From Methanobrevibacter sp. (GTDB lineage Archaea; Methanobacteriota; Methanobacteria; Methanobacteriales; Methanobacteriaceae): a stretch of 64,000 bases of DNA. Location of the stretch: NCBI RefSeq assembly GCF_017406825.1, contig NZ_JAFQXT010000017.1, positions 1-64,000 on the forward strand, read 5' to 3'. Position numbers and translations under genes: made by a program. How positions within the stretch are numbered: the first letter of the stretch is position 1; each line of letters starts with the position of its first letter. Below are positions 1 to 64,000 of the stretch, piece by piece. Under the pieces are notes generated by a model. That model saw only the letters and a program-made list of their open reading frames with translations, ran no database searches and was not told the DNA's origin.

Positions 1-88
1 ATGGACTGATAGCTTCGATTGGTACGTCAGATGCAATTTCGTTGCCTCTATCATCGAATAAATCGATTTTATCATCAAACTTTGCCAT
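1..88 (-). CDS. mcrB: Methyl-coenzyme M reductase subunit beta, N-terminus only (cut by window edge)
   Basis: Reading leftwards from an ATG at 88, the 29 visible codons begin [18 protein letters not shown] and continue towards PIEAISP, which matches the start of McrB as I know it from Methanothermobacter. McrB is part of the A2B2G2 enzyme that releases methane. A strong ribosome-binding site (AGGAGGG) lies a few bases upstream of the ATG. The rest of the gene, and presumably mcrDCGA, lie outside the window. The neighbouring mmp10, whose product modifies McrA, fits this call. It has no stop codon in the window. Confidence 0.88.
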
Positions 89-130
89 TTTTTCCCTCCT
101 AAATAAATAGAGTTTAACTAATATACCACT

Positions 131-160
131 CTCAATGGTAAATTTTTTTACCAAATTGAG
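131..160. promoter_or_regulatory. Inverted repeat upstream of the mcrB TATA box
   Basis: CTCAA-T-GGTAAA, a four-base T spacer, then TTTACC-AAA-TTGAG: two nested perfect arms (5 and 6 bp). The position directly behind the putative mcrB TATA box suits a regulator-binding site. The function is inferred. Confidence 0.45.
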
Positions 161-465
161 TTTTTAGCTACAAAGCAAGTTTTTGCAATAGCCAGCCATA
201 TGGTATACAAATTTTATTTTATAAAAGATATAATATAAAGATTACCTATGGGATATTTTAGAAAAGTTTATAAAGTATAATAAAATATTTTTTCTTTAAG
301 AAAAAATCGTCTGAAAGTAATACTTTTTATTATTGATTAAAATCTGTTTTTTTATAATTTTTATCTCTTTAATTATTTTTTATAAAAAAATCGCATTAAA
401 ATTAATTTTAAAGATGAATTAATATCAAATAACAAAAATTTTTAAAAATAAAGATAAATAAAAAA

Positions 466-493
466 TTATTACTTTCAAGCTTGGAAGTAATAA
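466..493. repeat. 28-bp near-perfect palindrome upstream of mmp10
   Basis: The arms TTATTACTT and AAGTAATAA flank a CAAGCTTG palindromic centre, with a single mismatched pair (T75/G84 of the 400s). It lies about 50 bp upstream of the mmp10 TATA box. It could be an operator or a hairpin. Confidence 0.5.
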
Positions 494-574
494 ATAATAC
501 TAAAAGTAATACATTATTTAGTCAAACAAAAAATCATGAATTTATAAATAAAATGAAATAAAAATTAAAAATAT

Positions 575-1819
575 ATGCAACTTGTAGCGGATGTTGGAGG
601 TATACCTGGAAGGGACTGTAACGGTTTTTGCAAATACTGTTACTTCAGAAAGGTAAAAGAGATCAAAACTTTTGGCTGTGCACATTGCCTGCCCAATAAA
701 ATTGGGTGTGAACGATGCAGCAAAGGCGTTGCCGATTCACAAGGCGATTTTAAAGCTCCCTTTGAAGTGATGAATGAGGTACAGACCGCATTGATGATGG
801 GAATGCCTCAGGGAGAAGTTAGCGCATACATTAGCGGAGGAGGAGACATAAGCTGTTATCCCCACCTTGAAAACCTGACCGCCAGCCTAAATCAATTTTC
901 CATCTCTTCAGTACTGGGGTATACATGCGGAAAAGGCATTAACGACAGCGAAATGGCTACAAGATTAATAAACAATGGCGTTAAAGAAGTTTCCTTTACT
1001 ATTTTTTCATCCGATCCGAAACTTCGAAAAGAATGGGTTAAAGACCCGAATCCTGCCGAAGCACTTAAGGCATGCCAGATTTTTTGCGAAAACATTGACC
1101 TGACAGGTGCAGCAGTAATCATACCTGGAGTAAATGACGGAGACGTCTTGCGAGAAACCTGCAACACTCTTGAAGAATGGGGTGCAAAGGGCATGCTTCT
1201 GATGAGATTTGCAAACACATTCAACGAGGGACTTATATTGGGAAACGAACCTATCATTAAAGGCATTGAATCCCAGCCCGTTGAAGAATTCGGAGAACTT
1301 GTTAAACAGATCAATTCCGAATACAAATTCAGGGTTAGCGGAACACCTATATGTGACCCTGAAACTGGAGGACCATTTGCAATAGCAAAAGACGAAAATG
1401 AAGTATTCCTGCAATTCATTAAGCCGGTTACAGGTGAAGCAACACTGATAACTTCAAAAATCGCCGCGCCATACATATCAAATATATTTGAAAAACTCCA
1501 GGTGGATAGCGTTAATATTGTCGCCTGCGAAAAGGAAATAGCCTGTTTAATAACAAAGGAAGATTTGGAAAAACTTGACTTGAGCGAAATTAAGGATGCC
1601 GTAATCATACCCGGCAGATCTTTTGTTCATCAGCTTGACGCTGAAAGAATTCTAAGTGCTGATGGTGTCGACAGGCTTGTTGGTCGTGGCCCTGATACAT
1701 TAACCGTTGATGGTGAATTAAGTATTGATATGACAGATGAAAATGTCATTGAAAGAGAATTAGAACGCTTTAACGACCTAGTGGATGCCATTAACTTCTT
1801 TGGAATGAGATTGATTTAA
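575..1819 (+). CDS. mmp10: Methanogenesis marker 10: radical SAM methyltransferase for McrA arginine
   Basis: 414 aa. The radical-SAM triad CxxxCxxC is at Cys15, Cys19 and Cys22, followed by a second four-Cys cluster (Cys35, 38, 45, 48). Members of this family (TIGR03278) use SAM, cobalamin and a [4Fe-4S] cluster to C-methylate an active-site arginine of McrA. Its place beside mcr supports that role. The ATG lies about 30 bp downstream of the TATA box TTTATAAATA and has no ribosome-binding site, so the message is probably leaderless or nearly so. The gene ends 10 bp from the stop of the convergent mmp7. Confidence 0.93.
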   Translation: MQLVADVGGIPGRDCNGFCKYCYFRKVKEIKTFGCAHCLPNKIGCERCSKGVADSQGDFKAPFEVMNEVQTALMMGMPQGEVSAYISGGGDISCYPHLENLTASLNQFSISSVLGYTCGKGINDSEMATRLINNGVKEVSFTIFSSDPKLRKEWVKDPNPAEALKACQIFCENIDLTGAAVIIPGVNDGDVLRETCNTLEEWGAKGMLLMRFANTFNEGLILGNEPIIKGIESQPVEEFGELVKQINSEYKFRVSGTPICDPETGGPFAIAKDENEVFLQFIKPVTGEATLITSKIAAPYISNIFEKLQVDSVNIVACEKEIACLITKEDLEKLDLSEIKDAVIIPGRSFVHQLDAERILSADGVDRLVGRGPDTLTVDGELSIDMTDENVIERELERFNDLVDAINFFGMRLI

Positions 1820-1829
1820 AAAAAAGGAG

Positions 1830-2753
1830 TTAGTTAGAATCCTCGACAAGAGAACTCTCACTATTAATTTTCACTAAAATATAATCATACATTTTTGATT
1901 TTTTGATTTCTGCAAGTTCGGATAATTTCTTACCGTCAATAACCACATCTGCAATTGTATCGGCATAATTATCATAATTCAACTTCACACGGACACCGTC
2001 GAGCTGTGAGGTTACTGGTGTTGGAGAAATTACGTCCTTTATTTCTTTCACTTGATTTTCAATTGCATTTTTAACAACGATGGATGGCACCAATGGTGGA
2101 TCCAATGCCATTTCACGTTTTTTATCATTTAAGATTTGTTCGATGGTTTCAACTAACTTATCAAGTGCACGTATATCCGGACCTCTTCTAAGCCTTCTCG
2201 GGATTCTTCCAAGTCCTCCGACATATGCGTCTGCACCCGGGAGTTCTTCAACATCGATTTCTGGTGCTCCTGTTACTATTACAGGTATATCAATATCATC
2301 ATAAAGGAAAGCTTTTTCTTTAATGCAATTTTCAAAACTGCCTAATGCAAAAATGACAATGTCATGCTCTTCTATTAAGTCTTTTTCTTCTTCAGTGATT
2401 CCTGCAGTTCCTTTACCATCCCCTCTTGCAAGACCGATCATATTGTCTTTAGCACCGAATTCACGCAGATATTCGGAAATGTCACATGCCGCATGAGGCA
2501 AATGGTGTCTTGCAAGTGTTGGTGAAACGATAGCTATTTCAGAACCTGCCATAGGGGCAACTGATAATTTCGCAAGCAATTCCTTGGATTTCTCTTCAAT
2601 CTTATCAACGTCTTCCAAAGGAACAGCCATATTTAAAACCAGTTCCATTTGTTGAATGCTGTCCTGAAGAATAAAGCCCCCTAAATCTTCAATTAATTCT
2701 CTTATTTCTTCACTTTTGTGAACTCCACCAGTAAATATCAATGTTTCATACAT
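1830..2753 (-). CDS. mmp7: Methanogenesis marker protein 7
   Basis: The protein begins [17 protein letters not shown] and matches the methanogenesis marker 7 family (TIGR03274), present only in methanogens. Proteins of this group are linked to Mcr maturation or activation, but no reaction is visible in the sequence. It is a soluble protein with no signal peptide or membrane segment. I chose the ATG at 2753 because the family starts at MYET. An in-frame TTG at 2768 would add five residues (MRVVK). It is convergent with mmp10 and lies 54 bp downstream of the next minus-strand gene. Confidence 0.85.
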
Positions 2754-2807
2754 CTTAACAACTCTCAAAAATGCAATTATGTAGTATAATAATTTATAAT
2801 TTATTTC

Positions 2808-3326
2808 TTATATTAAATTTTCTAAAATGGAGTATCTTAATTCTGCTTTTTTAAAGGGATTTTTAGAAATGTCATTGTGTGATGGGATTTCAACAAGATT
2901 GTCCGTTTCAATTACCTTATCCTTCAAGTAATCAGGATAGATTACATGATTGAAGTTATCTGAAACTATATTAAATCCCACATCGGAAACTATGTCCTTT
3001 AAAAACTCAGAATAAACCTTAACATTGACGCTCCTTTTAAAATCCGAATTCAAATATTTCCTGCAAAGCTCGTAATCCTCAAAAAAGGAAAGTATTTCAT
3101 CATCCGTCAAATCATTTCCCGCGATTTCACAAACCTTTTTAATACTTTCAAATATTTGTGTGGCCGTATTGATTTTGATTGGCAGAGAATTCATCTTGAC
3201 TTTGCTTTCCGAAAGCAGTATCGCCAAATCCCCCTCCTCTTCATCGGGAAATCTGTTTACCGCATAATCCTTAATGCCTGCCAATTTAACAATTTCCTCA
3301 CACATGGGAGTAGTGACAATTTTCAT
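2808..3326 (-). CDS. Conserved methanogen protein of unknown function
   Basis: About 172 aa starting MKIVTTPMCEEIVKLAG. It is soluble, acidic, and has three Cys (one in the N-terminal TPMCEE). I do not recognise the family. The position between mmp7 and comB, beside mcr, suggests a methanogenesis or cofactor role, but that is inference. An ATG at 3344 is also in frame. I prefer 3326 because a TTTATA box on this strand (about 3350-3355) sits 26 bp upstream, which would give a leaderless message. Confidence 0.7.
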   Translation of the reverse strand: MKIVTTPMCEEIVKLAGIKDYAVNRFPDEEEGDLAILLSESKVKMNSLPIKINTATQIFESIKKVCEIAGNDLTDDEILSFFEDYELCRKYLNSDFKRSVNVKVYSEFLKDIVSDVGFNIVSDNFNHVIYPDYLKDKVIETDNLVEIPSHNDISKNPFKKAELRYSILENLI

Positions 3327-3361
3327 AATATTATTATATCTCATCGAGTATAAATTACTTC

Positions 3362-4048
3362 ATGAAAGTGACATTAAGTTTTGAGGAAAGTGCAAGCAGT
3401 GACGTTTCCATTATGGTTGATGCCCTAAGGGCAAGCACAACAATTACATTAGCCTTGGATAATTTTAAAAGAATAATTCCCTGCTTTACACCTGAAGAAG
3501 CGCTGGATTTGAAAGAGAATATTGGAGGAGTTCTTGCAGGCGAACGCAACGGAAAACAAATCGAAGGGTTCGAACTTGGAAACAGCCCTTATGTTATAAA
3601 GGATTTCAGACCCGAACATGACACGCTAATTTTCACATCAACCAACGGAACAAGAATACTTGAAAACATGACCTCAAAAGTTTTAGTGGGATGTCTGGTA
3701 AATGCTAAAGCCGTTGGCCTGAAAAGCATCGAATTGGCCGGAGAACATATCGATGTCGTGATGGCGGGGGTCAAGGGAAAATTTGCAGTTGAGGATTTTC
3801 TTGCGGCAGGTGAAATATTATATTGGATAAGGGAAAACCTGGAGGATTGCGAGTTAAGTGAATATGCTGAAGATGCAATTTTAAAAACCAGAGATTATGA
3901 ATCCCTGAAGAAGGATTTTATAAATTCAAAGACTGCCAAGAGATTAATTGAACTGGGCTGCCTTGACGATGTTGAGCTATGCTGTTTGAAAAACATTAGC
4001 GGGAATGTTGCAATATACGAAAATGGGGAATTAACTTTATATATTTAA
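3362..4048 (+). CDS. comB: 2-phosphosulfolactate phosphatase (coenzyme M biosynthesis)
   Basis: 228 aa. ComB family signatures are VDALRASTTI near residue 18, GERNG, GNSP and TSTNGTR. ComB is a Mg-dependent phosphatase that converts 2-phosphosulfolactate to sulfolactate, the second step of coenzyme M synthesis. The next enzyme, ComC, is encoded at 21115-22143. The gene is divergent from the unknown gene at 2808-3326 with only 35 bp between starts. A TTATTATATC box (3331-3340) is 26 bp before the ATG and there is no ribosome-binding site, so the message is probably leaderless. Confidence 0.92.
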   Translation: MKVTLSFEESASSDVSIMVDALRASTTITLALDNFKRIIPCFTPEEALDLKENIGGVLAGERNGKQIEGFELGNSPYVIKDFRPEHDTLIFTSTNGTRILENMTSKVLVGCLVNAKAVGLKSIELAGEHIDVVMAGVKGKFAVEDFLAAGEILYWIRENLEDCELSEYAEDAILKTRDYESLKKDFINSKTAKRLIELGCLDDVELCCLKNISGNVAIYENGELTLYI

Positions 4049-4090
4049 ATCTCATAATATTAGATAGAATAATTTAGAAGAAGTGTTTTT

Positions 4091-5260
4091 GTGAAAAGAG
4101 AATGTTTAACCATAATCGGTACCGCCCATGTATCTGAAGAAAGTGTTAATGAAGTAAAAGATGCAATCTATGAACAGCATCCGGATGTTGTGGCAATTGA
4201 ACTTGACAGGAACAGATACCACAGACTAAAACAGGAAATGATGGGTATTGAACAGGACGACAGCATTTCCGTAACCGACATCATCAAAGAAAACAAAGTG
4301 GGGTTATTCTTCACAAGCACACTTTTAGGTTATTTCCAGTCCAAAATCGGAGCGGAAGTTGATGTGGCGCCGGGTTCTGAAATGATTGGTGCCATTGAAG
4401 CGAGCGAAGATTTGGGAATTCCCATAGCCCTCATCGACAGAGACGTTAATGTTACCCTTCAAAGAGCCTTGAATAAAATGGGCTTTATTGAAAAAATGAA
4501 ATTCCTATATGGATTGATCGCTTCAGTTTTAGGATTTGGGGATGAAGAGGATGTCGACATTGAAGAGCTGAAAAATCCTGATAACTTGGATGATTTAATG
4601 GAAATGTTCAAGGATGAGGCTCCAAATGTCCATGAAGTCCTTGTTCATGAAAGAGACGCGTATCTTGCAGGAAGCATAATGATGCTGCCGCAAGACCATG
4701 TCATTGCCGTTGTCGGGGCAGGACACAAACCCGGAATCGAAAGATACCTTGACAATCCTGAAACATTACCGAATTTGAGGTCTTTGGAAGTTATCGATGA
4801 CAAAAAAGGCATTCCATGGCTTAAAATATTTTTAGCCATGATTCCAATACTGTTCATTGTGATATTTTTTCTGGCATACTTTAATGGGATAAATATCGCC
4901 TGGAACATCTACGACTTCATCGTGATCAGCATGATAATGGGATTTATCGGATCCATTCTTTCAGGATCAAAAATCCAATCCGCAATTGTTGGAGGGCTGG
5001 TTGCGCCATTGACAATCATTCACCCATTGCTTGCAGCAGGATGGTTTTCAGGATTGTGTGAAGCAAAATTCAGAAAGGTCAGACAAAGAGATATTAAGAA
5101 TTTAGCCCACATTGAAAGTTTTAGGGATTTATGGGAAAACAACATATTCAGAATACTTCTAGTAGTTATAGGAACTAACCTGGGAGTTAGCTTAGCTACA
5201 TTAGTAATATTGCCCTCTAAAGTATTCATACCATTATTTATGAAAATATTCGGAATGTAA
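4091..5260 (+). CDS. TraB/PrgY family membrane protein
   Basis: 389 aa from a GTG start. The N-terminal two thirds form a TraB domain with GTAHVSEES near residue 10 and a GAGHKPG motif near 215. The C-terminus carries several hydrophobic segments (roughly 240-320 and 355-385). The family is related to the pheromone-shutdown protein of enterococci and to erythromycin-esterase-like proteins, and its archaeal role is unknown. It follows comB by 42 bp on the same strand, and the zinc-ribbon gene follows it. Confidence 0.82.
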   Translation: MKRECLTIIGTAHVSEESVNEVKDAIYEQHPDVVAIELDRNRYHRLKQEMMGIEQDDSISVTDIIKENKVGLFFTSTLLGYFQSKIGAEVDVAPGSEMIGAIEASEDLGIPIALIDRDVNVTLQRALNKMGFIEKMKFLYGLIASVLGFGDEEDVDIEELKNPDNLDDLMEMFKDEAPNVHEVLVHERDAYLAGSIMMLPQDHVIAVVGAGHKPGIERYLDNPETLPNLRSLEVIDDKKGIPWLKIFLAMIPILFIVIFFLAYFNGINIAWNIYDFIVISMIMGFIGSILSGSKIQSAIVGGLVAPLTIIHPLLAAGWFSGLCEAKFRKVRQRDIKNLAHIESFRDLWENNIFRILLVVIGTNLGVSLATLVILPSKVFIPLFMKIFGM

Positions 5261-5322
5261 TAATTAATTTTATATAACATACTGATAAATTTATAATTAC
5301 AATTAATTTTAATGGAAGAATC

Positions 5323-5535
5323 ATGTATCTTATATTTCGTTGCGACTGCGGAAGGGCATTGTATGCAAAGGAAGGAGTGGCAACACGCAAATGTGTATGC
5401 GGAAAAACATTGAAAGTCAAATCAAGAAGAATATTTCAAAAAGTGGCCACTAGAGAAGATGCCTCATTAGCAGTACAGGAAATGCAAGATAAAATATACA
5501 ATAATACCGGTTTTATGAAAGCCAGTGACTTATAA
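5323..5535 (+). CDS. Small zinc-ribbon protein, DUF1922 (MTH1184-like)
   Basis: 70 aa with a CxC...CxC ribbon (Cys7, Cys9, Cys24, Cys26), length and sequence like the structurally studied MTH1184 protein. The N-terminal half binds one zinc and the C-terminal half is helical. Its function is unknown, possibly nucleic-acid binding. It has TATA-like boxes upstream (TTTATATAAC near 5270 and AATTTATAAT near 5287), so it may be transcribed on its own. Confidence 0.85.
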   Translation: MYLIFRCDCGRALYAKEGVATRKCVCGKTLKVKSRRIFQKVATREDASLAVQEMQDKIYNNTGFMKASDL

Positions 5536-5557
5536 TTAGTTTTAATGGTTGTTAAAA

Positions 5558-6880
5558 ATGATTGGAACGACACTCGAAATAATTATCATATTAATTTTAA
5601 TAATTCTTACAGGATATCTCTCAATGGCAGAACTTGCCGTTGTATCTATAAGAAAAGCGAAAATGCAGAAATATTTAGAAGAAGGTAATGAAAACGCACA
5701 AATTGTTTTTGATTTATTGGAAGACCCTAATGAATTCTTATCAACGGTTCAAATTGGAATTTCACTAATTGGCGTTTTAACAGGTGCATTCGGTGGAGTA
5801 ACTTTAGCCGAACCCCTGTCAAAGCATATTTCCTTTATCCCTTACAGCGAACCTGTAAGTGTTGCAATTGTTGTAATTGTCACAACTTACCTGACATTGG
5901 TTGTTGGGGAAATTGTTCCGAAGGTCATCGCTTTAAATGACCCCGAAAGAATTGCCTTAAGAGTCGCTAAAAGCATGGTGGTTCTTGAAAAAGTTTCAAA
6001 ACCAGTCAGTTTTGTTCTTGCAAAATCAAGCAGTTTTCTTTTATGGTTGCTTAGAATAGAGGATAAAAATGATGACACAGTTACCGAAGAGGAAATCGAA
6101 CTGATGATTAAGGAAGGAAGAGAAGACGGAACCATTGAACAGGAGGAAGAGGACATTATCAAAAGGGTTTTCAAACTTGATGACCAAAAAGTTGAAACCA
6201 TCATGACCCCGAGAAATGAAATCATTTGGATTAACCTTGAAGATGACAGGGATGTGAATAAAGTTAAAATCATTGAAAGCAAAAGATCCATTTTCCCAAT
6301 AGCCAAGGGAGAATTGGATGATTTCATTGGAGTTGTCCAGGCAAAAGATATTCTTTCAGTCATGTTCAGCGAGGAGGAATTTGATGTTTACAAAATCGTG
6401 AAAGAACCATTGGTGGTTTCCGAACATCTTGAAACCCTGGAGTTGCTTAGAGAATTCAAAGAAAACCAGGAATACGTTCACATGTCCCTTGTTGTTGATG
6501 AATTCGGCAGTGTCGAGGGTTTGATTACATTAAACGATTTGCTTGAAGGCATTGTGGGAGACATTCCTGGAATAGATGAGGAAGACGAACCTCAAGCTGT
6601 CCAAAGAGATGACGGAACCTGGCTAATCGATGGACGATACCCGATTGATAAATTCAAAGAGTTATTTGACTTTAAAGACAAATTGCCTGATGAGGAAGAG
6701 GACAATTACACTACCTTGGCCGGTTTTATCTTAAGCTTAAGCGGAACTATTCCCAATGAGGAAGACAAGTATGAATGTGGAAGATTCATCTTCGAAATTA
6801 TTGATATTGACGGCCATCAAATTGATAAGGTCCTTGTGACTGATTTGGGACCTGAAGAACCTATTACAACCGAGGGATGA
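5558..6880 (+). CDS. CNNM-type membrane protein with CBS pair and CorC/HlyC domain
   Basis: About 440 aa. The N-terminal DUF21/CNNM membrane domain (about residues 5-165) is followed by a CBS pair (about 185-320) and a C-terminal CorC_HlyC (transporter-associated) domain. Relatives export Mg2+ or otherwise affect divalent cations. Often annotated 'hemolysin', without evidence for lysis here. I used the ATG at 5558. A TTG at 5549 is in frame. Its stop is one base before the ATG of the Ca/Na exchanger, so the two are probably co-transcribed and may act together in cation balance. Confidence 0.88.
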   Translation: MIGTTLEIIIILILIILTGYLSMAELAVVSIRKAKMQKYLEEGNENAQIVFDLLEDPNEFLSTVQIGISLIGVLTGAFGGVTLAEPLSKHISFIPYSEPVSVAIVVIVTTYLTLVVGEIVPKVIALNDPERIALRVAKSMVVLEKVSKPVSFVLAKSSSFLLWLLRIEDKNDDTVTEEEIELMIKEGREDGTIEQEEEDIIKRVFKLDDQKVETIMTPRNEIIWINLEDDRDVNKVKIIESKRSIFPIAKGELDDFIGVVQAKDILSVMFSEEEFDVYKIVKEPLVVSEHLETLELLREFKENQEYVHMSLVVDEFGSVEGLITLNDLLEGIVGDIPGIDEEDEPQAVQRDDGTWLIDGRYPIDKFKELFDFKDKLPDEEEDNYTTLAGFILSLSGTIPNEEDKYECGRFIFEIIDIDGHQIDKVLVTDLGPEEPITTEG

Positions 6881-6881
6881 A

Positions 6882-7826
6882 ATGGATGCATCAATAATTA
6901 TTCAAGTTGTTTTATTGCTTGTAGGATTTGTATTTTTGATTAAGGGATCTGACTTTTTTGTTGATGGGGCCAGCAGCATTGCTTCAATTTTGAAAGTGCC
7001 TACAATAATTGTTGGTTTGACCATCGTTGCATTTGGAACAAGTGCACCTGAAGCCGCTGTTTCAATTACATCTTCATTGACCGGAAACAATGCAATGGCT
7101 GTAAGTAATGTTATAGGAAGCAATCTCTTTAACATGCTAATAGTAATTGGTGTAGCGGCATTGCTCAGTAACCTGCTAATGGAAAAAAACGTTTTAGAAA
7201 AAGATTTGCCGTTCCTTGTCGGAATTACAATATTATTTGCGCTGTTCATATTCATTGGAGGGGACATTTCCAATGTTGAAGGAATAATCCTGTTAGTGAT
7301 ATTAATTGCATACCTATTTTATCTAATTCGCAATGCAAGGAAATCAAGTGAATCCAATGTTGTCGAAAAACCGAAATTCAGCCTTCCAAAAAGTATAGTG
7401 TTAATGCTTCTCGGACTTGTTGGAATTATTCTTGGTGGAGATTTCGTTGTTGATAGCGCTTCAGCTATAGCAATTGCACTTGGAATGAGCGAAACACTTG
7501 TTGGATTGACCATTGTGGCAATCGGTACCTCTTTACCTGAACTTGTCACTTCAATTACCGCTTTAAAGAAAGGAGAAAACCAGCTGGTTATAGGTAATGT
7601 TATTGGCTCAAACCTGTTTAACATCCTATTCGTACTTGGTGCAAGCAGTGCAATAAGTGCAATACCAATCAATTCCGGCATGCTGATAGATGTTATCTTT
7701 ATGCTTGCAGTAACTGTATTATGCTTCATATTCGGTAAAACCCAAGACAAATACGACAAAAAAGAAGGAATCATATTAATTGCACTATTCATAATATATA
7801 TGGCATTTGCAATTATGAGAAATTAA
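6882..7826 (+). CDS. Calcium/sodium antiporter (CaCA family, YrbG-like)
   Basis: 314 aa with about ten hydrophobic segments in two homologous halves. Each half carries the alpha-repeat signature: GTSAPE followed by GSNLFN near residues 50-85, and GTSLPE followed by GSNLFN near 210-250. These repeats form the ion-binding site of sodium/calcium exchangers. The GAGGGATGAA ribosome-binding region overlaps the stop of the preceding CNNM gene, showing translational coupling. The gene ends at a hairpin terminator shared with the convergent NSS symporter gene. Confidence 0.9.
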   Translation: MDASIIIQVVLLLVGFVFLIKGSDFFVDGASSIASILKVPTIIVGLTIVAFGTSAPEAAVSITSSLTGNNAMAVSNVIGSNLFNMLIVIGVAALLSNLLMEKNVLEKDLPFLVGITILFALFIFIGGDISNVEGIILLVILIAYLFYLIRNARKSSESNVVEKPKFSLPKSIVLMLLGLVGIILGGDFVVDSASAIAIALGMSETLVGLTIVAIGTSLPELVTSITALKKGENQLVIGNVIGSNLFNILFVLGASSAISAIPINSGMLIDVIFMLAVTVLCFIFGKTQDKYDKKEGIILIALFIIYMAFAIMRN

Positions 7827-7844
7827 TCTAAAAAAAATAGAAAT

Positions 7845-7884
7845 GAGAGTTATCATACTCTCTTTTTATAATTTACTTTTTTTA
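7845..7884. terminator. Hairpin and T-run between convergent genes
   Basis: GAGAGT (7845-7850), six-base loop, ACTCTC (7857-7862), then TTTTT and a later run of seven T. On the other strand A-runs at 7831-7838 give the matching T-run, so it can end both the antiporter and the NSS genes. Confidence 0.7.
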
Positions 7885-9375
7885 TCAAACTCTTTCATCA
7901 ACACTGTCCCAGTCAGGGTTTTTAGCAGGCAATATTGTAAATATGAAAGTTGCAATTAACAATGCCGCCGCAGCGATTACAGTAACGATTAACTGATCAT
8001 AGGAAGAATAACTGATCACATCAACCATTCCTCCAATCCAAACGATTGAAACGAAAATCGGTAGAATGTATTTCACTATTAAAATCCACCATCTGCCAAG
8101 TTTAATGGTTTTGGATCTGGCGTTTAGGAAATCTATAAGTTTTTCGGCTTTGAATATCCAAGCAAATAAAATACATTCAAAAATAACTCCTAACAATATG
8201 GCAATCTGATTAATGAATGTATCAACATATCCTAAAACATAGCTTCCAATTGCTGTAGCATAAATCATGGAAACCGCAGCCCCAATGACAATTAAAATAG
8301 TCATGGTTCTTTTCCTTGACAGGCCAAACTTATTCTGAATTGAAAAAGACAAAGGTTCGATAGTGGATAGAATGCTTGTTAGACCAGCAAGATAAACTGT
8401 TATAAAGAATAAAGGTCCTAAAACATAGGCCCATTGACCCAACACATTAAATACAATTGGATATACTATGAAAACTAGCCCTGTTCCCTGAGTTACCAAT
8501 TCGGCTACAGGAGTACCTGACTGAACAGACATATATCCTAAAATTGAAAATACCCCTAAAGCGGCAAAATTCTCAAATAAAGAGTTTGCAAAAGCGATTG
8601 AGATAGTATTGGTAATGAGGTCGGCATTATCCTTGGTATAGCTTGCATATGTAAAAGCGATTGACATTCCCAAACTTAAGGAAAACACGATTTGTCCAAA
8701 TGCAGCCATCCAAATATCAAAATGGGTTAAAAGTAACCAATCGGGATTGAAAAGTTCCACCAGACCTACGGAAGCGCCGGGCAATGTTAAAGAAAATCCG
8801 ACAATCACAACCATAATGGCAAATAATAATGGAACCAAAAATTTTGAAACTTTTCCAAGACCTTTTTCTAAGTCCCTGTGTGATATGAGCCAAACGATCA
8901 CCCAACCAACAAGCATTGCAACGGCTATTACCGGAATGAAACTGGTTAACCCAATATTAGAACCTGTGGATTGTAATAGAGTTGAAGTAAAATAAGTATT
9001 GGGGTCGGCTCCCCATCCTTTAAACAGACTTAATACTACATAAATTCCATCCCAACCGAGAATGGCCGAATAATAAATCATTATCATGAAAACAGAAACG
9101 GGTAAAAACCATCCGAGATACTCCCATTTAGGGTTAATTTTCCGGATAGCCTTTGCAAATGATGATTTGAAATTATATCCCACCCCATATTCTAAAATCA
9201 AAAACGGTATGGCCATTAAAAGAATGGCTACAATATATGGAATATAGAATGCTCCCCCACCATTGGAGTATAATACGTATGGATATCTCCAAATATTTCC
9301 TAACCCTACAGCAGAACCTATCATTGCTAAAATAAATGATAAATTACTGCCCCATTCATTTTTATCCTCGGACAT
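7885..9375 (-). CDS. Sodium-dependent symporter, NSS/SNF family
   Basis: 496 aa with about 12 membrane segments. The first helix carries the NSS signature GSAVGLGNIWRYPY, the unwound Na+/substrate site of LeuT-type transporters. The substrate, probably an amino acid, cannot be read from the sequence. The start ATG at 9375 has AGGAAACTTAATC before it. A paralogue is encoded at 42862-44328 on the other strand. No regulatory or metabolic partner is adjacent. Confidence 0.92.
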   Translation of the reverse strand: MSEDKNEWGSNLSFILAMIGSAVGLGNIWRYPYVLYSNGGGAFYIPYIVAILLMAIPFLILEYGVGYNFKSSFAKAIRKINPKWEYLGWFLPVSVFMIMIYYSAILGWDGIYVVLSLFKGWGADPNTYFTSTLLQSTGSNIGLTSFIPVIAVAMLVGWVIVWLISHRDLEKGLGKVSKFLVPLLFAIMVVIVGFSLTLPGASVGLVELFNPDWLLLTHFDIWMAAFGQIVFSLSLGMSIAFTYASYTKDNADLITNTISIAFANSLFENFAALGVFSILGYMSVQSGTPVAELVTQGTGLVFIVYPIVFNVLGQWAYVLGPLFFITVYLAGLTSILSTIEPLSFSIQNKFGLSRKRTMTILIVIGAAVSMIYATAIGSYVLGYVDTFINQIAILLGVIFECILFAWIFKAEKLIDFLNARSKTIKLGRWWILIVKYILPIFVSIVWIGGMVDVISYSSYDQLIVTVIAAAALLIATFIFTILPAKNPDWDSVDERV

Positions 9376-9478
9376 GATTAAGTTTCCTTTAAAGTTGTGT
9401 AAAACAAGTTTTTAATCTTAATCAATGAAAAACTTTTTTATAATTAGTATTAATTGGAAGTGATTAATATATGTTACA

Positions 9479-10327
9479 CTATGTCCTGAGCAATTCCTTC
9501 AGCTCACATGCCTTACATATATCTGATGATGTCGGCTCGCCACAAATTTCGCATTCATTGAGGCGTGTATTAATGTCATTTTCAAATGTTAAAATTTGTT
9601 TGAAGGATTCCATCACATTGCTTTTAACACCTGGATATTGATCCTCGCTGACATTTAGAAATTCCTTGATTTTTGCTCTTAATGACAAATGGGAGTAAGG
9701 GCATTCCTCCAAATGAATGTCAATATTGTTTATTACGGCCCACATACCAACTTCCTTTTCGGGAGTGTTCCATAAAGGTTTGATTCTCGGAACCAGTTTC
9801 GGATGAATCACATCAAGTTCAGGGCCGAATTTTGAAAATTTTATCGTATCCCCACGAGCAAAACTCATTAAGAATGATTGAATTTCATCATCCAGGTTAT
9901 GTCCGGTAGCAATTTTAGAGGCACCCAATTCATAAGCTGTCTTATTTAAAATATTTCTCCTAAATACTCCGCAGGGGATGCATGCACTTTTAAAATTAGA
10001 GCAAATCTCATCGAGACTGAAACCTTCCTCATCTTTGAATGATTTCTGCACCAATTCAACGTTTAATTCCTTGGCGTTTTGAATAGCCGAATCTATGCCG
10101 TGCTGCCTATAGCCTTCGATGCCCTCATCGACACTGATGGCCACTAAATCAAAATCAAGGAACTGTTTATAATTTTTTAGGGCATGCAAAGTCAGAACAC
10201 TATCCTTACCACCAGACAATGCAACAGCTATTAATTCTCCTTCCCTGATTAATTCATAATCAGAGATTAAATTATTTATTCTTGTAAAGATATGCTTGTT
10301 GAATTCATCCTTATCTAATTTCACCAT
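9479..10327 (-). CDS. tRNA uridine 2-thiolation PP-loop ATPase (TtuA/Ncs6 type)
   Basis: 282 aa. The PP-loop SGGKDS (38-43) activates tRNA uridine with ATP. CIPC (Cys116, Cys119) and a later Cys in EECPYSH are the three ligands for the [4Fe-4S] sulfur carrier of TtuA. A C-terminal zinc ribbon (CEICGEP...CKAC) is present. The N-terminal Cys/His zinc finger typical of TtuA is missing: the protein starts at MVKLDKDEFNKHIF, equivalent to just after that finger. A TATTTATTTATC box on this strand about 26 bp before the ATG suggests a leaderless message. Confidence 0.82.
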   Translation of the reverse strand: MVKLDKDEFNKHIFTRINNLISDYELIREGELIAVALSGGKDSVLTLHALKNYKQFLDFDLVAISVDEGIEGYRQHGIDSAIQNAKELNVELVQKSFKDEEGFSLDEICSNFKSACIPCGVFRRNILNKTAYELGASKIATGHNLDDEIQSFLMSFARGDTIKFSKFGPELDVIHPKLVPRIKPLWNTPEKEVGMWAVINNIDIHLEECPYSHLSLRAKIKEFLNVSEDQYPGVKSNVMESFKQILTFENDINTRLNECEICGEPTSSDICKACELKELLRT

Positions 10328-10378
10328 TACTAAAATAATTTATAGAAAGATAAATAAATAATTTTTCAGGTGAAATAA

Positions 10379-10684
10379 ATGATTACATGTGATTTTGCGA
10401 TATTGCCTGTGGGAACAGAAACTACAGAATGTAAAGATTATGTAACCGCAGCCGTCCAGTCAATTAAAGATTCAGGACTAAACTATCAATTGACCGGAAT
10501 GGGAACCCAAATTGAAGCTGAAAACCTTGAAGAATTATACTCGGCAATAGCCGCCGCTCAAGAAGCGATTTTTGAACTTGGACTTGGCAGAGTATACACT
10601 GTCATAAAAGTAGATGACAGAAGGGATTTGAAAAACAGAACATTGGACGCTAAAGTTGAAACTGTAGAAAAAATGTTGAAATGA
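10379..10684 (+). CDS. Thiamine-binding protein, MTH1187/YqgV family
   Basis: 101 aa, the usual length for this family (PF01910, formerly DUF77), which has a ferredoxin-like fold and binds thiamine or a thiamine-like ligand. It starts MITCDFAILPVGTETTE and includes the conserved glycine-rich QLTGMGTQIE segment. It may be a carrier or sensor. The ribosome-binding site is AGGTGA, 7 bases before the ATG. It is divergent from the tRNA thiolase gene with overlapping promoter space, and ends at a double hairpin shared with the convergent aminotransferase gene. Confidence 0.88.
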   Translation: MITCDFAILPVGTETTECKDYVTAAVQSIKDSGLNYQLTGMGTQIEAENLEELYSAIAAAQEAIFELGLGRVYTVIKVDDRRDLKNRTLDAKVETVEKMLK

Positions 10685-10728
10685 GTTAGTGTTTAATCTA
10701 ACTCATGGGAAGCGGTTTTTACCGCTTC
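10681..10728. terminator. Two tandem hairpins at convergent gene ends
   Basis: ATGAGTTAG (10681-10689) pairs perfectly with CTAACTCAT (10698-10706) across an 8-base loop. GAAGCGGT (10709-10716) pairs perfectly with ACCGCTTC (10721-10728) across TTTT. Both overlap the final codons of the flanking genes. Confidence 0.6.
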
Positions 10729-11799
10729 GATAACTAAATCCAAATCTTCCTTGGTTAAGGAAGGATGAACAGGAAGTGAAATTACATTATCTGCAGCAAG
10801 TTCCGCATTCGGACAATTTCCTTCAATTCCCAATGCCTTATAGATTGGCTGTTTGTATAATGGAATAGGATAATGGATGCCTGTTCCCACACCGCAGTCA
10901 TTGATTATATCCACCCAATCATCACGGTTTCCTTTTTCCACACGGATTGTGTACTGGTGATATACATGTTTTGATCCATAAGCACAGTATGGAGTTACAA
11001 CTCCGTCAACATCCTTTAGACCTTCATTTAAATATGCTGCATTATCAATTCTTTTTTTATTGAATTCGTCGATATTTTCCAATTGTGCAAGGCCGATTGC
11101 GGCGGAAATGTCAGTCATTCTAAAGTTGTATCCTATTGCATCGTGGTGATATCTCACGCTTGCTCCGTGTGCCCGGAATACTTTTGCGCTTTCAGCCAAA
11201 TCTGCATCATCAGTGGTGATTATTCCCCCTTCAGAGGTGGTCATGTTTTTTGTTGGATAGAAACTGAAACAGGACATGTCCCCTATGCTGCCTACTTTTT
11301 TGCCGTTGCATGTTGCGCCGTGAGCCTGTGCAGCATCTTCAATGACAATCAAGCCATGTTTTTCAGCGATTTCGTTAATTTTATCCATATTTGCAGATTG
11401 CCCATATAACTGAACAGGCATAATGGCTTTGGTGTTTTCAGTTATCAAATCTTCAATTGCATCAGGATTTAAAGTATAAGTCTTTAAATCGATGTCTGCA
11501 AAAACCGGTTTTGCGCCGGTGTATACAATTGCGTTTCCGCTTGCAATGAATGTGAATGGAGTTGTGATTACCTCATCCCCTTCACCAATGCCACACGCCA
11601 ATAAAGCAACATGTAATGCAGCGGTTCCTGAGTTAACGGCGATGCCGTACTTCGCACCAACCCACTCGGCGAATTTTTGCTCAAATTCTTCAACTTTAGG
11701 ACCTTGAGCAATCATTCCTGATTTTAATACTTCAACTACATTTTCAATTTCTTTATCGCCAATTATTGGTTTTGCAATGGGAACTTTAATTTCTGACAC
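10693..11799 (-). CDS. PLP-dependent sugar aminotransferase, DegT/DnrJ/EryC1/StrS family
   Basis: 368 aa. It has the GTAALH phosphate-binding motif, EDAAQAHGA (Asp that contacts the pyridine nitrogen) and SFYPTKNMTT with the PLP-binding lysine. The family aminates nucleotide-linked keto-sugars used in surface polysaccharide or glycoprotein glycans. No other sugar-nucleotide gene is nearby, so the exact substrate is not deducible. Divergent from trm1 with a dyad-rich 93-bp promoter region. Confidence 0.88.
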   Translation of the reverse strand: MSEIKVPIAKPIIGDKEIENVVEVLKSGMIAQGPKVEEFEQKFAEWVGAKYGIAVNSGTAALHVALLACGIGEGDEVITTPFTFIASGNAIVYTGAKPVFADIDLKTYTLNPDAIEDLITENTKAIMPVQLYGQSANMDKINEIAEKHGLIVIEDAAQAHGATCNGKKVGSIGDMSCFSFYPTKNMTTSEGGIITTDDADLAESAKVFRAHGASVRYHHDAIGYNFRMTDISAAIGLAQLENIDEFNKKRIDNAAYLNEGLKDVDGVVTPYCAYGSKHVYHQYTIRVEKGNRDDWVDIINDCGVGTGIHYPIPLYKQPIYKALGIEGNCPNAELAADNVISLPVHPSLTKEDLDLVIEAVKTASHELD

Positions 11800-11827
11800 A
11801 ATATCACCAAATAGAATAAATTACTAT

Positions 11828-11864
11828 ACTAATATTTAAATCTAATAATATTTAAAATATTAGT
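11828..11864. promoter_or_regulatory. Dyad in the aminotransferase / trm1 divergent promoter
   Basis: ACTAATATTT (11828-11837) and AAATATTAGT (11855-11864) are perfect 10-bp inverted arms, 17 bp apart. They are placed to serve both divergent genes as a TATA/BRE or operator region. AT richness makes chance matches possible. Confidence 0.35.
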
Positions 11865-11892
11865 TATCAAATAAAACTACGAGTGTGAAGTA

Positions 11893-13056
11893 ATGGAGAA
11901 ATATAAAATAAAAAGTATTACTGAGGGATTGACCAAAATCGAATTTCCAGAATTTGAAAAAGTTTCATCACAAGCTCCTGTTTTTTATAATCCACATATG
12001 GAACTGAATAGGGATTTATCCATTCTAGCAATCCAAGTATTCCAAAAGCAAGAAAACCGTGAAATAAACATCTGCGATTTATTTGGAGGAAGCGGAATTA
12101 GAGGCGTGAGATATAAAAATGAAATAGAGGGAGTGGGTGAAGTTTCCATTAATGACATCAGTGAAACCGCCAACCATTACGAAAGACACAACATAGAGCT
12201 GAACAATCTGAAAGATATCGAAGTGTATCAGCATGACGCCAGTATGTTTTTAAGGATGAAACGTGGGGAGTTTGATGTTATTGACATTGATCCTTTTGGA
12301 ACCCCTTCACCGTTTCTGGATTCGGCAGGCTACTGCGCTCGTAGAAACTCACTTTTATGCGTTACTGCAACAGACACTTCTGCCTTATGCGGAACGTACG
12401 AAGAACCTTGCATTCGCAAGTATAATTCTAAACCTTACAAAAGCGAATATTGCCATGAAAATGGAATCCGGATACTGGCCGGTTTTGTTGCGCTGACACT
12501 TTCAAAATATGCAAAATACATTGAAGTGAAAATGTCTCACAGCACTGAACATTATATGAGATTATACCTTGAAATTAAAAAGGGTTCGAAAAAAACTGAT
12601 GAATCCTTGAAAAACATAGGATATATCAGTCACTGCAAAAATTGTCTGCACCGCCAAACAAGCAACGGACTGGCAAGTCCGATTGATGATGTCTGTCCTG
12701 TTTGCGGTGAAAAACTGGTGCATGCAGGACCTTTATGGTTAGGAAGTATTCAGGATAAAGAATTTATTCAAAAAATGATTGATGAATCAGCAAATAAAAA
12801 AATCAATACTGAAAAGGAAGCCCTAAAGTTGCTGAATAAATGCCTCATTGAATCAGACGCTCCCGCCACATTTTTTGATGTGCACAGCATTTGCAAATCT
12901 CTGAAAATTAGTGCTCCTAAATTCGATTTGATTCTTGATGAACTTGAAAATCAGGGTTTTGAAGCCATCAAAACTCATTTTAATCCAATAGGCATTAAAA
13001 CTGATGCAGATATTGAAAATATTAAAAACATTTTGATGAAACTTAATGATATCTAA
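11893..13056 (+). CDS. trm1: tRNA (guanine26-N2)-dimethyltransferase
   Basis: 387 aa. SAM-binding Rossmann fold with the motif LFGGSGIRG near residue 62 and the Trm1 catalytic motif DIDPFGTPSPF near 133. A Cys pair (CKNC...CPVC, about 250-275) forms the zinc-ribbon-like insertion of Trm1. It makes N2,N2-dimethylguanosine at position 26 of tRNA. The end is followed by an AT-rich stretch with T-runs and self-complementary AATTTTATTAAAATT, likely its terminator. Confidence 0.9.
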   Translation: MEKYKIKSITEGLTKIEFPEFEKVSSQAPVFYNPHMELNRDLSILAIQVFQKQENREINICDLFGGSGIRGVRYKNEIEGVGEVSINDISETANHYERHNIELNNLKDIEVYQHDASMFLRMKRGEFDVIDIDPFGTPSPFLDSAGYCARRNSLLCVTATDTSALCGTYEEPCIRKYNSKPYKSEYCHENGIRILAGFVALTLSKYAKYIEVKMSHSTEHYMRLYLEIKKGSKKTDESLKNIGYISHCKNCLHRQTSNGLASPIDDVCPVCGEKLVHAGPLWLGSIQDKEFIQKMIDESANKKINTEKEALKLLNKCLIESDAPATFFDVHSICKSLKISAPKFDLILDELENQGFEAIKTHFNPIGIKTDADIENIKNILMKLNDI

Positions 13057-13213
13057 ATAATGTATACGATTTTTTAATTTTATTAAAATTAAATAAAATA
13101 ATCAATATCCCATTTAAATGTTAATCATTTTTTAAAAAAAACTAATGATATGAACATTACAATTGTTAATTTTTATAGAAAAAATTACAAAATAATAAAA
13201 AAAATACACGAAC

Positions 13214-13267
13214 TTTTATATAACATAAAAACATTATTATAAAATAATAAAGGTTAATATTTTAACC
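13214..13267 (+). promoter_or_regulatory. Promoter and candidate autoregulatory site of the Lrp-type gene
   Basis: The TATA box TTTTATATAAC (13214-13223) predicts a start near 13245. GGTTAA-TATT-TTAACC (13252-13267), a perfect 6-bp dyad, lies just after the predicted start, where a bound regulator would block RNA polymerase. This is the usual geometry of archaeal repressor sites. The regulator binding it, perhaps Lrp itself, is inferred. Confidence 0.5.
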
Positions 13268-13296
13268 AATTATTAAAATTAATTAAGGAGATTAAT

Positions 13297-13770
13297 ATGA
13301 AAACCAAAGATGATTTTATAAAACTCGATGATACTGACGTCAAAATCCTAAAAATTATCAATGAAGATGTCAGAACATCCTACAGACAAATATCCCGCAG
13401 TTTAGATGTTTCTGTAGGAACCGTCCACAATCGTATTGATAAAATGGTTAAATCCGGAGTGATTAAAAAGTTCTCACCAGTCATTGACCATGAAAAATTA
13501 GGCTTTGTCTTAACAACCATTATAGGCGTCAGAGTCAAAGGGGGAAAGCTAAAGAATTGGGAAGAAAAAACATTCTTCAATAAAAATGTTGTAGGAATTT
13601 ATGATGTTACCGGAGAATATGACGCATTTTTAATCGCCAAATTCAGAAACACAAATGAATTAAACGCATTTATTAAAGAATTATTAAAAGACCCAATTAT
13701 AGAAAGAACTTATACCCAAACTGTTCTTGATGTTATCAAAGAAGATATGGGATCTTCAAACATCTTATAA
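13297..13770 (+). CDS. Lrp/AsnC family transcriptional regulator
   Basis: 157 aa. The N-terminal winged helix-turn-helix (about residues 10-65, with SYRQISRSLDVSVGTVHNRI) is followed by a RAM ligand-binding domain (about 75-150, with VTGEYDAFLIAKF). Such proteins form dimers or octamers and respond to amino acids or related metabolites. AAGGAG precedes the ATG. The gene stands alone with its own promoter and a hairpin terminator. The next gene is mptA, but co-regulation is not shown. Confidence 0.92.
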   Translation: MKTKDDFIKLDDTDVKILKIINEDVRTSYRQISRSLDVSVGTVHNRIDKMVKSGVIKKFSPVIDHEKLGFVLTTIIGVRVKGGKLKNWEEKTFFNKNVVGIYDVTGEYDAFLIAKFRNTNELNAFIKELLKDPIIERTYTQTVLDVIKEDMGSSNIL

Positions 13771-13778
13771 AATTTTTA

Positions 13779-13820
13779 AAAGTAGTTCAAAACTACTTTA
13801 AATTTCTTATTTTTTTAATT
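13779..13820 (+). terminator. Hairpin and T-run terminator of the Lrp-type gene
   Basis: AAAGTAGTT (13779-13787), loop CAA, AACTACTTT (13791-13799), then TAAATTTC and TTATTTTTTT. Confidence 0.75.
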
Positions 13821-13941
13821 TTAGAAAGCACATTTCTTAATGAAACATTCATTTTACAATTTTACACTAAAATCATTTAAATATATAAATGAAAAGAACA
13901 AAAAATAATCATGTTTAATTAATTAATAAGAGGTAATTAAA

Positions 13942-14880
13942 TTGGCAGTATGCTTACCCGATACTCAAGACGACACTCCAAATGTACCTATAAAATTGAC
14001 CAGAGTAGGCGTGACTGGAGTAAAAAAATTATTACAACTTGAAAGAACAAATAAAAGACCAATAATTTTACTTCCTACTTTTGATGCATTTGTCGATTTG
14101 CCAAGTGATCAAAAAGGAGTACATATGTCTAGGAACCCGGAAGCCATCAGCGAAGTTCTCGAAACAGTCGCTGAAGACTCCACTGTAGATGTCGAATCAT
14201 TATGTGCAAAAATCGTTGAAAGAATGATGACAAAACACGAATATGCAAGACGTGTTGAAATCTCAATGACAACCGATTTTATGTTCATGAAGGAATCACC
14301 AGTTACCAAAAATAAAACTCAGGAGATGGCCCAGCTAAAAGCAAAGGCCATCGGATACAGAGATGATGAAGGCAATGTTGAGATTAGAAAAAGTATTGGT
14401 GCAGAACTTATTGGAATGACAGTATGTCCATGTGCACAGGAATCCGTTAGGGAATCTGATAAACTTAAATTACTAGAATTCTTAGATGAAGAAACAACTC
14501 AAAAAGTCTTAGATACAGTTACTTTTGCTTCTCACAACCAAAGGGGATTAGGAACATTATTAATTGAAGTTCCCAAAGATAAAAGTGTTAAAGCAGAAGA
14601 CCTAATTGAAATCATAGAAACCTCAATGAGTTCTCCAGTGTGTGAATTGCTTAAAAGACCTGATGAAAATGCAACAGTGATGAATGCCCACAGAAAACCT
14701 GTTTTTGTTGAAGACTGTGTTAGAAATATGATGGAAAAGATTGTTCAGAAATATGCTGATTTCCCAGATGACACATTAATCACAGCCCGTCAAGAAAACC
14801 AAGAAAGTATTCACAGGCACAATGCATTTGCCGAAAAAGTAACTACACTCGGTGAGTTAAAAGAAGAATTAAATATCTAA
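13942..14880 (+). CDS. mptA: GTP cyclohydrolase IV (methanopterin biosynthesis)
   Basis: 312 aa. It matches MptA/FolE2-type cyclohydrolases: MAVCLPDTQDDTPN start, RVGVTGVKK, and SMTTDFMF, with a later MTVCPCAQE region containing the metal-ligand Cys. MptA is an Fe(II) enzyme that converts GTP to 7,8-dihydroneopterin 2',3'-cyclic phosphate, the first step to tetrahydromethanopterin. It starts at TTG, supported by GAGGT ten bases upstream and by the absence of a better codon. It is followed after 12 bp by an unknown gene and then cofG, a likely cofactor operon. Confidence 0.92.
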   Translation: MAVCLPDTQDDTPNVPIKLTRVGVTGVKKLLQLERTNKRPIILLPTFDAFVDLPSDQKGVHMSRNPEAISEVLETVAEDSTVDVESLCAKIVERMMTKHEYARRVEISMTTDFMFMKESPVTKNKTQEMAQLKAKAIGYRDDEGNVEIRKSIGAELIGMTVCPCAQESVRESDKLKLLEFLDEETTQKVLDTVTFASHNQRGLGTLLIEVPKDKSVKAEDLIEIIETSMSSPVCELLKRPDENATVMNAHRKPVFVEDCVRNMMEKIVQKYADFPDDTLITARQENQESIHRHNAFAEKVTTLGELKEELNI

Positions 14881-14892
14881 GGAAATGATTTA

Positions 14893-15333
14893 ATGAAAAA
14901 AACTTATGAAATTGCAGGAGAAGTGATGGGATTTTTTGATTCATTTAAAGGATCAAGACCTGCAATAGATAATGAAAGAATACTGATCGTTAGAGGAAAA
15001 TCCAGAAAAATCATTCCTCTTAATGAATTTGAATCAAAACTTGCAGAAATTGGTGAAATTCTTGGGGCAACTGAAGTGGACGCCACATCCGAGAAAGTTT
15101 CAAAAATTCTCGAAGTTGGGGACAAGAACATCAAAAGAAGTGAATCAAATACTAATGACATGGACAGCCATGGACTTGTCAGAATGAAAGAGGAATTGGA
15201 ATCCATGGGGCTTTTTGTTGAATACAAAGTGTTCGAACTTCCAAAATTTGATGTGATTATTGCAATTTGGGAAGATAAGAATGAACTTCCACCACTCTAT
15301 GTAGAAGTTACTGTTTCTGAACGTGAAGATTGA
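14893..15333 (+). CDS. Conserved protein of unknown function between mptA and cofG
   Basis: 146 aa, soluble, mixed alpha/beta, beginning MKKTYEIAGEVMGFFDSFKGSRPA and ending in a YVEVTVSERED strand. I do not recognise a characterised family. It could belong to an uncharacterised methanogen DUF. It sits 12 bp after mptA and its stop overlaps the possible GTG start of cofG, so it is co-expressed with enzymes of methanopterin and F420 synthesis. A role in one of these pathways is the natural guess, unproven. Confidence 0.78.
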   Translation: MKKTYEIAGEVMGFFDSFKGSRPAIDNERILIVRGKSRKIIPLNEFESKLAEIGEILGATEVDATSEKVSKILEVGDKNIKRSESNTNDMDSHGLVRMKEELESMGLFVEYKVFELPKFDVIIAIWEDKNELPPLYVEVTVSERED

Positions 15334-15334
15334 A

Positions 15335-16435
15335 ATGAAATCAAATTTAACTAAAGATGATATTCTCCAAATATTAAATGCAACTGATAGCGATATAATT
15401 AGATATATGGCTGAAACTGTAAGATATAGGGAGAATAATCTTATTACTTATTCTAAAAACATTTTCATACCATTGACTGAAATCTGCAGGAATGATTGCG
15501 GATATTGTAATTTTAAGAAGAATCCTGCAGACCCGAACGTTATAATTTTAAAAACCAAAGAAGAAGTGCTGGCTGATTTAAAGGAAGCTGAAGAATACGG
15601 ATGCAAAGAAGCATTGTTTACATTTGGTGAAGATGCTGACGAGGAAGAAAGCGTTCGTCAAAAATTGCATGAGTACGGTTATGGCAGAATGATTGATTAT
15701 GTTGTCGATATTTGCCAAATGACCCTTGAAAAGACTTCCCTTTTACCCCATACCAATGGAGGAAATTACTCCTTTGAAGATTTAAAAAGACTGAAAGAGG
15801 TCAATGCCTCAATGGGTCTGATGCTTGAAAATTCATCATCCAGACTAATGGAATTGCCCGCCCACAACAAAAGCCCTGGAAAAAACCCTATAATCAGACT
15901 TGAAACCATTGAAAATGCGGGAAAACTTAAAATACCATACACCACAGGAATCCTGATTGGAATTGGCGAAACCCGAGAGGAAATAGCCGAATCATTACTT
16001 GCCATTAAAGATTTATACGACAAATATGGTCATATTCAGGAAGTTATCATACAGAATTTTACTCCAATTCCTGGAATTGAAATGGAAAACTGGCCAGAAC
16101 CAAGCTTTTTAGATATGATTAGAACTGTTATTGCAGGAACATTACTGTTTGGCGATACTGACGTCAGCATTCAGGTCCCGCCAAATCTAAACAACGACAC
16201 CGCCCAGATATTCCTCTTGTGCGGTGCTGATGATTGGGGTGGAGTTTCACCGGTAAGTCCTGATTATGTAAACATAACTTCACCATGGCCGGGAATTGAA
16301 GAATTGCGTAAGTTAACTGAAGATGCTGGATTTGAGCTAACTGAGAGATTATGTGTTTATGAAAAATACGTCAACAGCGAATGGCTGAATGAAACCCTTT
16401 TAGAAAAAATTGCTAGTATATCCGAGCGTCAATAA
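15335..16435 (+). CDS. cofG: FO synthase subunit 1 (F420 biosynthesis)
   Basis: About 366 aa. Radical-SAM triad CxxxCxxC at Cys51, Cys55 and Cys58 (CRNDCGYC), followed by the CofG pattern HTNGGNYS, NSSSRL and the C-terminal GADDWGGVSPVSPDYVN. CofG works with CofH to build the deazaflavin FO, the chromophore of F420. I used the ATG at 15335. A GTG at 15323 overlaps the previous gene and is also possible. The 3' end overlaps the end of convergent taw2 by 23 bp. Confidence 0.92.
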   Translation: MKSNLTKDDILQILNATDSDIIRYMAETVRYRENNLITYSKNIFIPLTEICRNDCGYCNFKKNPADPNVIILKTKEEVLADLKEAEEYGCKEALFTFGEDADEEESVRQKLHEYGYGRMIDYVVDICQMTLEKTSLLPHTNGGNYSFEDLKRLKEVNASMGLMLENSSSRLMELPAHNKSPGKNPIIRLETIENAGKLKIPYTTGILIGIGETREEIAESLLAIKDLYDKYGHIQEVIIQNFTPIPGIEMENWPEPSFLDMIRTVIAGTLLFGDTDVSIQVPPNLNNDTAQIFLLCGADDWGGVSPVSPDYVNITSPWPGIEELRKLTEDAGFELTERLCVYEKYVNSEWLNETLLEKIASISERQ

Positions 16436-17141
16436 CCACATGCATTACTCCTGGAGAATACTTTTTAATCTTATTTATTTTTAGCAATTCAACATCACGC
16501 CCGTTCGCTTGAGAAACTATTCGCTCAATAGGGCGTGTTTCCATCAGTTTTTCAGGGACAGTCTCATGATAATGCAGGATTCCCCCTTCATTTAAGCTGC
16601 CCAAAGCCGCTTTCAGATAGTGATGGGTTGTCTTGACATATCCCATTATGATGCGATCCGCCTTGAATTTTGGAGTCTCGACCATGCAGTCCCCCAAAAT
16701 CGGAGTGATATTATTTAACTTATTCAATTCTATGTTCTGGCATAGGAAATAATGGGAATTGGGATTGATTTCGATTGCAATCACTTCTTGAGCGTTAGCA
16801 TGGACTCCAATGGGAATAGAAAAATAACCGATTCCTGCAAACATGTCAATTACTGTTTCCCCATCCTCGACTAGCTTGGCTATCCTTAGCCGTTCATTGT
16901 TATTTCCCTTTGACCACATCACCTTAGACAGGTCCAATTTAAAAAGGCATCCGTTCTCCTTATTTATTGTTTCTGTTTCGCTTCCATACAGGACTTCATA
17001 AACTGGTTCCCTTCTTGTTCCCTGAATATGGTCAATCTTCATTATGGTTTTGACATTATGTTTTTTAGATAGGCCTTCAAAATCCTCATTTCGGCTGTTA
17101 TTATCTAAAATTAGGATATCACCAATTTTTTTATATTTCAT
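16413..17141 (-). CDS. taw2: tRNA wybutosine/wyosine aminocarboxypropyl transferase, Taw2 (Trm5/TYW2 family)
   Basis: 242 aa class I SAM enzyme with DMFAGIGYFSIPIG. The segment RIIMGYVKTTHHYL replaces the N-L/P-P-like motif of Trm5 methyltransferases, and is typical of archaeal TYW2/Taw2, which moves the aminocarboxypropyl group of SAM to 4-demethylwyosine at tRNA-Phe position 37. HYHETVP near the C-terminus is also family-typical. The alternative, Trm5, is less likely for this reason. Its stop lies inside the last codons of convergent cofG. Confidence 0.82.
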   Translation of the reverse strand: MKYKKIGDILILDNNSRNEDFEGLSKKHNVKTIMKIDHIQGTRREPVYEVLYGSETETINKENGCLFKLDLSKVMWSKGNNNERLRIAKLVEDGETVIDMFAGIGYFSIPIGVHANAQEVIAIEINPNSHYFLCQNIELNKLNNITPILGDCMVETPKFKADRIIMGYVKTTHHYLKAALGSLNEGGILHYHETVPEKLMETRPIERIVSQANGRDVELLKINKIKKYSPGVMHVVIDARIY

Positions 17142-17194
17142 TTCCCACCTTCAAAAGAAAAGTTTATATATGCAAATAGCTAATATTAATATTG

Positions 17195-17208
17195 TTAGTT
17201 TATACTAA
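17195..17208. promoter_or_regulatory. Small dyad in the taw2 / psmB divergent region
   Basis: TTAGT-TTAT-ACTAA, perfect 5-bp arms. The 182-bp divergent region also holds TTTATATATG (about 17163) and several TTAGTTTATA repeats (for example near 17245). A similar ATTAGT/ACTAAT dyad precedes the Cas4-like gene at 44431-44450. Weak evidence in such AT-rich DNA. Confidence 0.3.
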
Positions 17209-17323
17209 TTATTGATTCTGATTTTAAATAAAATTAATCTTGCAGATTAGTTTATATTTTGTTATATTAACCTATGAGTAGTTGAAATTAGATATTTTAA
17301 ATACTTATATGAGGTGTATTTAA

Positions 17324-17938
17324 ATGGATGATAAAATACTGGAAGGTACAACAACCGTTGGAATCACTTGTAAAGACGGTGTTGTATTTGCAAGCGAAAG
17401 AAGGGCTAGTATGGGAAACCTTGTAGCTCACAAAGTAGCAGAAAAAATATTTAAAATTGATGATCATATTGTAACCACCATAGCTGGTTCCGTTGGAGAT
17501 GCCCAAAGTTTAATGAAAGTTATTGAAGCTGAAGTTTCTCTTTACCAAATGAGAAACAACGATTCAATAAGCGTCAAAGCAGCCGCATCCTTGACTGCCA
17601 ACATCTTACGTTCAGGACCAATGTATGTTCAGACATTACTTGGAGGAATGGACGGGGACAAACCATCTCTCTACTCACTCGACCCGGCCGGTGGAATGAT
17701 TGAAGATACTTATATCTCAACCGGATCAGGTTCTATCGTGGCATACGGAGTTCTTGAAGACAGGTTTAGAGATGATTTAACAACTGACGAAGGAATTGAA
17801 ATAGCCATAAGAGCTATTAGAGCCGCTGCTGAACGTGACACTTATTCAGGAAATGGATATCTGGTTGCTAAAGTGGATAAAAACGGCTTTGAAATGTTAG
17901 ACAATGAAAAAATTAATGAGATTCTTGAAAAAATATAA
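17324..17938 (+). CDS. psmB: 20S proteasome beta subunit
   Basis: 204 aa. An eight-residue propeptide (MDDKILEG) precedes TTTVGI, so the catalytic Thr1 is residue 9 after autocleavage. The catalytic Asp17-like and Lys33-like residues are in KDGVVFASERR and AEKIFKID, and the GTGSGS-like STGSGS loop is present. It forms the proteolytic rings of the archaeal proteasome. GAGGTG is the ribosome-binding site. FttA follows on the same strand after 131 bp. Confidence 0.95.
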   Translation: MDDKILEGTTTVGITCKDGVVFASERRASMGNLVAHKVAEKIFKIDDHIVTTIAGSVGDAQSLMKVIEAEVSLYQMRNNDSISVKAAASLTANILRSGPMYVQTLLGGMDGDKPSLYSLDPAGGMIEDTYISTGSGSIVAYGVLEDRFRDDLTTDEGIEIAIRAIRAAAERDTYSGNGYLVAKVDKNGFEMLDNEKINEILEKI

Positions 17939-17981
17939 GTAAGCTAATTTTTCATAACTAACTGTTTTTTTCATATAAAAA

Positions 17982-18048
17982 AGTGTACATAGTTTATGAA
18001 ATTTTACTTATTATAGCTTAATGCTTTCATAAACTATTATACTACACT
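17982..18048. repeat. Long inverted repeat upstream of fttA
   Basis: AGTGTA-C-ATAGTTTATGAAA (17982-18001), a 23-base loop, then TTTCATAAACTAT (18025-18037), TATAC, TACACT (18043-18048). The inner arms are a perfect 13 bp and the outer arms a perfect 6 bp. It lies 21 bp before the fttA ATG, overlapping the likely promoter (TTATAC near 18038). It may act as an operator or as an RNA hairpin. Confidence 0.6.
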
Positions 18049-18069
18049 AACTTTTTTTGAAGGGATTAT

Positions 18070-19983
18070 ATGACTTCAGATATTTTAGAAGATATTAAAA
18101 AAGAGATTTTAGATAAACTGCCTGATGAAATTCAGGTTTCAAAGGTTGAATTCGAAGGACCTGAAGTAGTAGTTTACACTAAAAATCCGGAAATCATTAC
18201 TGAAAATGGCGATCTTATAAGATCACTTGCAAAAGAACTTAGAAAAAGGATCATTATCAGATCCGACAAGAGCGCTTTGCTTGAACCGGAAGAAACAATC
18301 AACAAAATTCATGAAATTGTTCCGGACGGTGCTGAAATTACAGACATTTACTTTGATACTGTAACCTGTGAAGTGGTTATTACCGCTAAAAAACCTGGAC
18401 TTGTCATTGGAAAATACGGTGTGACTTCAAGAAGCATTGTCAAGAATACCGGATGGGCTCCGAAAATCTTAAGGACACCTCCAATCAGTTCAGACATTAT
18501 TGGAAAAATCAGAAATATTCAAAAGAACAGCAGCAAGGACAGGAAAAAATTATTGCAAAAGCTTGGACGTCAGATTCACCAGGGAAGCAAATACCCGAAC
18601 GACTGGGCCAGAGTAACTTCCATGGGAGGATTTAAAGAGGTTGGACGTTCATCAATGTTACTGCAAACACCTAACAGCCGTGTTTTACTCGATTGCGGAG
18701 TCAATGTTGCTGCACCGGATAACAAAAGCGCATTCCCTTATTTGAATGCGCCTGAATTTTCAATTGAGGAATTGGATGCAGTTATCATATCTCACGCTCA
18801 TTTAGATCACTGCGGATTTGTACCGTATCTTTTCCATTATGGATATGACGGACCTGTTTACTGTACAACCCCAACCAGGGATTTGACAACCCTATTGCAG
18901 TTTGATCACTTAGATATTGCTCACAGGGAAGGCAATCCCCTTCCATTTACATCAAAACATGTAAAGCAAGCAATTAAAAATACAATTACATTGGATTACG
19001 GTGAAGTCACTGACATTTCACCCGACATAAGATTAACATTACACAATGCAGGACACATCCTGGGTTCAGCAATCTCCCATATGCACATCGGAGACGGAGC
19101 TCACAACCTGGTGTACACTGGAGATTTCAAATATGAACCTTCAAGATTGCTTGAACCTGCAACAATCCGTTTCCCACGTGCCGAAACCGTAATTATGGAA
19201 AGTACTTACGGAGGAAAAGAGGACGTGCAGCCTTCCAGAAACAATGCTGAAAAAGAAATGATGAAAACCATCTACAAAACACTCAAACGTGGCGGAAAAG
19301 TATTGGTTCCGGTATTTGCAGTGGGAAGAGCACAGGAATTGATGGTTGTGCTTGAAGAGTACATGAGACATGGAATGATTGAAGAAGTGCCTATTTACAT
19401 TGACGGAATGATATGGGAAGCTACAGCAATCCATACTGCAAGGCCGGAATACCTGAGCAAGGATTTAAGAGACCAAATCTTCCACATGGGAAGAAACCCG
19501 TTCGTCTCCGAAATGTTTGAAAAGGTCCAAAACCGTGACCAAAGAAAGGACATTGTTGAGGCAAAACAGCCTGCAATCATCCTGTCAACATCAGGTATGC
19601 TGACCGGAGGAAACTCCGTTGAGTACTTCAAATGGTTATGTGAAGATGAGAGAAACACAATCATATTCGTAGGATATCAGTCTGAAGGTTCAATGGGAAG
19701 AAGAGTCCAAAAAGGCTGGAAGGAAATTCCTCTTGAAGATGATGATGGAAGAACCAGGCAATTCTGTGTTAAAATGCAAGTCAAAACCATCAATGGATTT
19801 AGTGGTCACTCCAACAGAAGACAGTTAATGGAATATGTTAAAAGACTCAATCCTAGACCTGAAAAGGTCATCACATGTCACGGAGACCCTTACAAGGCAG
19901 TGGATTTGGCCTCATCAATTCATAGAAGCTATAAGATTGAGACTAAAACACCGATTAATTTAGATTGTGTGAGAATACATTAA
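18070..19983 (+). CDS. fttA: Archaeal CPSF-type ribonuclease FttA/aCPSF1 (transcription termination)
   Basis: 637 aa, normal family length. Two N-terminal KH-like RNA-binding domains (about 1-145, with [10 protein letters not shown]) precede a metallo-beta-lactamase/beta-CASP nuclease. The zinc motif HAHLDH spans residues 242-247; later metal and beta-CASP motifs include [21 protein letters not shown] and the C-terminal [10 protein letters not shown]. FttA cleaves nascent RNA and ends transcription genome-wide. GAAGGGATT gives the ribosome-binding site. The long inverted repeat upstream is a possible control site. Confidence 0.95.
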
Positions 19984-20023
19984 TAATAATTATATAGTAT
20001 ATAAAACAAAATTTGTATTATGA

Positions 20024-20049
20024 TATGTTGTAAAACTCATTACAACATA
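20024..20049 (+). terminator. Hairpin with following T-rich run before purM
   Basis: TATGTTGTAA, loop AACTCA, TTACAACATA: a perfect 10-bp stem, followed by AATTTTATTTTTAAATAG. It can be the fttA terminator. Because a TATA box (TATATAGTATATAAAAC, 19991-20007) lies upstream, it may also be the first element of the purM message. Confidence 0.6.
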
Positions 20050-20075
20050 AATTTTATTTTTAAATAGGTGTAATC

Positions 20076-21095
20076 ATGGTTACTTATTCAGAATCTGGTG
20101 TGGATATTGATTTAGAAGCTGTTACTGTTTCAAAATTAGCAGATAAACTCAAATCAACATTAGAGTGTAGAGACATAATCACCGACAGTGGTCATTATGC
20201 AGCTTTGGTAAGATTAGGCGACAAAGCCATTGCAATGAGTACTGATGGTGTCGGAAGTAAAATATTAATTGCTGAAATGATGAACAAATACGATACCATA
20301 GGTATCGACTGTATCGCAATGGTTGTAAACGATATATTGTGTGTTGGAGCGGAACCTATCGCATTGGTTGATTATCTTGCCGTTGAAAAACCTGACCCTG
20401 AAAGAGCGGCAGAAATCGCAGACGGTTTAGTTAAAGGAGCTTTAGAATCAAAAATTGCAATCATCGGTGGGGAAACTGCATCACTGCCAGGAATTATCAA
20501 AGACTTCGACATTGCCGGAACAGGTATCGGATTTGTTGATGTGGATAAAATCATCAGCGGTGAAAACATTCAGCCTGGAAACGTTCTGATTGGTATAAAC
20601 AGTAACGGTATTCATTCAAACGGATACAGCCTAGCCAGAAAAGCGTTATTCGATGATGCAGGATTTGGCGTTGACGATAAAATGCCAAATGGCGAAACCA
20701 CCATTGGAGAAGAGTTGCTCAGACCAACTGAATTGTACGTTAAACCTATTGTCAGCCTATTTGAAAAAGAATATAATATTAACGGACTTGCCCATATCAC
20801 CGGAGGCGGTTTCACCAACCTTAGACGTTTGAAAAAAGGTGTGGGATATGACATCACCGACCTTCCGGAAGTTCCGGAAATATTTAAACTTATTTATGAA
20901 CAAAACGTGGACATCAAGGAAATGTACAGGGTTTTCAATATGGGTGTCGGTTTTGTTGTCATCTGCGACGAAGAGGAAGCAGACAAGATCATGGAAACTT
21001 TAAACGAATATTGTAGTTGCCAAATAATAGGCAATGTAACCGATGATGAAAAGATTACTGTTAAAGCTTTTGAAGGATCTGAAATTGAATACTAA
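20076..21095 (+). CDS. purM: Phosphoribosylformylglycinamidine cyclo-ligase
   Basis: 339 aa AIR synthetase. The ATP-binding and PurM/SelD-family motifs STDGVGSK (about 65), [32 protein letters not shown] and ITGGGF are all present. It closes the imidazole ring of purine synthesis. AGGTGTAATC precedes the ATG. It ends 19 bp before comC on the same strand. Confidence 0.95.
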
Positions 21096-21114
21096 TTAAA
21101 GAGGGAGTGAAATC

Positions 21115-22143
21115 ATGAAGATAATGAAAGATAAGGAAATGGCTCTTGTAAAAGAGATATTGGCTAAGCTTGGAGCCAGCGAAGAAGATCAGGAACTTGT
21201 TGCAGAAGCAACAGTGGATGCGGATTTGAAAGGATTTACATCACATGGGCTTGGAAGATTCCCACAATACCTAATTAGTATCAAAGCAGGCACAATCAAT
21301 CTGGAAGACAATATCGCTATCGAAAAAGAAACCCCTGCCATTGCATTAATCAACGGTAACAGCGGATTTGGACAAGCGGTATCATATAAGGCGATGCAGA
21401 TTGCAATTAAAAAAGCCAAGGAAGTTGGTATTGCATGTGTTGGAGTTCACAATTCCAATCACTTCGGAGTTACCGGATTTTACTCAGATTTGGCATTAAG
21501 GGAAAACTGTATTGGACTTGTCCTTGCAAATACAGACCCTGCCATTGCTCCGTTAGGCGGTAAAAATGCATTAATCGGGACCAACCCTCTTGCATTGGGC
21601 ATACCTTCCGATTCATACATCACTGTGGATATGGCGACTTCAGTTACTGCCCGTGGAAAAATAATCGAATCAAAAAGAAAAGGACTTGATTTGCCTGACG
21701 GTTGGGCATTAGACGAAAATGGAACCCCGACAAATGACCCTGAAGCAGCACTTAAAGGATCCATTTTGCCATTTGGAGGATTTAAGGGATACGCATTAGC
21801 TTTATTGATTGAAATCTTAACCGGTCCATTGGTACAGGCAGGATACGGCCTTGGAGTATCCGGTACAGCTTCACCAGATAAGGACTGTACAAAAGGGGAT
21901 TTATATGTTGTAATCGACCCTTCCAAATTTGGTGACTTTGATGAATTCAAAGCAAATACCGAAGACTTCATCTCACAAGTCAGGGCAACCGGTGAAACCG
22001 TAGCCATTCCGGGAGATTTGGAAGTAAAAAGAATTGCTGAAGCGGAAGCCAATGGTGTGGCAATCGATGAAAAATTATACGAACAATTAAAAGGAATCTG
22101 TGATGATTTAGATATTGACATAGATTCTTATGTTGAAGAATAA
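21115..22143 (+). CDS. comC: L-sulfolactate dehydrogenase (coenzyme M biosynthesis)
   Basis: 342 aa of the LDH2/MDH2 NAD(P)-dependent oxidoreductase family. The signature HNSNHFG (substrate-binding His) and GTNPLALGIP are present. In methanogens this enzyme oxidises (2R)-3-sulfolactate to sulfopyruvate, following ComB (encoded at 3362). Malate dehydrogenase activity is a reported side activity of the family. GAGGGAG precedes the ATG at 21115. A second ATG at 21124 is in frame. The last codons form one arm of its terminator. Confidence 0.88.
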   Translation: MKIMKDKEMALVKEILAKLGASEEDQELVAEATVDADLKGFTSHGLGRFPQYLISIKAGTINLEDNIAIEKETPAIALINGNSGFGQAVSYKAMQIAIKKAKEVGIACVGVHNSNHFGVTGFYSDLALRENCIGLVLANTDPAIAPLGGKNALIGTNPLALGIPSDSYITVDMATSVTARGKIIESKRKGLDLPDGWALDENGTPTNDPEAALKGSILPFGGFKGYALALLIEILTGPLVQAGYGLGVSGTASPDKDCTKGDLYVVIDPSKFGDFDEFKANTEDFISQVRATGETVAIPGDLEVKRIAEAEANGVAIDEKLYEQLKGICDDLDIDIDSYVEE

Positions 22144-22172
22144 CCACTATTCTTCACAAACTCTTTTTTTAA
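22134..22172 (+). terminator. Hairpin and T-run terminator of comC
   Basis: TGAAGAATA (22134-22142), loop ACCAC, TATTCTTCA (22148-22156), then ACTCTTTTTTT. The first arm includes the stop codon. Confidence 0.8.
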
Positions 22173-22349
22173 CATTTAATGCACTATTTTTTACCCATTT
22201 TTCATGAACATTTTAAAAAATATCTGAATCTTTTTAAAGCATATGTTAAAATAAACAAACCTTTAAATGTTAAAAAAAATTAATATCTTAATATCAAATT
22301 CCGAATTTTAGAATATTATAAATTATTCAATAAGGGAGGATAAAAATTT

Positions 22350-25166
22350 ATGAAACTTAAAAATTCATATGTCTTATTAATGGTAATGGCAATATTCCTA
22401 TTGATAAGCATAGGTTCTGTATGCGCTAGTGATGATGTCGCTGCAGATGATGATGCAGCGCTAACAAGTACAGAAACCAATATTATTCTTGTAAATGAGA
22501 GTGGTGGCAATGGGGATTCCATTCAAGAAAAGACAAATACAACTATTGATGCTCAAAACAATACAAAATATCATGAAGATGATAATGACAAAAACATATC
22601 CGTTTCTGTTAAAGACAATGCAAGCAATGTGCTTGAAATAACAAAAAGTAATTTAACAGTTACTGAAAACAACAAAAGCATCAGTTTTGATTATAATAAC
22701 TCAATAATTACAATAAAAGACAAACTATCAGTTGGGGAACATAACTTATTGATTAGTTACTTGGGCAATGCAAATTACACCAATTCATCAATACTGATTT
22801 CTCTAAAAATATATACTAACAATACATTGGACGTTCCTACAGTAGTGGACACCAATGCTACAAGTGTGGAAATACCAATTAACTTAACAAACGGTATAGA
22901 TGATAATACCGGCCTTATGAACAGTTCAAATACCAACATTACTTATGGGGAGAATAACGTACCCCTTACAGATTGGGAAATTTCCGGTAATGTCCTGACC
23001 GTCAATAACATAACCACAGTTCCTACAACCTTAACTATTAACTATACTGAAAACGGCATTTCAATCATTAAAAAGATTACAGTTAAAAATAGAACTCAAT
23101 TTGTTATAAATCCAACAGTGATCAATATTACTGAAGGGCAAAATGCCACCTTCACAGTAACTGTTTATGGAGCAGATGGACAAAAAATTTATATTGTTAA
23201 CAAAAATTTAACCATTACAAAAACTGGATTTGAAAACAAATTCAATAACGAAACCGGTGAATTGACATTGCTTAATATGACAAAGGGTATTTACAATTTA
23301 ACCGTTACATTCAAAGGCAACGATGTTAACAATACCTCTCACGCTACAGTCTTAATCAATGTTCACGGTGCGGCGGAAATCAATACGAACGGCACTGCAA
23401 TTGATGTCAATTCCACTAAAAAAGGCGAAATTCAAATTATCAATATCACCAATGGTGTAGACACTTTTGATTTCAATAAGGACGACTTGAATATTACCGT
23501 ATTCTACAAAGATGGAAACGAAACCAAAAACATTACTGTTAGTGAATGGGACTTGGTCAACTCCACAATTTCCTTTACTCTTGAAAATGCAAATTTCACT
23601 ACCGCCACAATGATCATTGATTATAAAAATGGCAATGCAACAAAGAATATTACTATAAATAGAATATTCAACGTTAGAATCGAAATTATCAATACAGTCA
23701 ATGAGTATCAGAACGGCAACTTTACATTCAGATTAGTTGATGAGGACGATGAGGAAACTCCTCTAAAAGGTAAAACATTATCCTTATTGCTAAAAGGAAA
23801 TATTTCAGTCGGACACTCTGCAACCACCAATGATGAAGGTATCGCTTCATTTAAAACTAGTAATTTATACATATTTGATCAAAGTGGTGGCGGATTCAGC
23901 ATGAAACAGTTAGAAGTTGGAAACTACAGCGTTGAATTAAGTACCAGCGGAAATCTAAAATCCGAGAAAGTCACTACCAATTTAACTATTGTCCCTGCTA
24001 ACATCATAATCACTATTGACCCGTACAAAGAATACTACGGCAGCGACAAAAAAGTTAAAATTACCGTAACTAATGCAAACAACGGCGAAGCAGTTCCTGG
24101 CATCATTCTTCACTTATACATGCCGCAGACTTCTGGAAAAGATTACTACTTCCAGACCAATTCCAACGGAACCAGTGAAATCGGCGTTAGCGGATTGGTT
24201 GGTGGAGAATATGATGTAACCGTAAGCAACAATGACACTAAAAACATAAACAACACTTCCGCTAAAACCAAAATTACAATTGTTCAAAAACCTGTTGTAA
24301 TCTCACTTACAAGCAGCTTGACAATTTATTTCAACAGCGGAACTACCGCAACTATCAAAGTTACCGACAAATCAACAGGTAAACCGGTGGCAGGAGCAAT
24401 CGTGCTAGTGCAAATTGATGGTGATTCCAAAAAGACTTATCTTTTCCAAACCAACAATAAAGGAACATTCTCCTTTGCAGCATCCTTAACTGTTGGAAAA
24501 CATAAGCTAGTCATAAGTACAGCAGACACAAGATACAAAGGAAGCACAGTCACAAAAACAATTACCGTTAAAAAGGCCAGTGCAACCATCAAAGCGCCGA
24601 AAGTAACTGATTACTATAAAGGTGTCAAATACCTGACTGTGAAATTAACAAACTCCAAAACTAAAAAAGCGATTTATGATGCAAAACTCAACATCAAAAT
24701 CTATGTAACCAACAACAAATACTACAACTATAACGGCAACACCGGATCAAACGGTCAAATAAAATTATTGCTTAACACTTTGAAACCGGGAACATATAAA
24801 GTTGAAGTGGCAGGTGCAAATTCCAAAGCATTTACCGCTAAGAAAGTTACATCAAAAATTGTAATCAAAAAGGCTCCAACAAAATTAATTCCTAAGAAAT
24901 TGACTGCTAAAAAAGGAGCTAAAAAATACTTCAAGGTCACTGTTAAAAACAAAAAGACCAAAAAAGTAATTGCAGGAGTTAAAGTTAAAATTAAAGTTTA
25001 TACAGGTAAAAAAGCAAAAACCTATACTGCTAAAACCAATTCAAAAGGTATTGCACAAATCTGTACAAACAAATTAAAAGTTGGAACACACAAAGTAGTT
25101 GTTACATCCGCTAACAAATACTGTACTGCTAAACAAGCAAAATCAACTATTAAAATTAAAAAATAA
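22350..25166 (+). CDS. Secreted adhesin-like protein with Ig-like repeats
   Basis: 938 aa. The signal peptide (about residues 1-26, ending SVCAS) is followed by an acidic, Asn/Thr-rich part with many N-glycosylation sequons (about 30-560). Four tandem Ig-like or Big-type domains of about 90 aa follow (about 565-938), each with a K-T/N-S-x-G-x turn. The last two are strongly basic (KKAPTK..., TIKIKK end) and may hold the protein to pseudomurein by charge. There is no sortase motif or C-terminal membrane anchor. GGGAGGAT lies before the ATG. Typical of gut Methanobrevibacter surface proteins; the ligand is unknown. Confidence 0.85.
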   Translation: MKLKNSYVLLMVMAIFLLISIGSVCASDDVAADDDAALTSTETNIILVNESGGNGDSIQEKTNTTIDAQNNTKYHEDDNDKNISVSVKDNASNVLEITKSNLTVTENNKSISFDYNNSIITIKDKLSVGEHNLLISYLGNANYTNSSILISLKIYTNNTLDVPTVVDTNATSVEIPINLTNGIDDNTGLMNSSNTNITYGENNVPLTDWEISGNVLTVNNITTVPTTLTINYTENGISIIKKITVKNRTQFVINPTVINITEGQNATFTVTVYGADGQKIYIVNKNLTITKTGFENKFNNETGELTLLNMTKGIYNLTVTFKGNDVNNTSHATVLINVHGAAEINTNGTAIDVNSTKKGEIQIINITNGVDTFDFNKDDLNITVFYKDGNETKNITVSEWDLVNSTISFTLENANFTTATMIIDYKNGNATKNITINRIFNVRIEIINTVNEYQNGNFTFRLVDEDDEETPLKGKTLSLLLKGNISVGHSATTNDEGIASFKTSNLYIFDQSGGGFSMKQLEVGNYSVELSTSGNLKSEKVTTNLTIVPANIIITIDPYKEYYGSDKKVKITVTNANNGEAVPGIILHLYMPQTSGKDYYFQTNSNGTSEIGVSGLVGGEYDVTVSNNDTKNINNTSAKTKITIVQKPVVISLTSSLTIYFNSGTTATIKVTDKSTGKPVAGAIVLVQIDGDSKKTYLFQTNNKGTFSFAASLTVGKHKLVISTADTRYKGSTVTKTITVKKASATIKAPKVTDYYKGVKYLTVKLTNSKTKKAIYDAKLNIKIYVTNNKYYNYNGNTGSNGQIKLLLNTLKPGTYKVEVAGANSKAFTAKKVTSKIVIKKAPTKLIPKKLTAKKGAKKYFKVTVKNKKTKKVIAGVKVKIKVYTGKKAKTYTAKTNSKGIAQICTNKLKVGTHKVVVTSANKYCTAKQAKSTIKIKK

Positions 25167-25203
25167 GGGAAAATCAATTTTCTCTTAACCCTTTTCTTTT
25201 TTT
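25166..25203 (+). terminator. Hairpin and T-run after the adhesin-like gene
   Basis: AGGGAAAAT / ATTTTCTCT (25166-25185), a nine-pair stem with one G-T pair, then AACCCTTTTCTTTTTTT. Confidence 0.6.
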
Positions 25204-25209
25204 AAAAAA

Positions 25210-26994
25210 TTAATCTTTTTTATACTTGGCGTAAAACCCGTCAGTGTCTGCATATATTGTGTAGAAACCGAATTCTTCCGCTTTTTTTATAGATGATTTG
25301 ATGTATTGCCTGCCCCATGAAGTAATGGCCTTTGCACATTCAAATGAATACCATCTGAATCGCGGAAAACCATATATCCCATACATGGTATTTGCAAGTC
25401 GTTTGATAGCCTGCTGCTGTACATCTAAAGCCTTTTTCTCAGTTTCATCAGTGGATGCCTTCATTTCACGTTTGATTCTGAATCTTTCCTGCAGAATCTT
25501 ATCTATGACGGATGGAATGAATCCCTGAGGGGATTTCTTAAATTTGACACCGTGTTCTGGAGAAATGTTATAATCCTCCTCGTTTTCAACATCACCCAAT
25601 GTCATCACATCGGGGGATATGTTTTTAGAAATGATTATGCTCGGGTACAGGCTTCTGAAATCGAATTGCACAAGATTCTCATGAAGTCCCTTTTCAGGTT
25701 CCCTTACATATCCGCCTTCATTGTCTTCGGCAGAAGCCCGGTCGGCGAAATTTGATCCCTGCTTATTCGGAACAACTTCATCATCAAAATATGCCTGTTT
25801 TACCAAAAACCATTCGGCCTGTTGTCCTGTGGCCATACGGGACACATCGAATAGCGGTTGGCCTATGATACGGGTGAGCTCTAAATTGAGCGGCAATGTC
25901 TGTTCGGCAATTTTTAAAGTTGAAATGACATCGTCAAGCGAATAATCAAACAATGTATCCCGCTCTTCGCCGCCGTTATCCCAGAACTCCCATATCCTAT
26001 CTCCTGGAACATCAATTTTTTCTTCTCCAAATAACTCATAGTAAACTCTTTCAAGAGTGTACCTGTCCAATGTCATATATCTTCTCATGACAAGATATAA
26101 ATCAACATGAATCAATCCCTTAAATGATGCCGCGTTTGCATATCCTCTGCGAATGAATCTGATATCTGAATCATCCATTCCAATATCCAAATCGACACCC
26201 AATATCTTTGCACGGTCCTTTAGATATGGGAAATCGAAATTGTCCGAGTTGTAACCGACAATGATATCCACATTATTGTCCTTGATTATCTTTACAAATT
26301 CCTCAATCATTTCCTTTTCGGACGCCACCTGTTTTACAAAATCGTCCCTATCTTTGGAATTTGTTTTTGTTGAAATGACCTGGTTTATGCCGAAGTTGCT
26401 CGCCACACCGATCATGATGATTTCGTCTTCAGCAGAATCGGGCATTCCATGAGGATTTCTTACTTCCAAATCAAAGCTCAATATTCTGAAATGTTGAGGA
26501 TAATCCGCTATTCGTTCTAATCTTTCTGTTAATTTAATTATTTCAATATCCTGTTTTGCTGAATCCAAATCCAGAAACTTATCCAGTTTTTCTCCGATTG
26601 CAATGACTTCAGTCATTGGAATCACATCACGGTCCATCAGATATCTTCTGTAGAATGGAATATCGAATTCCCTAATCTGAATGACGCTCTCCAAATCCCT
26701 TAAGGCATCACGGTTTTTGGCCAGTTCCTGAGGATGCTTGAATGTGACTTTGATAAATTCGCTTTCAACCTGAAAATCCTTTTTTACTACCCTTTCGATA
26801 TTGACAACATCGAGATTGTCTTCAATTTCGGATATGCATTCCTCGATATCGTCCGAAACAACATAGAGGTAGGGTTCAAAAGTGTCATCTATCAGGATTA
26901 TGTTCTTATCGCCGTCCTTTGAAAACAATCTGATTACCGGTTTATCTTCATAGGTTACGTAATCTATGTCCAAAATCACAACATTTCTCTGCAT
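25210..26994 (-). CDS. polB1: Family-B DNA polymerase, large part of a split enzyme
   Basis: 594 aa. It includes the 3'-5' exonuclease domain (FDLEVRN near 171, [15 protein letters not shown]) and the polymerase motif A (DFRSLYPSI) and motif B ([16 protein letters not shown]). It ends right after motif C (YADTDG, near 584), so the thumb is missing. In Methanobacteriales the family-B polymerase is encoded as two genes (MTH1208 and MTH208 in Methanothermobacter). The small C-terminal partner is not in this window. Its ATG directly abuts the stop of the upstream permease gene, so both are in the pyrD operon. Confidence 0.92.
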
Positions 26995-28017
26995 TTATTC
27001 ATCACCCGGGATAAACTCCTTTCTGTAATTATCAAGAACTGCATAAGTTATTCCTAAAATTAAAGGACCCACTATAAAACCGACAATTCCGTAAACAAGA
27101 GGCCCTGATAAGAATCCGATTAACAGGATTAATGGATGGATATCTGCATAATGGCTTGATAATGCCGGTCTGATGTACATATCCACAGTACTTAAGAAAA
27201 ATCCGAAAAGCAGAACCACGATTGCCCTTGGGTAATTGCCTGAAAGGACATCGATGAAAAATAGAATCCAATAAATTGGCCATGGCCCGAATACAGGAAT
27301 CAGCTGTAGAATGCCTGTAATAACACCTAGAAATACTCCATATGGATATCCCAGTACAGTATAACCTATCGCAGCAAATATTCCTATTATTACGGATGTC
27401 AGGAAGTGTCCGTAGAATATGCTTCTTAAAACATCCTTGATCGCTTCAATGGTGGTGTCGAAGAAATGTTTTGAATCCGCAGGAACAAATGACATGATGA
27501 AGTTCAGACATTTATCCCCGTCACGGGCAAAGTAAAACACTGAACAGAATAGGATAAACAAGTCTAGAACAATATTCATCAGACTGCTTAAGAATTTAAC
27601 AAGATAATTTAAGATATAGCCTCCAATTTCCTGAATGGATGAAGAAATGGATGCGGATAATGAATGCACATCCAGGTTTAAAGGAATATATGTGGTTATT
27701 GCGGTTATGGAACTGCTGACATCAGCATAAGTATTGGATGCCAAAATCAAAGATACCAATCCCACCAGTTCTATTGCAATATAGGCAAATAATATGATTA
27801 AAGGAATTAAAACAATTATCATTGCAAGAATAATTGAAATGGAATTGTACTTTAATTTGGATTGGATGTTGCGGGCTACCGGACGAACACCATAAGCAAG
27901 TATTGCGCCTAAAACCACCATATTTAAGACTGGGAACATGAAAATCAGTGAAACGATTAATAAGAATATCACCAATAAAAGTGGCGGGGTCAAGTGCTTT
28001 TCAATATTTATTCCCAT
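26995..28017 (-). CDS. AI-2E family (PerM-like) membrane transporter
   Basis: 340 aa with about seven to eight hydrophobic segments, including the conserved tail GFLSGPLVYGIVGFIVGPLILG. The family was named for autoinducer-2 export; other members are Na+/H+ antiporters. The substrate here cannot be inferred. It is in a minus-strand run: pyrD, pyrK, this gene, polB1, with 16 bp to pyrK and no gap to polB1. Confidence 0.85.
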   Translation of the reverse strand: MGINIEKHLTPPLLLVIFLLIVSLIFMFPVLNMVVLGAILAYGVRPVARNIQSKLKYNSISIILAMIIVLIPLIILFAYIAIELVGLVSLILASNTYADVSSSITAITTYIPLNLDVHSLSASISSSIQEIGGYILNYLVKFLSSLMNIVLDLFILFCSVFYFARDGDKCLNFIMSFVPADSKHFFDTTIEAIKDVLRSIFYGHFLTSVIIGIFAAIGYTVLGYPYGVFLGVITGILQLIPVFGPWPIYWILFFIDVLSGNYPRAIVVLLFGFFLSTVDMYIRPALSSHYADIHPLILLIGFLSGPLVYGIVGFIVGPLILGITYAVLDNYRKEFIPGDE

Positions 28018-28033
28018 TTCATCAATCCCTAAT

Positions 28034-28831
28034 TTAGTATTTTACACCGGAAGCGTCTCTTCTGTATTTGGCAAATTCTGTGATCTTTTCTATCTTATCG
28101 TTTTCAAAAACAGGCCCTTCCACACATATTCTCCATCCCTCGCTGTCGACACAGCACTGGCCACACACTCCAAGTGCGCATTTCATATATCTTTCAAGAG
28201 AATACTGGCCGGGTATTGAAGAAGATTCAAGGATTTCAAATATTCCCTTCATCATTATTTCAGGACCGCATACAAATGCATAATCGTAAGTTGAACTTTC
28301 AAGCAAACCGCTTAGACAATCTGTCGCAAATCCTTTGAATCCGAAACTTCCGTCATCAGTGCATGCATGAACATCAACACCGGATTTTTCCAAAGAGTCT
28401 ATGAACAGCAATTCGTCCTTTGTTTGAGCAGCGGAAATGACTTCAACCTCATTACTTTTGGCCAAATCGGTTGCAATAGCATTGACAGGAGCCATACCCA
28501 CTCCACCCCCTATTGCGATAATCCGTTTGTCCTTGAAAGTATTGTCAAAACCGTTGCCGTAACTGCCTCTGACACCTATCAGGTCTCCGGCTTCAAGTTC
28601 ATGGAGCTGGGAAGTGAATTCCCCGATATTCTTTACGGTTATTGCAAGTTCGTCATCATTAATCTGTGATATGGACATTGGCTTTTCATTTTTGAAATTC
28701 CAAATCATTAGAAACTCGCCGGGATTAGGTTTTCCGAGTTTATCAAAATCCCAATTGAATTTGAATGTCTTGATTGTAGGAGTTTCAGTGATTATTTCTT
28801 TAATTTCAACGATTTTTGGCTCATTGATCAT
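28034..28831 (-). CDS. pyrK: Dihydroorotate dehydrogenase electron-transfer subunit
   Basis: About 265 aa. An FAD-binding ferredoxin-reductase-type domain (KPMSIS flavin motif; GGGVGMAPV NAD-binding motif) precedes a C-terminal [2Fe-2S] site (CALGVCGQCCVD...C). With PyrD it forms the NAD-dependent type 1B enzyme of pyrimidine synthesis. The reading frame extends upstream to 28897, but the ATG at 28831 (MINEPKI) fits the family and has GGTGGGG before it. It overlaps the end of pyrD by 11 bp, indicating translational coupling. Confidence 0.9.
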   Translation of the reverse strand: MINEPKIVEIKEIITETPTIKTFKFNWDFDKLGKPNPGEFLMIWNFKNEKPMSISQINDDELAITVKNIGEFTSQLHELEAGDLIGVRGSYGNGFDNTFKDKRIIAIGGGVGMAPVNAIATDLAKSNEVEVISAAQTKDELLFIDSLEKSGVDVHACTDDGSFGFKGFATDCLSGLLESSTYDYAFVCGPEIMMKGIFEILESSSIPGQYSLERYMKCALGVCGQCCVDSEGWRICVEGPVFENDKIEKITEFAKYRRDASGVKY

Positions 28832-29729
28832 GTGCAATCCCCACCATTTCGTCAATTGAATTATAACCTTTTTCCGCCATGAAAGTTTCCAGGCCACTGT
28901 TGATTTTACTGAACACGTCTACACCTTCATCCATGATTGCTGTACCGATCTGGACCGCGCGGGCTCCGGCGAAAATGAATTCCACAACATCTTCATAAGT
29001 GTATACTCCTCCTACACCGATCAGAGGTATGTCAACAGCCTCATAAACCGAATACACATTGCGTATTGCAATTGGCTTGATGGCTTTGCCGCTCATTCCG
29101 CCAAATCTATTTGACAAAACAGGCTTTGCAACATCAATATTGATTTTCATCCCAGGACCTAAAGTGTTGATTAAGGAAATGCAATCGGCACCTGCATCTT
29201 CACAGGTTTTTGCAATTTCGGTTATGTCCGTTACATTAGGGGTTAATTTGGCAATTATAGGCACATCTGCCGCATCTTTAGAAGCTGAAACGATTGTATG
29301 GGACAAATCGCAGCTCTGACCAATGGATGCGCCATAACCGTCCATCGCATGAGGGCAAGAGATATTCAGCTCAATCATGTCGACAAGGCCCTGCACTTCA
29401 CTGACAAGTGTTGAAAATTCGTCCGGTGTTGCACCGTAAATTGAAGCGATGACAACATTGTTTTCCCTTTCGATTTTCTTCAGTTCCTCTTTGAAATTTT
29501 CAACACCCGGATTTGAAAGGCCTATTGCATTGAGGATTCCCCCATCGACGGCAACTGTTGTAGGGTTGACATATCCCGGATGAGGATTTAGTGAAAATGA
29601 CTTGGATACAACTCCTCCTGCACCGGATTTTAAAATCCAGTTCATTGATGAAGCATTGCTTCCCATAATGCCTGCCGCCAGCATCAAAGGATTTCGAAAT
29701 TCCACTCCGCAAATATTTGTTTTCAACAT
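28821..29729 (-). CDS. pyrD: Dihydroorotate dehydrogenase, catalytic subunit (type 1B)
   Basis: 302 aa TIM barrel with FMN site. It has AAGIMGSNAS, LNISCPHAMDGYG (active-site Cys loop) and IGVGGVYTYED. Oxidises dihydroorotate to orotate, passing electrons to PyrK. First gene of the minus-strand operon pyrD-pyrK-permease-polB1. It starts 24 bp after the end of the coiled-coil gene on the same strand. Confidence 0.94.
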   Translation of the reverse strand: MLKTNICGVEFRNPLMLAAGIMGSNASSMNWILKSGAGGVVSKSFSLNPHPGYVNPTTVAVDGGILNAIGLSNPGVENFKEELKKIERENNVVIASIYGATPDEFSTLVSEVQGLVDMIELNISCPHAMDGYGASIGQSCDLSHTIVSASKDAADVPIIAKLTPNVTDITEIAKTCEDAGADCISLINTLGPGMKINIDVAKPVLSNRFGGMSGKAIKPIAIRNVYSVYEAVDIPLIGVGGVYTYEDVVEFIFAGARAVQIGTAIMDEGVDVFSKINSGLETFMAEKGYNSIDEMVGIAHDQ

Positions 29730-29753
29730 AATATCAACTTTGTATTTAATTGT

Positions 29754-30293
29754 TTAACTAGTTTTTGTAAATTTATCAATTATTTCCTGATATTTTTCGT
29801 TTTGTAGTTTTAAACTGATAATATTGGTTTTATTGGATTTCACCATTTCTTCATTGGCTTTGGTTAGATTATTTATTATTTCATCCTGCTTTTCGATGAT
29901 TGAATCCTTTTGGGACAGCAAATCATCATAGGTTTTAGAGATTTTTCTAAGCTGTATTTCCAGCTCTTCAGAGTTTGACTTGACCTGAACCTTATAATCG
30001 TCAATCAATGACCTCAAATATCTGACCTGATCCTGTTTGTCCTCTATGATTTCATCCTTTTGCTTGATGTTTTCCTGCAAGTCATCCAATTCCTTAATGT
30101 GTGCCTTATCGTAATCTATCTTAGTGTCAAGCTTATCTTCCAAATTCTTCTTTTCATATTTGAGCTTGGTGGAGTACAGCTTCAGCTTGTTGATCTCCTC
30201 ATTTTTCGCATCCAACTCCATCGACAACTCATCGATTTCCGCATTTTTGAGTTCAATCTCATTTTTCAAATCTCTAAAACTTTGCTTTGACAT
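29754..30293 (-). CDS. Coiled-coil protein of unknown function
   Basis: 179 aa, almost entirely heptad-repeat alpha helix (about residues 5-170), rich in Lys, Glu, Asp and Ile and with no Cys, Trp or Pro. There is no signal peptide or membrane segment. I recognise no family. It could be a scaffold or tether protein. It is divergent from nop5 with 64 bp between starts and lies upstream of pyrD. No function can be claimed. Confidence 0.75.
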   Translation of the reverse strand: MSKQSFRDLKNEIELKNAEIDELSMELDAKNEEINKLKLYSTKLKYEKKNLEDKLDTKIDYDKAHIKELDDLQENIKQKDEIIEDKQDQVRYLRSLIDDYKVQVKSNSEELEIQLRKISKTYDDLLSQKDSIIEKQDEIINNLTKANEEMVKSNKTNIISLKLQNEKYQEIIDKFTKTS

Positions 30294-30357
30294 AATATTA
30301 ATAGTTTAAATTTCATCATAAAAATACTTATTAAAAATAAAATGAATAAATTATTGC

Positions 30358-31509
30358 ATGGAATGTTATATTACTTATTGTGTCAAAGGATTCTATGCTT
30401 TTAATGATGAAAATGAGCTGATTTGTGAGAAATTATTTCCCGAAGATGAGATAATCAACAGACTGGCTGAAATTGATGACAAACAAATTGTAAAAGAGGA
30501 ATTGGACATCATCAACGAAGTCGATGCATCTTATGATAAAATCATAATTGAATCAAATAAAAGATTATCCGATTATGACAGCGATAAAATCAGCATCCAA
30601 ACCCCAAATCAGGCAGGAGAGTATTTGAGAAGCAATTATGAGAAGTTTGGTTTGGACGATGATGAATTGAGCAATATCTATCAGAATTTTGCAATATATA
30701 AAATCAAGAAGGAATCTGCAAGCGAAGACAGGCATCTGATTCAGGCCGTCAATTCCATTGATGAGATTGATGAAAGCATTTCCAAATTGATTGAGAGAAT
30801 TCGCGAATGGTATGCATTGTATTTTCCTGAAATGGACGTTATCAAAAACAATGAAACCTACATCAAACTAATCTCCCAAAACAAGACAAAAGAAGAAATT
30901 TTAAAAGCAAAGCCTGAAGCATTCCCGCAGGATATTATTGATTTGGAGGAGGACATCAATCCATTAGACTTGGAAATAATGAATGATTATGCAAAATCCA
31001 TCTATGAACTCCAAAAATCAAGGAAAAATATTGAAGAGTATATTGACAATAAGATGGAAAGCATTGCACCGAATTTAAGGTTATTGGTCGGATCCACATT
31101 AGGCGCCAAATTAATATCACATGCCGGAGGAATTAAAAGGCTTGCGATGTATCCTTCAAGTACCGTTCAGATAATGGGTGCTGAAAAAGCGTTGTTCAGG
31201 CATTTGAAAAGCGGAGACAGACCTCCCAAATATGGTCTGATTTATCAGCATCCCCAAGTCCGTGGCGCAAAATGGTGGAATCGTGGGAAAATAGCCCGGA
31301 TGTTGGCCGGCAAAATATCCCTGGCCGTGAGACGGGACGTATTTACTAAAACTATCGGTGAGAATGTTGCTGAAGAGTTTAAGCAGAAAGTTGAAGAAAT
31401 AGAAAAAAGCAATCCTTTTCCAACTAAAACAACCAAAAAACGAAAAGAAGAAAACTCAAAAGGGAAAAATAAGAAGAGAAAAGGTAAGAAAAAAAGGAAG
31501 AGGAGATAG
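30358..31509 (+). CDS. nop5: C/D-box RNP core protein Nop5
   Basis: 383 aa. An N-terminal fibrillarin-binding domain (about 1-110), coiled coil (about 115-250) and the Nop domain with SHAGGIKRLAMYPSSTVQIMGAEKALFRHL (key part GAEKALF, about 275-285) that grips L7Ae-bound k-turns. The C-terminal tail (from about 350) is very basic (KKRKGKKKRKRR). With fibrillarin (next gene) and L7Ae it builds the box C/D 2'-O-methylation complex. A TTATTAAAAATA box about 25 bp before the ATG and no ribosome-binding site suggest a leaderless message. Confidence 0.95.
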   Translation: MECYITYCVKGFYAFNDENELICEKLFPEDEIINRLAEIDDKQIVKEELDIINEVDASYDKIIIESNKRLSDYDSDKISIQTPNQAGEYLRSNYEKFGLDDDELSNIYQNFAIYKIKKESASEDRHLIQAVNSIDEIDESISKLIERIREWYALYFPEMDVIKNNETYIKLISQNKTKEEILKAKPEAFPQDIIDLEEDINPLDLEIMNDYAKSIYELQKSRKNIEEYIDNKMESIAPNLRLLVGSTLGAKLISHAGGIKRLAMYPSSTVQIMGAEKALFRHLKSGDRPPKYGLIYQHPQVRGAKWWNRGKIARMLAGKISLAVRRDVFTKTIGENVAEEFKQKVEEIEKSNPFPTKTTKKRKEENSKGKNKKRKGKKKRKRR

Positions 31510-31512
31510 GTC

Positions 31513-32154
31513 ATGAAAGTTTATTTTAAAGATGGAAATGTTGCAACCAAAAATTTAACTCCAGGGATATCAGTTTATGGTGAAGAATTAATTCGAGAGG
31601 ATGAAGAATATAGAATTTGGAATCCCCGACGTTCAAAATTGGCAGCAGCTCTCTTAAATGGATTGGAAAATTTGGAGCTTGAGGACACCTCAAAAGTCCT
31701 ATACCTTGGTGCTTCAACCGGGACAACTGTTTCACATATTTCAGACATTGTAATCAATGGTAGAGTATATGCCGTTGAGTTTTCACCCACCACGGCTAAA
31801 AAATTAGTGCAACTTTCACGCCAAAGGCTTAATATTGCTCCGATTTTAGGTGATGCAACCAAACCTAAAGGATATCTGAATATAGTCGAAAAATCGGATT
31901 TGGTATACTGCGATGTCGCCCAACCGACACAGACAGAACTGTTCATGAGAAACATGAATTTGTTTGGAAAGGATAATGGTTTAGGTCTTTTAATGATTAA
32001 AGCCAGAAGTATTGATGTTGTACAAAAGCCTAAAAAGGTTTTCAAGGAACAAGAACAGAAATTGAAAGAGAAAGGTTTTAAAATTATTGAAAAAGTGAAA
32101 CTGGAACCTTACGAAAAAGACCATATTGCATTGCTTGTAGAAAAAAATTTTTAA
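31513..32154 (+). CDS. flpA: Fibrillarin-like rRNA/tRNA 2'-O-methyltransferase
   Basis: 213 aa. It has NPRRSKLAAALLNG, the SAM motif YLGASTGTTVSHISD (about 64) and VYAVEFSP, normal archaeal fibrillarin features. It is the methyltransferase of the box C/D RNP. It starts four bases after the nop5 stop with AGGAGAT as ribosome-binding site, so the pair is an operon. An A/T run (TTTTTAAAAAAAA) at the stop is the only terminator-like signal. Confidence 0.95.
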   Translation: MKVYFKDGNVATKNLTPGISVYGEELIREDEEYRIWNPRRSKLAAALLNGLENLELEDTSKVLYLGASTGTTVSHISDIVINGRVYAVEFSPTTAKKLVQLSRQRLNIAPILGDATKPKGYLNIVEKSDLVYCDVAQPTQTELFMRNMNLFGKDNGLGLLMIKARSIDVVQKPKKVFKEQEQKLKEKGFKIIEKVKLEPYEKDHIALLVEKNF

Positions 32155-32807
32155 AAAAAATACATAGTTTTCACAACAGAATTTGTAAAAAAAATGGCTG
32201 TGAGAAACTTAAAAAATTACTACAAAAAACGCGAAAAAGTATTACTTAGATACCTTTTTATACTATGAAATTAAAAATAATAAATGCTAATGCAAATAAA
32301 ATAAAAGTTCATTGAAACGGCCTTTAGGTTGATTCACTCTATTAATCACTCCATTTAACTCTAGCCTAAAGGCATGAACTTATTTTTTAAAATAACTGAT
32401 TTTAAAAAAACTTTTTTTTCGAGATTGATTTAAAGCATTTTAATCAAAAAAGTATTACTCAAATGAGCTTATTATTGCCTATGGATTTGTGGATTTTACC
32501 AAAAATTTAAACTGTTTGAACTTAAGGCATGAAGTTAGTTTTACACCAACTATAAAATTACAATCAAAAAACAAAATTAGTATAGAAATATTATGATGAA
32601 ATAGGCCATCCACAAATTAATTTAGTCATGCCAAATTTTTTTAACACATGCAACGGAGAGGTTGGAAAATTAATTCAATTATATGGATTTTAAACCTGAT
32701 AAAATTAATATCTGCACAATGAACTTATCAAATAATTATGCATAAATTAAATAAAAATAATATGTTAGAAAAAAATAAACCAATCTTGATGGGATAGATA
32801 GATGAAC
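32155..32807. other. Gene-free 653-bp stretch between flpA and coaB
   Basis: No credible reading frame on either strand. It contains a TATA-like box TTTTTATACTATG (about 32255-32267), the hairpin at 32305-32381, a weaker copy of its right arm (AAGGCATGAAGTT near 32524), and a perfect 10-bp inverted pair ATTTGTGGAT (32485-32494) / ATCCACAAAT (32608-32617). I see no tRNA or known RNA in it. Confidence 0.6.
32286..32390 (+). ncRNA. Candidate structured RNA 3 (bipartite hairpin)
   Basis: AAGTTCAT (32305-32312) pairs with ATGAACTT (32374-32381) and GCCTTTAGG (32320-32328) pairs with CCTAAAGGC (32365-32373). The two right arms are contiguous while the left arms are separated by a seven-base bulge (TGAAACG). 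The 17 perfect pairs are GC-rich for this genome. A TATA-like box lies about 26 bp before the suggested start, and TTATTTTTT follows. Strand follows the TATA box and is uncertain. It might instead be a DNA element. Confidence 0.45.
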
Positions 32808-33452
32808 TTATAATTTTTTGGAGATTACATCAAATATGCATTTTGCAATTTCCCTTTTCGAAGCCAAAGGTATTGTTAAAACATCCTCATCGACAAGCAA
32901 CACCTCATTCTTATCCGATCCGAAATGACAATTGTCATTGGAAATGTCATTTGCCACCACCAAGTCAGTACCGGCATTTTCAATCTGTCTTCGGGCACAT
33001 TCAATCATTTCAGATTTTGAAATATTGAACTCCGCCTTGAACCCGACCAAAAATATATCCGGATTGATTTTTTTAATCTGACGGATAATCTTTGTTGTTG
33101 GCTTCAGGTTTAAAAACAGCGAACTTGAAGAATCGATTTTATTGTCGGATTTCTTTCGAAACTCAAAATCAGAAACCGCAGCTGCAGATATGAAAATGTC
33201 AAAATCGGATATTAAATCTAAAATCACATCATTCATCTCATTGCTGGTTTCAACATGAATGACATTAAAAACAGATGGAATCTCAACACTGACCTTGGCT
33301 ACGACTAATGTCAAGTCAGCACCGCGGATATATGCTTCACGAGCAAGAGCCAATCCCATCTTACCTGAGGATTTGTTTGTAATACCCCTTACAGAATCAA
33401 TGGGCTCATAAGTCCCCCCAAGACTTATTAAAATCTTTTTGCCTTTAATCAT
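32808..33452 (-). CDS. coaB: Phosphopantothenate-cysteine ligase
   Basis: 214 aa. It has LISLGGTYEPIDSVRGITNKSSGKMG, the nucleotide-binding start of CoaB, then SAAVSDF, NLKPTTKI, GFKAE and VANDIS. It couples cysteine to 4'-phosphopantothenate in CoA synthesis. In most archaea this domain is the C-terminal half of a fused CoaBC protein. Here it is a separate gene whose ATG starts one base after the coaC stop (TGATATG), in another frame. Confidence 0.9.
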   Translation of the reverse strand: MIKGKKILISLGGTYEPIDSVRGITNKSSGKMGLALAREAYIRGADLTLVVAKVSVEIPSVFNVIHVETSNEMNDVILDLISDFDIFISAAAVSDFEFRKKSDNKIDSSSSLFLNLKPTTKIIRQIKKINPDIFLVGFKAEFNISKSEMIECARRQIENAGTDLVVANDISNDNCHFGSDKNEVLLVDEDVLTIPLASKREIAKCIFDVISKKL

Positions 33453-33453
33453 A

Positions 33454-33963
33454 TCAATCTTTATTTAAATTAATGGTTCTTAATGATTCAAGAACAATGT
33501 CCTCTTTAGCGGGGAATTTCGCCTTGCCTTCATCCATTCTAGGCTTAATGAAAGATGCTGAACCTTCTTTTTTGATTTTATCAATGTTTTCTTTAATTGC
33601 CTCATACATTGAATCATGCATTGATGGAACAAAAATAATCGGAGTATTATGACCTTGAGCGGTAATCAATAAGGTTGAGATAGGATTATCCGCAATTTTA
33701 TAAGCAAATTTGGAAATCGTATTGGCAGTGGCAGGAGCTACAAGAATTAAATCCTCCTGTGCATACTTGACATGCTCGATCTTTCCGGTTAACTTAGTTA
33801 CAACTTCATGGCCTGTTGCAAATTCCATGGCATTCGGATGAATGATTTCACAAGCCGAATCACTCATGAAACATTTAACCTCCTCACCTTCTCTTCTAAG
33901 TTCACGTGCCAATTTAATAGATTCAGTAGCTGCAATGCTGCCTGTAACACATAATATGATCAT
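33454..33963 (-). CDS. coaC: Phosphopantothenoylcysteine decarboxylase (flavoprotein)
   Basis: 169 aa. It has the flavin-binding start ILCVTGSIAATESIKLAREL, the catalytic His region IIHPNAMEFATG, LVAPATANTISKFAYKIADN and PSMHDSMYE. It decarboxylates the product of CoaB. The protein ends at the natural linker that joins the two halves in fused CoaBC proteins, so both activities look intact. Co-transcribed with coaB. Confidence 0.9.
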   Translation of the reverse strand: MIILCVTGSIAATESIKLARELRREGEEVKCFMSDSACEIIHPNAMEFATGHEVVTKLTGKIEHVKYAQEDLILVAPATANTISKFAYKIADNPISTLLITAQGHNTPIIFVPSMHDSMYEAIKENIDKIKKEGSASFIKPRMDEGKAKFPAKEDIVLESLRTINLNKD

Positions 33964-33974
33964 AAAAAAACACC

Positions 33975-34517
33975 TTAAGTGATTTGAATATCTGATATAA
34001 TGTAATCAAATACATATAGATTTTCTTCAAACTGGTCCTGTGGAGCACTGTATAATAAAACATATGCCTGACCACCTTTTTCAAACCAAACAGCCTTATG
34101 TTCACGTTCTGTTCCATTGTCATTAGAAATATAGATGTATTCCAATGAAGTCCTATCGCCAATGACAGATTCACCGGAAGAAAGTAAAGTGAATGTCTTA
34201 TCGTGCTGCATGGATTTATAAGAAGTGTTTACAAATGAATAAAATTCCCCTTCAATAGGTTTTTTCTCGATGTTGATATTGACCTGACCTACGCCTGCAA
34301 CATCGATTGAATCCAATTTGGAGATTGCCATTATAGAATAATTTGAGGTTGCCTGGGAATAACCCCAATCTGAAGGGTAATGAATAACCAAACCTCCTTT
34401 AGATAAAGTTTGGATAGTGGTAGGCTCTTCAGAATTAGTATCTGCACTAACACTGGCTATTAAAAATGCAATCAGGATGATTGTAATAATGCTTCCCCTT
34501 AAAATTTTACCTTTCAT
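33975..34517 (-). CDS. Exported protein of unknown function
   Basis: 180 aa with a signal peptide or N-terminal anchor (KILRGSIITIILIAFLIASV, then SAD). The mature part (about 26-180) has the look of a small PsbP/DcrB-like alpha-beta domain: GGLVIHYPSDWGYSQ followed by strands and VLLYSAPQDQFEENLYVFDYIISDI. This resemblance is by eye only. It follows another membrane protein gene by 21 bp, and the two may work together at the cell surface. Confidence 0.72.
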   Translation of the reverse strand: MKGKILRGSIITIILIAFLIASVSADTNSEEPTTIQTLSKGGLVIHYPSDWGYSQATSNYSIMAISKLDSIDVAGVGQVNINIEKKPIEGEFYSFVNTSYKSMQHDKTFTLLSSGESVIGDRTSLEYIYISNDNGTEREHKAVWFEKGGQAYVLLYSAPQDQFEENLYVFDYIISDIQIT

Positions 34518-34538
34518 AATATCACCTTAAAATGGAAA

Positions 34539-35246
34539 TTATCCCTCATCGCTTCCGCCTCCATCGTCACTTCCTCCGCCGTCATCGCTTCCACCTCCAT
34601 CATCTGGAGAAGGAGAAGGTGTAGGAGTGACATCACTACTTGAATCTGAACCGGAATCAGATGATGAATCATCCGTATCAGTTGTATCCGTAGTGGTTTC
34701 CGTTGTGGTTTCAATTTCCTCTTCAACGGTCTGGTTATCATCTACAGTGACATTTTTCTGAGTATCATTTACAACGGCTACAATTTCAGGGAACGCCGTA
34801 TCTTCAACAATGGCAACCACACTGGTATCCGCAATTGTTTCGGTATCCAGATTAAATATACCATATGCGACACCCGCCGTGAATGCAATAACCAGAACCA
34901 ATATCGCTACAAATCTGAAAGTGCCACCGCTCATTGATGACTTTTTCTGTTTATTATAATTAGCATCTTCCTTTTTAGGATTAATAATATATTTCTGAAC
35001 CAAGTCTTGTTCTTGTTTTTTCTTATTTCTGGTAGGTTTACTTCTCTTTTTATCGTTTTTAGGAGCATTTGGTTTGCCCTGCATAGATCTGATTCTTCTG
35101 GTCGCTTCCAATGCATCAATAGAATTGAGCTTGTCTTCATATTTGGAACGGAAGTATCTATACTTTTCAGGTGAAATTTTGCCAGATTTGTAATCTGATT
35201 CTAAACTGCTCATTATCTGAAGAAGTTTGTCTCTTTCTTCTGTCAT
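34539..35246 (-). CDS. Single-pass membrane protein with acidic Ser/Thr/Gly repeat tail
   Basis: 235 aa. The cytoplasmic N-terminus (about 1-55) is a short helical domain (LESDYKSGKISPEKYRYF, SHOCT-like by eye), followed by a basic linker, one membrane segment (about 107-128) and an external part. That part is rich in Thr, Asp and Ser, and ends in direct repeats SDDGGG (last 20 residues). No Cys. Function unknown. It may link cytoplasmic and surface processes. Start chosen at the ATG at 35246. It is followed by the exported-protein gene. Confidence 0.72.
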   Translation of the reverse strand: MTEERDKLLQIMSSLESDYKSGKISPEKYRYFRSKYEDKLNSIDALEATRRIRSMQGKPNAPKNDKKRSKPTRNKKKQEQDLVQKYIINPKKEDANYNKQKKSSMSGGTFRFVAILVLVIAFTAGVAYGIFNLDTETIADTSVVAIVEDTAFPEIVAVVNDTQKNVTVDDNQTVEEEIETTTETTTDTTDTDDSSSDSGSDSSSDVTPTPSPSPDDGGGSDDGGGSDDGGGSDEG

Positions 35247-35307
35247 GCCTACCCTCCCCGAAAATATTATAATGTAAATTATATTTAAACATTAATTTAA
35301 ATGTTAC

Positions 35308-36120
35308 TTAAAATTCGGGAAATGACCCCAAAACTTTTAAAAAATAAGTATTTTCTTCAATTTCATTAAGTATATTCTTAATTATCTCATCATTTATATG
35401 GCCATTAAAGTCTACAAAGAAGAGATATTTGCCCAAGCCTTTTTTGGAAGGCCTTGATTCAATTTTTGTCAGGTTGATGTTGTTTTTCTGGAAAATTCCC
35501 AAAATATTATATAATCCTCCAGGGCGGTCTTCATAAATTGAAAAGATGATTGAAGTCTTGTCTTTTCCAGTCGGCTCATGAGCCTCATTTGAAACGACTA
35601 CGAATCTTGTTTCATTGTTATCCGTATCCTGAATATTCGCTTCAAGAATCTCCAATCCATATAATTCAGCGGCTTTGCGGTTTCCGATTGCCGCTTTGGA
35701 TTTGTCCCCTACAATATTTTTTGCGGCATTGGCTGTGCTTACCGCATAATGAGGCTGAATCCTATTCCTGTTAATGAATTCCTGGCATTGAGCTATTGCC
35801 TGGGAATGGGAATAAACATCTTCAATATCCTCAAGCTTGCATCCGGGATTGACAATCAGATTCTGATTGATCGGAATGATGATTTCCTTATATATTTTTA
35901 AATCGAATTTATGTGCTAGCGAATCCAATGTTATTCCAACAGGTCCTTCGATTGAGTTTTCGATTGGAACCACGCCGAATTCCGTTTCATTATTGGCGAC
36001 ACTTTCCATTACGGCAGGTATTGTGCAGTATGGAATCAAGTCATCTCCTAAAATATTCGCAGCTTCATGAGTGAATGTTCCTTTTGGGCCTAAAAATGAT
36101 ATTGATGTTATATTAATCAC
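35308..36120 (-). CDS. pheA: Prephenate dehydratase
   Basis: 270 aa. It has the SFLGPKGTFTHEAA start, VPIENSIEG, the catalytic NNETRFVVVS, and a C-terminal ACT domain (about 185-265) with the phenylalanine-binding ESRPSKK pattern. It makes phenylpyruvate and is usually inhibited by phenylalanine through the ACT domain. The start codon is GTG, with GGA directly before it and no well-spaced ribosome-binding site. Confidence 0.93.
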   Translation of the reverse strand: MINITSISFLGPKGTFTHEAANILGDDLIPYCTIPAVMESVANNETEFGVVPIENSIEGPVGITLDSLAHKFDLKIYKEIIIPINQNLIVNPGCKLEDIEDVYSHSQAIAQCQEFINRNRIQPHYAVSTANAAKNIVGDKSKAAIGNRKAAELYGLEILEANIQDTDNNETRFVVVSNEAHEPTGKDKTSIIFSIYEDRPGGLYNILGIFQKNNINLTKIESRPSKKGLGKYLFFVDFNGHINDEIIKNILNEIEENTYFLKVLGSFPEF

Positions 36121-36145
36121 TCCAAAAAAAAGAAAAAAGAGATAT

Positions 36146-36946
36146 TTAAGATTCTAATTTTTCAATTAGTCTTAAAATATCAGTTTGTGTTATGATACCA
36201 ACGACTTCACCATCCTCAACGACAGGCAATCCGTTATAACCGGTTTCCATCATGATTTTAGCCACTTCAGATATTGTAGCGTCCTTTGATGTGACTGTTG
36301 GATTAGAAGACATGATATATTCAACTAAAACCTCTTTTATTTGAGATTTTTGATATTTTTCCGGCACGGTTTTTCTAAAGTCGATGAATGCTCTCATCAA
36401 ATCCTTGGAAGTTACCATACCCACCAGTTTTCCATCTTCGATGACAGGAACCCTACCTACATGGGCTTCCATCATTTGACGTCTTGCATGGATTAACCTA
36501 TCAGTTGGTGAAACCGCTACCAAATCTTTGGTCATTATCTCTTTTACAGTTACTTTGTCAAAAGCAATTCCTACAGCAAGTGTAACAAAATCCGCCTTGG
36601 AAACTATTCCAACCATCTTGTCTTCGCTCATGACAGGAACAGATCCGATGCCTTTTTCCAACATGATTTTTGCCACTTCACCTAATTGCATTGTTTGAGG
36701 AACTGTACATACGTCTTTAACCATTACGGAGGAAATATGAAGTCTTGATGCAGGCATACTTTCATATTTTGAGGAACCGAGTTTAGCGGCAATATCCCTT
36801 TCAGAAATAATGCCCACCAATTCCTTATTGTTTACTACCGGCAAACGTGAAACATTGTTTTTGCGCAATAGCTTTAAAGCATCAGAAAGATTTTGATCTT
36901 TGTCTACGGTAATTATGTCCTCAGACATCAAATTCTTAATTTGCAT
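36146..36946 (-). CDS. Protein with four CBS domains
   Basis: 266 aa made of four CBS repeats in two Bateman pairs, each with the pattern 'LPVV...LVGIIS..D'. It has no other domain. Such proteins bind adenine nucleotides or SAM and regulate partner proteins. The partner is unknown. It is 20 bp downstream of a related four-CBS gene on the same strand, pointing to a tandem duplication and possibly a hetero-complex. Confidence 0.88.
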   Translation of the reverse strand: MQIKNLMSEDIITVDKDQNLSDALKLLRKNNVSRLPVVNNKELVGIISERDIAAKLGSSKYESMPASRLHISSVMVKDVCTVPQTMQLGEVAKIMLEKGIGSVPVMSEDKMVGIVSKADFVTLAVGIAFDKVTVKEIMTKDLVAVSPTDRLIHARRQMMEAHVGRVPVIEDGKLVGMVTSKDLMRAFIDFRKTVPEKYQKSQIKEVLVEYIMSSNPTVTSKDATISEVAKIMMETGYNGLPVVEDGEVVGIITQTDILRLIEKLES

Positions 36947-36966
36947 ATTATCATCCCCTATAAAGT

Positions 36967-37905
36967 TTAATATCTTTTAACTGCGTTTAATATGTCTCTT
37001 TCAGTGATGATTCCAATTACATCATCATTTTTAACAACCGGAACTCCACCAATATTTTCATCGGCAAAGAGCTGGCATAAGTCTCCAATAGTCATGGTTG
37101 CTTCGACTGTGATTGGGTCTTTGGCCATGATTTCTGAAATTTTTGTCTGTTCCAGCACATCGCTTGCCAAATTGGAATTCAGGTGGTCGAACAATTCTTT
37201 TGCATTCAAGTATCTGATGACGTCAGTGGAAGTTAGAATTCCCAATAATTTTTTAGCAGCTTTGGAGATATCGGCTTCGCCGCCGACAATCGGAATTCTT
37301 CTCAAACCGTTTCTAACCATGATTTTGCATGCGTCTCCTAAAGAAGTTCCAGGGGTTGTGGTAAATACTTTAGGACTCATATAATCCTGTACAATGTCTT
37401 TGCCTGCAACGCCTGCCAGGGATAAAGCAATATCCCTTTCAGTCACGATACCTGCAAGTTTTTCATCAGCATCGACAATAGGAATAGCTCCTAATTGATT
37501 AGCCAGCATCACTTCAAGAGTGTCCCCGATTGAAGCCTTGTTGGACACAGTGATTAAATTACGAGTCATGATTTCCTTTACTGGCTCGTTGATAGCTGCC
37601 AGGAAATTATCTTCGTATTTTTTCTCAATAATGTTGAATTTTTTTCCTCCACCAAAGAAATCTAATATATCCATTACGGTTACAATACCTAATAATTTTC
37701 CAGAACCAGGGTCAGTTATCGGCAATCTTCTAAATTCATGTTCCATCATTACTTTAGCAGTGTCCTTGATACTTTTTGAAGGAGGAATTGAAACCACGTC
37801 TCTGGTTGCAATAGCCATGATGTCTCCTTCCCTATCATGAACTTTGGTTTCACGTTCAACTGCGCCTGTGTTTGATTTTCTGTTAATAGATGTTTTATCT
37901 TTCAT
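36967..37905 (-). CDS. Protein with four CBS domains (paralogue)
   Basis: 312 aa. A charged N-terminal extension (about 1-28) is followed by four CBS repeats with the third interrupted by a longer loop (GGEADISKAAKKLLG). The repeats resemble those of the next gene, consistent with duplication. Nucleotide or SAM sensing is likely from the family, but no target can be named. Confidence 0.88.
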   Translation of the reverse strand: MKDKTSINRKSNTGAVERETKVHDREGDIMAIATRDVVSIPPSKSIKDTAKVMMEHEFRRLPITDPGSGKLLGIVTVMDILDFFGGGKKFNIIEKKYEDNFLAAINEPVKEIMTRNLITVSNKASIGDTLEVMLANQLGAIPIVDADEKLAGIVTERDIALSLAGVAGKDIVQDYMSPKVFTTTPGTSLGDACKIMVRNGLRRIPIVGGEADISKAAKKLLGILTSTDVIRYLNAKELFDHLNSNLASDVLEQTKISEIMAKDPITVEATMTIGDLCQLFADENIGGVPVVKNDDVIGIITERDILNAVKRY

Positions 37906-37969
37906 TTACACACCTCATTTACAATTGCCATCTCGAAAATAAAATCAGAATAAATATTAAAAACAAAAT

Positions 37970-38671
37970 TCACTCGATATCCAAAATCTTATGGATTTGA
38001 GGAATGGTGGAAACTTCAAAATATTGCCCAACAACTTCGGAAAACTCAAATAATTTAAAATTAATGTCTTTCCATTCTCCCAATGGACTAGAAGGTTGGA
38101 TAATTATTTTAAGGTTGCTTTTGTTTGAAATATTTTGTGATAATTTATCAACTACCTCTTTAAATGACTTTATTTTTGTTGATGGCAATATAACTACTTT
38201 ACAATATACATTTATAGATTTTTTAATTAATAAATTTAATGATTTAATCTCATTAAAAAAAATGGAACTGTCAAAATCGCCATCAAAATGCTCCGGCAAC
38301 TTTATATCCAAAGAAACGATGTCCAATTTCTCAATTAAGTCTATTTTCTCAGGCAAAGTTCCATTAGTTTCAAGCATGATTTTTAACTTGAAGTTTTTGC
38401 CGACCTCTGAAATGAATTCAGGGTATAGGCTAGGCTCACCTCCAGTAAATGAAATGGTTCTGCAATCAGGAGTCATGAGTTTTCTGATTTCCTCCGTCAC
38501 TTCATTAGGAGTCATTAAGGTTCCTGATTTCTCGGATTTACTGTCATTGGTGTCGCAATAGTTACAATTCAAATTGCATCCCGCAAATCTGACAAAAATT
38601 TGTCTTTCACCTATCAGAAGACCTTCCCCCTGAAAGGATGAAAATATTTCAATGATTGGAGCTTTCATCAT
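37970..38671 (-). CDS. queE: 7-carboxy-7-deazaguanine synthase
   Basis: 233 aa radical SAM enzyme with Cys32, Cys36 and Cys39 (CNLNCNYC), FSSFQGEG at the start and FTGGEP. It rearranges carboxytetrahydropterin to the 7-deazaguanine core used for archaeosine in tRNA. The start ATG overlaps the stop of queD (ATGA type), and queD in turn overlaps the DUF366 gene, so all three are one operon. Confidence 0.93.
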
Positions 38672-39186
38672 AACTCTTTCCTATATTCGGCACCCTGGCC
38701 GATTCCCTCATTTACGCAAACCGCCACATATTCAAGATTGTCATAAGTCTCGGATAACTTTTTGGCCAAAGTTTCCGCGAAAAACTTTGCCAACTCCTCA
38801 GCAGATGTATAAGGGAGCGGTAAAAACACACAATCAACGCCCGGAAGGGAATATCCCTTGCCGTCGATTTTAAAGTGAACTGAATGTTTCTTTTTCAAGT
38901 TAAAAATTGAATCGGTTTTCTTGTCAAAATCTTTAAATTCAATTAAATCATTATAAACGGGAATCAGCAATCTGTGATCCAGTTCGTCACAAATCGCCTT
39001 GGTATAACCTTTCACATCTTTAAAGTCAACTACAAATTCAAATTCGCCTGCCCTTTCCCCTTCGATTTCAACATCAACAAAGTAGGAATGCCCATGAATG
39101 TAGCCGCAGGATTCGTGGCCCGGAATCACGTGGGCTGAAGAGAATCTTAAATTTGATTGAATACCATTAACTAAAATTTTCATCAT
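38668..39186 (-). CDS. queD: 6-carboxy-tetrahydropterin synthase (QueD/PTPS family)
   Basis: 172 aa. Zinc ligands His19, His31 and His33 (SSAHVI, IHGHSY), catalytic Cys27 in [11 protein letters not shown], and DELDHRLL near residue 90. It converts dihydroneopterin triphosphate to carboxytetrahydropterin, the QueE substrate. An insertion in the middle (about 105-130, [14 protein letters not shown]) is longer than in bacterial QueD. Coupled to DUF366 and queE by short overlaps. Confidence 0.92.
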
Positions 39187-39773
39187 AACACCTTGGTTTT
39201 GCTTATGTCATTTTCAATAGTTTCCAGTTCGTCAATGAACCTATTGACAGTTTTGTTAATTAATTCCAATAAATTATCGTGATTAAATATTTGTTTATTA
39301 TCAATTCTGATGTCAAATAAACCAATGGTTTCAACATCACCGGGAGTTCCTTTATCCTCTAAATTTAAGGCGAAATGTATTTTTGCAGAGCTTAATGAAA
39401 TGCTTGCAATTGAAATGGACAACTTTCTGTCCTCAATGAAGATGTCGTCGCCTTCCCTTTTTGTCTGAACTCCATATTCTGCCAATATCTCTGTGAATAT
39501 CATGACAAGAAGCCTTTGCCTTAGATAAGCCACCCTCATGTTTGGAGGCTGCTGGTCAAAGAATTCACAGATGAAATTTACCATATTGCTTGATTTGATT
39601 TCCAAACCGACATCGGCAAAATCCTTTAGGTTATCCGGAGTGATATTGACCGGACCAATCCATGTTATGATTGATGATCCGTAAATTCCAAACTCCTGAA
39701 ATGCCCATGAAGGATTAATCTGGCTTCCATCATATTCAAATATTTCGTCAACATGCTTGTGAGTAATTGTCAT
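39183..39773 (-). CDS. DUF366 family protein
   Basis: About 196 aa, soluble, starting [29 protein letters not shown]. The DUF366 family has no known activity; being first in an operon with queD and queE suggests a role linked to deazapurine (archaeosine) synthesis. The frame stays open upstream to 39929, but those codons look like translated intergenic DNA. The ATG at 39773 has AGGT upstream and a TATA box (ACTATATATTAAT, about 39800-39815) at the right distance. Confidence 0.82.
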
Positions 39774-40003
39774 GATATAACCTATAATAATTAAATTACC
39801 TATTAATATATAGTTAACAGTGTTTAAAAAAGTATCGTATCTGAATTGAAAAAAATAGTAGATGTTTGGACATTTACTTATGATTCGATTCAACCAAAAA
39901 AGCGAATTAATAATTGAATTAAGCATCAACTGTTTCCACTATGATTAGATGCAATTCAACGAATCATGAAAATATTTATATATCTTAACATGCCTAAATA
40001 CAA
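39774..40003. promoter_or_regulatory. Promoters of the DUF366-queDE operon (minus) and candidate RNA 1 (plus)
   Basis: Minus strand: ACTATATATTAAT (about 39800-39815) for the operon. Plus strand: GAAAATATTTATATATC with a BRE-like GAAAATA and TATA box TTTATATAT (39975-39983), predicting a start near 40003-40006. The dyad at 39880-39967 lies between them. Confidence 0.6.
39880..39967. repeat. Bulged inverted repeat upstream of candidate RNA 1
   Basis: ATGATTCG (39880-39887) pairs with CGAATCAT (39960-39967). TTGAATT-AA-GCATC (39914-39927) pairs with GATGC-AATTCAA (39948-39959). The right arms are contiguous; the left arms are 26 bases apart. Twenty perfect pairs in total. It may be an RNA, an operator or the remains of an element. 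Confidence 0.5.
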
Positions 40004-40135
40004 TTTGAAGATTGGAAGGTAAAAGCCAATATTGGCTCAGCCTACATGTCATTGTCACCGCTGGTGGCGACTTTCCATGAAATAAATATTTCATAGGTCA
40101 ATTAGTTGGCTGTAGGTTCTTCAGTCTCTCATTCT
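40004..40135 (+). ncRNA. Candidate structured RNA 1 (own promoter, multibranch fold)
   Basis: Five helices can be drawn. P1: TTGAAGA (40005-40011) with TCTTCAG (40118-40124). P2: the palindrome AGCCAATATTGGCT (40024-40037). P3: GCCTACA (40040-40046) with TGTAGGT (40111-40117), stacked directly on P1. P4: GTC-A-CCG with TGG-C-GAC (40054-40071). P5: CCATGAAAT-AAAT-ATTTCAT-A-GG (40075-40097). The 13 bases TCAATTAGTTGGC (40098-40110) lie just before the P3 right arm. The region is GC-richer than other intergenic DNA and has a strong TATA box at 39975. It is not a tRNA, 5S rRNA or C/D RNA. It resembles the RNA at 58985. Confidence 0.65.
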
Positions 40136-40145
40136 ACTTTTAAAA

Positions 40146-41596
40146 TCATTTAAAGACTTCATCAATGTCCTTATTTTTAATCAAATCAATGAATTTAGAA
40201 TCACCATGCTCTAAACTCTGAAAAATTGACCATGCAATCAAGTCAACAATCTGCAATCCCTTTTCTTTAATGGAATTGGCATGAGTTATGTTTATCAAAT
40301 GACCCTCAGAATTATTGAGACTTGATGAAAATCTCTTATTGAAGTTGCGAATGTCTTCATGTTTGCTTTTGGACCTGTCAACAATGACACTGGTTGGTGA
40401 ACTTACAACAATTTTTTCAAAAGTTTCGAAGAAATTGACTCCACCCCCATATTCTGCAGCATTGTTTATGAAATTGCTGTTGAATGTTATATTGGAGGGA
40501 GTTTGCCTGTAGTTTACACCCCCTCCATATAGACGCGCGGTGTTGTTTACAAAATAAGAGGTAAAAACACAATTGGTTGATGTATCCTTGAACGTTATTG
40601 CTCCGCCGTTTCCGTTTTCGGTGTCGATTTGTCCCAGAGCAGAGTTATTTATGAAATAACCTGTAAAGCTATTGTTATCTGTGGTATTGTAGAAAAACAT
40701 TGCTCCGCCACAAGACTTTGCTATATTGAATCTGAAATCACTGTTGAACTTATTATTGTTTGATTTAAAGTAAAAAAAGATTCCTGCACCATAACTTGCG
40801 TTATTGTATCTGAATACACCTTCAAATCTGTTGTTTTCAGCAAAAGAGTAAAAGAAAATTCCCCCGCCACTGGCAGCTTTTGCGACATTATTGTAGAATT
40901 CTGCAGTGAAATTATTATTTGTGGATTTTCCTTTAATGTAAATTGCTCCACCACCTCTTTCTGCAGCATTTCCTTCATAATATCCATTTATTGAAGTATT
41001 AATTGTTTCATTGTTGAAATAGATTGCTCCACCATTATTTGCAGTATTGTTAATGAAAGTGGAGTTGATTTTAGAATTTTCAACAGCATTATTAATGTAT
41101 ATTGCCCCTCCTGAGCCAGAAGCCGTATTATTTATAAAAGTACAATTATCGACCATCGCTAAAGAAGCAAAATTTGCTGCTGAACCCTTAGACCCATTTG
41201 CATTGATTATATTAATATTTTTTAGTGTGACATTTGATCCTGTAAAAGTAAATATCCTCACTTGGCCTGAACCGTCTACAGTATGGCCTTGTCCATCAAC
41301 AATATAATTATCTTTAGCAATTGTAAATCCATCAAAATCTTTATCAGATGATGGGTCAAACTTATAATTTTTATTTAATATCAATTGATTTTCGGACTCA
41401 ATAATCAGGTTATTCAAATCAGTGAAATTGCCGACATCCGTTTCATCTGTAATGTTTCATCTGCAATCATATCGTAATCCTACATGGTAAAATTTATTTG
41501 ATTACAATCGGCAGCGCCCACAGAACCTAAACTTATTAAGACAAAAAGAAAAAGCATTGTAGGAATTATTGCTGGTTTTATAGATATTCCCCCCAT
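40146..41596 (-). pseudogene. Broken adhesin-like gene fused to the 3' end of a DUF3800 gene
   Basis: The ATG at 41596 opens a signal peptide (PAIIPTMLFLFVLISLGSVGA) that stops at TAG (41482-41480) after 38 codons. The rest continues in another frame: codons for TDETDVGNFTDLNNLIIES lead into 423 open codons (TTG at 41417). Residues about 40-335 of these are beta-helix repeats rich in FINNTA and GGGAI motifs, as in Methanobrevibacter adhesin-like proteins. From about 336 (EKIVVSSPTSVIVDRSKSKHED) the sequence changes to a DUF3800-like C-terminus ending GLQIVDLIAWSIFQ. So there is a nonsense codon, a frameshift and a recombined 3' end. Confidence 0.75.
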
Positions 41597-41686
41597 GATT
41601 ATAAACAATTAAATATTATACAAATTTAATATAAATAAATATCATTTAATTATATAAAATACAAAATTAACTTAGGAGTTAATATT

Positions 41687-42760
41687 ATGGAACAAGTAAG
41701 AACAAGAGATTTCATATACACAAGCGACGATTTATACTTCGCATCAACCAATTACATTCACCCTGAAGACAGAGTAATTTCATTTCTAAGATATATTCCC
41801 GATCCTGAAGGAGACCGTGAAAAAGACGGCAGAAGATATAGGAAAGTTGGTTCTGGGGAAGCATACGCTTATCTTAGAGAAAACCATCCTGATTATTTAT
41901 ATTTTTCTGATGTCACAAATGTTGAAATGATGGGTGTTCCCCTGGAAAAAGTTGAAAGAATAATCAAACCGGAAAAAAGGCTTTTAGGACTTAAAGAGAC
42001 CTTTGAATCCGGAGGTGAAGTCAAAAACCCCGAACTCATTGCAAAGTTAATGGATGTCGCCGACTTCTTCCATTTCATGGCGGACATTCCATACGACCAT
42101 TTGGGAATTTCAGGTTCGATCTTGCCGGGACTTCAAAAAAGTGACGTTTCAGACCTGGACTTTGTTGTCTACGGTCTTGACAATCACAGAAGGGCTATTG
42201 CCGCTTTCAAGGAACATAGGGGCAAGGAAGTTTATATTGAAGAGGTCGACAAACACATTACCGTTGAAGGAATCACCAACGATTACTGGGATTTCGTATA
42301 CGACAAGAGAATGTTCGATGAAAGCCTGACCAAGGAGGAGTTCAGATGGTATGAAAACAGGAAAGCAAACAGGGGAACCATCAACGGCACATTATTTGAC
42401 ATTCTGGCCACAAAAGACTACGATGAAATTGAAGGCACATGGGGAGATACCGTTTACGAACCTCAGGGAATCGCCAAGATTGAATGTGACATTGTAAGTG
42501 CTCTTGGAGCATTTGACAACCCTTCACTCTACACTATCGAAAATGTGGAGATTATAGATGGAGTCGATGTCCCGCTAACTGAAGTCGTTTCATTTACACA
42601 CACCTATGCCGGCGAAGTGATTGATGGAGAGCATGTAGTCGCAAAAGGAAAAGTGGAAAAGGTTATCGTTAATGGTGAATTCAGCCATTATCGTATAGTT
42701 GTTGGAACTACCCGTGAAGCGGTTGATGAATATTTAAAGCTTAAGGAAAGCCCTGCCTAA
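41687..42760 (+). CDS. Predicted nucleotidyltransferase (polymerase-beta-like fold)
   Basis: 357 aa. The motif GISGSILPGLQKSDVSDLDFVVYG (about 142-165) has the GS and DxD pattern of minimal and large nucleotidyltransferases. The N-terminal 100 aa carry a separate domain (FASTNYIHPEDRVISFLRY), and the C-terminal 80 aa a beta-rich one (VVAKGKVEKV, about 325). It matches an archaeal group with no known substrate (COG1665 by memory). It has its own AT-rich upstream region with TATA-like boxes near 41625-41655 and a ribosome-binding site TAGGAGTTAAT. Confidence 0.8.
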   Translation: MEQVRTRDFIYTSDDLYFASTNYIHPEDRVISFLRYIPDPEGDREKDGRRYRKVGSGEAYAYLRENHPDYLYFSDVTNVEMMGVPLEKVERIIKPEKRLLGLKETFESGGEVKNPELIAKLMDVADFFHFMADIPYDHLGISGSILPGLQKSDVSDLDFVVYGLDNHRRAIAAFKEHRGKEVYIEEVDKHITVEGITNDYWDFVYDKRMFDESLTKEEFRWYENRKANRGTINGTLFDILATKDYDEIEGTWGDTVYEPQGIAKIECDIVSALGAFDNPSLYTIENVEIIDGVDVPLTEVVSFTHTYAGEVIDGEHVVAKGKVEKVIVNGEFSHYRIVVGTTREAVDEYLKLKESPA

Positions 42761-42861
42761 GACGAAATTATATTAAACCATCCCCATTAACCTCTTTTGA
42801 GAACAAATCATTTATCAATATTGATGACAAAAATATATTATAGTCTGAAATATGTGATATT

Positions 42862-44328
42862 ATGAGTAGTTCAAAAAGATCGCAATGGAATAACAATATT
42901 GTATTTATCATGGCCATGATTAGTTCCGCCGTTGGACTTGGAAACATTTGGCGTTTCCCAAATGTATTGTACTCCAATGGTGGAGGGTCATTCATGATTC
43001 CGTATATCGTTTCCCTATTTCTCCTTGGAATCTCATTTGTTCTGGTGGAATATGCCGTCGGATATAAATTCAAAACATCACTTTCACGGATAGTTTATTC
43101 CATTAATAGCAAATTAGAACCGGTAGCATGGTTTATTTTATTAGTCGTATTCCTGATTACAACATATTATGTTTGTGTTGTGGGATGGGATTTGATTTAT
43201 CTTGTTTTGAGTTTTACAAAAGCGTGGGGAGCCAATCCTGATTTATATTTCGCAAATCATGTTTTGCATGCAAATGATTCATTTGCAGGACTCGCAACTA
43301 TAGTTCCAAATGTTCTTGTTTCAATATTTGTCATATGGATTGTCATATGGCTCATTGTTAAACGGGACTTGAATGATGGAATTGGAAAAGTCTGTAGAAT
43401 ATTATTGCCGATTTTATGCGCAATTGTAGTGATAATCGTTGCATTTTCACTGATGTTACCTGGCGCATCAATCGGTTATGCCCAAATATTCACCCCAGAT
43501 TGGTCGGCGCTGACAAATCCTAATGTATGGTTAGCTGCATTTGGACAAATTGTGTTCTCATTAAGTTTGGGCATGGCAATTGCACTAACTTATGCCAGTT
43601 ATTTGCCTGATGGAGCTAAATTAGTTGATAATGCTCTTGTTGTAGCATTTTCCAATTCCGGATTTGAAGTCTTTAACTCAATAGGAATATTTTCAATTTT
43701 AGGATTCATGACATTTACTTCCGGAATCCCATTCGATGAACTTGTTACAGAAGGAACCGGCCTTGCATTTGTTGTTTTTCCACAGGTATTTAATATAATG
43801 GGCAATTGGGCATATCTTATTGGCCCTTTATTCTTCCTATGCATATTGTTTGCTGGAATTACCTCCGCAATAGCCCTTTTAGAAGGAGTTGCCTATTCAT
43901 TATCTGAAAAATTTGATGCAAGCCGTGAAAAGGCAGTTACTATAGCGTGCATTGCAGGATTTCTAATTTCATCCATCTTTGCAACAAGCGCCGGAAGCAT
44001 GATTTTAGGAATATTTGACTCATTCTTAAATAACTTCGCATTATTGTTGGGAGTGCTTCTGGAATGCATAATATTCGGTTGGATTTACAAATTCGATGAA
44101 TTGATTGCCACATTAAATCAATATTCCACTGTAAAAGTAGGCAAACTTTGGAAAATAGTAATTAAATACATCTTGCCTGTTTGTATCTTTTTCCTTTGGA
44201 TGCAAGGAGTTTATTCCACATTAACAAGCGGAGATGTAAATAGCCTTATAGTTAGGATTATATTATGTATCGTGCTGATTATTGTTCCGGTTATCCTTTC
44301 AGTATTGCCTTCAAAAAGCAATTCATGA
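42862..44328 (+). CDS. Sodium-dependent symporter, NSS/SNF family (second copy)
   Basis: 488 aa, about 12 membrane segments, with SSAVGLGNIWRFPN in helix 1. Clearly paralogous to the protein encoded at 7885-9375 (same length, shared stretches such as AAFGQIVFSLSLGM). Probably amino-acid uptake driven by Na+. It ends at a hairpin terminator. The spacing from the nucleotidyltransferase (about 100 bp with TATATTATAG) argues for its own promoter. Confidence 0.92.
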   Translation: MSSSKRSQWNNNIVFIMAMISSAVGLGNIWRFPNVLYSNGGGSFMIPYIVSLFLLGISFVLVEYAVGYKFKTSLSRIVYSINSKLEPVAWFILLVVFLITTYYVCVVGWDLIYLVLSFTKAWGANPDLYFANHVLHANDSFAGLATIVPNVLVSIFVIWIVIWLIVKRDLNDGIGKVCRILLPILCAIVVIIVAFSLMLPGASIGYAQIFTPDWSALTNPNVWLAAFGQIVFSLSLGMAIALTYASYLPDGAKLVDNALVVAFSNSGFEVFNSIGIFSILGFMTFTSGIPFDELVTEGTGLAFVVFPQVFNIMGNWAYLIGPLFFLCILFAGITSAIALLEGVAYSLSEKFDASREKAVTIACIAGFLISSIFATSAGSMILGIFDSFLNNFALLLGVLLECIIFGWIYKFDELIATLNQYSTVKVGKLWKIVIKYILPVCIFFLWMQGVYSTLTSGDVNSLIVRIILCIVLIIVPVILSVLPSKSNS

Positions 44329-44352
44329 TGCAAATAGTTAAATTGATAGTGG

Positions 44353-44392
44353 ATAGCTAAATTATTAGCTATTTACTTTTTTTATTTTATTT
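44353..44392 (+). terminator. Hairpin and T-run terminator of the second NSS gene
   Basis: ATAGCTAA (44353-44360), loop ATTA, TTAGCTAT (44365-44372), then TTACTTTTTTTATTTTATTT. Confidence 0.8.
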
Positions 44393-44475
44393 AGAAAGAT
44401 TTACGGTATTTATAACTTCTTAATTTAAATATTAGTAAGTTTAAACTAATAATTACAATTTTAAGAGGTTATGAG

Positions 44476-45270
44476 ATGATAAAAGTTTCTTCAATTAAAC
44501 AACATATGTACTGCCCACTGAAATTATATCACCAGATACATTTAGATTCAAAAGAAAACAAGGATTACCAGCTGGCAATTGAGATTAAAAAGCTTAAAAT
44601 CGATGTTCAGGACTTGATTCAGAAAAATATGCGTAAAGTAAAAAAGGAAATGACAATTTCAGAAATCGAATGTATGCTGTCAGAAAACATTGACCAGTAC
44701 ATCAAAGGCACTGTCCAATCGATTAAAACAATGAATTTGGGACTTGAATCATCACAGATTAATGAAATAATTGAAAATGCATATTTCAGCATTAAAATGA
44801 CCTCCTTAAAAACAAAACAGGCAATGACAATTCTTGATAAAAATGCTTTTGAAGTGATTGACATGTTCTTTCCAAATTCAATGTACTCCTATTTGATAAA
44901 AGATAAAGGGTTGGATATAATCGGAATCTGCGATAAGATTGAAATAAATGACGGAAGATATTACCCTATACTTCTTAAGAGCGGGACTCCACCTCTTAAA
45001 GGGGTTTGGGATCAGGATGCCATTGAACTGGCAGCATATGCCCTGTTAATTGAAGAGGAATTTGCAACCGACGTATACGTTGGTTTTGTGGATTATGAAA
45101 AAATAGGCGACAGGCGTCCGGTAGTAATGGATGTTGATTTGAGAAAGTCTTATTTCAATATAATTCGCGAAGTTAAGGAGATAATTGAAAATAAAAAGAA
45201 GCCTGATGTTAAAAAAAGCCCTAAAAAATGTGAAAAATGCGAATATAAAGATATTTGCTTAAAAAATTAA
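44476..45270 (+). CDS. Cas4-like PD-(D/E)XK protein with altered active site
   Basis: 264 aa. An N-terminal Cys13 (HMYCPLK) and a C-terminal Cys trio (CEKCEYKDIC) form the [4Fe-4S] ligand set of Cas4/AddB-type nucleases. The core has the metal Asp in GICDKIEI. But the usual P-V-E-Y-K-x-G reads P-I-L-L-K-S-G, so the E of E-x-K is Leu, and the following Q-x-x-x-Y reads E-L-A-A-Y. The nuclease may be inactive. There is no CRISPR array or other cas gene here. A dyad ATTAGT/ACTAAT (44431-44450) lies upstream. Confidence 0.78.
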   Translation: MIKVSSIKQHMYCPLKLYHQIHLDSKENKDYQLAIEIKKLKIDVQDLIQKNMRKVKKEMTISEIECMLSENIDQYIKGTVQSIKTMNLGLESSQINEIIENAYFSIKMTSLKTKQAMTILDKNAFEVIDMFFPNSMYSYLIKDKGLDIIGICDKIEINDGRYYPILLKSGTPPLKGVWDQDAIELAAYALLIEEEFATDVYVGFVDYEKIGDRRPVVMDVDLRKSYFNIIREVKEIIENKKKPDVKKSPKKCEKCEYKDICLKN

Positions 45271-45276
45271 ATAGTA

Positions 45277-45299
45277 AGGGAGTTAATTAATAACTCCCT
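45277..45299 (-). terminator. Hairpin terminator at the end of the Ehb operon
   Basis: AGGGAGTTA (45277-45285), loop ATTAA, TAACTCCCT (45291-45299). On the minus strand it is followed by TATTTAATTTTTT, so it terminates the ehb operon, and it also lies just after the Cas4-like gene. Confidence 0.75.
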
Positions 45300-45323
45300 A
45301 TCCTATACGTCCATAAACATGAA

Positions 45324-45983
45324 TCAATATTTAATATTGTCGCCTAAACGTTTAATATCAAAAACGGCCGTGTCTGCAATTGACATCACTGCAAGAACTC
45401 CTGCCTGAATAGGATCTGTAATTATCAAGTCGGCGTATTCGGTTACGCTTCCCGGCATATTCAGACAAATAACAACCAGGTTGCTTTCTTCCTTAACCTT
45501 TTTAACGGCTTTTGTGATTTCTCCACCCATAAGAGAACCTGCAAGAACCAAAGCACTCACACGAGGAAGTCTTGATATTGCTTCAATAGCTTCGGCTAAA
45601 GATTTTTCTCCAACTAATGGAATTGTATCTATGCTGATACGTTCCCCTCGTATATTATGCCTGTCTGCTTCGGTAATCGCACCCATAGCCACTTGGGATA
45701 CCTGTGCCCCGCCACCGACAATGATTATACGCTTTCCGTAAATGTCAAGTTGTGAACCATGCAATTCCACTGATTTTACTGCTTCAATTGAATTCAAATC
45801 TGAAACCAACTCATCAATATCTTCAACATGTTCCAATTCCAGGTTAATGGAACCCATGTTATTTTTCTCAACGAAAAGATTGACATAACTGATATTGGCA
45901 CCATGAGCAGTGATGACATCGGTAATGTCATCCAAAACTCCCATTTTCTCGTCAGATTTGATTGTTAAGGTATAATCAGTCAT
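45324..45983 (-). CDS. ehbQ: ACT-domain protein at the end of the Ehb operon (candidate EhbQ)
   Basis: 219 aa. N-terminal ACT domain (about 1-75, [20 protein letters not shown]) followed by a Rossmann-like part ([18 protein letters not shown], about 87; later [11 protein letters not shown]). It is soluble and may sense an amino acid or other ligand. It starts one base after the ehbP stop, so it is the last gene of the operon, in the place of EhbQ of Methanothermobacter. The assignment rests on that position. Function in the hydrogenase is unknown. Confidence 0.75.
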
Positions 45984-45984
45984 T

Positions 45985-46239
45985 TTATGGCCTTACTTTG
46001 TCTAGTTCAGCATGCGCTCTTTTCCACATGCTTAAATAATTATCGTCCTTTGTAACGGGAATCACTTCAAGACCCAATTCCTTATGTTCTTGAATCCATT
46101 CCTCATGAAATACAGGTATTTCTATTTTAATTGGTTCAGAGGTTTTATTTACAACAATCAGATTCCTGTAAGGAAAATCCCATTCGACAATATATCCTCC
46201 AAGACTTACCATATGATATGGCCTCATAACAAATTTCAT
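45985..46239 (-). CDS. ehbP: Energy-converting hydrogenase B subunit P
   Basis: 84 aa, soluble, starting [26 protein letters not shown]. The size and place (after the NuoH-like subunit, before the ACT protein) match EhbP. It has no Cys and no membrane segment, so it is probably a structural or assembly subunit on the cytoplasmic side. Confidence 0.82.
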
Positions 46240-46251
46240 AAATAATTCCTC

Positions 46252-47250
46252 CTATAATAATCCTATTACAACAGCCAATATTCCTAGCAATGTGGCTCCT
46301 AAAATAGATGGTAATAACTGTCTATTTGTAAATACAGGAGCAAATGCTGAAAATATTCCCATTAAGACTACGAATATTAACGCTACAATAATATTTAGTA
46401 CAATTCCCCATGATAAAATTGTTGGTGGAACTCCAATGAACAATACTGAAAAGACCGCACCAAGAACAAACATGAAGAATCCTCTTGTCAATACGACAAC
46501 TGCCCTATATTTTGCCGCATATTCCATATATGGCCCTTCAATTACATCGGATTTGGCTTTGATAATTGAAAATGGATATTCGTTCAATATAATCATATAA
46601 CCGATGAAAAATACCACTGCTGCAATTCCTCCAGCCACCGTGAATAAGAATGGTCCGTTTAACTGCTGATAAGTTACGATATCCTGAAGAAATACGCTTC
46701 TTGCCGCTGTGATAGGTGCAAATAATGCAAGATACAATGGGAATGATCCGTATGTAATCATTCTGAGTGATCTTCTTGCGCTTATATCCTCCACAAATGA
46801 GCGGTTTGATTTGATGTGAACCGCTCCTTTAATCCTATCAGGGAAAGGCATCCTAACGGACATTACGGATTTTGACAATGCCCCCATCAAGACATAACAG
46901 ATTTCTTCCACTTTTAAAAATCCTACAATAGCCACCAAACTGGAAAGAGCCGGGATTTTATAAGCCTGAGGAGTTAATGCAATCAAGATACATAAAACTA
47001 CAATAAAGCATAGGATTGGCAATGCCTTATACAACTTAGGAACAGGAGATGATATATTTACATTTTCCTTGAACATGAATTTGATTGGAGCCATGATTCC
47101 GGGCGCGATTACTATCGGTCCGATTCTCTGTTGAATCCTTGCATGAATATATTTCCTTTCGATTCCTGGGAGCAATGTTGAAATGACAAAACAAACCAGG
47201 ACTGTAAGAACTACTGCAATAATCGGATTGGTGAGTATATTTTCCAACAT
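46252..47250 (-). CDS. ehbO: Energy-converting hydrogenase B subunit O (NuoH-like membrane protein)
   Basis: 332 aa with about eight membrane segments. It resembles NuoH/HycD/EchB: ERKYIHARIQQRIGP in the first loop and KSDVIEGPYMEYAAKYR in a later loop, the regions that meet the quinone or hydrogenase module in complex I relatives. It anchors the soluble hydrogenase arm (EhbM/N) and is part of the ion-coupling path. Four bases separate it from ehbN. Confidence 0.9.
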   Translation of the reverse strand: MLENILTNPIIAVVLTVLVCFVISTLLPGIERKYIHARIQQRIGPIVIAPGIMAPIKFMFKENVNISSPVPKLYKALPILCFIVVLCILIALTPQAYKIPALSSLVAIVGFLKVEEICYVLMGALSKSVMSVRMPFPDRIKGAVHIKSNRSFVEDISARRSLRMITYGSFPLYLALFAPITAARSVFLQDIVTYQQLNGPFLFTVAGGIAAVVFFIGYMIILNEYPFSIIKAKSDVIEGPYMEYAAKYRAVVVLTRGFFMFVLGAVFSVLFIGVPPTILSWGIVLNIIVALIFVVLMGIFSAFAPVFTNRQLLPSILGATLLGILAVVIGLL

Positions 47251-47254
47251 TTCT

Positions 47255-48382
47255 CTATCTCCTAATTATTTCAATTGCCCTATCGGTACATGTGAAGCAT
47301 GGGTCACATTGTACGATGCATAATTGCGCATCTGTAATCTGGTCTCCGATGCATGCGTATTGCATTGCACCAATATTCGCCATTGATGGAGTCCTGATGA
47401 TACAGTGCCTTACTCTTCCACTTTCCAAGGCATATGAATGATATAGGGTTCCCCTTGGAACTTCAATGTAACTTTCATTAATGTCAGTGTCAAACATTTC
47501 CCAGTCGCGATTTACAATTTTGCCTTCAGGAATGTTGGCAATAGCTTGTCTTATGATTTTTATTGCTTCGAATGATTCCAATGCCCTCATGACAAGATTT
47601 GATTTGACATCTCCGTCAGGCTGGGTTATTACATTGAAGTCAAAATCGTCGTATTCAAACATTGTGGTTCTCAAATCCCTTGCAACGCCTGTTGCCCTTA
47701 GGGTAGGTCCGGTAACGGCAAGTTCAATAGCCTGCTTTTGAGGCAAGACTCCGATTCCGGTTATCCTTGACATTACTATGGAATCTGCTAAAAACCTTTC
47801 GACAAAACCTGTTAGTCCTTCCTCTATTTTGTCCATGTCGTTTTTAAGTCTTAAGAGTTTAGCTTCATTCAAATCACATCTTGGCCTTACTCCTCCTAGG
47901 ACTGAACAACCGTATTGCACACGGTTTCCTCCAATCATCGCAAGCAGTTCCATGACAATCTCCCTCAGGTAGAAAACCCTCATTGAAAATGTTTCATGAG
48001 ACAATACTTCACAACCATGCGCCAAATACAAGAAATGTGAATGCAAACGTTCGAGTTCGCTCATAATTACGCGAATATATAAAGCCCTCTCAGGAATTTC
48101 AATACCTAATCCTAATTCAGCTGTTCTGCATGAGTTCCATATATGTGCATTTGAACAGATTCCACAGATTTTCTCGGTAAGGGCATTTGCCTTTTCAACC
48201 GGAAGGCCTTCCATGATCCTTTCAATACCCCTATGATTAACACCAATAGTGATTTCGGCTTCCTGAACAATCTCATCCTCTACAAAAAACCTTACCCTAT
48301 ATGGCTCCAATGCAGCAGGGTGAACCGTACCCATTGGAATTTCAGTTTCGATAATATTGCTTCTTGGTACTTTCTTATCCAT
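47255..48382 (-). CDS. ehbN: Energy-converting hydrogenase B large (catalytic) subunit
   Basis: About 375 aa. NiFe ligands: CGICSNAH (Cys73, Cys76, His80 from this start) and DPCFTC near the C-terminus (Cys362 and Cys365). The protein ends [10 protein letters not shown], shorter than maturation-protease-processed hydrogenases, as is usual for Ech-type enzymes. I chose the ATG at 48382 (MDKKVPRS) because GAGGGG lies just before it. An ATG at 48403 is in frame but overlaps ehbM. Confidence 0.92.
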
Positions 48383-48392
48383 CAAATCCCCT

Positions 48393-48839
48393 CTAATCCG
48401 CATCTAATAATGTAGGTAAAAGTGATACAACTCCAGCCAAAACATCCTGAGGCCTTACAGCACAACCCGGCACCTTAGCATTTACAGGTATGATATTTTC
48501 AACTGGCCCTTCAATTTCCTCTGAAGGAATGTCACCATAACAATTCTTATAAACACCACCCATCAGCGCACAACTTCCAGCAGCCACAACCAGTTTTGGA
48601 TTAGGAATGGCTTCATAAATTGCCTCCAATGGTTTTCTATTCAAATGTGTGACAGGACCTGTGACAACCAACACATCGGCTTCACGAGGATTCCATGTTA
48701 AAAACACATTATATTGCTCAGCATCAAATCTAGGTGATAGAATTGAGTTTACAATTTCAATGTCGCAGCCGTTGCATCCGCCGGTGTAAACCAGCATGAC
48801 ATGTATCGCTCTTGCTCTTGAAAATGATTTAAGTCCCAT
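48393..48839 (-). CDS. ehbM: Energy-converting hydrogenase B small subunit
   Basis: 148 aa. Four Cys for the proximal [4Fe-4S] cluster: [10 protein letters not shown] (about 18-21), GSCALMGG and PGCAVRP. It passes electrons between the NiFe site in EhbN and the ferredoxin subunits EhbL and EhbK. Its ATG directly abuts the ehbL stop and its stop precedes the ehbN ribosome-binding site. Confidence 0.92.
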
Positions 48840-49331
48840 CTAATCACCCTCCTCTCTGTTCTTCAATACCGTATTGTCTGAAAGGTATTGTGCTATGAAC
48901 TTAAGTTTGTCATCAGAAATTTTAAACGGCTGACTCATGGTTTGCCCAATGTCAACTTCCTGGTCTCCAACATTACTTGGATGTATGGTTCCTTTTTGAC
49001 CATAAAGTGAATATACTGGGCAGAAATCATGGCAATAATAACATACAACACATTTTTCAAGATTAATTTCAGGTACTTCGGTTTTAATCCATCCGTCAGT
49101 TATCTTAACTGGCTTTGCCAATTCTTTCATCTCAACTGCGCCGGTCGGACAGACATTAGCACAGCCCGCACATCCAATACAGGCCTTCTCATCAACTCTG
49201 TCATCAACCTCCACTGACAGCGTTGCAATCTGATTTCTCATTTCCATATCAGTAACCCTATCAGCTGCAAAAAAGATTCTTTTAAAGTTAGTAAATGCTC
49301 CTTCAAGAGCTATTCTCAGTATACTGCTCAT
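48840..49331 (-). CDS. ehbL: Energy-converting hydrogenase B ferredoxin subunit L
   Basis: 163 aa with two [4Fe-4S] motifs: CIGCAGCANVCP and CVVCYYCHDFCP. Resembles NuoI/EchF-type subunits, which carry electrons to the small subunit. The remaining regions are short helices. Its stop abuts ehbM and its start abuts ehbK. Confidence 0.92.
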   Translation of the reverse strand: MSSILRIALEGAFTNFKRIFFAADRVTDMEMRNQIATLSVEVDDRVDEKACIGCAGCANVCPTGAVEMKELAKPVKITDGWIKTEVPEINLEKCVVCYYCHDFCPVYSLYGQKGTIHPSNVGDQEVDIGQTMSQPFKISDDKLKFIAQYLSDNTVLKNREEGD

Positions 49332-50741
49332 TTAAATACCCTCTATTGAATCTTTAAAATTTCTTTCGAATAAAAATGCCCTTGCAGGACATGCATTCTT
49401 ACATGCGCCGCAATAAGTACAATTCTCTTCATTAACCACGTAATTACCGTCAACTTTTTCAATTGCATCATATGAGCAAATTCCATAACAGACTCCACAA
49501 TGCATACATAACTTTTGCTCAATGAAATTGAATCCGTCTTTGATTTCATTTTTATACATTGTTGATTTAGGAATTGCGTCAACAGGACAATGAACTGCAC
49601 AATTTTCACATAATATGCATTTGTCCATATTTACAGAAATGTTTCCCCGGTATAATGTGATTGCATCCTCCTGACACATTTCAACACAGATTCCGCAGGA
49701 AATACAATCCTCTGTGACCTTGCCGTCCCAGGTATGAGTCATTACCTGACGGGCCCCTGCCTCATCACAGACCTGGACACATTTTCCGCAGCTCACACAG
49801 AAACCTGTCAATGCAGGGAACTCCTCTTCACTATATTCATCATAGATAAACATTTCATCGTCTTCACGCAATGTGTGAATAGGACAATGGCCAATAGCCA
49901 AATCATGAGTGATATTTTCAGTGTCTATTGTTGGGTCATATCTCAATTTGTCGCCGTCACGCTTAAGAGATTCGTTTTCACATAAATCTGCACATAATCC
50001 GCAATTCAGACAGGATACAATCTTTCCGGTCGCATCCTGATTTAGCTTATTAATAACTATTCTGAAATCATCAACTGAAATCGCATTGTGCGGACATGCT
50101 TTCATACAGTTAAGACAAAGTGTGCATGAGGAAGTGTTTACCATTTGATGCTTGTTCATTGATTCGTTTGGACAAACATCAGCACATAATCTGCATTCCC
50201 TACAGATTCCTTCATCCCTGTCGACTTTAACATGAATTGCTCCCATCGGACAGTACTCTTCACACCTTCCGCATAAAATACATTTTTCAGTGTCAGTTCC
50301 GAAGTAGGTTCTTGAAACCACCTTGACTTCGCTTTCGGTTTTATGAGGAACATCATCCAATGGAGGATTTAAAATGTTGAATGACTTGATCAATTGAATC
50401 TGTTTTTCCTTTTCAAATTCAAATCCGTCAACACGATATTCAGGATATTGCTCTGCACATACGCCGCAGCGTGAACAAATACCATATACTATGCCGTCGT
50501 CGATAGTAATGTTATTTGTAGGACAGTTGTACATGCACATTCCACAGCCATTACATTTGGCTCTGTCCACAACATATCCTCCGTAGCTATTTTTAAATAT
50601 TGCATGGTTCGGACAGTTCTGATAACAGATTCCGCAAGTCAGACAGCTGAATGGAACGCCATTGATTAACCTAATAGATTTTGTAGGACATGTTTTAATA
50701 CATTCTTCGCTTTTTTCATATGCATTAGTTGATAAAAACAT
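49332..50741 (-). CDS. ehbK: Energy-converting hydrogenase B polyferredoxin subunit K
   Basis: 469 aa with twelve CxxCxxC cores and a partial Cys pair at the N-terminus (ECIKTCP). Most are full CxxCxxCxxxCP [4Fe-4S] motifs. Exceptions are CSRCGVCAEQYP, where the fourth Cys is Tyr, and CLNCGLCADLCE, CVSCGKCVQVCD, CISCGICVEMCQ and CMHCGVCYGICS, which lack the final Pro. It provides an electron wire from Ehb to oxidoreductases that use ferredoxin in CO2 assimilation. Confidence 0.93.
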   Translation of the reverse strand: MFLSTNAYEKSEECIKTCPTKSIRLINGVPFSCLTCGICYQNCPNHAIFKNSYGGYVVDRAKCNGCGMCMYNCPTNNITIDDGIVYGICSRCGVCAEQYPEYRVDGFEFEKEKQIQLIKSFNILNPPLDDVPHKTESEVKVVSRTYFGTDTEKCILCGRCEEYCPMGAIHVKVDRDEGICRECRLCADVCPNESMNKHQMVNTSSCTLCLNCMKACPHNAISVDDFRIVINKLNQDATGKIVSCLNCGLCADLCENESLKRDGDKLRYDPTIDTENITHDLAIGHCPIHTLREDDEMFIYDEYSEEEFPALTGFCVSCGKCVQVCDEAGARQVMTHTWDGKVTEDCISCGICVEMCQEDAITLYRGNISVNMDKCILCENCAVHCPVDAIPKSTMYKNEIKDGFNFIEQKLCMHCGVCYGICSYDAIEKVDGNYVVNEENCTYCGACKNACPARAFLFERNFKDSIEGI

Positions 50742-50753
50742 TTTAAAAACTCC

Positions 50754-51002
50754 TTATTTACTCCTTGCAAATATTAGTTTGCCTACAAAAATTCCTATTA
50801 AAGCAGATAAAAATGCAGTGGACGCCGGCAGATCAGTGTAAAACGGATAATTGCCGGATTGCCATGCTACAATTATTCCTGCAATAAGTATTATTATAAA
50901 TGCGCCGAGAGTGAAATGAGTATCATTGACGTCGAGCCTGATTCGTGACCCGATAACTAACCCCAATATCAATCCGAATATTATTGGTCCGAAAGATATC
51001 AT
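50754..51002 (-). CDS. ehbJ: Energy-converting hydrogenase B subunit J (small membrane protein)
   Basis: 82 aa with three hydrophobic segments. Resembles no characterised enzyme. The order in the operon and size fit EhbJ. It overlaps ehbI by 4 bp. Confidence 0.8.
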   Translation of the reverse strand: MISFGPIIFGLILGLVIGSRIRLDVNDTHFTLGAFIIILIAGIIVAWQSGNYPFYTDLPASTAFLSALIGIFVGKLIFARSK

Positions 51003-51478
51003 TGTTCACCCTCCTCTACAAATTTTTTAAAACCTGCAAATGCAATGACGATTGAAGACAATCCTACAAACACTTTCAATCCCACAAATATGTTGAGATA
51101 TGGAATTATACCGGCATTTGTAACATCCGGATAATGCAGGACGCTTTGGATTGCCTGAGGAACGACATTAAGCAAGTCTGTTCCTACGTTGTATAGGAAG
51201 AATCCTCCTACAAAAAGACCTATCAATCCGAATACTATGAATCCCAATGCACCGACAGATTCTAAAACTTCAATATATAAATGTGACAATTCTAATGGGG
51301 AATTACCTACTCCATAAACGAGAACAGACAATATAATTCCGCTTGCAATCATTGCACCGCCCTGGAAACCTCCACCAGGAGTGATGTGGCCTCCAAGAAT
51401 GGTCATTATACCTAAACAAAACAATATAATTGAAATCGGTAAAGATATAAGTTTTAAAATCATACTATTCTGACTCAT
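50999..51478 (-). CDS. ehbI: Energy-converting hydrogenase B subunit I (MnhB-like)
   Basis: 159 aa, four membrane segments. The motif GGHITPGGGFQGGAMIASGI (about 29-48) is the MnhB/MrpB antiporter subunit signature. Part of the Mrp-like sodium or proton-translocating arm. It overlaps ehbH by 4 bp. Confidence 0.86.
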   Translation of the reverse strand: MSQNSMILKLISLPISIILFCLGIMTILGGHITPGGGFQGGAMIASGIILSVLVYGVGNSPLELSHLYIEVLESVGALGFIVFGLIGLFVGGFFLYNVGTDLLNVVPQAIQSVLHYPDVTNAGIIPYLNIFVGLKVFVGLSSIVIAFAGFKKFVEEGEQ

Positions 51479-51762
51479 TTTTTAGCCCCCAATAATCCTC
51501 TGCCGAATATCAGCAAGACCACTAATCCGGCAGTTAACAATATGATTGATTCGCCTAATGTATCATATGCTCTAAAGTCAAATATGACAACAGTTACCAT
51601 GTTTGGAGCAATCTGAGTTCCTAAAGCATTGTAAATATTGCTTACACCAGGATTTATGATGCTGCTCAGGTTGTAAATCGCATCAAGCAAAGTAACGGAA
51701 AAGACCGCTGTCAAGACTGCTGCAAGTAAATTGCGTATTGTAGTTTTAGACAAGATTACCAC
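51475..51762 (-). CDS. ehbH: Energy-converting hydrogenase B subunit H (MbhE/MnhB-like)
   Basis: 95 aa with two membrane segments and VTVVIFDFRAYDTLGE, typical of the small MbhE-type piece of Mrp-like modules. It overlaps ehbG by 17 bp and ehbI by 4 bp. Confidence 0.82.
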   Translation of the reverse strand: MVILSKTTIRNLLAAVLTAVFSVTLLDAIYNLSSIINPGVSNIYNALGTQIAPNMVTVVIFDFRAYDTLGESIILLTAGLVVLLIFGRGLLGAKK

Positions 51763-52081
51763 CCCAGTACATGAATGTTACAATAAGAGCCAGAACTAAA
51801 ACCGCATAGAATATCATTTTTTCAAGTGAATCTTCCTGCTCTATTTTGAACTTCGGAATCAGCGGAATATTTGAAATCAGCAGGACAGTCAATATCAATG
51901 TAACCAATCCTGCAAGCAAAACACTTACATGCCTTAGCAATATTGCAGATATGACCAAAGATACAATCAAGAATATCTCGGCCGTAATGCTTCCTGAAAC
52001 ATCGGCATTAGTAACCGGTCCAGGTGAAAACAATTTTTTGAATTGCTTTACAACATCAAAGATTTGGTCATACAGTTTCAT
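51746..52081 (-). CDS. ehbG: Energy-converting hydrogenase B subunit G (small membrane protein)
   Basis: 111 aa, N-terminal cytoplasmic stretch (about 1-32), then three hydrophobic segments. I recognise it only by its position between ehbF and ehbH. It overlaps ehbF by 4 bp. Confidence 0.8.
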   Translation of the reverse strand: MKLYDQIFDVVKQFKKLFSPGPVTNADVSGSITAEIFLIVSLVISAILLRHVSVLLAGLVTLILTVLLISNIPLIPKFKIEQEDSLEKMIFYAVLVLALIVTFMYWGGNLV

Positions 52082-53532
52082 AATATCCCTCCTACAAAGT
52101 TAGAAATTCCACTTGTAACCACATCTGGGAAAATACCTAAAAGTATGATAATAATCAGCAGTACTCCCATTGCGAAAACCATAGTTCTTGGAACCTCTTT
52201 TCCTTCAAGGTCTAAGTCATTTGGTTTTGGTTTTAAAAACATGGTATAATATGTCTTTACAAATACCACAAATGTTGCTATACTTACCATAATGGCCAAA
52301 ATAGATATTTCAGGGAATCCGCAACTTAAAGATGCCTGAACAAGCATTAGTTTAGATTGGAAACCGCTTAATGGAGGAACTCCTGCCATTGCAAGACCAC
52401 CAATTAAAAGCATTATGGCCACTTTCGGATGGTATGCAAGAATTCCACCTAATTTTCTTGTATCTACTTCATTTGTTGCATGAACAACAGCACCAAAACC
52501 TATGAATAATAATGCAGTGATTATGATTTCATTTAATGCCTGGAAGAGTCCAGCTGTAATTGCAAAGTTTGTTCCAAGCCCGATTCCTAAACCAATGAAA
52601 CCTAATTCACCTACTGCTAAAAATCCAATCATTCTTCTGAAGTCTGTTTGGGTTAACGCAAGAGAGACCCCCAATATCATAGCTAAGATAGAGAAGAAGA
52701 CTACAAGAACTTCAAAGATTGGAAGTGAAGAGTAAATTCTAAACATTATTAATACGATTGAAATCATTGAAACAACTGTAAATGATTGCAGGAGCGCTGC
52801 TCCGTGAGGTTCTGCTTTTGAATAGATTCCAGATTTTATAGTATGGAACGGTGGTAAACCTGACGCGTATAACCAACCAAAGAATATCAATGCGAGTGAT
52901 AATAAAAATACTGGAGATGTAGCATCAATTAAACCTGTGTGAACAGCTAGTGCAATATCTGTTACATTTACACTACCAGTTAATGCCAATAAGAATCCAA
53001 TTCCCAAAAGCATTATCGGAGACCCGATGGATCCTAAAATCATATATTTCAAAGCCATTTCATAACTGTAATCAATTGAAGAGGCCGCAACGATACCTAC
53101 CTGTGCCAAAGCGAGTATTTCAAAGAATACGAACATGTGGAATATGTCGTCGGTTAAAATCATCGCTGTTACAGCAGCAGTACCCAGGAACAGAAGGAAC
53201 AGGTACGGTCCTGAAACTTTCTTATACTTGGTCAGGTAGATGAATACAACCAGGAATGTTAAAAGACCTACAGCGCCAATGATAATCTGTTGCAGGAATG
53301 TGAATGAATATGTAATTGCCGGGTGATACATCACACCTGTGACGTTGTCCAGCATCGGCTGATAACCTCCGAAGTAATGAAGACCGTAATTGGACAATAG
53401 AGGAATCAGCGGTAAACATATTGCTACAACAAATGCGAAAATCTTAGTTACCTTGTTGAACTTTGAAAATGCGCTTATCAATAATGCCGCCATAAGAGGA
53501 ACGATTACCATAAGGGGGATTAATTCATTCAT
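52078..53532 (-). CDS. ehbF: Energy-converting hydrogenase B subunit F (NuoN/MnhD-like antiporter subunit)
   Basis: 484 aa, about 14 membrane segments. It is the proton- or sodium-translocating antiporter-like subunit, with a membrane Glu/Lys path ([40 protein letters not shown]). Homologous to NuoL/M/N and MnhD. It overlaps ehbE by 8 bp and ehbG by 4 bp. Confidence 0.92.
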
Positions 53533-53911
53533 TGTATTCCTCCTGTTTTGATGTATCGGCCAACATTACTTTAGTGGATAATGTGCCGTATCTTCTGTAT
53601 AAAACCATTACTAAAGCAAGCATTACTGCCAAGGTACTTGCGCCGATTACAATACTGGTAAGCACTAAACCGAAAGGCAAAGGATAAGCCGCGTTTGCCG
53701 CAAACCATGAAGTGTCCATTCCTGGCATCAGGATTGGTACAACTCCTCCGGCCTTATAACCAATAGCAACAATGAACAGGTTAGCCCCTTCTTCAATGAA
53801 ACTAATACCTATAATCTTTTTTATGATATTATCAATGAATATTGCTGAATAAAGCCCAATAATGACCAATGCAGCAGATGTTAACAATATCGCTAGTTGA
53901 ACTTGTGCCAT
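53525..53911 (-). CDS. ehbE: Energy-converting hydrogenase B subunit E (NuoK/MnhC-like)
   Basis: 128 aa with three membrane segments, and conserved glutamate in [12 protein letters not shown] (about 36-46), as in NuoK/MnhC. Part of the ion-translocating arm. The last codons overlap the start of ehbF by 8 bp. Confidence 0.88.
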
Positions 53912-54144
53912 TAGCCATCACTCCTCTGGGTTTTCTTAACAGCTAAAGCAATGAATACCGGTACGATTGCAGCGCCAACGATGGCCTGTGTCAGAGCAAC
54001 ATCAGGTGCCAGCAATATCTGGAACAATACTGCAAGAGCGCCGCCGCTGAATCCGGTTAAAATTGCCGCCTTCAGCAAGTCCTTTTGAATAAGAGCAAGA
54101 ATTGCGCTTAATATCACGATGATACACAATACAATTTCCAACAT
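53911..54144 (-). CDS. ehbD: Energy-converting hydrogenase B subunit D (MbhD-like, DUF4040)
   Basis: 77 aa with two to three membrane segments. [17 protein letters not shown] is the hallmark of MbhD/MnhB-N-type subunits. It shares one base with ehbE and lies two bases from ehbC. Confidence 0.88.
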
Positions 54145-54146
54145 TA

Positions 54147-54569
54147 TTACTCACCCTCATCAATTGTTATTGTAGTTACTGAAAATCTGTCATCCGCCTT
54201 AAGTTTCTCTGAGTTTTCACTTTCTAAAGCCTGCATCTTTTCCTTAGGATGGATGAATGGATGATTTTCATCTACTTCTTCTTCAACTGTCAATAAATCG
54301 ACGTTATTTTCTCTATCTTCTTTTTTCCAGTAAGCATTAGCGATTGCGTGTGCTGTGAATGGTGCTAGAATAAAGTAAATTCCAGCCAGGAGATATTGGC
54401 CTAAAGCAATCATAGCGATAATACAAGCAATATCAAATACCCCTACAATGTGGATTCTTCCATAAACCACGTTTCGAGTATTTCCACTTAAGCTTATAAG
54501 TCCTATTGCTGATACGATTATCAGGAAAGCTGATATGATAAGAAGGATTGATTGAACATACTCAATCAT
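54147..54569 (-). CDS. ehbC: Energy-converting hydrogenase B subunit C (MnhG-like)
   Basis: 140 aa. Three N-terminal membrane segments with the MnhG pattern ([28 protein letters not shown]), then an acidic cytoplasmic tail (about 90-140) longer than in bacterial MnhG. It overlaps ehbB by 4 bp. Confidence 0.88.
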
Positions 54570-54832
54570 TTATCTTCACCTCCCAACGTTACAGCGAAAG
54601 CAATAGTTCCTACAAAACCAAAGAATATTAAAGCTAATGATATATCTCTAAAGAATTCAAGATTATATAGACTGCCTCCAATTAGCAATGCTACAGCAAA
54701 GGCGTTGACAATTACAGAACTTCCCAGAAGCCCCATTGAAGTGGATCTATATGCACTTGCCCTTAAGCTGGCCAGCATCATTATAACTAATGCTATAACC
54801 AAAATATATTCTGAAATAATCAATATATCCAT
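54566..54832 (-). CDS. ehbB: Energy-converting hydrogenase B subunit B (MnhF-like)
   Basis: 88 aa with three membrane segments. It resembles MnhF/MrpF and is preceded by ehbA with 30 bp between. The ATG at 54832 follows a tight overlap with ehbC downstream. Confidence 0.86.
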   Translation of the reverse strand: MDILIISEYILVIALVIMMLASLRASAYRSTSMGLLGSSVIVNAFAVALLIGGSLYNLEFFRDISLALIFFGFVGTIAFAVTLGGEDK

Positions 54833-54862
54833 ACTATCTCACTCGACTTTTTTGAAAATGTA

Positions 54863-55177
54863 TTACTCCAACATTTTCTTAATATAAGGTTCAAAAGGAA
54901 TGATATCCTCTTTTTTTCTTGGAGAAATAGCAGCTACTTTGATAATGTTATTCTCGCTGTCCAAATCAACAGACAGAGTACCTGGAGTTAATGAAATACT
55001 GTTTGCCAAAATTGTCTGTGAAACAGGCCTCTCTAAAACTGTTTCAATATCCATGACAATAGGGTCAATATTTCTCCTCATAACCCCATTAAAAGCAACG
55101 TTGAATGTTGCTTTTATGATTTCGTAAATAAGGTCAAGGAAATATATAATTCCGTAACCGATTCTAGTCAAAAACAT
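54863..55177 (-). CDS. ehbA: Energy-converting hydrogenase B subunit A (MnhE-like), first gene of the operon
   Basis: 104 aa. One hydrophobic N-terminal segment, then an MnhE-like domain with RPVSQTILANSISLTPGTLSVDLD. It is the first gene of the 17-gene ehb operon. The complex couples an ion gradient to H2-driven reduction of low-potential ferredoxin for CO2 fixation. GGAGC lies before the ATG. Confidence 0.88.
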   Translation of the reverse strand: MFLTRIGYGIIYFLDLIYEIIKATFNVAFNGVMRRNIDPIVMDIETVLERPVSQTILANSISLTPGTLSVDLDSENNIIKVAAISPRKKEDIIPFEPYIKKMLE

Positions 55178-55446
55178 TAAACAAGCTCCATTTCAAATTT
55201 TTATTAAAAAGTCAAAAATTGACCTTAAATAATAATATTATTATTTATCATGATTATTCATTATAAAGTTATGCTTTTTAAAAAAAGTATTCGAAAACTG
55301 AATTACAATTGTTAAAAATAATCAAAAAAATATACATGAACAAAAATCCGCATCAGATTAATTAAATGATGTCAAATCAATAGTCAAAATTAAAATTAAA
55401 GGATTTTTTCATATACTAAAAAACATGATATATCCGACGAATTCAA
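55178..55446. promoter_or_regulatory. Ehb operon promoter region (minus strand), 269 bp, no gene
   Basis: GTCAA-AAA-TTGAC (55211-55223) is a perfect 5-bp dyad, and AAATAATAATATTATTATTT (55227-55246) is a perfect 20-bp palindrome. On the minus strand the TATA box may be within or beside the palindrome, with the GTCAA dyad near the predicted start. The rest is AT-rich with no gene seen. Confidence 0.5.
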
Positions 55447-56166
55447 CTACACCAGGTTCCAATAATTCACAACATAATTGCCGAACAGACTAAACAGAAC
55501 CGGAATGTGATAGATTATCGAAGCCACCGCCAGAACAAAAATCATGCTCAGTCCAAAATTTCTATAAACCTTTTTAGAAGAGAGGGGTGCGAATATTTTA
55601 ATTCCCGCCGGAGTGAACGAATCAAGAACGATGTGGGAAAATATGCCCAAGAATACACTAAGAATTATTTCGATATATGAAATCTCAGCAGTCGGAAGAA
55701 GAAATAGGCCGATGAAGAATAATGGAAGAAAAATCATCAGCAATTTCCTATTCAGGAATAAAAAGCTCAAAAGAGCAATCAGAATGGCCATTAGCAGATA
55801 ATTATTATCCAAAATTGTTACGGCATTAATTAATTGAAATGCCCAAATCAGCACCAATGAAACTGCTGCCGTTAAAGTCAGAACCCCGAAAATCGAATGC
55901 GTGAAACTTCGGTGTTCCGAAAAATAAAAGGTTGCGCCTAAAAATACAATAATCGGGCCAATATAATAAGGTAATTTAAGGATATATAGTGAAATGAACA
56001 CTATCAACCCTAAAATAATCATCTTATAGACATTGTCCTTTTTGAATTTATGGTCAAAATCTGGAATATTTGCACCAATCAATGTTAAAGCAACTGTTAG
56101 AGGATTGTGAAAAAACATCAAAGAGAGTACTAATGCAAATATTGAATGCCCCTTATATGAAGACAA
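55447..56166 (-). CDS. Membrane-bound metal-dependent hydrolase-like protein (DUF457/YdjM)
   Basis: 239 aa with seven to eight membrane segments. The family pattern of metal-binding residues is there: GHSIFA near residue 5, GANIPDFDHK, HRSFTHSI and FSHIVLDSFTPAGI. YdjM-type proteins are predicted metal-dependent membrane hydrolases, unrelated to LexA despite the old annotation. The substrate is unknown. Stands alone, 69 bp from the next minus-strand gene. Confidence 0.85.
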   Translation of the reverse strand: MSSYKGHSIFALVLSLMFFHNPLTVALTLIGANIPDFDHKFKKDNVYKMIILGLIVFISLYILKLPYYIGPIIVFLGATFYFSEHRSFTHSIFGVLTLTAAVSLVLIWAFQLINAVTILDNNYLLMAILIALLSFLFLNRKLLMIFLPLFFIGLFLLPTAEISYIEIILSVFLGIFSHIVLDSFTPAGIKIFAPLSSKKVYRNFGLSMIFVLAVASIIYHIPVLFSLFGNYVVNYWNLV

Positions 56167-56235
56167 TTAAATCACCTTGGTTAAAAATAGTTTTTATATA
56201 TTTAAAAGGTTAATGAGAGAGCATTTGAAAAGTAA

Positions 56236-56976
56236 TTATGCACCAAAATAATCCAAAAAGCTCACCATCTGGGCGAAGGACCTTTCAACTGTTCCTTCAC
56301 CGACATTTGCAAAAGGACATACCACTTCACCTGTGATGGCAGGAATTCCATTTAAATTACAAACATCCTCGACCGCTCCTTTATAGTAAGACCCTGCAAA
56401 ATCCACTGATAAAACCGTGCATCCAATATCCTGTGAAATATAATTTGCAATCAGATAACTTTCAGCGGAAGGGGACTTGGATGAAAAGACAGATTCGATG
56501 CCCGGATTTGAGTTAAAAGAAGTTGAATGGAAATCGCCGACAAAGTTAATCCCCAAATCCTCAACAGCCCGGACAATTAAATTACTTAATGAATCTTTGA
56601 TATGGGCCGAACGGTTCAAATCCATTGTATTTAATGTCCTCTGATTATTCATAGTGGATTTCGGAGATGCGAATGGAATAAAGTATAATGTGTGATTCAA
56701 ATCCTTATACAGCATCCTATTCAACAGTTTAAGATTAGCGATTTGTGAAGGCAGTTCATTGCCGTGAATGCCTGAAAGAATCAATATTCTAGTGCCCTTA
56801 TTTCCCAATTTAAAAATAGGAGTTCCGTGAACACATTTCTCAAGTACAAATTGAGTGAATTTGTTTAAATCCAAATTATCCATGATAGATTTGTTTCGTG
56901 AAATGTATCCCCCTGAAAAATCGCAGAGATAAGACATTTCAAGATTGCCGAATTCCTCAATTTTTTTGAAAAGCAT
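56236..56976 (-). CDS. Succinylglutamate desuccinylase/aspartoacylase-like zinc hydrolase
   Basis: 246 aa. SGIHGNEL (His and Glu zinc ligands, about 90) and VGDFHSTS (second His, about 150) define the M14-like family; MDLNRS fits the Asn/Arg substrate pocket. It removes an acyl group from an amino acid derivative, or a carboxy-terminal residue, but the substrate is unknown. It is divergent from the helicase gene with 38 bp between starts. Confidence 0.83.
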   Translation of the reverse strand: MLFKKIEEFGNLEMSYLCDFSGGYISRNKSIMDNLDLNKFTQFVLEKCVHGTPIFKLGNKGTRILILSGIHGNELPSQIANLKLLNRMLYKDLNHTLYFIPFASPKSTMNNQRTLNTMDLNRSAHIKDSLSNLIVRAVEDLGINFVGDFHSTSFNSNPGIESVFSSKSPSAESYLIANYISQDIGCTVLSVDFAGSYYKGAVEDVCNLNGIPAITGEVVCPFANVGEGTVERSFAQMVSFLDYFGA

Positions 56977-57014
56977 AATTAAATATACAGTAAAACTCTT
57001 ATTTAAAAATAAGT

Positions 57015-58943
57015 ATGAAAATGAAGAAATATATTAAAAACCTGATTAGGCTTATCAATTATGAAAGAGATGCTGAAATCGACTTGATGACTTATGAAAT
57101 CAGCACAATGTCCGGTCAGAGAAGAGAAGAGCTTGGAAGAGCCATCAATAAGGTCAGGGGAAAAAGAATGGGTACCGAATTGGGCCTGCAGATTGTCCAG
57201 TTCGGAAGATCTGAAACCTTCGACACTGAAATATCAGTTGGCGACATGGTTTTAATCAGTACAGACAACCCCCTGCGAAGTGATTTGACAGGTACCGTGA
57301 CGGAGAAGGGTGCAAGATTTATCACAGTCGCTTTTGAAAGAAATGTTCCGAAATGGGCAGTTAAAAAGAAAGTTAGAATTGATTTATATGCTAATGACGT
57401 TACATTCAGGCGAATGGAGGACAATTTAAACCATTTAAGCCTAAAAGGTAAAAATGCCCTCGAATACATTTTGAATGAAAGAAATCCCAAAAAAAATCGG
57501 GAAGTTCCATATATCTCATACATTGATGAAAATCTCAATAAATCACAGAAAAAAGCAATTGAAAATGCTCTTTCATGTGAAAACTTCTTCCTGATTCATG
57601 GTCCCTTCGGAACCGGGAAAACAAGGACATTGGTTGAGTTGATTTCACAGGAAACACGTCAAAACCATAAGGTGCTGGCCACAGCGGAAAGCAACGCTGC
57701 AGTTGATAACATTTTAGAAAGACTGATGGAAAATAAAAAATTAACCCTTACAAGACTTGGCCATCCCCAAAGAGTTTCAAAACACAATATCACTCAAACA
57801 TTGGTCTATAAAGTTGAAAACCATAAGTTAAATAAAAAAGTTCAAAAGATTTACAAGAAAATCAGCAACCTGATTGAAAAGCGAAAAGTCCATACAAGGC
57901 CTTCCCCTCAGTATCGCAGGGGTTTTAGCGATTATGAAATCCTTCATAACGCTTCTCGAGGAAAGGGAGGTCGTGGAATAAGCGCTGAAAAGATGAAGTC
58001 AATGGCGAAATGGATTGAAATCAATCAGGAAATCGATGAAGCCCATGATGAAATCAGAAGAATTGAAAACCGCATGATAAATGAGATTGTAGAGTCAAGC
58101 GATGTCATACTTGCCACAAACTCCTCCGCCGCCCTTGAGTCAATTGCAAGAGTCAAGTTTGATGTTGCAATCATTGATGAGGCTTCACAGGCCACGATTC
58201 CAAGCGTTCTGATACCGATAGCCAAGGCCCACAGGTTTATCCTTGCAGGGGACCACAAGCAATTGCCTCCAACAATCATAAGTGACAGGGCAGAAGAGCT
58301 GTCCAAAACATTGTTTGAGGAATTAATCAGAATGTATCCATTCAAATCACAATTATTGAACATTCAATATCGCATGAACAGTCTTCTCATGAAATTTCCA
58401 AATGAGGAATTTTACAATAACGGTTTGAAAAGTGATTCGAGCGTTGATGACATAACAATCAATGACATTATGGGCGGCGAAGGCAGCGAAGAGGCATTGC
58501 TCTTCATCGATACATCAGATGTTGACAGCGAAGGTGAAACTCATCTAAAGGATTCAAAATCCATCATAAACAATTTGGAAGCCGAAATCAGTACAAGCAT
58601 TGCTCAAGATTACATAAATGCCGGCATCAGCGAAGGAGACATTGGAATCATAAGTCCCTATGCAGACCAGGTCAAGATCATCCAGGAAATGACTCCTGTT
58701 GAAGTCAAAACTGTTGACGGTTTTCAGGGAAGGGAAAAGGAAATCATTATCATTTCCACAGTCAGGAGCAATGAAAATGGAAATATTGGATTTTTACAGG
58801 ATTTAAGAAGATTGAATGTTGCAATTACCCGTGCAAAACGTAAGCTGATTATTATCGGCAATAAAAATACATTGATTGCAAATCCTACCTATGAAAGACT
58901 GATTGATTTTTGTGAAGATAGAAACTTGTTGGTAAAAATTTAG
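57015..58943 (+). CDS. UPF1-like superfamily 1 helicase (IGHMBP2/SMUBP-2 type)
   Basis: 642 aa. An OB-like N-terminal domain (about 60-130) is followed by SF1B helicase motifs: Q-motif NKSQKKAI, Walker A GPFGTGKT (196-203; usually GPPGTGKT), DEAS (Walker B), GDHKQLPPT, QYRM, ISPYADQ, TVDGFQGREKE and NVAITRAKR. Relatives unwind DNA or RNA with 5'-3' polarity. The archaeal role is unclear, perhaps replication or RNA turnover. Followed by candidate RNA 2. Confidence 0.9.
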   Translation: MKMKKYIKNLIRLINYERDAEIDLMTYEISTMSGQRREELGRAINKVRGKRMGTELGLQIVQFGRSETFDTEISVGDMVLISTDNPLRSDLTGTVTEKGARFITVAFERNVPKWAVKKKVRIDLYANDVTFRRMEDNLNHLSLKGKNALEYILNERNPKKNREVPYISYIDENLNKSQKKAIENALSCENFFLIHGPFGTGKTRTLVELISQETRQNHKVLATAESNAAVDNILERLMENKKLTLTRLGHPQRVSKHNITQTLVYKVENHKLNKKVQKIYKKISNLIEKRKVHTRPSPQYRRGFSDYEILHNASRGKGGRGISAEKMKSMAKWIEINQEIDEAHDEIRRIENRMINEIVESSDVILATNSSAALESIARVKFDVAIIDEASQATIPSVLIPIAKAHRFILAGDHKQLPPTIISDRAEELSKTLFEELIRMYPFKSQLLNIQYRMNSLLMKFPNEEFYNNGLKSDSSVDDITINDIMGGEGSEEALLFIDTSDVDSEGETHLKDSKSIINNLEAEISTSIAQDYINAGISEGDIGIISPYADQVKIIQEMTPVEVKTVDGFQGREKEIIIISTVRSNENGNIGFLQDLRRLNVAITRAKRKLIIIGNKNTLIANPTYERLIDFCEDRNLLVKI

Positions 58944-58955
58944 GTATACCTAAAC

Positions 58956-58984
58956 TTTTATATAGCATGACAACAAAACTATAA
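58956..58984 (+). promoter_or_regulatory. TATA box of candidate RNA 2
   Basis: TTTTATATAG (58956-58965), preceded by A-rich AAAC, predicts a start near 58986, just before the first helix of the RNA. Confidence 0.5.
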
Positions 58985-59110
58985 TTGAGAGATGAAAGTA
59001 GAAAATACTTTCTACTCAGAGCTCTTAATTGATGTTTTATTGAAAACCCCATATAACTATTCAACCTCAATTAATTCCCTCAATTAAGAGTTTTCTTCTG
59101 CCTAATTTTT
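58985..59110 (+). ncRNA. Candidate structured RNA 2 upstream of argG
   Basis: P1: AGATGAAA (58990-58997) with TTTCTTCT (59092-59099), seven of eight pairs. P2: AGTAGAAA-ATAC-TTTCTACT (58997-59016), perfect. P3: CTCTTAATTGA (59022-59032) with TCAATTAAGAG (59080-59090), 11 perfect pairs. P4: GTTTT-ATTG-AAAAC (59034-59047). The 13 bases TCAATTAATTCCC (59067-59079) sit directly before the P3 right arm, matching RNA 1. TAATTTTTT follows. argG has TATA-like boxes of its own (TCTAATATAAAAC near 59143), so this is more likely a separate RNA than a leader. Confidence 0.6.
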
Positions 59111-59181
59111 TAAAAATTATTAAATACTATTAAAAACAAACAATCTAATATAAAACTTATTTTTTATTAAATGGTGATTAA

Positions 59182-60360
59182 ATGACTGATAAAGTAGTTT
59201 TAGCATTCAGCGGAGGATTAGACACCTCCGTTTGTGTTAAATTATTAGAAGAAAAATATGACGTGGAAGTTATTACCGCCTGTGTCGATGTAGGGCAAGG
59301 CGAAGAAGAGATGGAAAAAGCAAAAACAATGGCGGCAAAAATCGGTGGATTAAAACACTATAACATTGATGCCAAAGAAGAATTTGCAAACGAATACATA
59401 GCTCGTGGAATAAAAGCAAATGCAGAATATGAAGGATACCCATTAAGTACCGCCCTTGCAAGACCATTAATCGCTTTAAAAATTGTAGAAGTGGCTGAAA
59501 AAGAAGGAGCAACCGCCATCGCACATGGTTGTACTGGAAAAGGAAACGACCAATTCAGATTTGAAGCGGTAATCCGTGCAATGTCAGATTTAGACATCAT
59601 TGCACCAATCAGAGAAATGAACTTAACAAGAACCGAAGAGAAGGAATATGCCGAATCCAAAGGCATCGAGTTAAGTTATGATAAGATTTACAGTATTGAT
59701 GAGAACATTTGGGGAAGAGCGATTGAAGGAGACGTTCTAGAAGACCCGGCAAACGAGCCTCCGGAAGACATCTACGAATGGACCAAATCCTGGCAAGACG
59801 CAAAAGACGAGCCTGAAAAGGTATCTATCGAATTTGAAGAAGGTATTCCTGTAGCTATAAACGGCGAAATGATGCCGTTGATTGAATTAATCAGAAAAGC
59901 AAACGAAATTGCAGGAAACCATGGTATCGGAAGAATAGATACAATTGAAAACAGAATGATAGGCATTAAAAGCAGGGAAATCTATGAAACCCCCGGTGCA
60001 AAATTATTAATTGCAGCTCACCAGGCCTTAGAAGAATTGGTTTTAACTACTGATGAGTTGAGATTTGCAGAATACATGTCAACACTCTATGCAGATTTAG
60101 TCTACTGCGCACTATGGCAGGAACCTTTAAGAGAAGACCTGGACCAGGCAATCGACAAAATGCAGGAAAGAGTAAGCGGAGAAGTTGTAATGAAACTCTT
60201 TAAAGGATCAATCCATCCGATAATAAGAAAATCCCCATTCAGCTTACACAGCATTGAACAAATTACCTTTGAAGACAAAGACACTGATCAAAGAGAAATT
60301 GAAGGTATGATCAAGCACCACGGTCTTCAAGCTGCAAATTTCCAAAAATTAAACAGATAG
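59182..60360 (+). CDS. argG: Argininosuccinate synthase
   Basis: 392 aa. The N-type ATP pyrophosphatase motif AFSGGLDTS (about 8-16) and [12 protein letters not shown] are conserved. It joins citrulline and aspartate to make argininosuccinate in arginine synthesis. The ATG is preceded by TGGTGATTAA. The last codons are part of its hairpin terminator. Confidence 0.96.
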
Positions 60361-60388
60361 CTTTTAGCTATCATTACTTCTTTTTTTG
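60356..60388 (+). terminator. Hairpin and T-run terminator of argG
   Basis: GATAGCT (60356-60362), loop TTT, AGCTATC (60366-60372), then ATTACTTCTTTTTTTG. The first arm includes the stop codon. Confidence 0.8.
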
Positions 60389-60392
60389 AAAA

Positions 60393-61118
60393 ATGTCCAA
60401 AATAAGCCAACTGCAAGAAATTATTAATGCTTCAGACAATATAGTATTTTTTGGAGGAGCGGGCGTTTCAACAGAAAGCGGAATACCTGATTTCAGGTCT
60501 GAAAGCGGAATATTTAAAAGTCTGGAAAAATACGGAGACACACCTGAAAACCTGGTATCCCATAGCTATTATTTAGACCATACCGAAGAGTTTTACACTT
60601 ATTACAAAGAAAATCTTGTTTTTAAAGACGCCGAACCAAATCCCGCCCATTTGAAATTGGCGGAACTTGAAAAAGCGGGAAAATTAAAGGCAGTTATAAC
60701 CCAGAATATTGATGGCCTTCATCAAAAAGCGGGAAGCAGAGAAGTTTTGGAACTTCACGGAAGCATTCACAGAAACTATTGTCAAATCTGCCATAAGGAA
60801 TACCCTTTAGACCATATTTTGGAAAGCGAATCCATTCCAAGGTGTGAATGCGGAGGCATCATTAAACCAGATGTTGTGCTATATGAAGAGCCATTGAACA
60901 ATGCCATTCTAAGCTTTGCAATCGACTACATATCTGATGCTGAGACCTTGATAATTGGCGGAACCTCACTTGTCGTGTATCCCGCCGCAGGATTGATAAA
61001 TTACTTTAATGGAAAAAATTTAGTGTTGATTAACAAAAGCGAAACCCCTTATGATGATTTGGCGAATTTAGTCATCAACGATGCTATCGGAGCGACATTG
61101 TCCCAAATCAAAATCTAA
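60393..61118 (+). CDS. Sir2-family NAD-dependent protein deacylase
   Basis: 241 aa. NAD site GAGVSTESGIPDFRS (about 21-35), QNIDGLHQKAG, catalytic His in LHGSIHR, zinc ligands CQIC and CECGG, and GGTSLVVYPAAG. Removes acyl groups from lysines. One well-known archaeal target is the chromatin protein Alba; members of this order use histones, so the target here is open. Its 3' end overlaps sfsA by 51 bp in convergent orientation. Confidence 0.93.
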   Translation: MSKISQLQEIINASDNIVFFGGAGVSTESGIPDFRSESGIFKSLEKYGDTPENLVSHSYYLDHTEEFYTYYKENLVFKDAEPNPAHLKLAELEKAGKLKAVITQNIDGLHQKAGSREVLELHGSIHRNYCQICHKEYPLDHILESESIPRCECGGIIKPDVVLYEEPLNNAILSFAIDYISDAETLIIGGTSLVVYPAAGLINYFNGKNLVLINKSETPYDDLANLVINDAIGATLSQIKI

Positions 61119-61811
61119 GGACTCGGGAATTAACTCAATTCCGGACAACTGATTATCACACCCGTAAACCAGAATTTCAACACCCTCATCAAATGCTTCA
61201 TTTAAAGTCCGGCTGAATACAGGGTCATTTTCCCAATTTGGCCTGAAGAATTTGCCTATCGGATGCTGTATCAGGAAAAACACTACACACCTGTTTCCTT
61301 CCTTTTTAAGTTTTATTAACTCTTTTAAATGTTTTGCACCCCTTTCGGTAGGAGCATCCGGAAATCTGGCCTCCCCGTCGACAATCAAGGTCACTCCCTT
61401 GACTTCAACATAACAAGGCTCAATCAAAAAGTTCACACCACAACAGTCCTCCTCATGATTGGCCAGGTAAATGTCTATTCGTGAGTCATCAACGGTTTTT
61501 TCTCGTTGGTGATAGTCATAGTCCGAAAGCTCCTTAATTTTTCCGTCAACGATTGCATCGTATACTATTTTGTTGGCTTCCTGAGAAAAAAGCGAAACGA
61601 GAACACCCTTGTTTTCAACAAAATGAAGGGAAAATTTCGTTTTGCGGTTGGGATTATCGGATGGTTTGAGCCAGACAGCCGCATCTTCAATCAACAATTC
61701 TTTGCAGCGTCCGGTATTGGGCACATGGGCAATTTCAAGTTTCCCGTCAACTTCAACTTCAGCAATGAACCTGTTCGGCCGGTTTTTGAAAATGCCTTTA
61801 ACATAATCCAT
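61068..61811 (-). CDS. sfsA: SfsA-family DNA/RNA nuclease
   Basis: 247 aa. The N-terminal OB-like region (RPNRFIAEVEVDG, HVPNTGRCKELL) and the PD-(D/E)XK-like core (SRIDIYL, CYVEVKGVTLIV, FPDAPTERGAKHLKEL) match SfsA. The catalytic D-E-K residues are present. In bacteria SfsA was linked to maltose metabolism; a nuclease role is more likely. It overlaps nnrE/D by 14 bp (same strand) and sir2 by 51 bp (opposite strand). Confidence 0.93.
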   Translation of the reverse strand: MDYVKGIFKNRPNRFIAEVEVDGKLEIAHVPNTGRCKELLIEDAAVWLKPSDNPNRKTKFSLHFVENKGVLVSLFSQEANKIVYDAIVDGKIKELSDYDYHQREKTVDDSRIDIYLANHEEDCCGVNFLIEPCYVEVKGVTLIVDGEARFPDAPTERGAKHLKELIKLKKEGNRCVVFFLIQHPIGKFFRPNWENDPVFSRTLNEAFDEGVEILVYGCDNQLSGIELIPESLDFDLGQCRSDSIVDD

Positions 61812-63339
61812 CTTTAATCACGCTGCCGATGAATGAAACCAGGTCTGTTGCTGAAAATCCGTTTCCTTTTTCATCAAATGCCTTATCTCCCGCTACACCA
61901 TTTATGAAAACCCCTAAACATGCGCAGTCAAATGAATTTAACCCCTGTGTCAAAAGGCTGGCGCAGATTCCTGAAAGGGCATCGCCAGTTCCTCCGACTG
62001 TCATTCCTGCATTGCCTGATTTGTTAATTCTAAAGCGAGTTCCTGAAAGTATTAAATCATATTGCCCCTTAACAATTACGGTTCCTTTGATTTGGCGGGT
62101 GATTCTTTGGAATTGTGTGATATTTTCATCCACTTTATTGAAGTCGTATGAGTCAATATCCAATTTTATATCCTCTTTGACATTGAAAAATGATTTGAAC
62201 TCGAAGATATGCGGAGTTAATACGATGTCATCACGATTTTTAATCAAGGATAATTCAACCAGTTTTAAGCTATCCGCATCCAATACAATCGGTTTTTTGA
62301 TTTTTGAAACCAAAACATTGAAAAGTTTTGAAGTTTCCTCATCAATTCCTGCACCGGGACCTATCAAAACCGCATCAGCATTATCGGCCATATCCATTAT
62401 ATCATCAAGATGATTTAGGGATAATCTGTCGCCCTCCAATGATTTGACGATTAAGTCCGGAGATGTTGATTTGATGGCTTCGCCGGATTTTTCAGGAGCT
62501 GCAACGTATACCAGATCTGCACCCGCACCGATCGCTGCCATTCCGGCAATTGCAGGAGCGCCTGAATAGTCCTTGCTTCCCCCAACAATCAATAATCTTC
62601 CATTGTTGCCCTTGTGTGATTTTTCATCCCTGTTTTTTAGCCTTAGGAAGTCTCCGAAATTGACAAAATATTCCGCCTCAAATGGGATTCCAATATCTGC
62701 AGTTACAAGGCCACCTACAAATTCCTCTTCAGCATCCCTTACGCCTGTTTTGATTTTATGAAAACTTATTGTATAATCCGGAACCACAGCAAGGTCACTG
62801 ACTTCACCGGTTAAGGGATCCATGCCGGAAGGCACGTCGACACTAATCTTAACGCCATTTGACTGGTTAATAATCTCAATGGCCCTTTTGATATTTGGCT
62901 GCAGATTTCCTTTGATTCCGGTTCCCAAAAGGCCGTCTATGATGATATAATCATGATTGTCGCTTTTTGCAACTTCAGTATTGTCGATGTCCTGCAAGGT
63001 TTTTAGATTATAAATATTCAAACGGGACAAACGTGGCTTCATGTTTTTCAGGATTTCAAAGTTTATTCTGGCCTCTTTTGAGCGAATGTTGTCCTTTAAC
63101 ATGTAGATATCAACGTCATAGCCTCTATTTAAAAGGTATCTTGCTGCAACAAAACCGTCGCCGCCGTTTCCACCGGATCCTGTAAAAATAACCGCCTTAA
63201 CAGGTTTTGAAAACGCATATACAGCAATTTTACCCACTTCCTCTGCTAAAGACTTGCCCGCAGATTCCATCAGACATAACCTTGACAAGCCCAAATATTC
63301 GCAATTATAATCAGTAACCATCATATCAATAGGATGCAA
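61798..63339 (-). CDS. nnrE-nnrD: Bifunctional NAD(P)H-hydrate epimerase and ADP-dependent dehydratase
   Basis: About 513 aa. The N-terminal epimerase (VKAVIFTGSGGNGGDGFVAARYL, about 45; DGLLGTG) is followed by the dehydratase domain (NNGRLLIVGGSKDYSGAPAIAG, NAGMTVGGTGDALSGI). It repairs damaged NAD(P)H. I chose TTG at 63339 (MHPIDMMVTDYN) since AGGTGA is five bases before it and family members begin M-x-P-x-D-M. The frame extends to 63411 but those codons look non-coding. Confidence 0.9.
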   Translation of the reverse strand: MHPIDMMVTDYNCEYLGLSRLCLMESAGKSLAEEVGKIAVYAFSKPVKAVIFTGSGGNGGDGFVAARYLLNRGYDVDIYMLKDNIRSKEARINFEILKNMKPRLSRLNIYNLKTLQDIDNTEVAKSDNHDYIIIDGLLGTGIKGNLQPNIKRAIEIINQSNGVKISVDVPSGMDPLTGEVSDLAVVPDYTISFHKIKTGVRDAEEEFVGGLVTADIGIPFEAEYFVNFGDFLRLKNRDEKSHKGNNGRLLIVGGSKDYSGAPAIAGMAAIGAGADLVYVAAPEKSGEAIKSTSPDLIVKSLEGDRLSLNHLDDIMDMADNADAVLIGPGAGIDEETSKLFNVLVSKIKKPIVLDADSLKLVELSLIKNRDDIVLTPHIFEFKSFFNVKEDIKLDIDSYDFNKVDENITQFQRITRQIKGTVIVKGQYDLILSGTRFRINKSGNAGMTVGGTGDALSGICASLLTQGLNSFDCACLGVFINGVAGDKAFDEKGNGFSATDLVSFIGSVIKDGLC

Positions 63340-63411
63340 AAAAATCACCTTATAAATTAAAATATAAGTATCCGATATAAATATAATTATCTTAACTTTA
63401 GGAAAAATCAT

Positions 63412-64000
63412 ATGCGAAAAATAACATTTAAACTTTTGACAAAATTACCTGTGAAATACATCAGCAGTGGTTTGATAATCATACTGGCCCTTTTTATTTA
63501 TGGAGTCATTGGTTCTGTTTTTATAATGAATCTGAATCTGATTGATGCCATCTACTATTCAATTATCACCATGGCAACCGTAGGATATGGGGATTATATC
63601 CCAACCACTGGAATTCAAAAGATATTTGCAACAACACTTGCTCTCGGAGGTGTTGCACTGCTTGCTTATGTATTTAACATTATCTTAACAAATGTCCAGG
63701 AAAAAATGAGCGAATATTCAAAAGGAGCGAGAAAATTGAAAGCAATTGAAGTTATGGAAGATTATTATATCATTTGCGGTTTCGGAAGAGTGGGAAAAGT
63801 GGTCTTTGATGAGTTAACACAAAGAAACCAGAATGTGATTGTCATTGAAAAAAGCAAGGAAATTTGCGACACCATTGAAGAAAATGAAAATATTGTAGTC
63901 ATTAATGATGATGCCATTGAAGACGATTTAGTTGCAAAATTAGCCGGCGACAAGTGCAGAAGCGTAATCATATGTACCGGAGACGACGTAAGCAACCTGT
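63412..64000 (+). CDS. Potassium channel with RCK domain, C-terminus beyond the window
   Basis: The first 196 codons are visible. Two membrane segments (about 20-40 and 70-95) flank a pore with the K+ selectivity filter TVGYGD (56-61). From about 118 a Rossmann-like RCK/TrkA-N domain starts (IICGFGRVGKVVFDEL). Resembles MthK-like Ca2+- or nucleotide-gated channels. It is divergent from nnrE/D, with TATA-like boxes between (TATAAATATAATTATC near 63376). It has no stop in the window. Confidence 0.9.
   Translation, partial: MRKITFKLLTKLPVKYISSGLIIILALFIYGVIGSVFIMNLNLIDAIYYSIITMATVGYGDYIPTTGIQKIFATTLALGGVALLAYVFNIILTNVQEKMSEYSKGARKLKAIEVMEDYYIICGFGRVGKVVFDELTQRNQNVIVIEKSKEICDTIEENENIVVINDDAIEDDLVAKLAGDKCRSVIICTGDDVSNL

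Follow-up and report, generated by a model that had tools for sequence, protein, structure and literature searches.

A stretch of about 130 non-coding nucleotides between DUF366-queDE and an apparent adhesin pseudogene in Methanobrevibacter sp. had been proposed, from the letters alone, to be an undescribed structured RNA. The locus lies in a 64,000-nt stretch of contig NZ_JAFQXT010000017.1, the whole of which is referred to as the window. Is it a real RNA gene, and if so, what does the RNA work with? The answer leads to RNAs associated with DUF3800, a domain of unknown function. These RNAs, reportedly first described as motifs by Weinberg et al. 2017, have so far been catalogued without a function.

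A structured RNA gene with its own promoter

The features of the locus are collected in Table 1. The promoter was found where it had been placed, with GAAAATA at 39968–39974 and TTTATATAT at 39975–39983. Most TATA-like boxes of the family described below lie at about the same distance from the start of the RNA model (mostly −27 to −22), and judging by the TATA position, transcription of the window RNA probably starts near 40004 (5′ end 40003–40006). Positions 40004–40135 (132 nt) fold with −41 kcal/mol, compared to −27.2 ± 3.3 kcal/mol for shuffled sequences (z = −4.17, with none of 200 shuffles as good), and contain 40% G+C as opposed to 25% in the gap upstream, in agreement with the folded and comparatively GC-rich stretch of the original prediction. 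Its further claim, that the RNA looks unlike tRNA, 5S, SRP, RNase P and C/D RNA, also held: no tRNA or tmRNA was detected in the RNA stretch, and a scan of the window returned no Rfam family, either at the gathering threshold or at E ≤ 10. The proposed helix P1 stood in its inner part, while the outer pairs (40009–40011/40125–40127) are weak. The window RNA is confirmed as a real small-RNA gene.

Table 1 Features of the RNA locus in the window
Feature	Position	Strand	Evidence
Insertion with RNA, DUF3800 remnant and adhesin fragment	39818..41604		39817 and 41605 adjacent in L265, L269, L273 and L274
BRE/TATA promoter of the RNA (GAAAATA TTTATATAT)	39968..39983	+	Sequence; TATA-like box similarly spaced in 66/73 family members; copies align from about −36
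Structured RNA gene, family model R1/R2	40000..40138	+	cmsearch 126.9 bits; covariation; fold z −4.17
P1, 5′ strand GAAG, pairs with CUUC at 40119–40122	40015..40018	+	97.4% of cells paired; double changes at two pairs (alignment A3)
GUAAAA motif, conserved core	40019..40024	+	Nearly invariant in alignment A2; GUAA also anchors the core of DUF3800 RNAs of other phyla
P2 hairpin, insertion	40024..40037	+	5/5 pairs covary; missing from the shortest members (L149, L150, L165, L156)
P3, 5′ strand GCCUACA, pairs with UGUAGGU at 40111–40117	40040..40046	+	Double changes in 6/7 pairs
P3 extension, pairs with 40108–40110	40048..40050	+	Double changes in 3/3 pairs
P4 hairpin UUGUCAC/GUGGCGA	40052..40070	+	98.3% of cells paired; 4 pairs with double changes
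P5 hairpin, insertion limited to long members	40075..40097	+	Pairing kept while length and sequence vary
Partner remnant, C-terminal ~90 residues of DUF3800	40146..40430	−	PF12686, 22.4 bits, profile 67–148; stop codon beside the RNA 3′ end
Chimeric open frame, beta-helix adhesin repeats fused to DUF3800 C-terminus	40146..41417	−	ORF list; PF02415 repeats and PF12686 in one frame

A family of RNAs with a selected fold

Searching 139 genomes of the same taxonomic family at the DNA level produced approximately 26 diverged copies, and both the promoter and the RNA were conserved in a 25-copy alignment; one chance match (L049:5690, row 27 of alignment A1) was left out. A covariance model search identified 68 copies in 48 of the 139 genomes, with a maximum of four per genome, and with a broader model the number rose to about 75, spread over 51 of 152 Methanobacteriota genomes (6 of 20 genera, up to four per genome). 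Family members are 100–140 nt long, the shortest being devoid of P2 and P5, and have T-runs at the 3′ end. Across the alignments, variation lies in the hairpin loops and a short 5′ leader, with nearly all of the RNA either paired or conserved.

Compensatory changes, proposed at the outset as a check, were abundant: in alignment A3 (73 copies), 94% of cells pair and double changes occur in 24 of the 32 pairs, two in P1 and most of P3 among them, with the pairing of P5 maintained. The covariation score of A3 was 0.399, compared to 0.189 ± 0.007 after shuffling and 0.057–0.098 when pairing partners were slid; the first 25 copies scored 0.240 versus 0.155 shuffled and ≤ 0.077 slid. Because A3 was fitted to the model, A2 represents the fairer covariation test, and the two alignments agree. 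The other check named with the prediction, a comparison with Rfam, was also in its favour: no family of Rfam 15, DUF3800-V and DUF3800-X included, matched the RNAs of the window family at the gathering threshold. An Rfam search of 37 related or DUF3800 loci gave a sole match (DUF3800-X, in locus L161), and a search of 11 further loci gave none. These copies constitute a new and large archaeal RNA family, absent from Rfam and found in gut methanogens, with a fold that is under selection.

A convergent DUF3800 gene as partner

The prediction of a free-standing RNA gene was supported, with one correction: the RNA is not an orphan but makes up a two-gene cassette together with a DUF3800 gene. DUF3800 lies beside 29 family members and fragments of it, mostly of the C-terminal part, beside about 22 more, while the remaining copies have none. 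The architecture is fixed wherever the partner is intact, with the two genes tail to tail and the RNA 3′ end at the DUF3800 stop codon. For 28 of the 29 recovered frames, the end of the RNA model lies −3 to +8 nt from the convergent stop (the remaining frame, at L175, belongs to a broken copy outside this range), and overlap between the conserved RNA and the coding sequence is minimal. The cassette measures ~0.9 kb and consists of the RNA with its own TATA promoter and a convergent ~200-codon DUF3800 gene. Among copies with unrelated surroundings, the alignment extends from about −36, at the RNA promoter, to +845–890, just upstream of the DUF3800 start. The pair is conserved and occupies many genomic sites as a unit.

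Distances between RNAs and between proteins were correlated (Mantel r = 0.71, 0 of 5000 permutations), and the RNA and DUF3800 are linked and diverging together. Ratios of dN/dS between close DUF3800 pairs (0.06–0.21) indicate purifying selection on the protein. A partnership of the RNA with DUF3800 is strongly supported.

The nearest solved folds to the AlphaFold2 model of DUF3800 (pLDDT 95.4) were those of RNase HII (1uax, Z = 13.7, rmsd 2.5 Å over 154 residues); the structural comparison also matched PIWI domains of Argonaute. By sequence, no solved relative was significant, the best being RNase HII 1eke (E = 0.04). Residues D7, E8 and D170 were invariant and E55 and D125 nearly so in 45 diverse sequences, and DUF3800 is predicted to be an RNase HII-like nuclease with acidic active-site residues.

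Loss of one half of the cassette was uneven. Loci L044 and L048 are one locus, L044 having kept the RNA after deletion of most of DUF3800. In the family genomes searched, no intact ~200-aa DUF3800 of this clade was seen to lack the RNA, and RNA without protein is common; this order of decay favours an RNA needed by the protein, an argument weakened by the different target sizes (600 versus 130 bp) and the shared ancestry of the copies. RNAs without DUF3800 pair slightly less than those with it (91.6% versus 94.4%, P ~ 0.04), which fits relics. The idea that copies without DUF3800 prove that the RNA functions on its own was also considered, and their slightly worse pairing leaves it unsupported.

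Several copies depart from the usual arrangement. A longer Methanobrevibacter DUF3800 subfamily (~287–294 aa; L157 and L173) has no RNA at its 3′ end. Three RNA copies (L142:1971–2084, L144:2049–2162 and L124:143–254) have intact pairing, no upstream TATA box and no DUF3800, and two of them are identical though located in different genomes. At L055 (G019:C1 1777369–1779171), three RNA copies form a small tandem array around one intact DUF3800.

State of the window copy

What had been called an adhesin pseudogene does carry adhesin repeats, but it is a chimera, the last ~90 residues of which are the C-terminus of DUF3800. This remnant is 76% identical to residues 117–206 of the DUF3800 of L036 (the G000 DUF3800 match spans window positions 40218–40430), and the in-frame fusion with the adhesin probably arose by recombination. 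A gene annotated merely as an adhesin fragment can conceal the partner of an RNA. The insertion carrying all of these elements is ~1.8 kb long, and the site is empty in four relatives. It is empty in G097, where a separate copy (L121, G097:C3 near 284038) occupies the next gap of the same neighbourhood, a cassette insertion one gene away from the window's site. Many other RNA copies likewise adjoin large adhesin-like genes. A phage or viral element was considered and rejected: no DNA match was obtained in phages, and viral contigs gave only four distant DUF3800 hits.

Since the frame retains only the last ~90 residues of DUF3800, the window copy is decayed, and probably a relic or on its way to that state. 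Whether it is already dead, with no present function, appears evenly balanced, and such a state would be compatible with the explanation favoured below for the family. The window holds DUF3800 only as this C-terminus, no other DUF3800 match was found in the genome (94% complete), and the RNA is present there as a single copy, the only other hit being weak (C32, E = 1.1) and devoid of the core. Against a dead relic, the promoter and 31 of the 32 pairs are intact, and dN/dS of the remnant relative to relatives is still low, so that the loss of DUF3800 is recent.

Relationship to other DUF3800-associated RNAs

Putative ncRNAs have been reported alongside DUF3800, whose RNase H fold shows a catalytic rearrangement (PMC10910872); Rfam contains RNAs named after DUF3800, and DUF3800-I and DUF3800-IX RNAs are named in PMC11701678. 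Two of the Rfam families were compared with the window family. DUF3800-X (RF02984) is likewise free-standing and tail to tail with DUF3800, with an archaeal promoter and a T-rich end (L161, L231), and shares with the window family GUAAnnCC and GGGUYC flanked by P1; it is, however, only ~73 nt long with other internal helices, whereas the window family (100–140 nt) has the additional P2 and P5 and does not match the Rfam model of DUF3800-X. DUF3800-V (RF02964) occupies the same position and strand relative to DUF3800 (L220, L228, L233, L234, L235 and L237) and has the same GGUAA...GG core, but differs in length (~96 nt) and in its apical part, was found here in bacteria only and is not matched by the window family. 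At the two DUF3800-X loci and all six bacterial DUF3800-V loci, the RNA is always on the opposite strand just past the DUF3800 stop. Archaeal DUF3800 RNAs outside Rfam (L197–L214 and others) are similar to the window RNA in position and core; the core of the L197–L214 type reads P1 - GGUAAAACC - P2 - GUGUACC-UUGA-GGUGCAC hairpin - P2′ - GGUUC - P1′, and these RNAs are shorter (~62 nt), without the P2 and P5 insertions of the window family. Given the tail-to-tail position shared by V and X and the core apparently shared among DUF3800 RNAs, we regard the window family as a new family among the DUF3800-associated RNAs.

The RNA-strand tail flanks of 58 DUF3800 loci from many phyla had a mean fold z of −2.15 (29 of 58 below −2), compared to −0.43 and −0.66 in controls. 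A strict core descriptor (GUAA, then a CC..GG helix of ≥ 6 bp, closed by a P1 of ≥ 4 bp) was present in 31 of these 58 flanks and in 0 of 284 controls; as it was drawn up after viewing the sequences, only the absence from controls counts as an independent estimate, and the 31 does not. Thirty RNAs from other archaea, aligned over the core, gave a covariation score of 0.475 (0.208 shuffled, ≤ 0.13 slid). The core model from these other archaea (R3) located instances of DUF3800-X and DUF3800-V correctly (X at L231, E = 0.0023), but had no significant match in the window family, where it hit the window RNA at the correct place with E = 1.3. The family model R2, in turn, matched other DUF3800 RNAs weakly at the right place and strand (L170, E = 0.003; L208, 0.05; L200, 0.2; L228, 1.0). 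With R2 matches weak but well placed and R3 not significant on the window family, homology between this family and the remaining DUF3800 RNAs is likely, not proven.

The core appears to link RNAs that have been filed separately, and the two-gene cassette recurs across archaea and bacteria. One could go further and suppose that all of these RNAs (DUF3800-V and DUF3800-X, the window family and the archaeal ones outside Rfam) are homologous via the P1-GUAA-P2 core, their pairs with DUF3800 forming one ancient ribonucleoprotein immune or toxin–antitoxin system in which a convergent RNA would keep an RNase HII-like nuclease under control; this extension is tentative, and we lean somewhat against it. 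To our knowledge, a convergent, separately transcribed RNA controlling an RNase HII-like nuclease belongs to no described toxin–antitoxin or RNA-guided class.

A core-like RNA was seen at the tail of nearly every DUF3800 from archaea, Patescibacteria, Omnitrophota, Nitrospirae and others (L197–L257), and most of the tail RNAs scanned had no Rfam match.

Possible function of the pair

The selected fold, the fixed architecture, the predicted RNase HII-like fold of the partner and the apparently shared core together make the function testable. On balance, we favour a mobile defence or toxin-like nuclease that has the RNA as its obligate partner, probably in the role of antidote or cofactor. The folded RNA would bind the DUF3800 nuclease and would be required for it to work or to be carried safely; in the likeliest form, the RNA would keep the nuclease inactive, or load it, until a mobile element invades, by analogy with RNA-antitoxin (type III-like) defence modules. 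In the window genome, recombination with adhesin DNA has probably truncated the protein, leaving only the RNA.

In type III toxin–antitoxin systems, the antitoxin RNA, which neutralises a toxic endoribonuclease, is a repeat array located upstream of the toxin and co-directional with it. The cassette resembles such systems in combining a small structured RNA with a nuclease and in the RNA outlasting the protein in decay, but its RNA is a single convergent unit rather than upstream tandem repeats on the same strand, and its nuclease, with a predicted RNase HII-like fold, is unlike the type III toxin. PADLOC gave weak hits to PDC-M04A and DUF3800_VII, some DUF3800 neighbours are restriction-modification genes, and DUF3800 is an accessory nuclease at some class 2 CRISPR loci (PMC12669027, PMC10910872). 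The link to defence is nevertheless modest, since most DUF3800 neighbours in other phyla are housekeeping genes.

The occurrence of DUF3800 with CRISPR effectors, the RNase H-type predicted fold with its PIWI matches and the RNA copies lacking a local protein, which could act in trans, would also suit an RNA scaffold that supplies the RNase HII-like protein with a guide, much as omegaRNA does for TnpB. Such a function is disfavoured by the lack, throughout the alignments, of the long variable unpaired segment that a TnpB/IscB-type guide would need; in addition, the RNA on its 3′ side meets the end of the DUF3800 coding sequence and no other DUF3800 match was found in the window genome, and we consider a guide unlikely. 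Equally improbable, in our opinion, is regulation of DUF3800 in cis or by convergent antisense, with no role for the RNA in a protein complex: compensatory change over the whole fold, and diverse folds around a fixed core, point to a structure that is read by something, and overlap with the coding sequence is slight, even though tail-to-tail genes with meeting 3′ ends and T-runs at the RNA end are what such regulation might look like. Least likely of all is an RNA serving the spread of a mobile element, as its end or as a transposition cofactor with DUF3800 as the mobility nuclease, which would fit multiple copies (≤ 4 per genome) in many contexts, empty sites and persistence of the RNA after loss of the protein, but no transposase was seen, the edges of the unit coincide with the two promoters, and in many phyla the pair is a single copy among ordinary genes.
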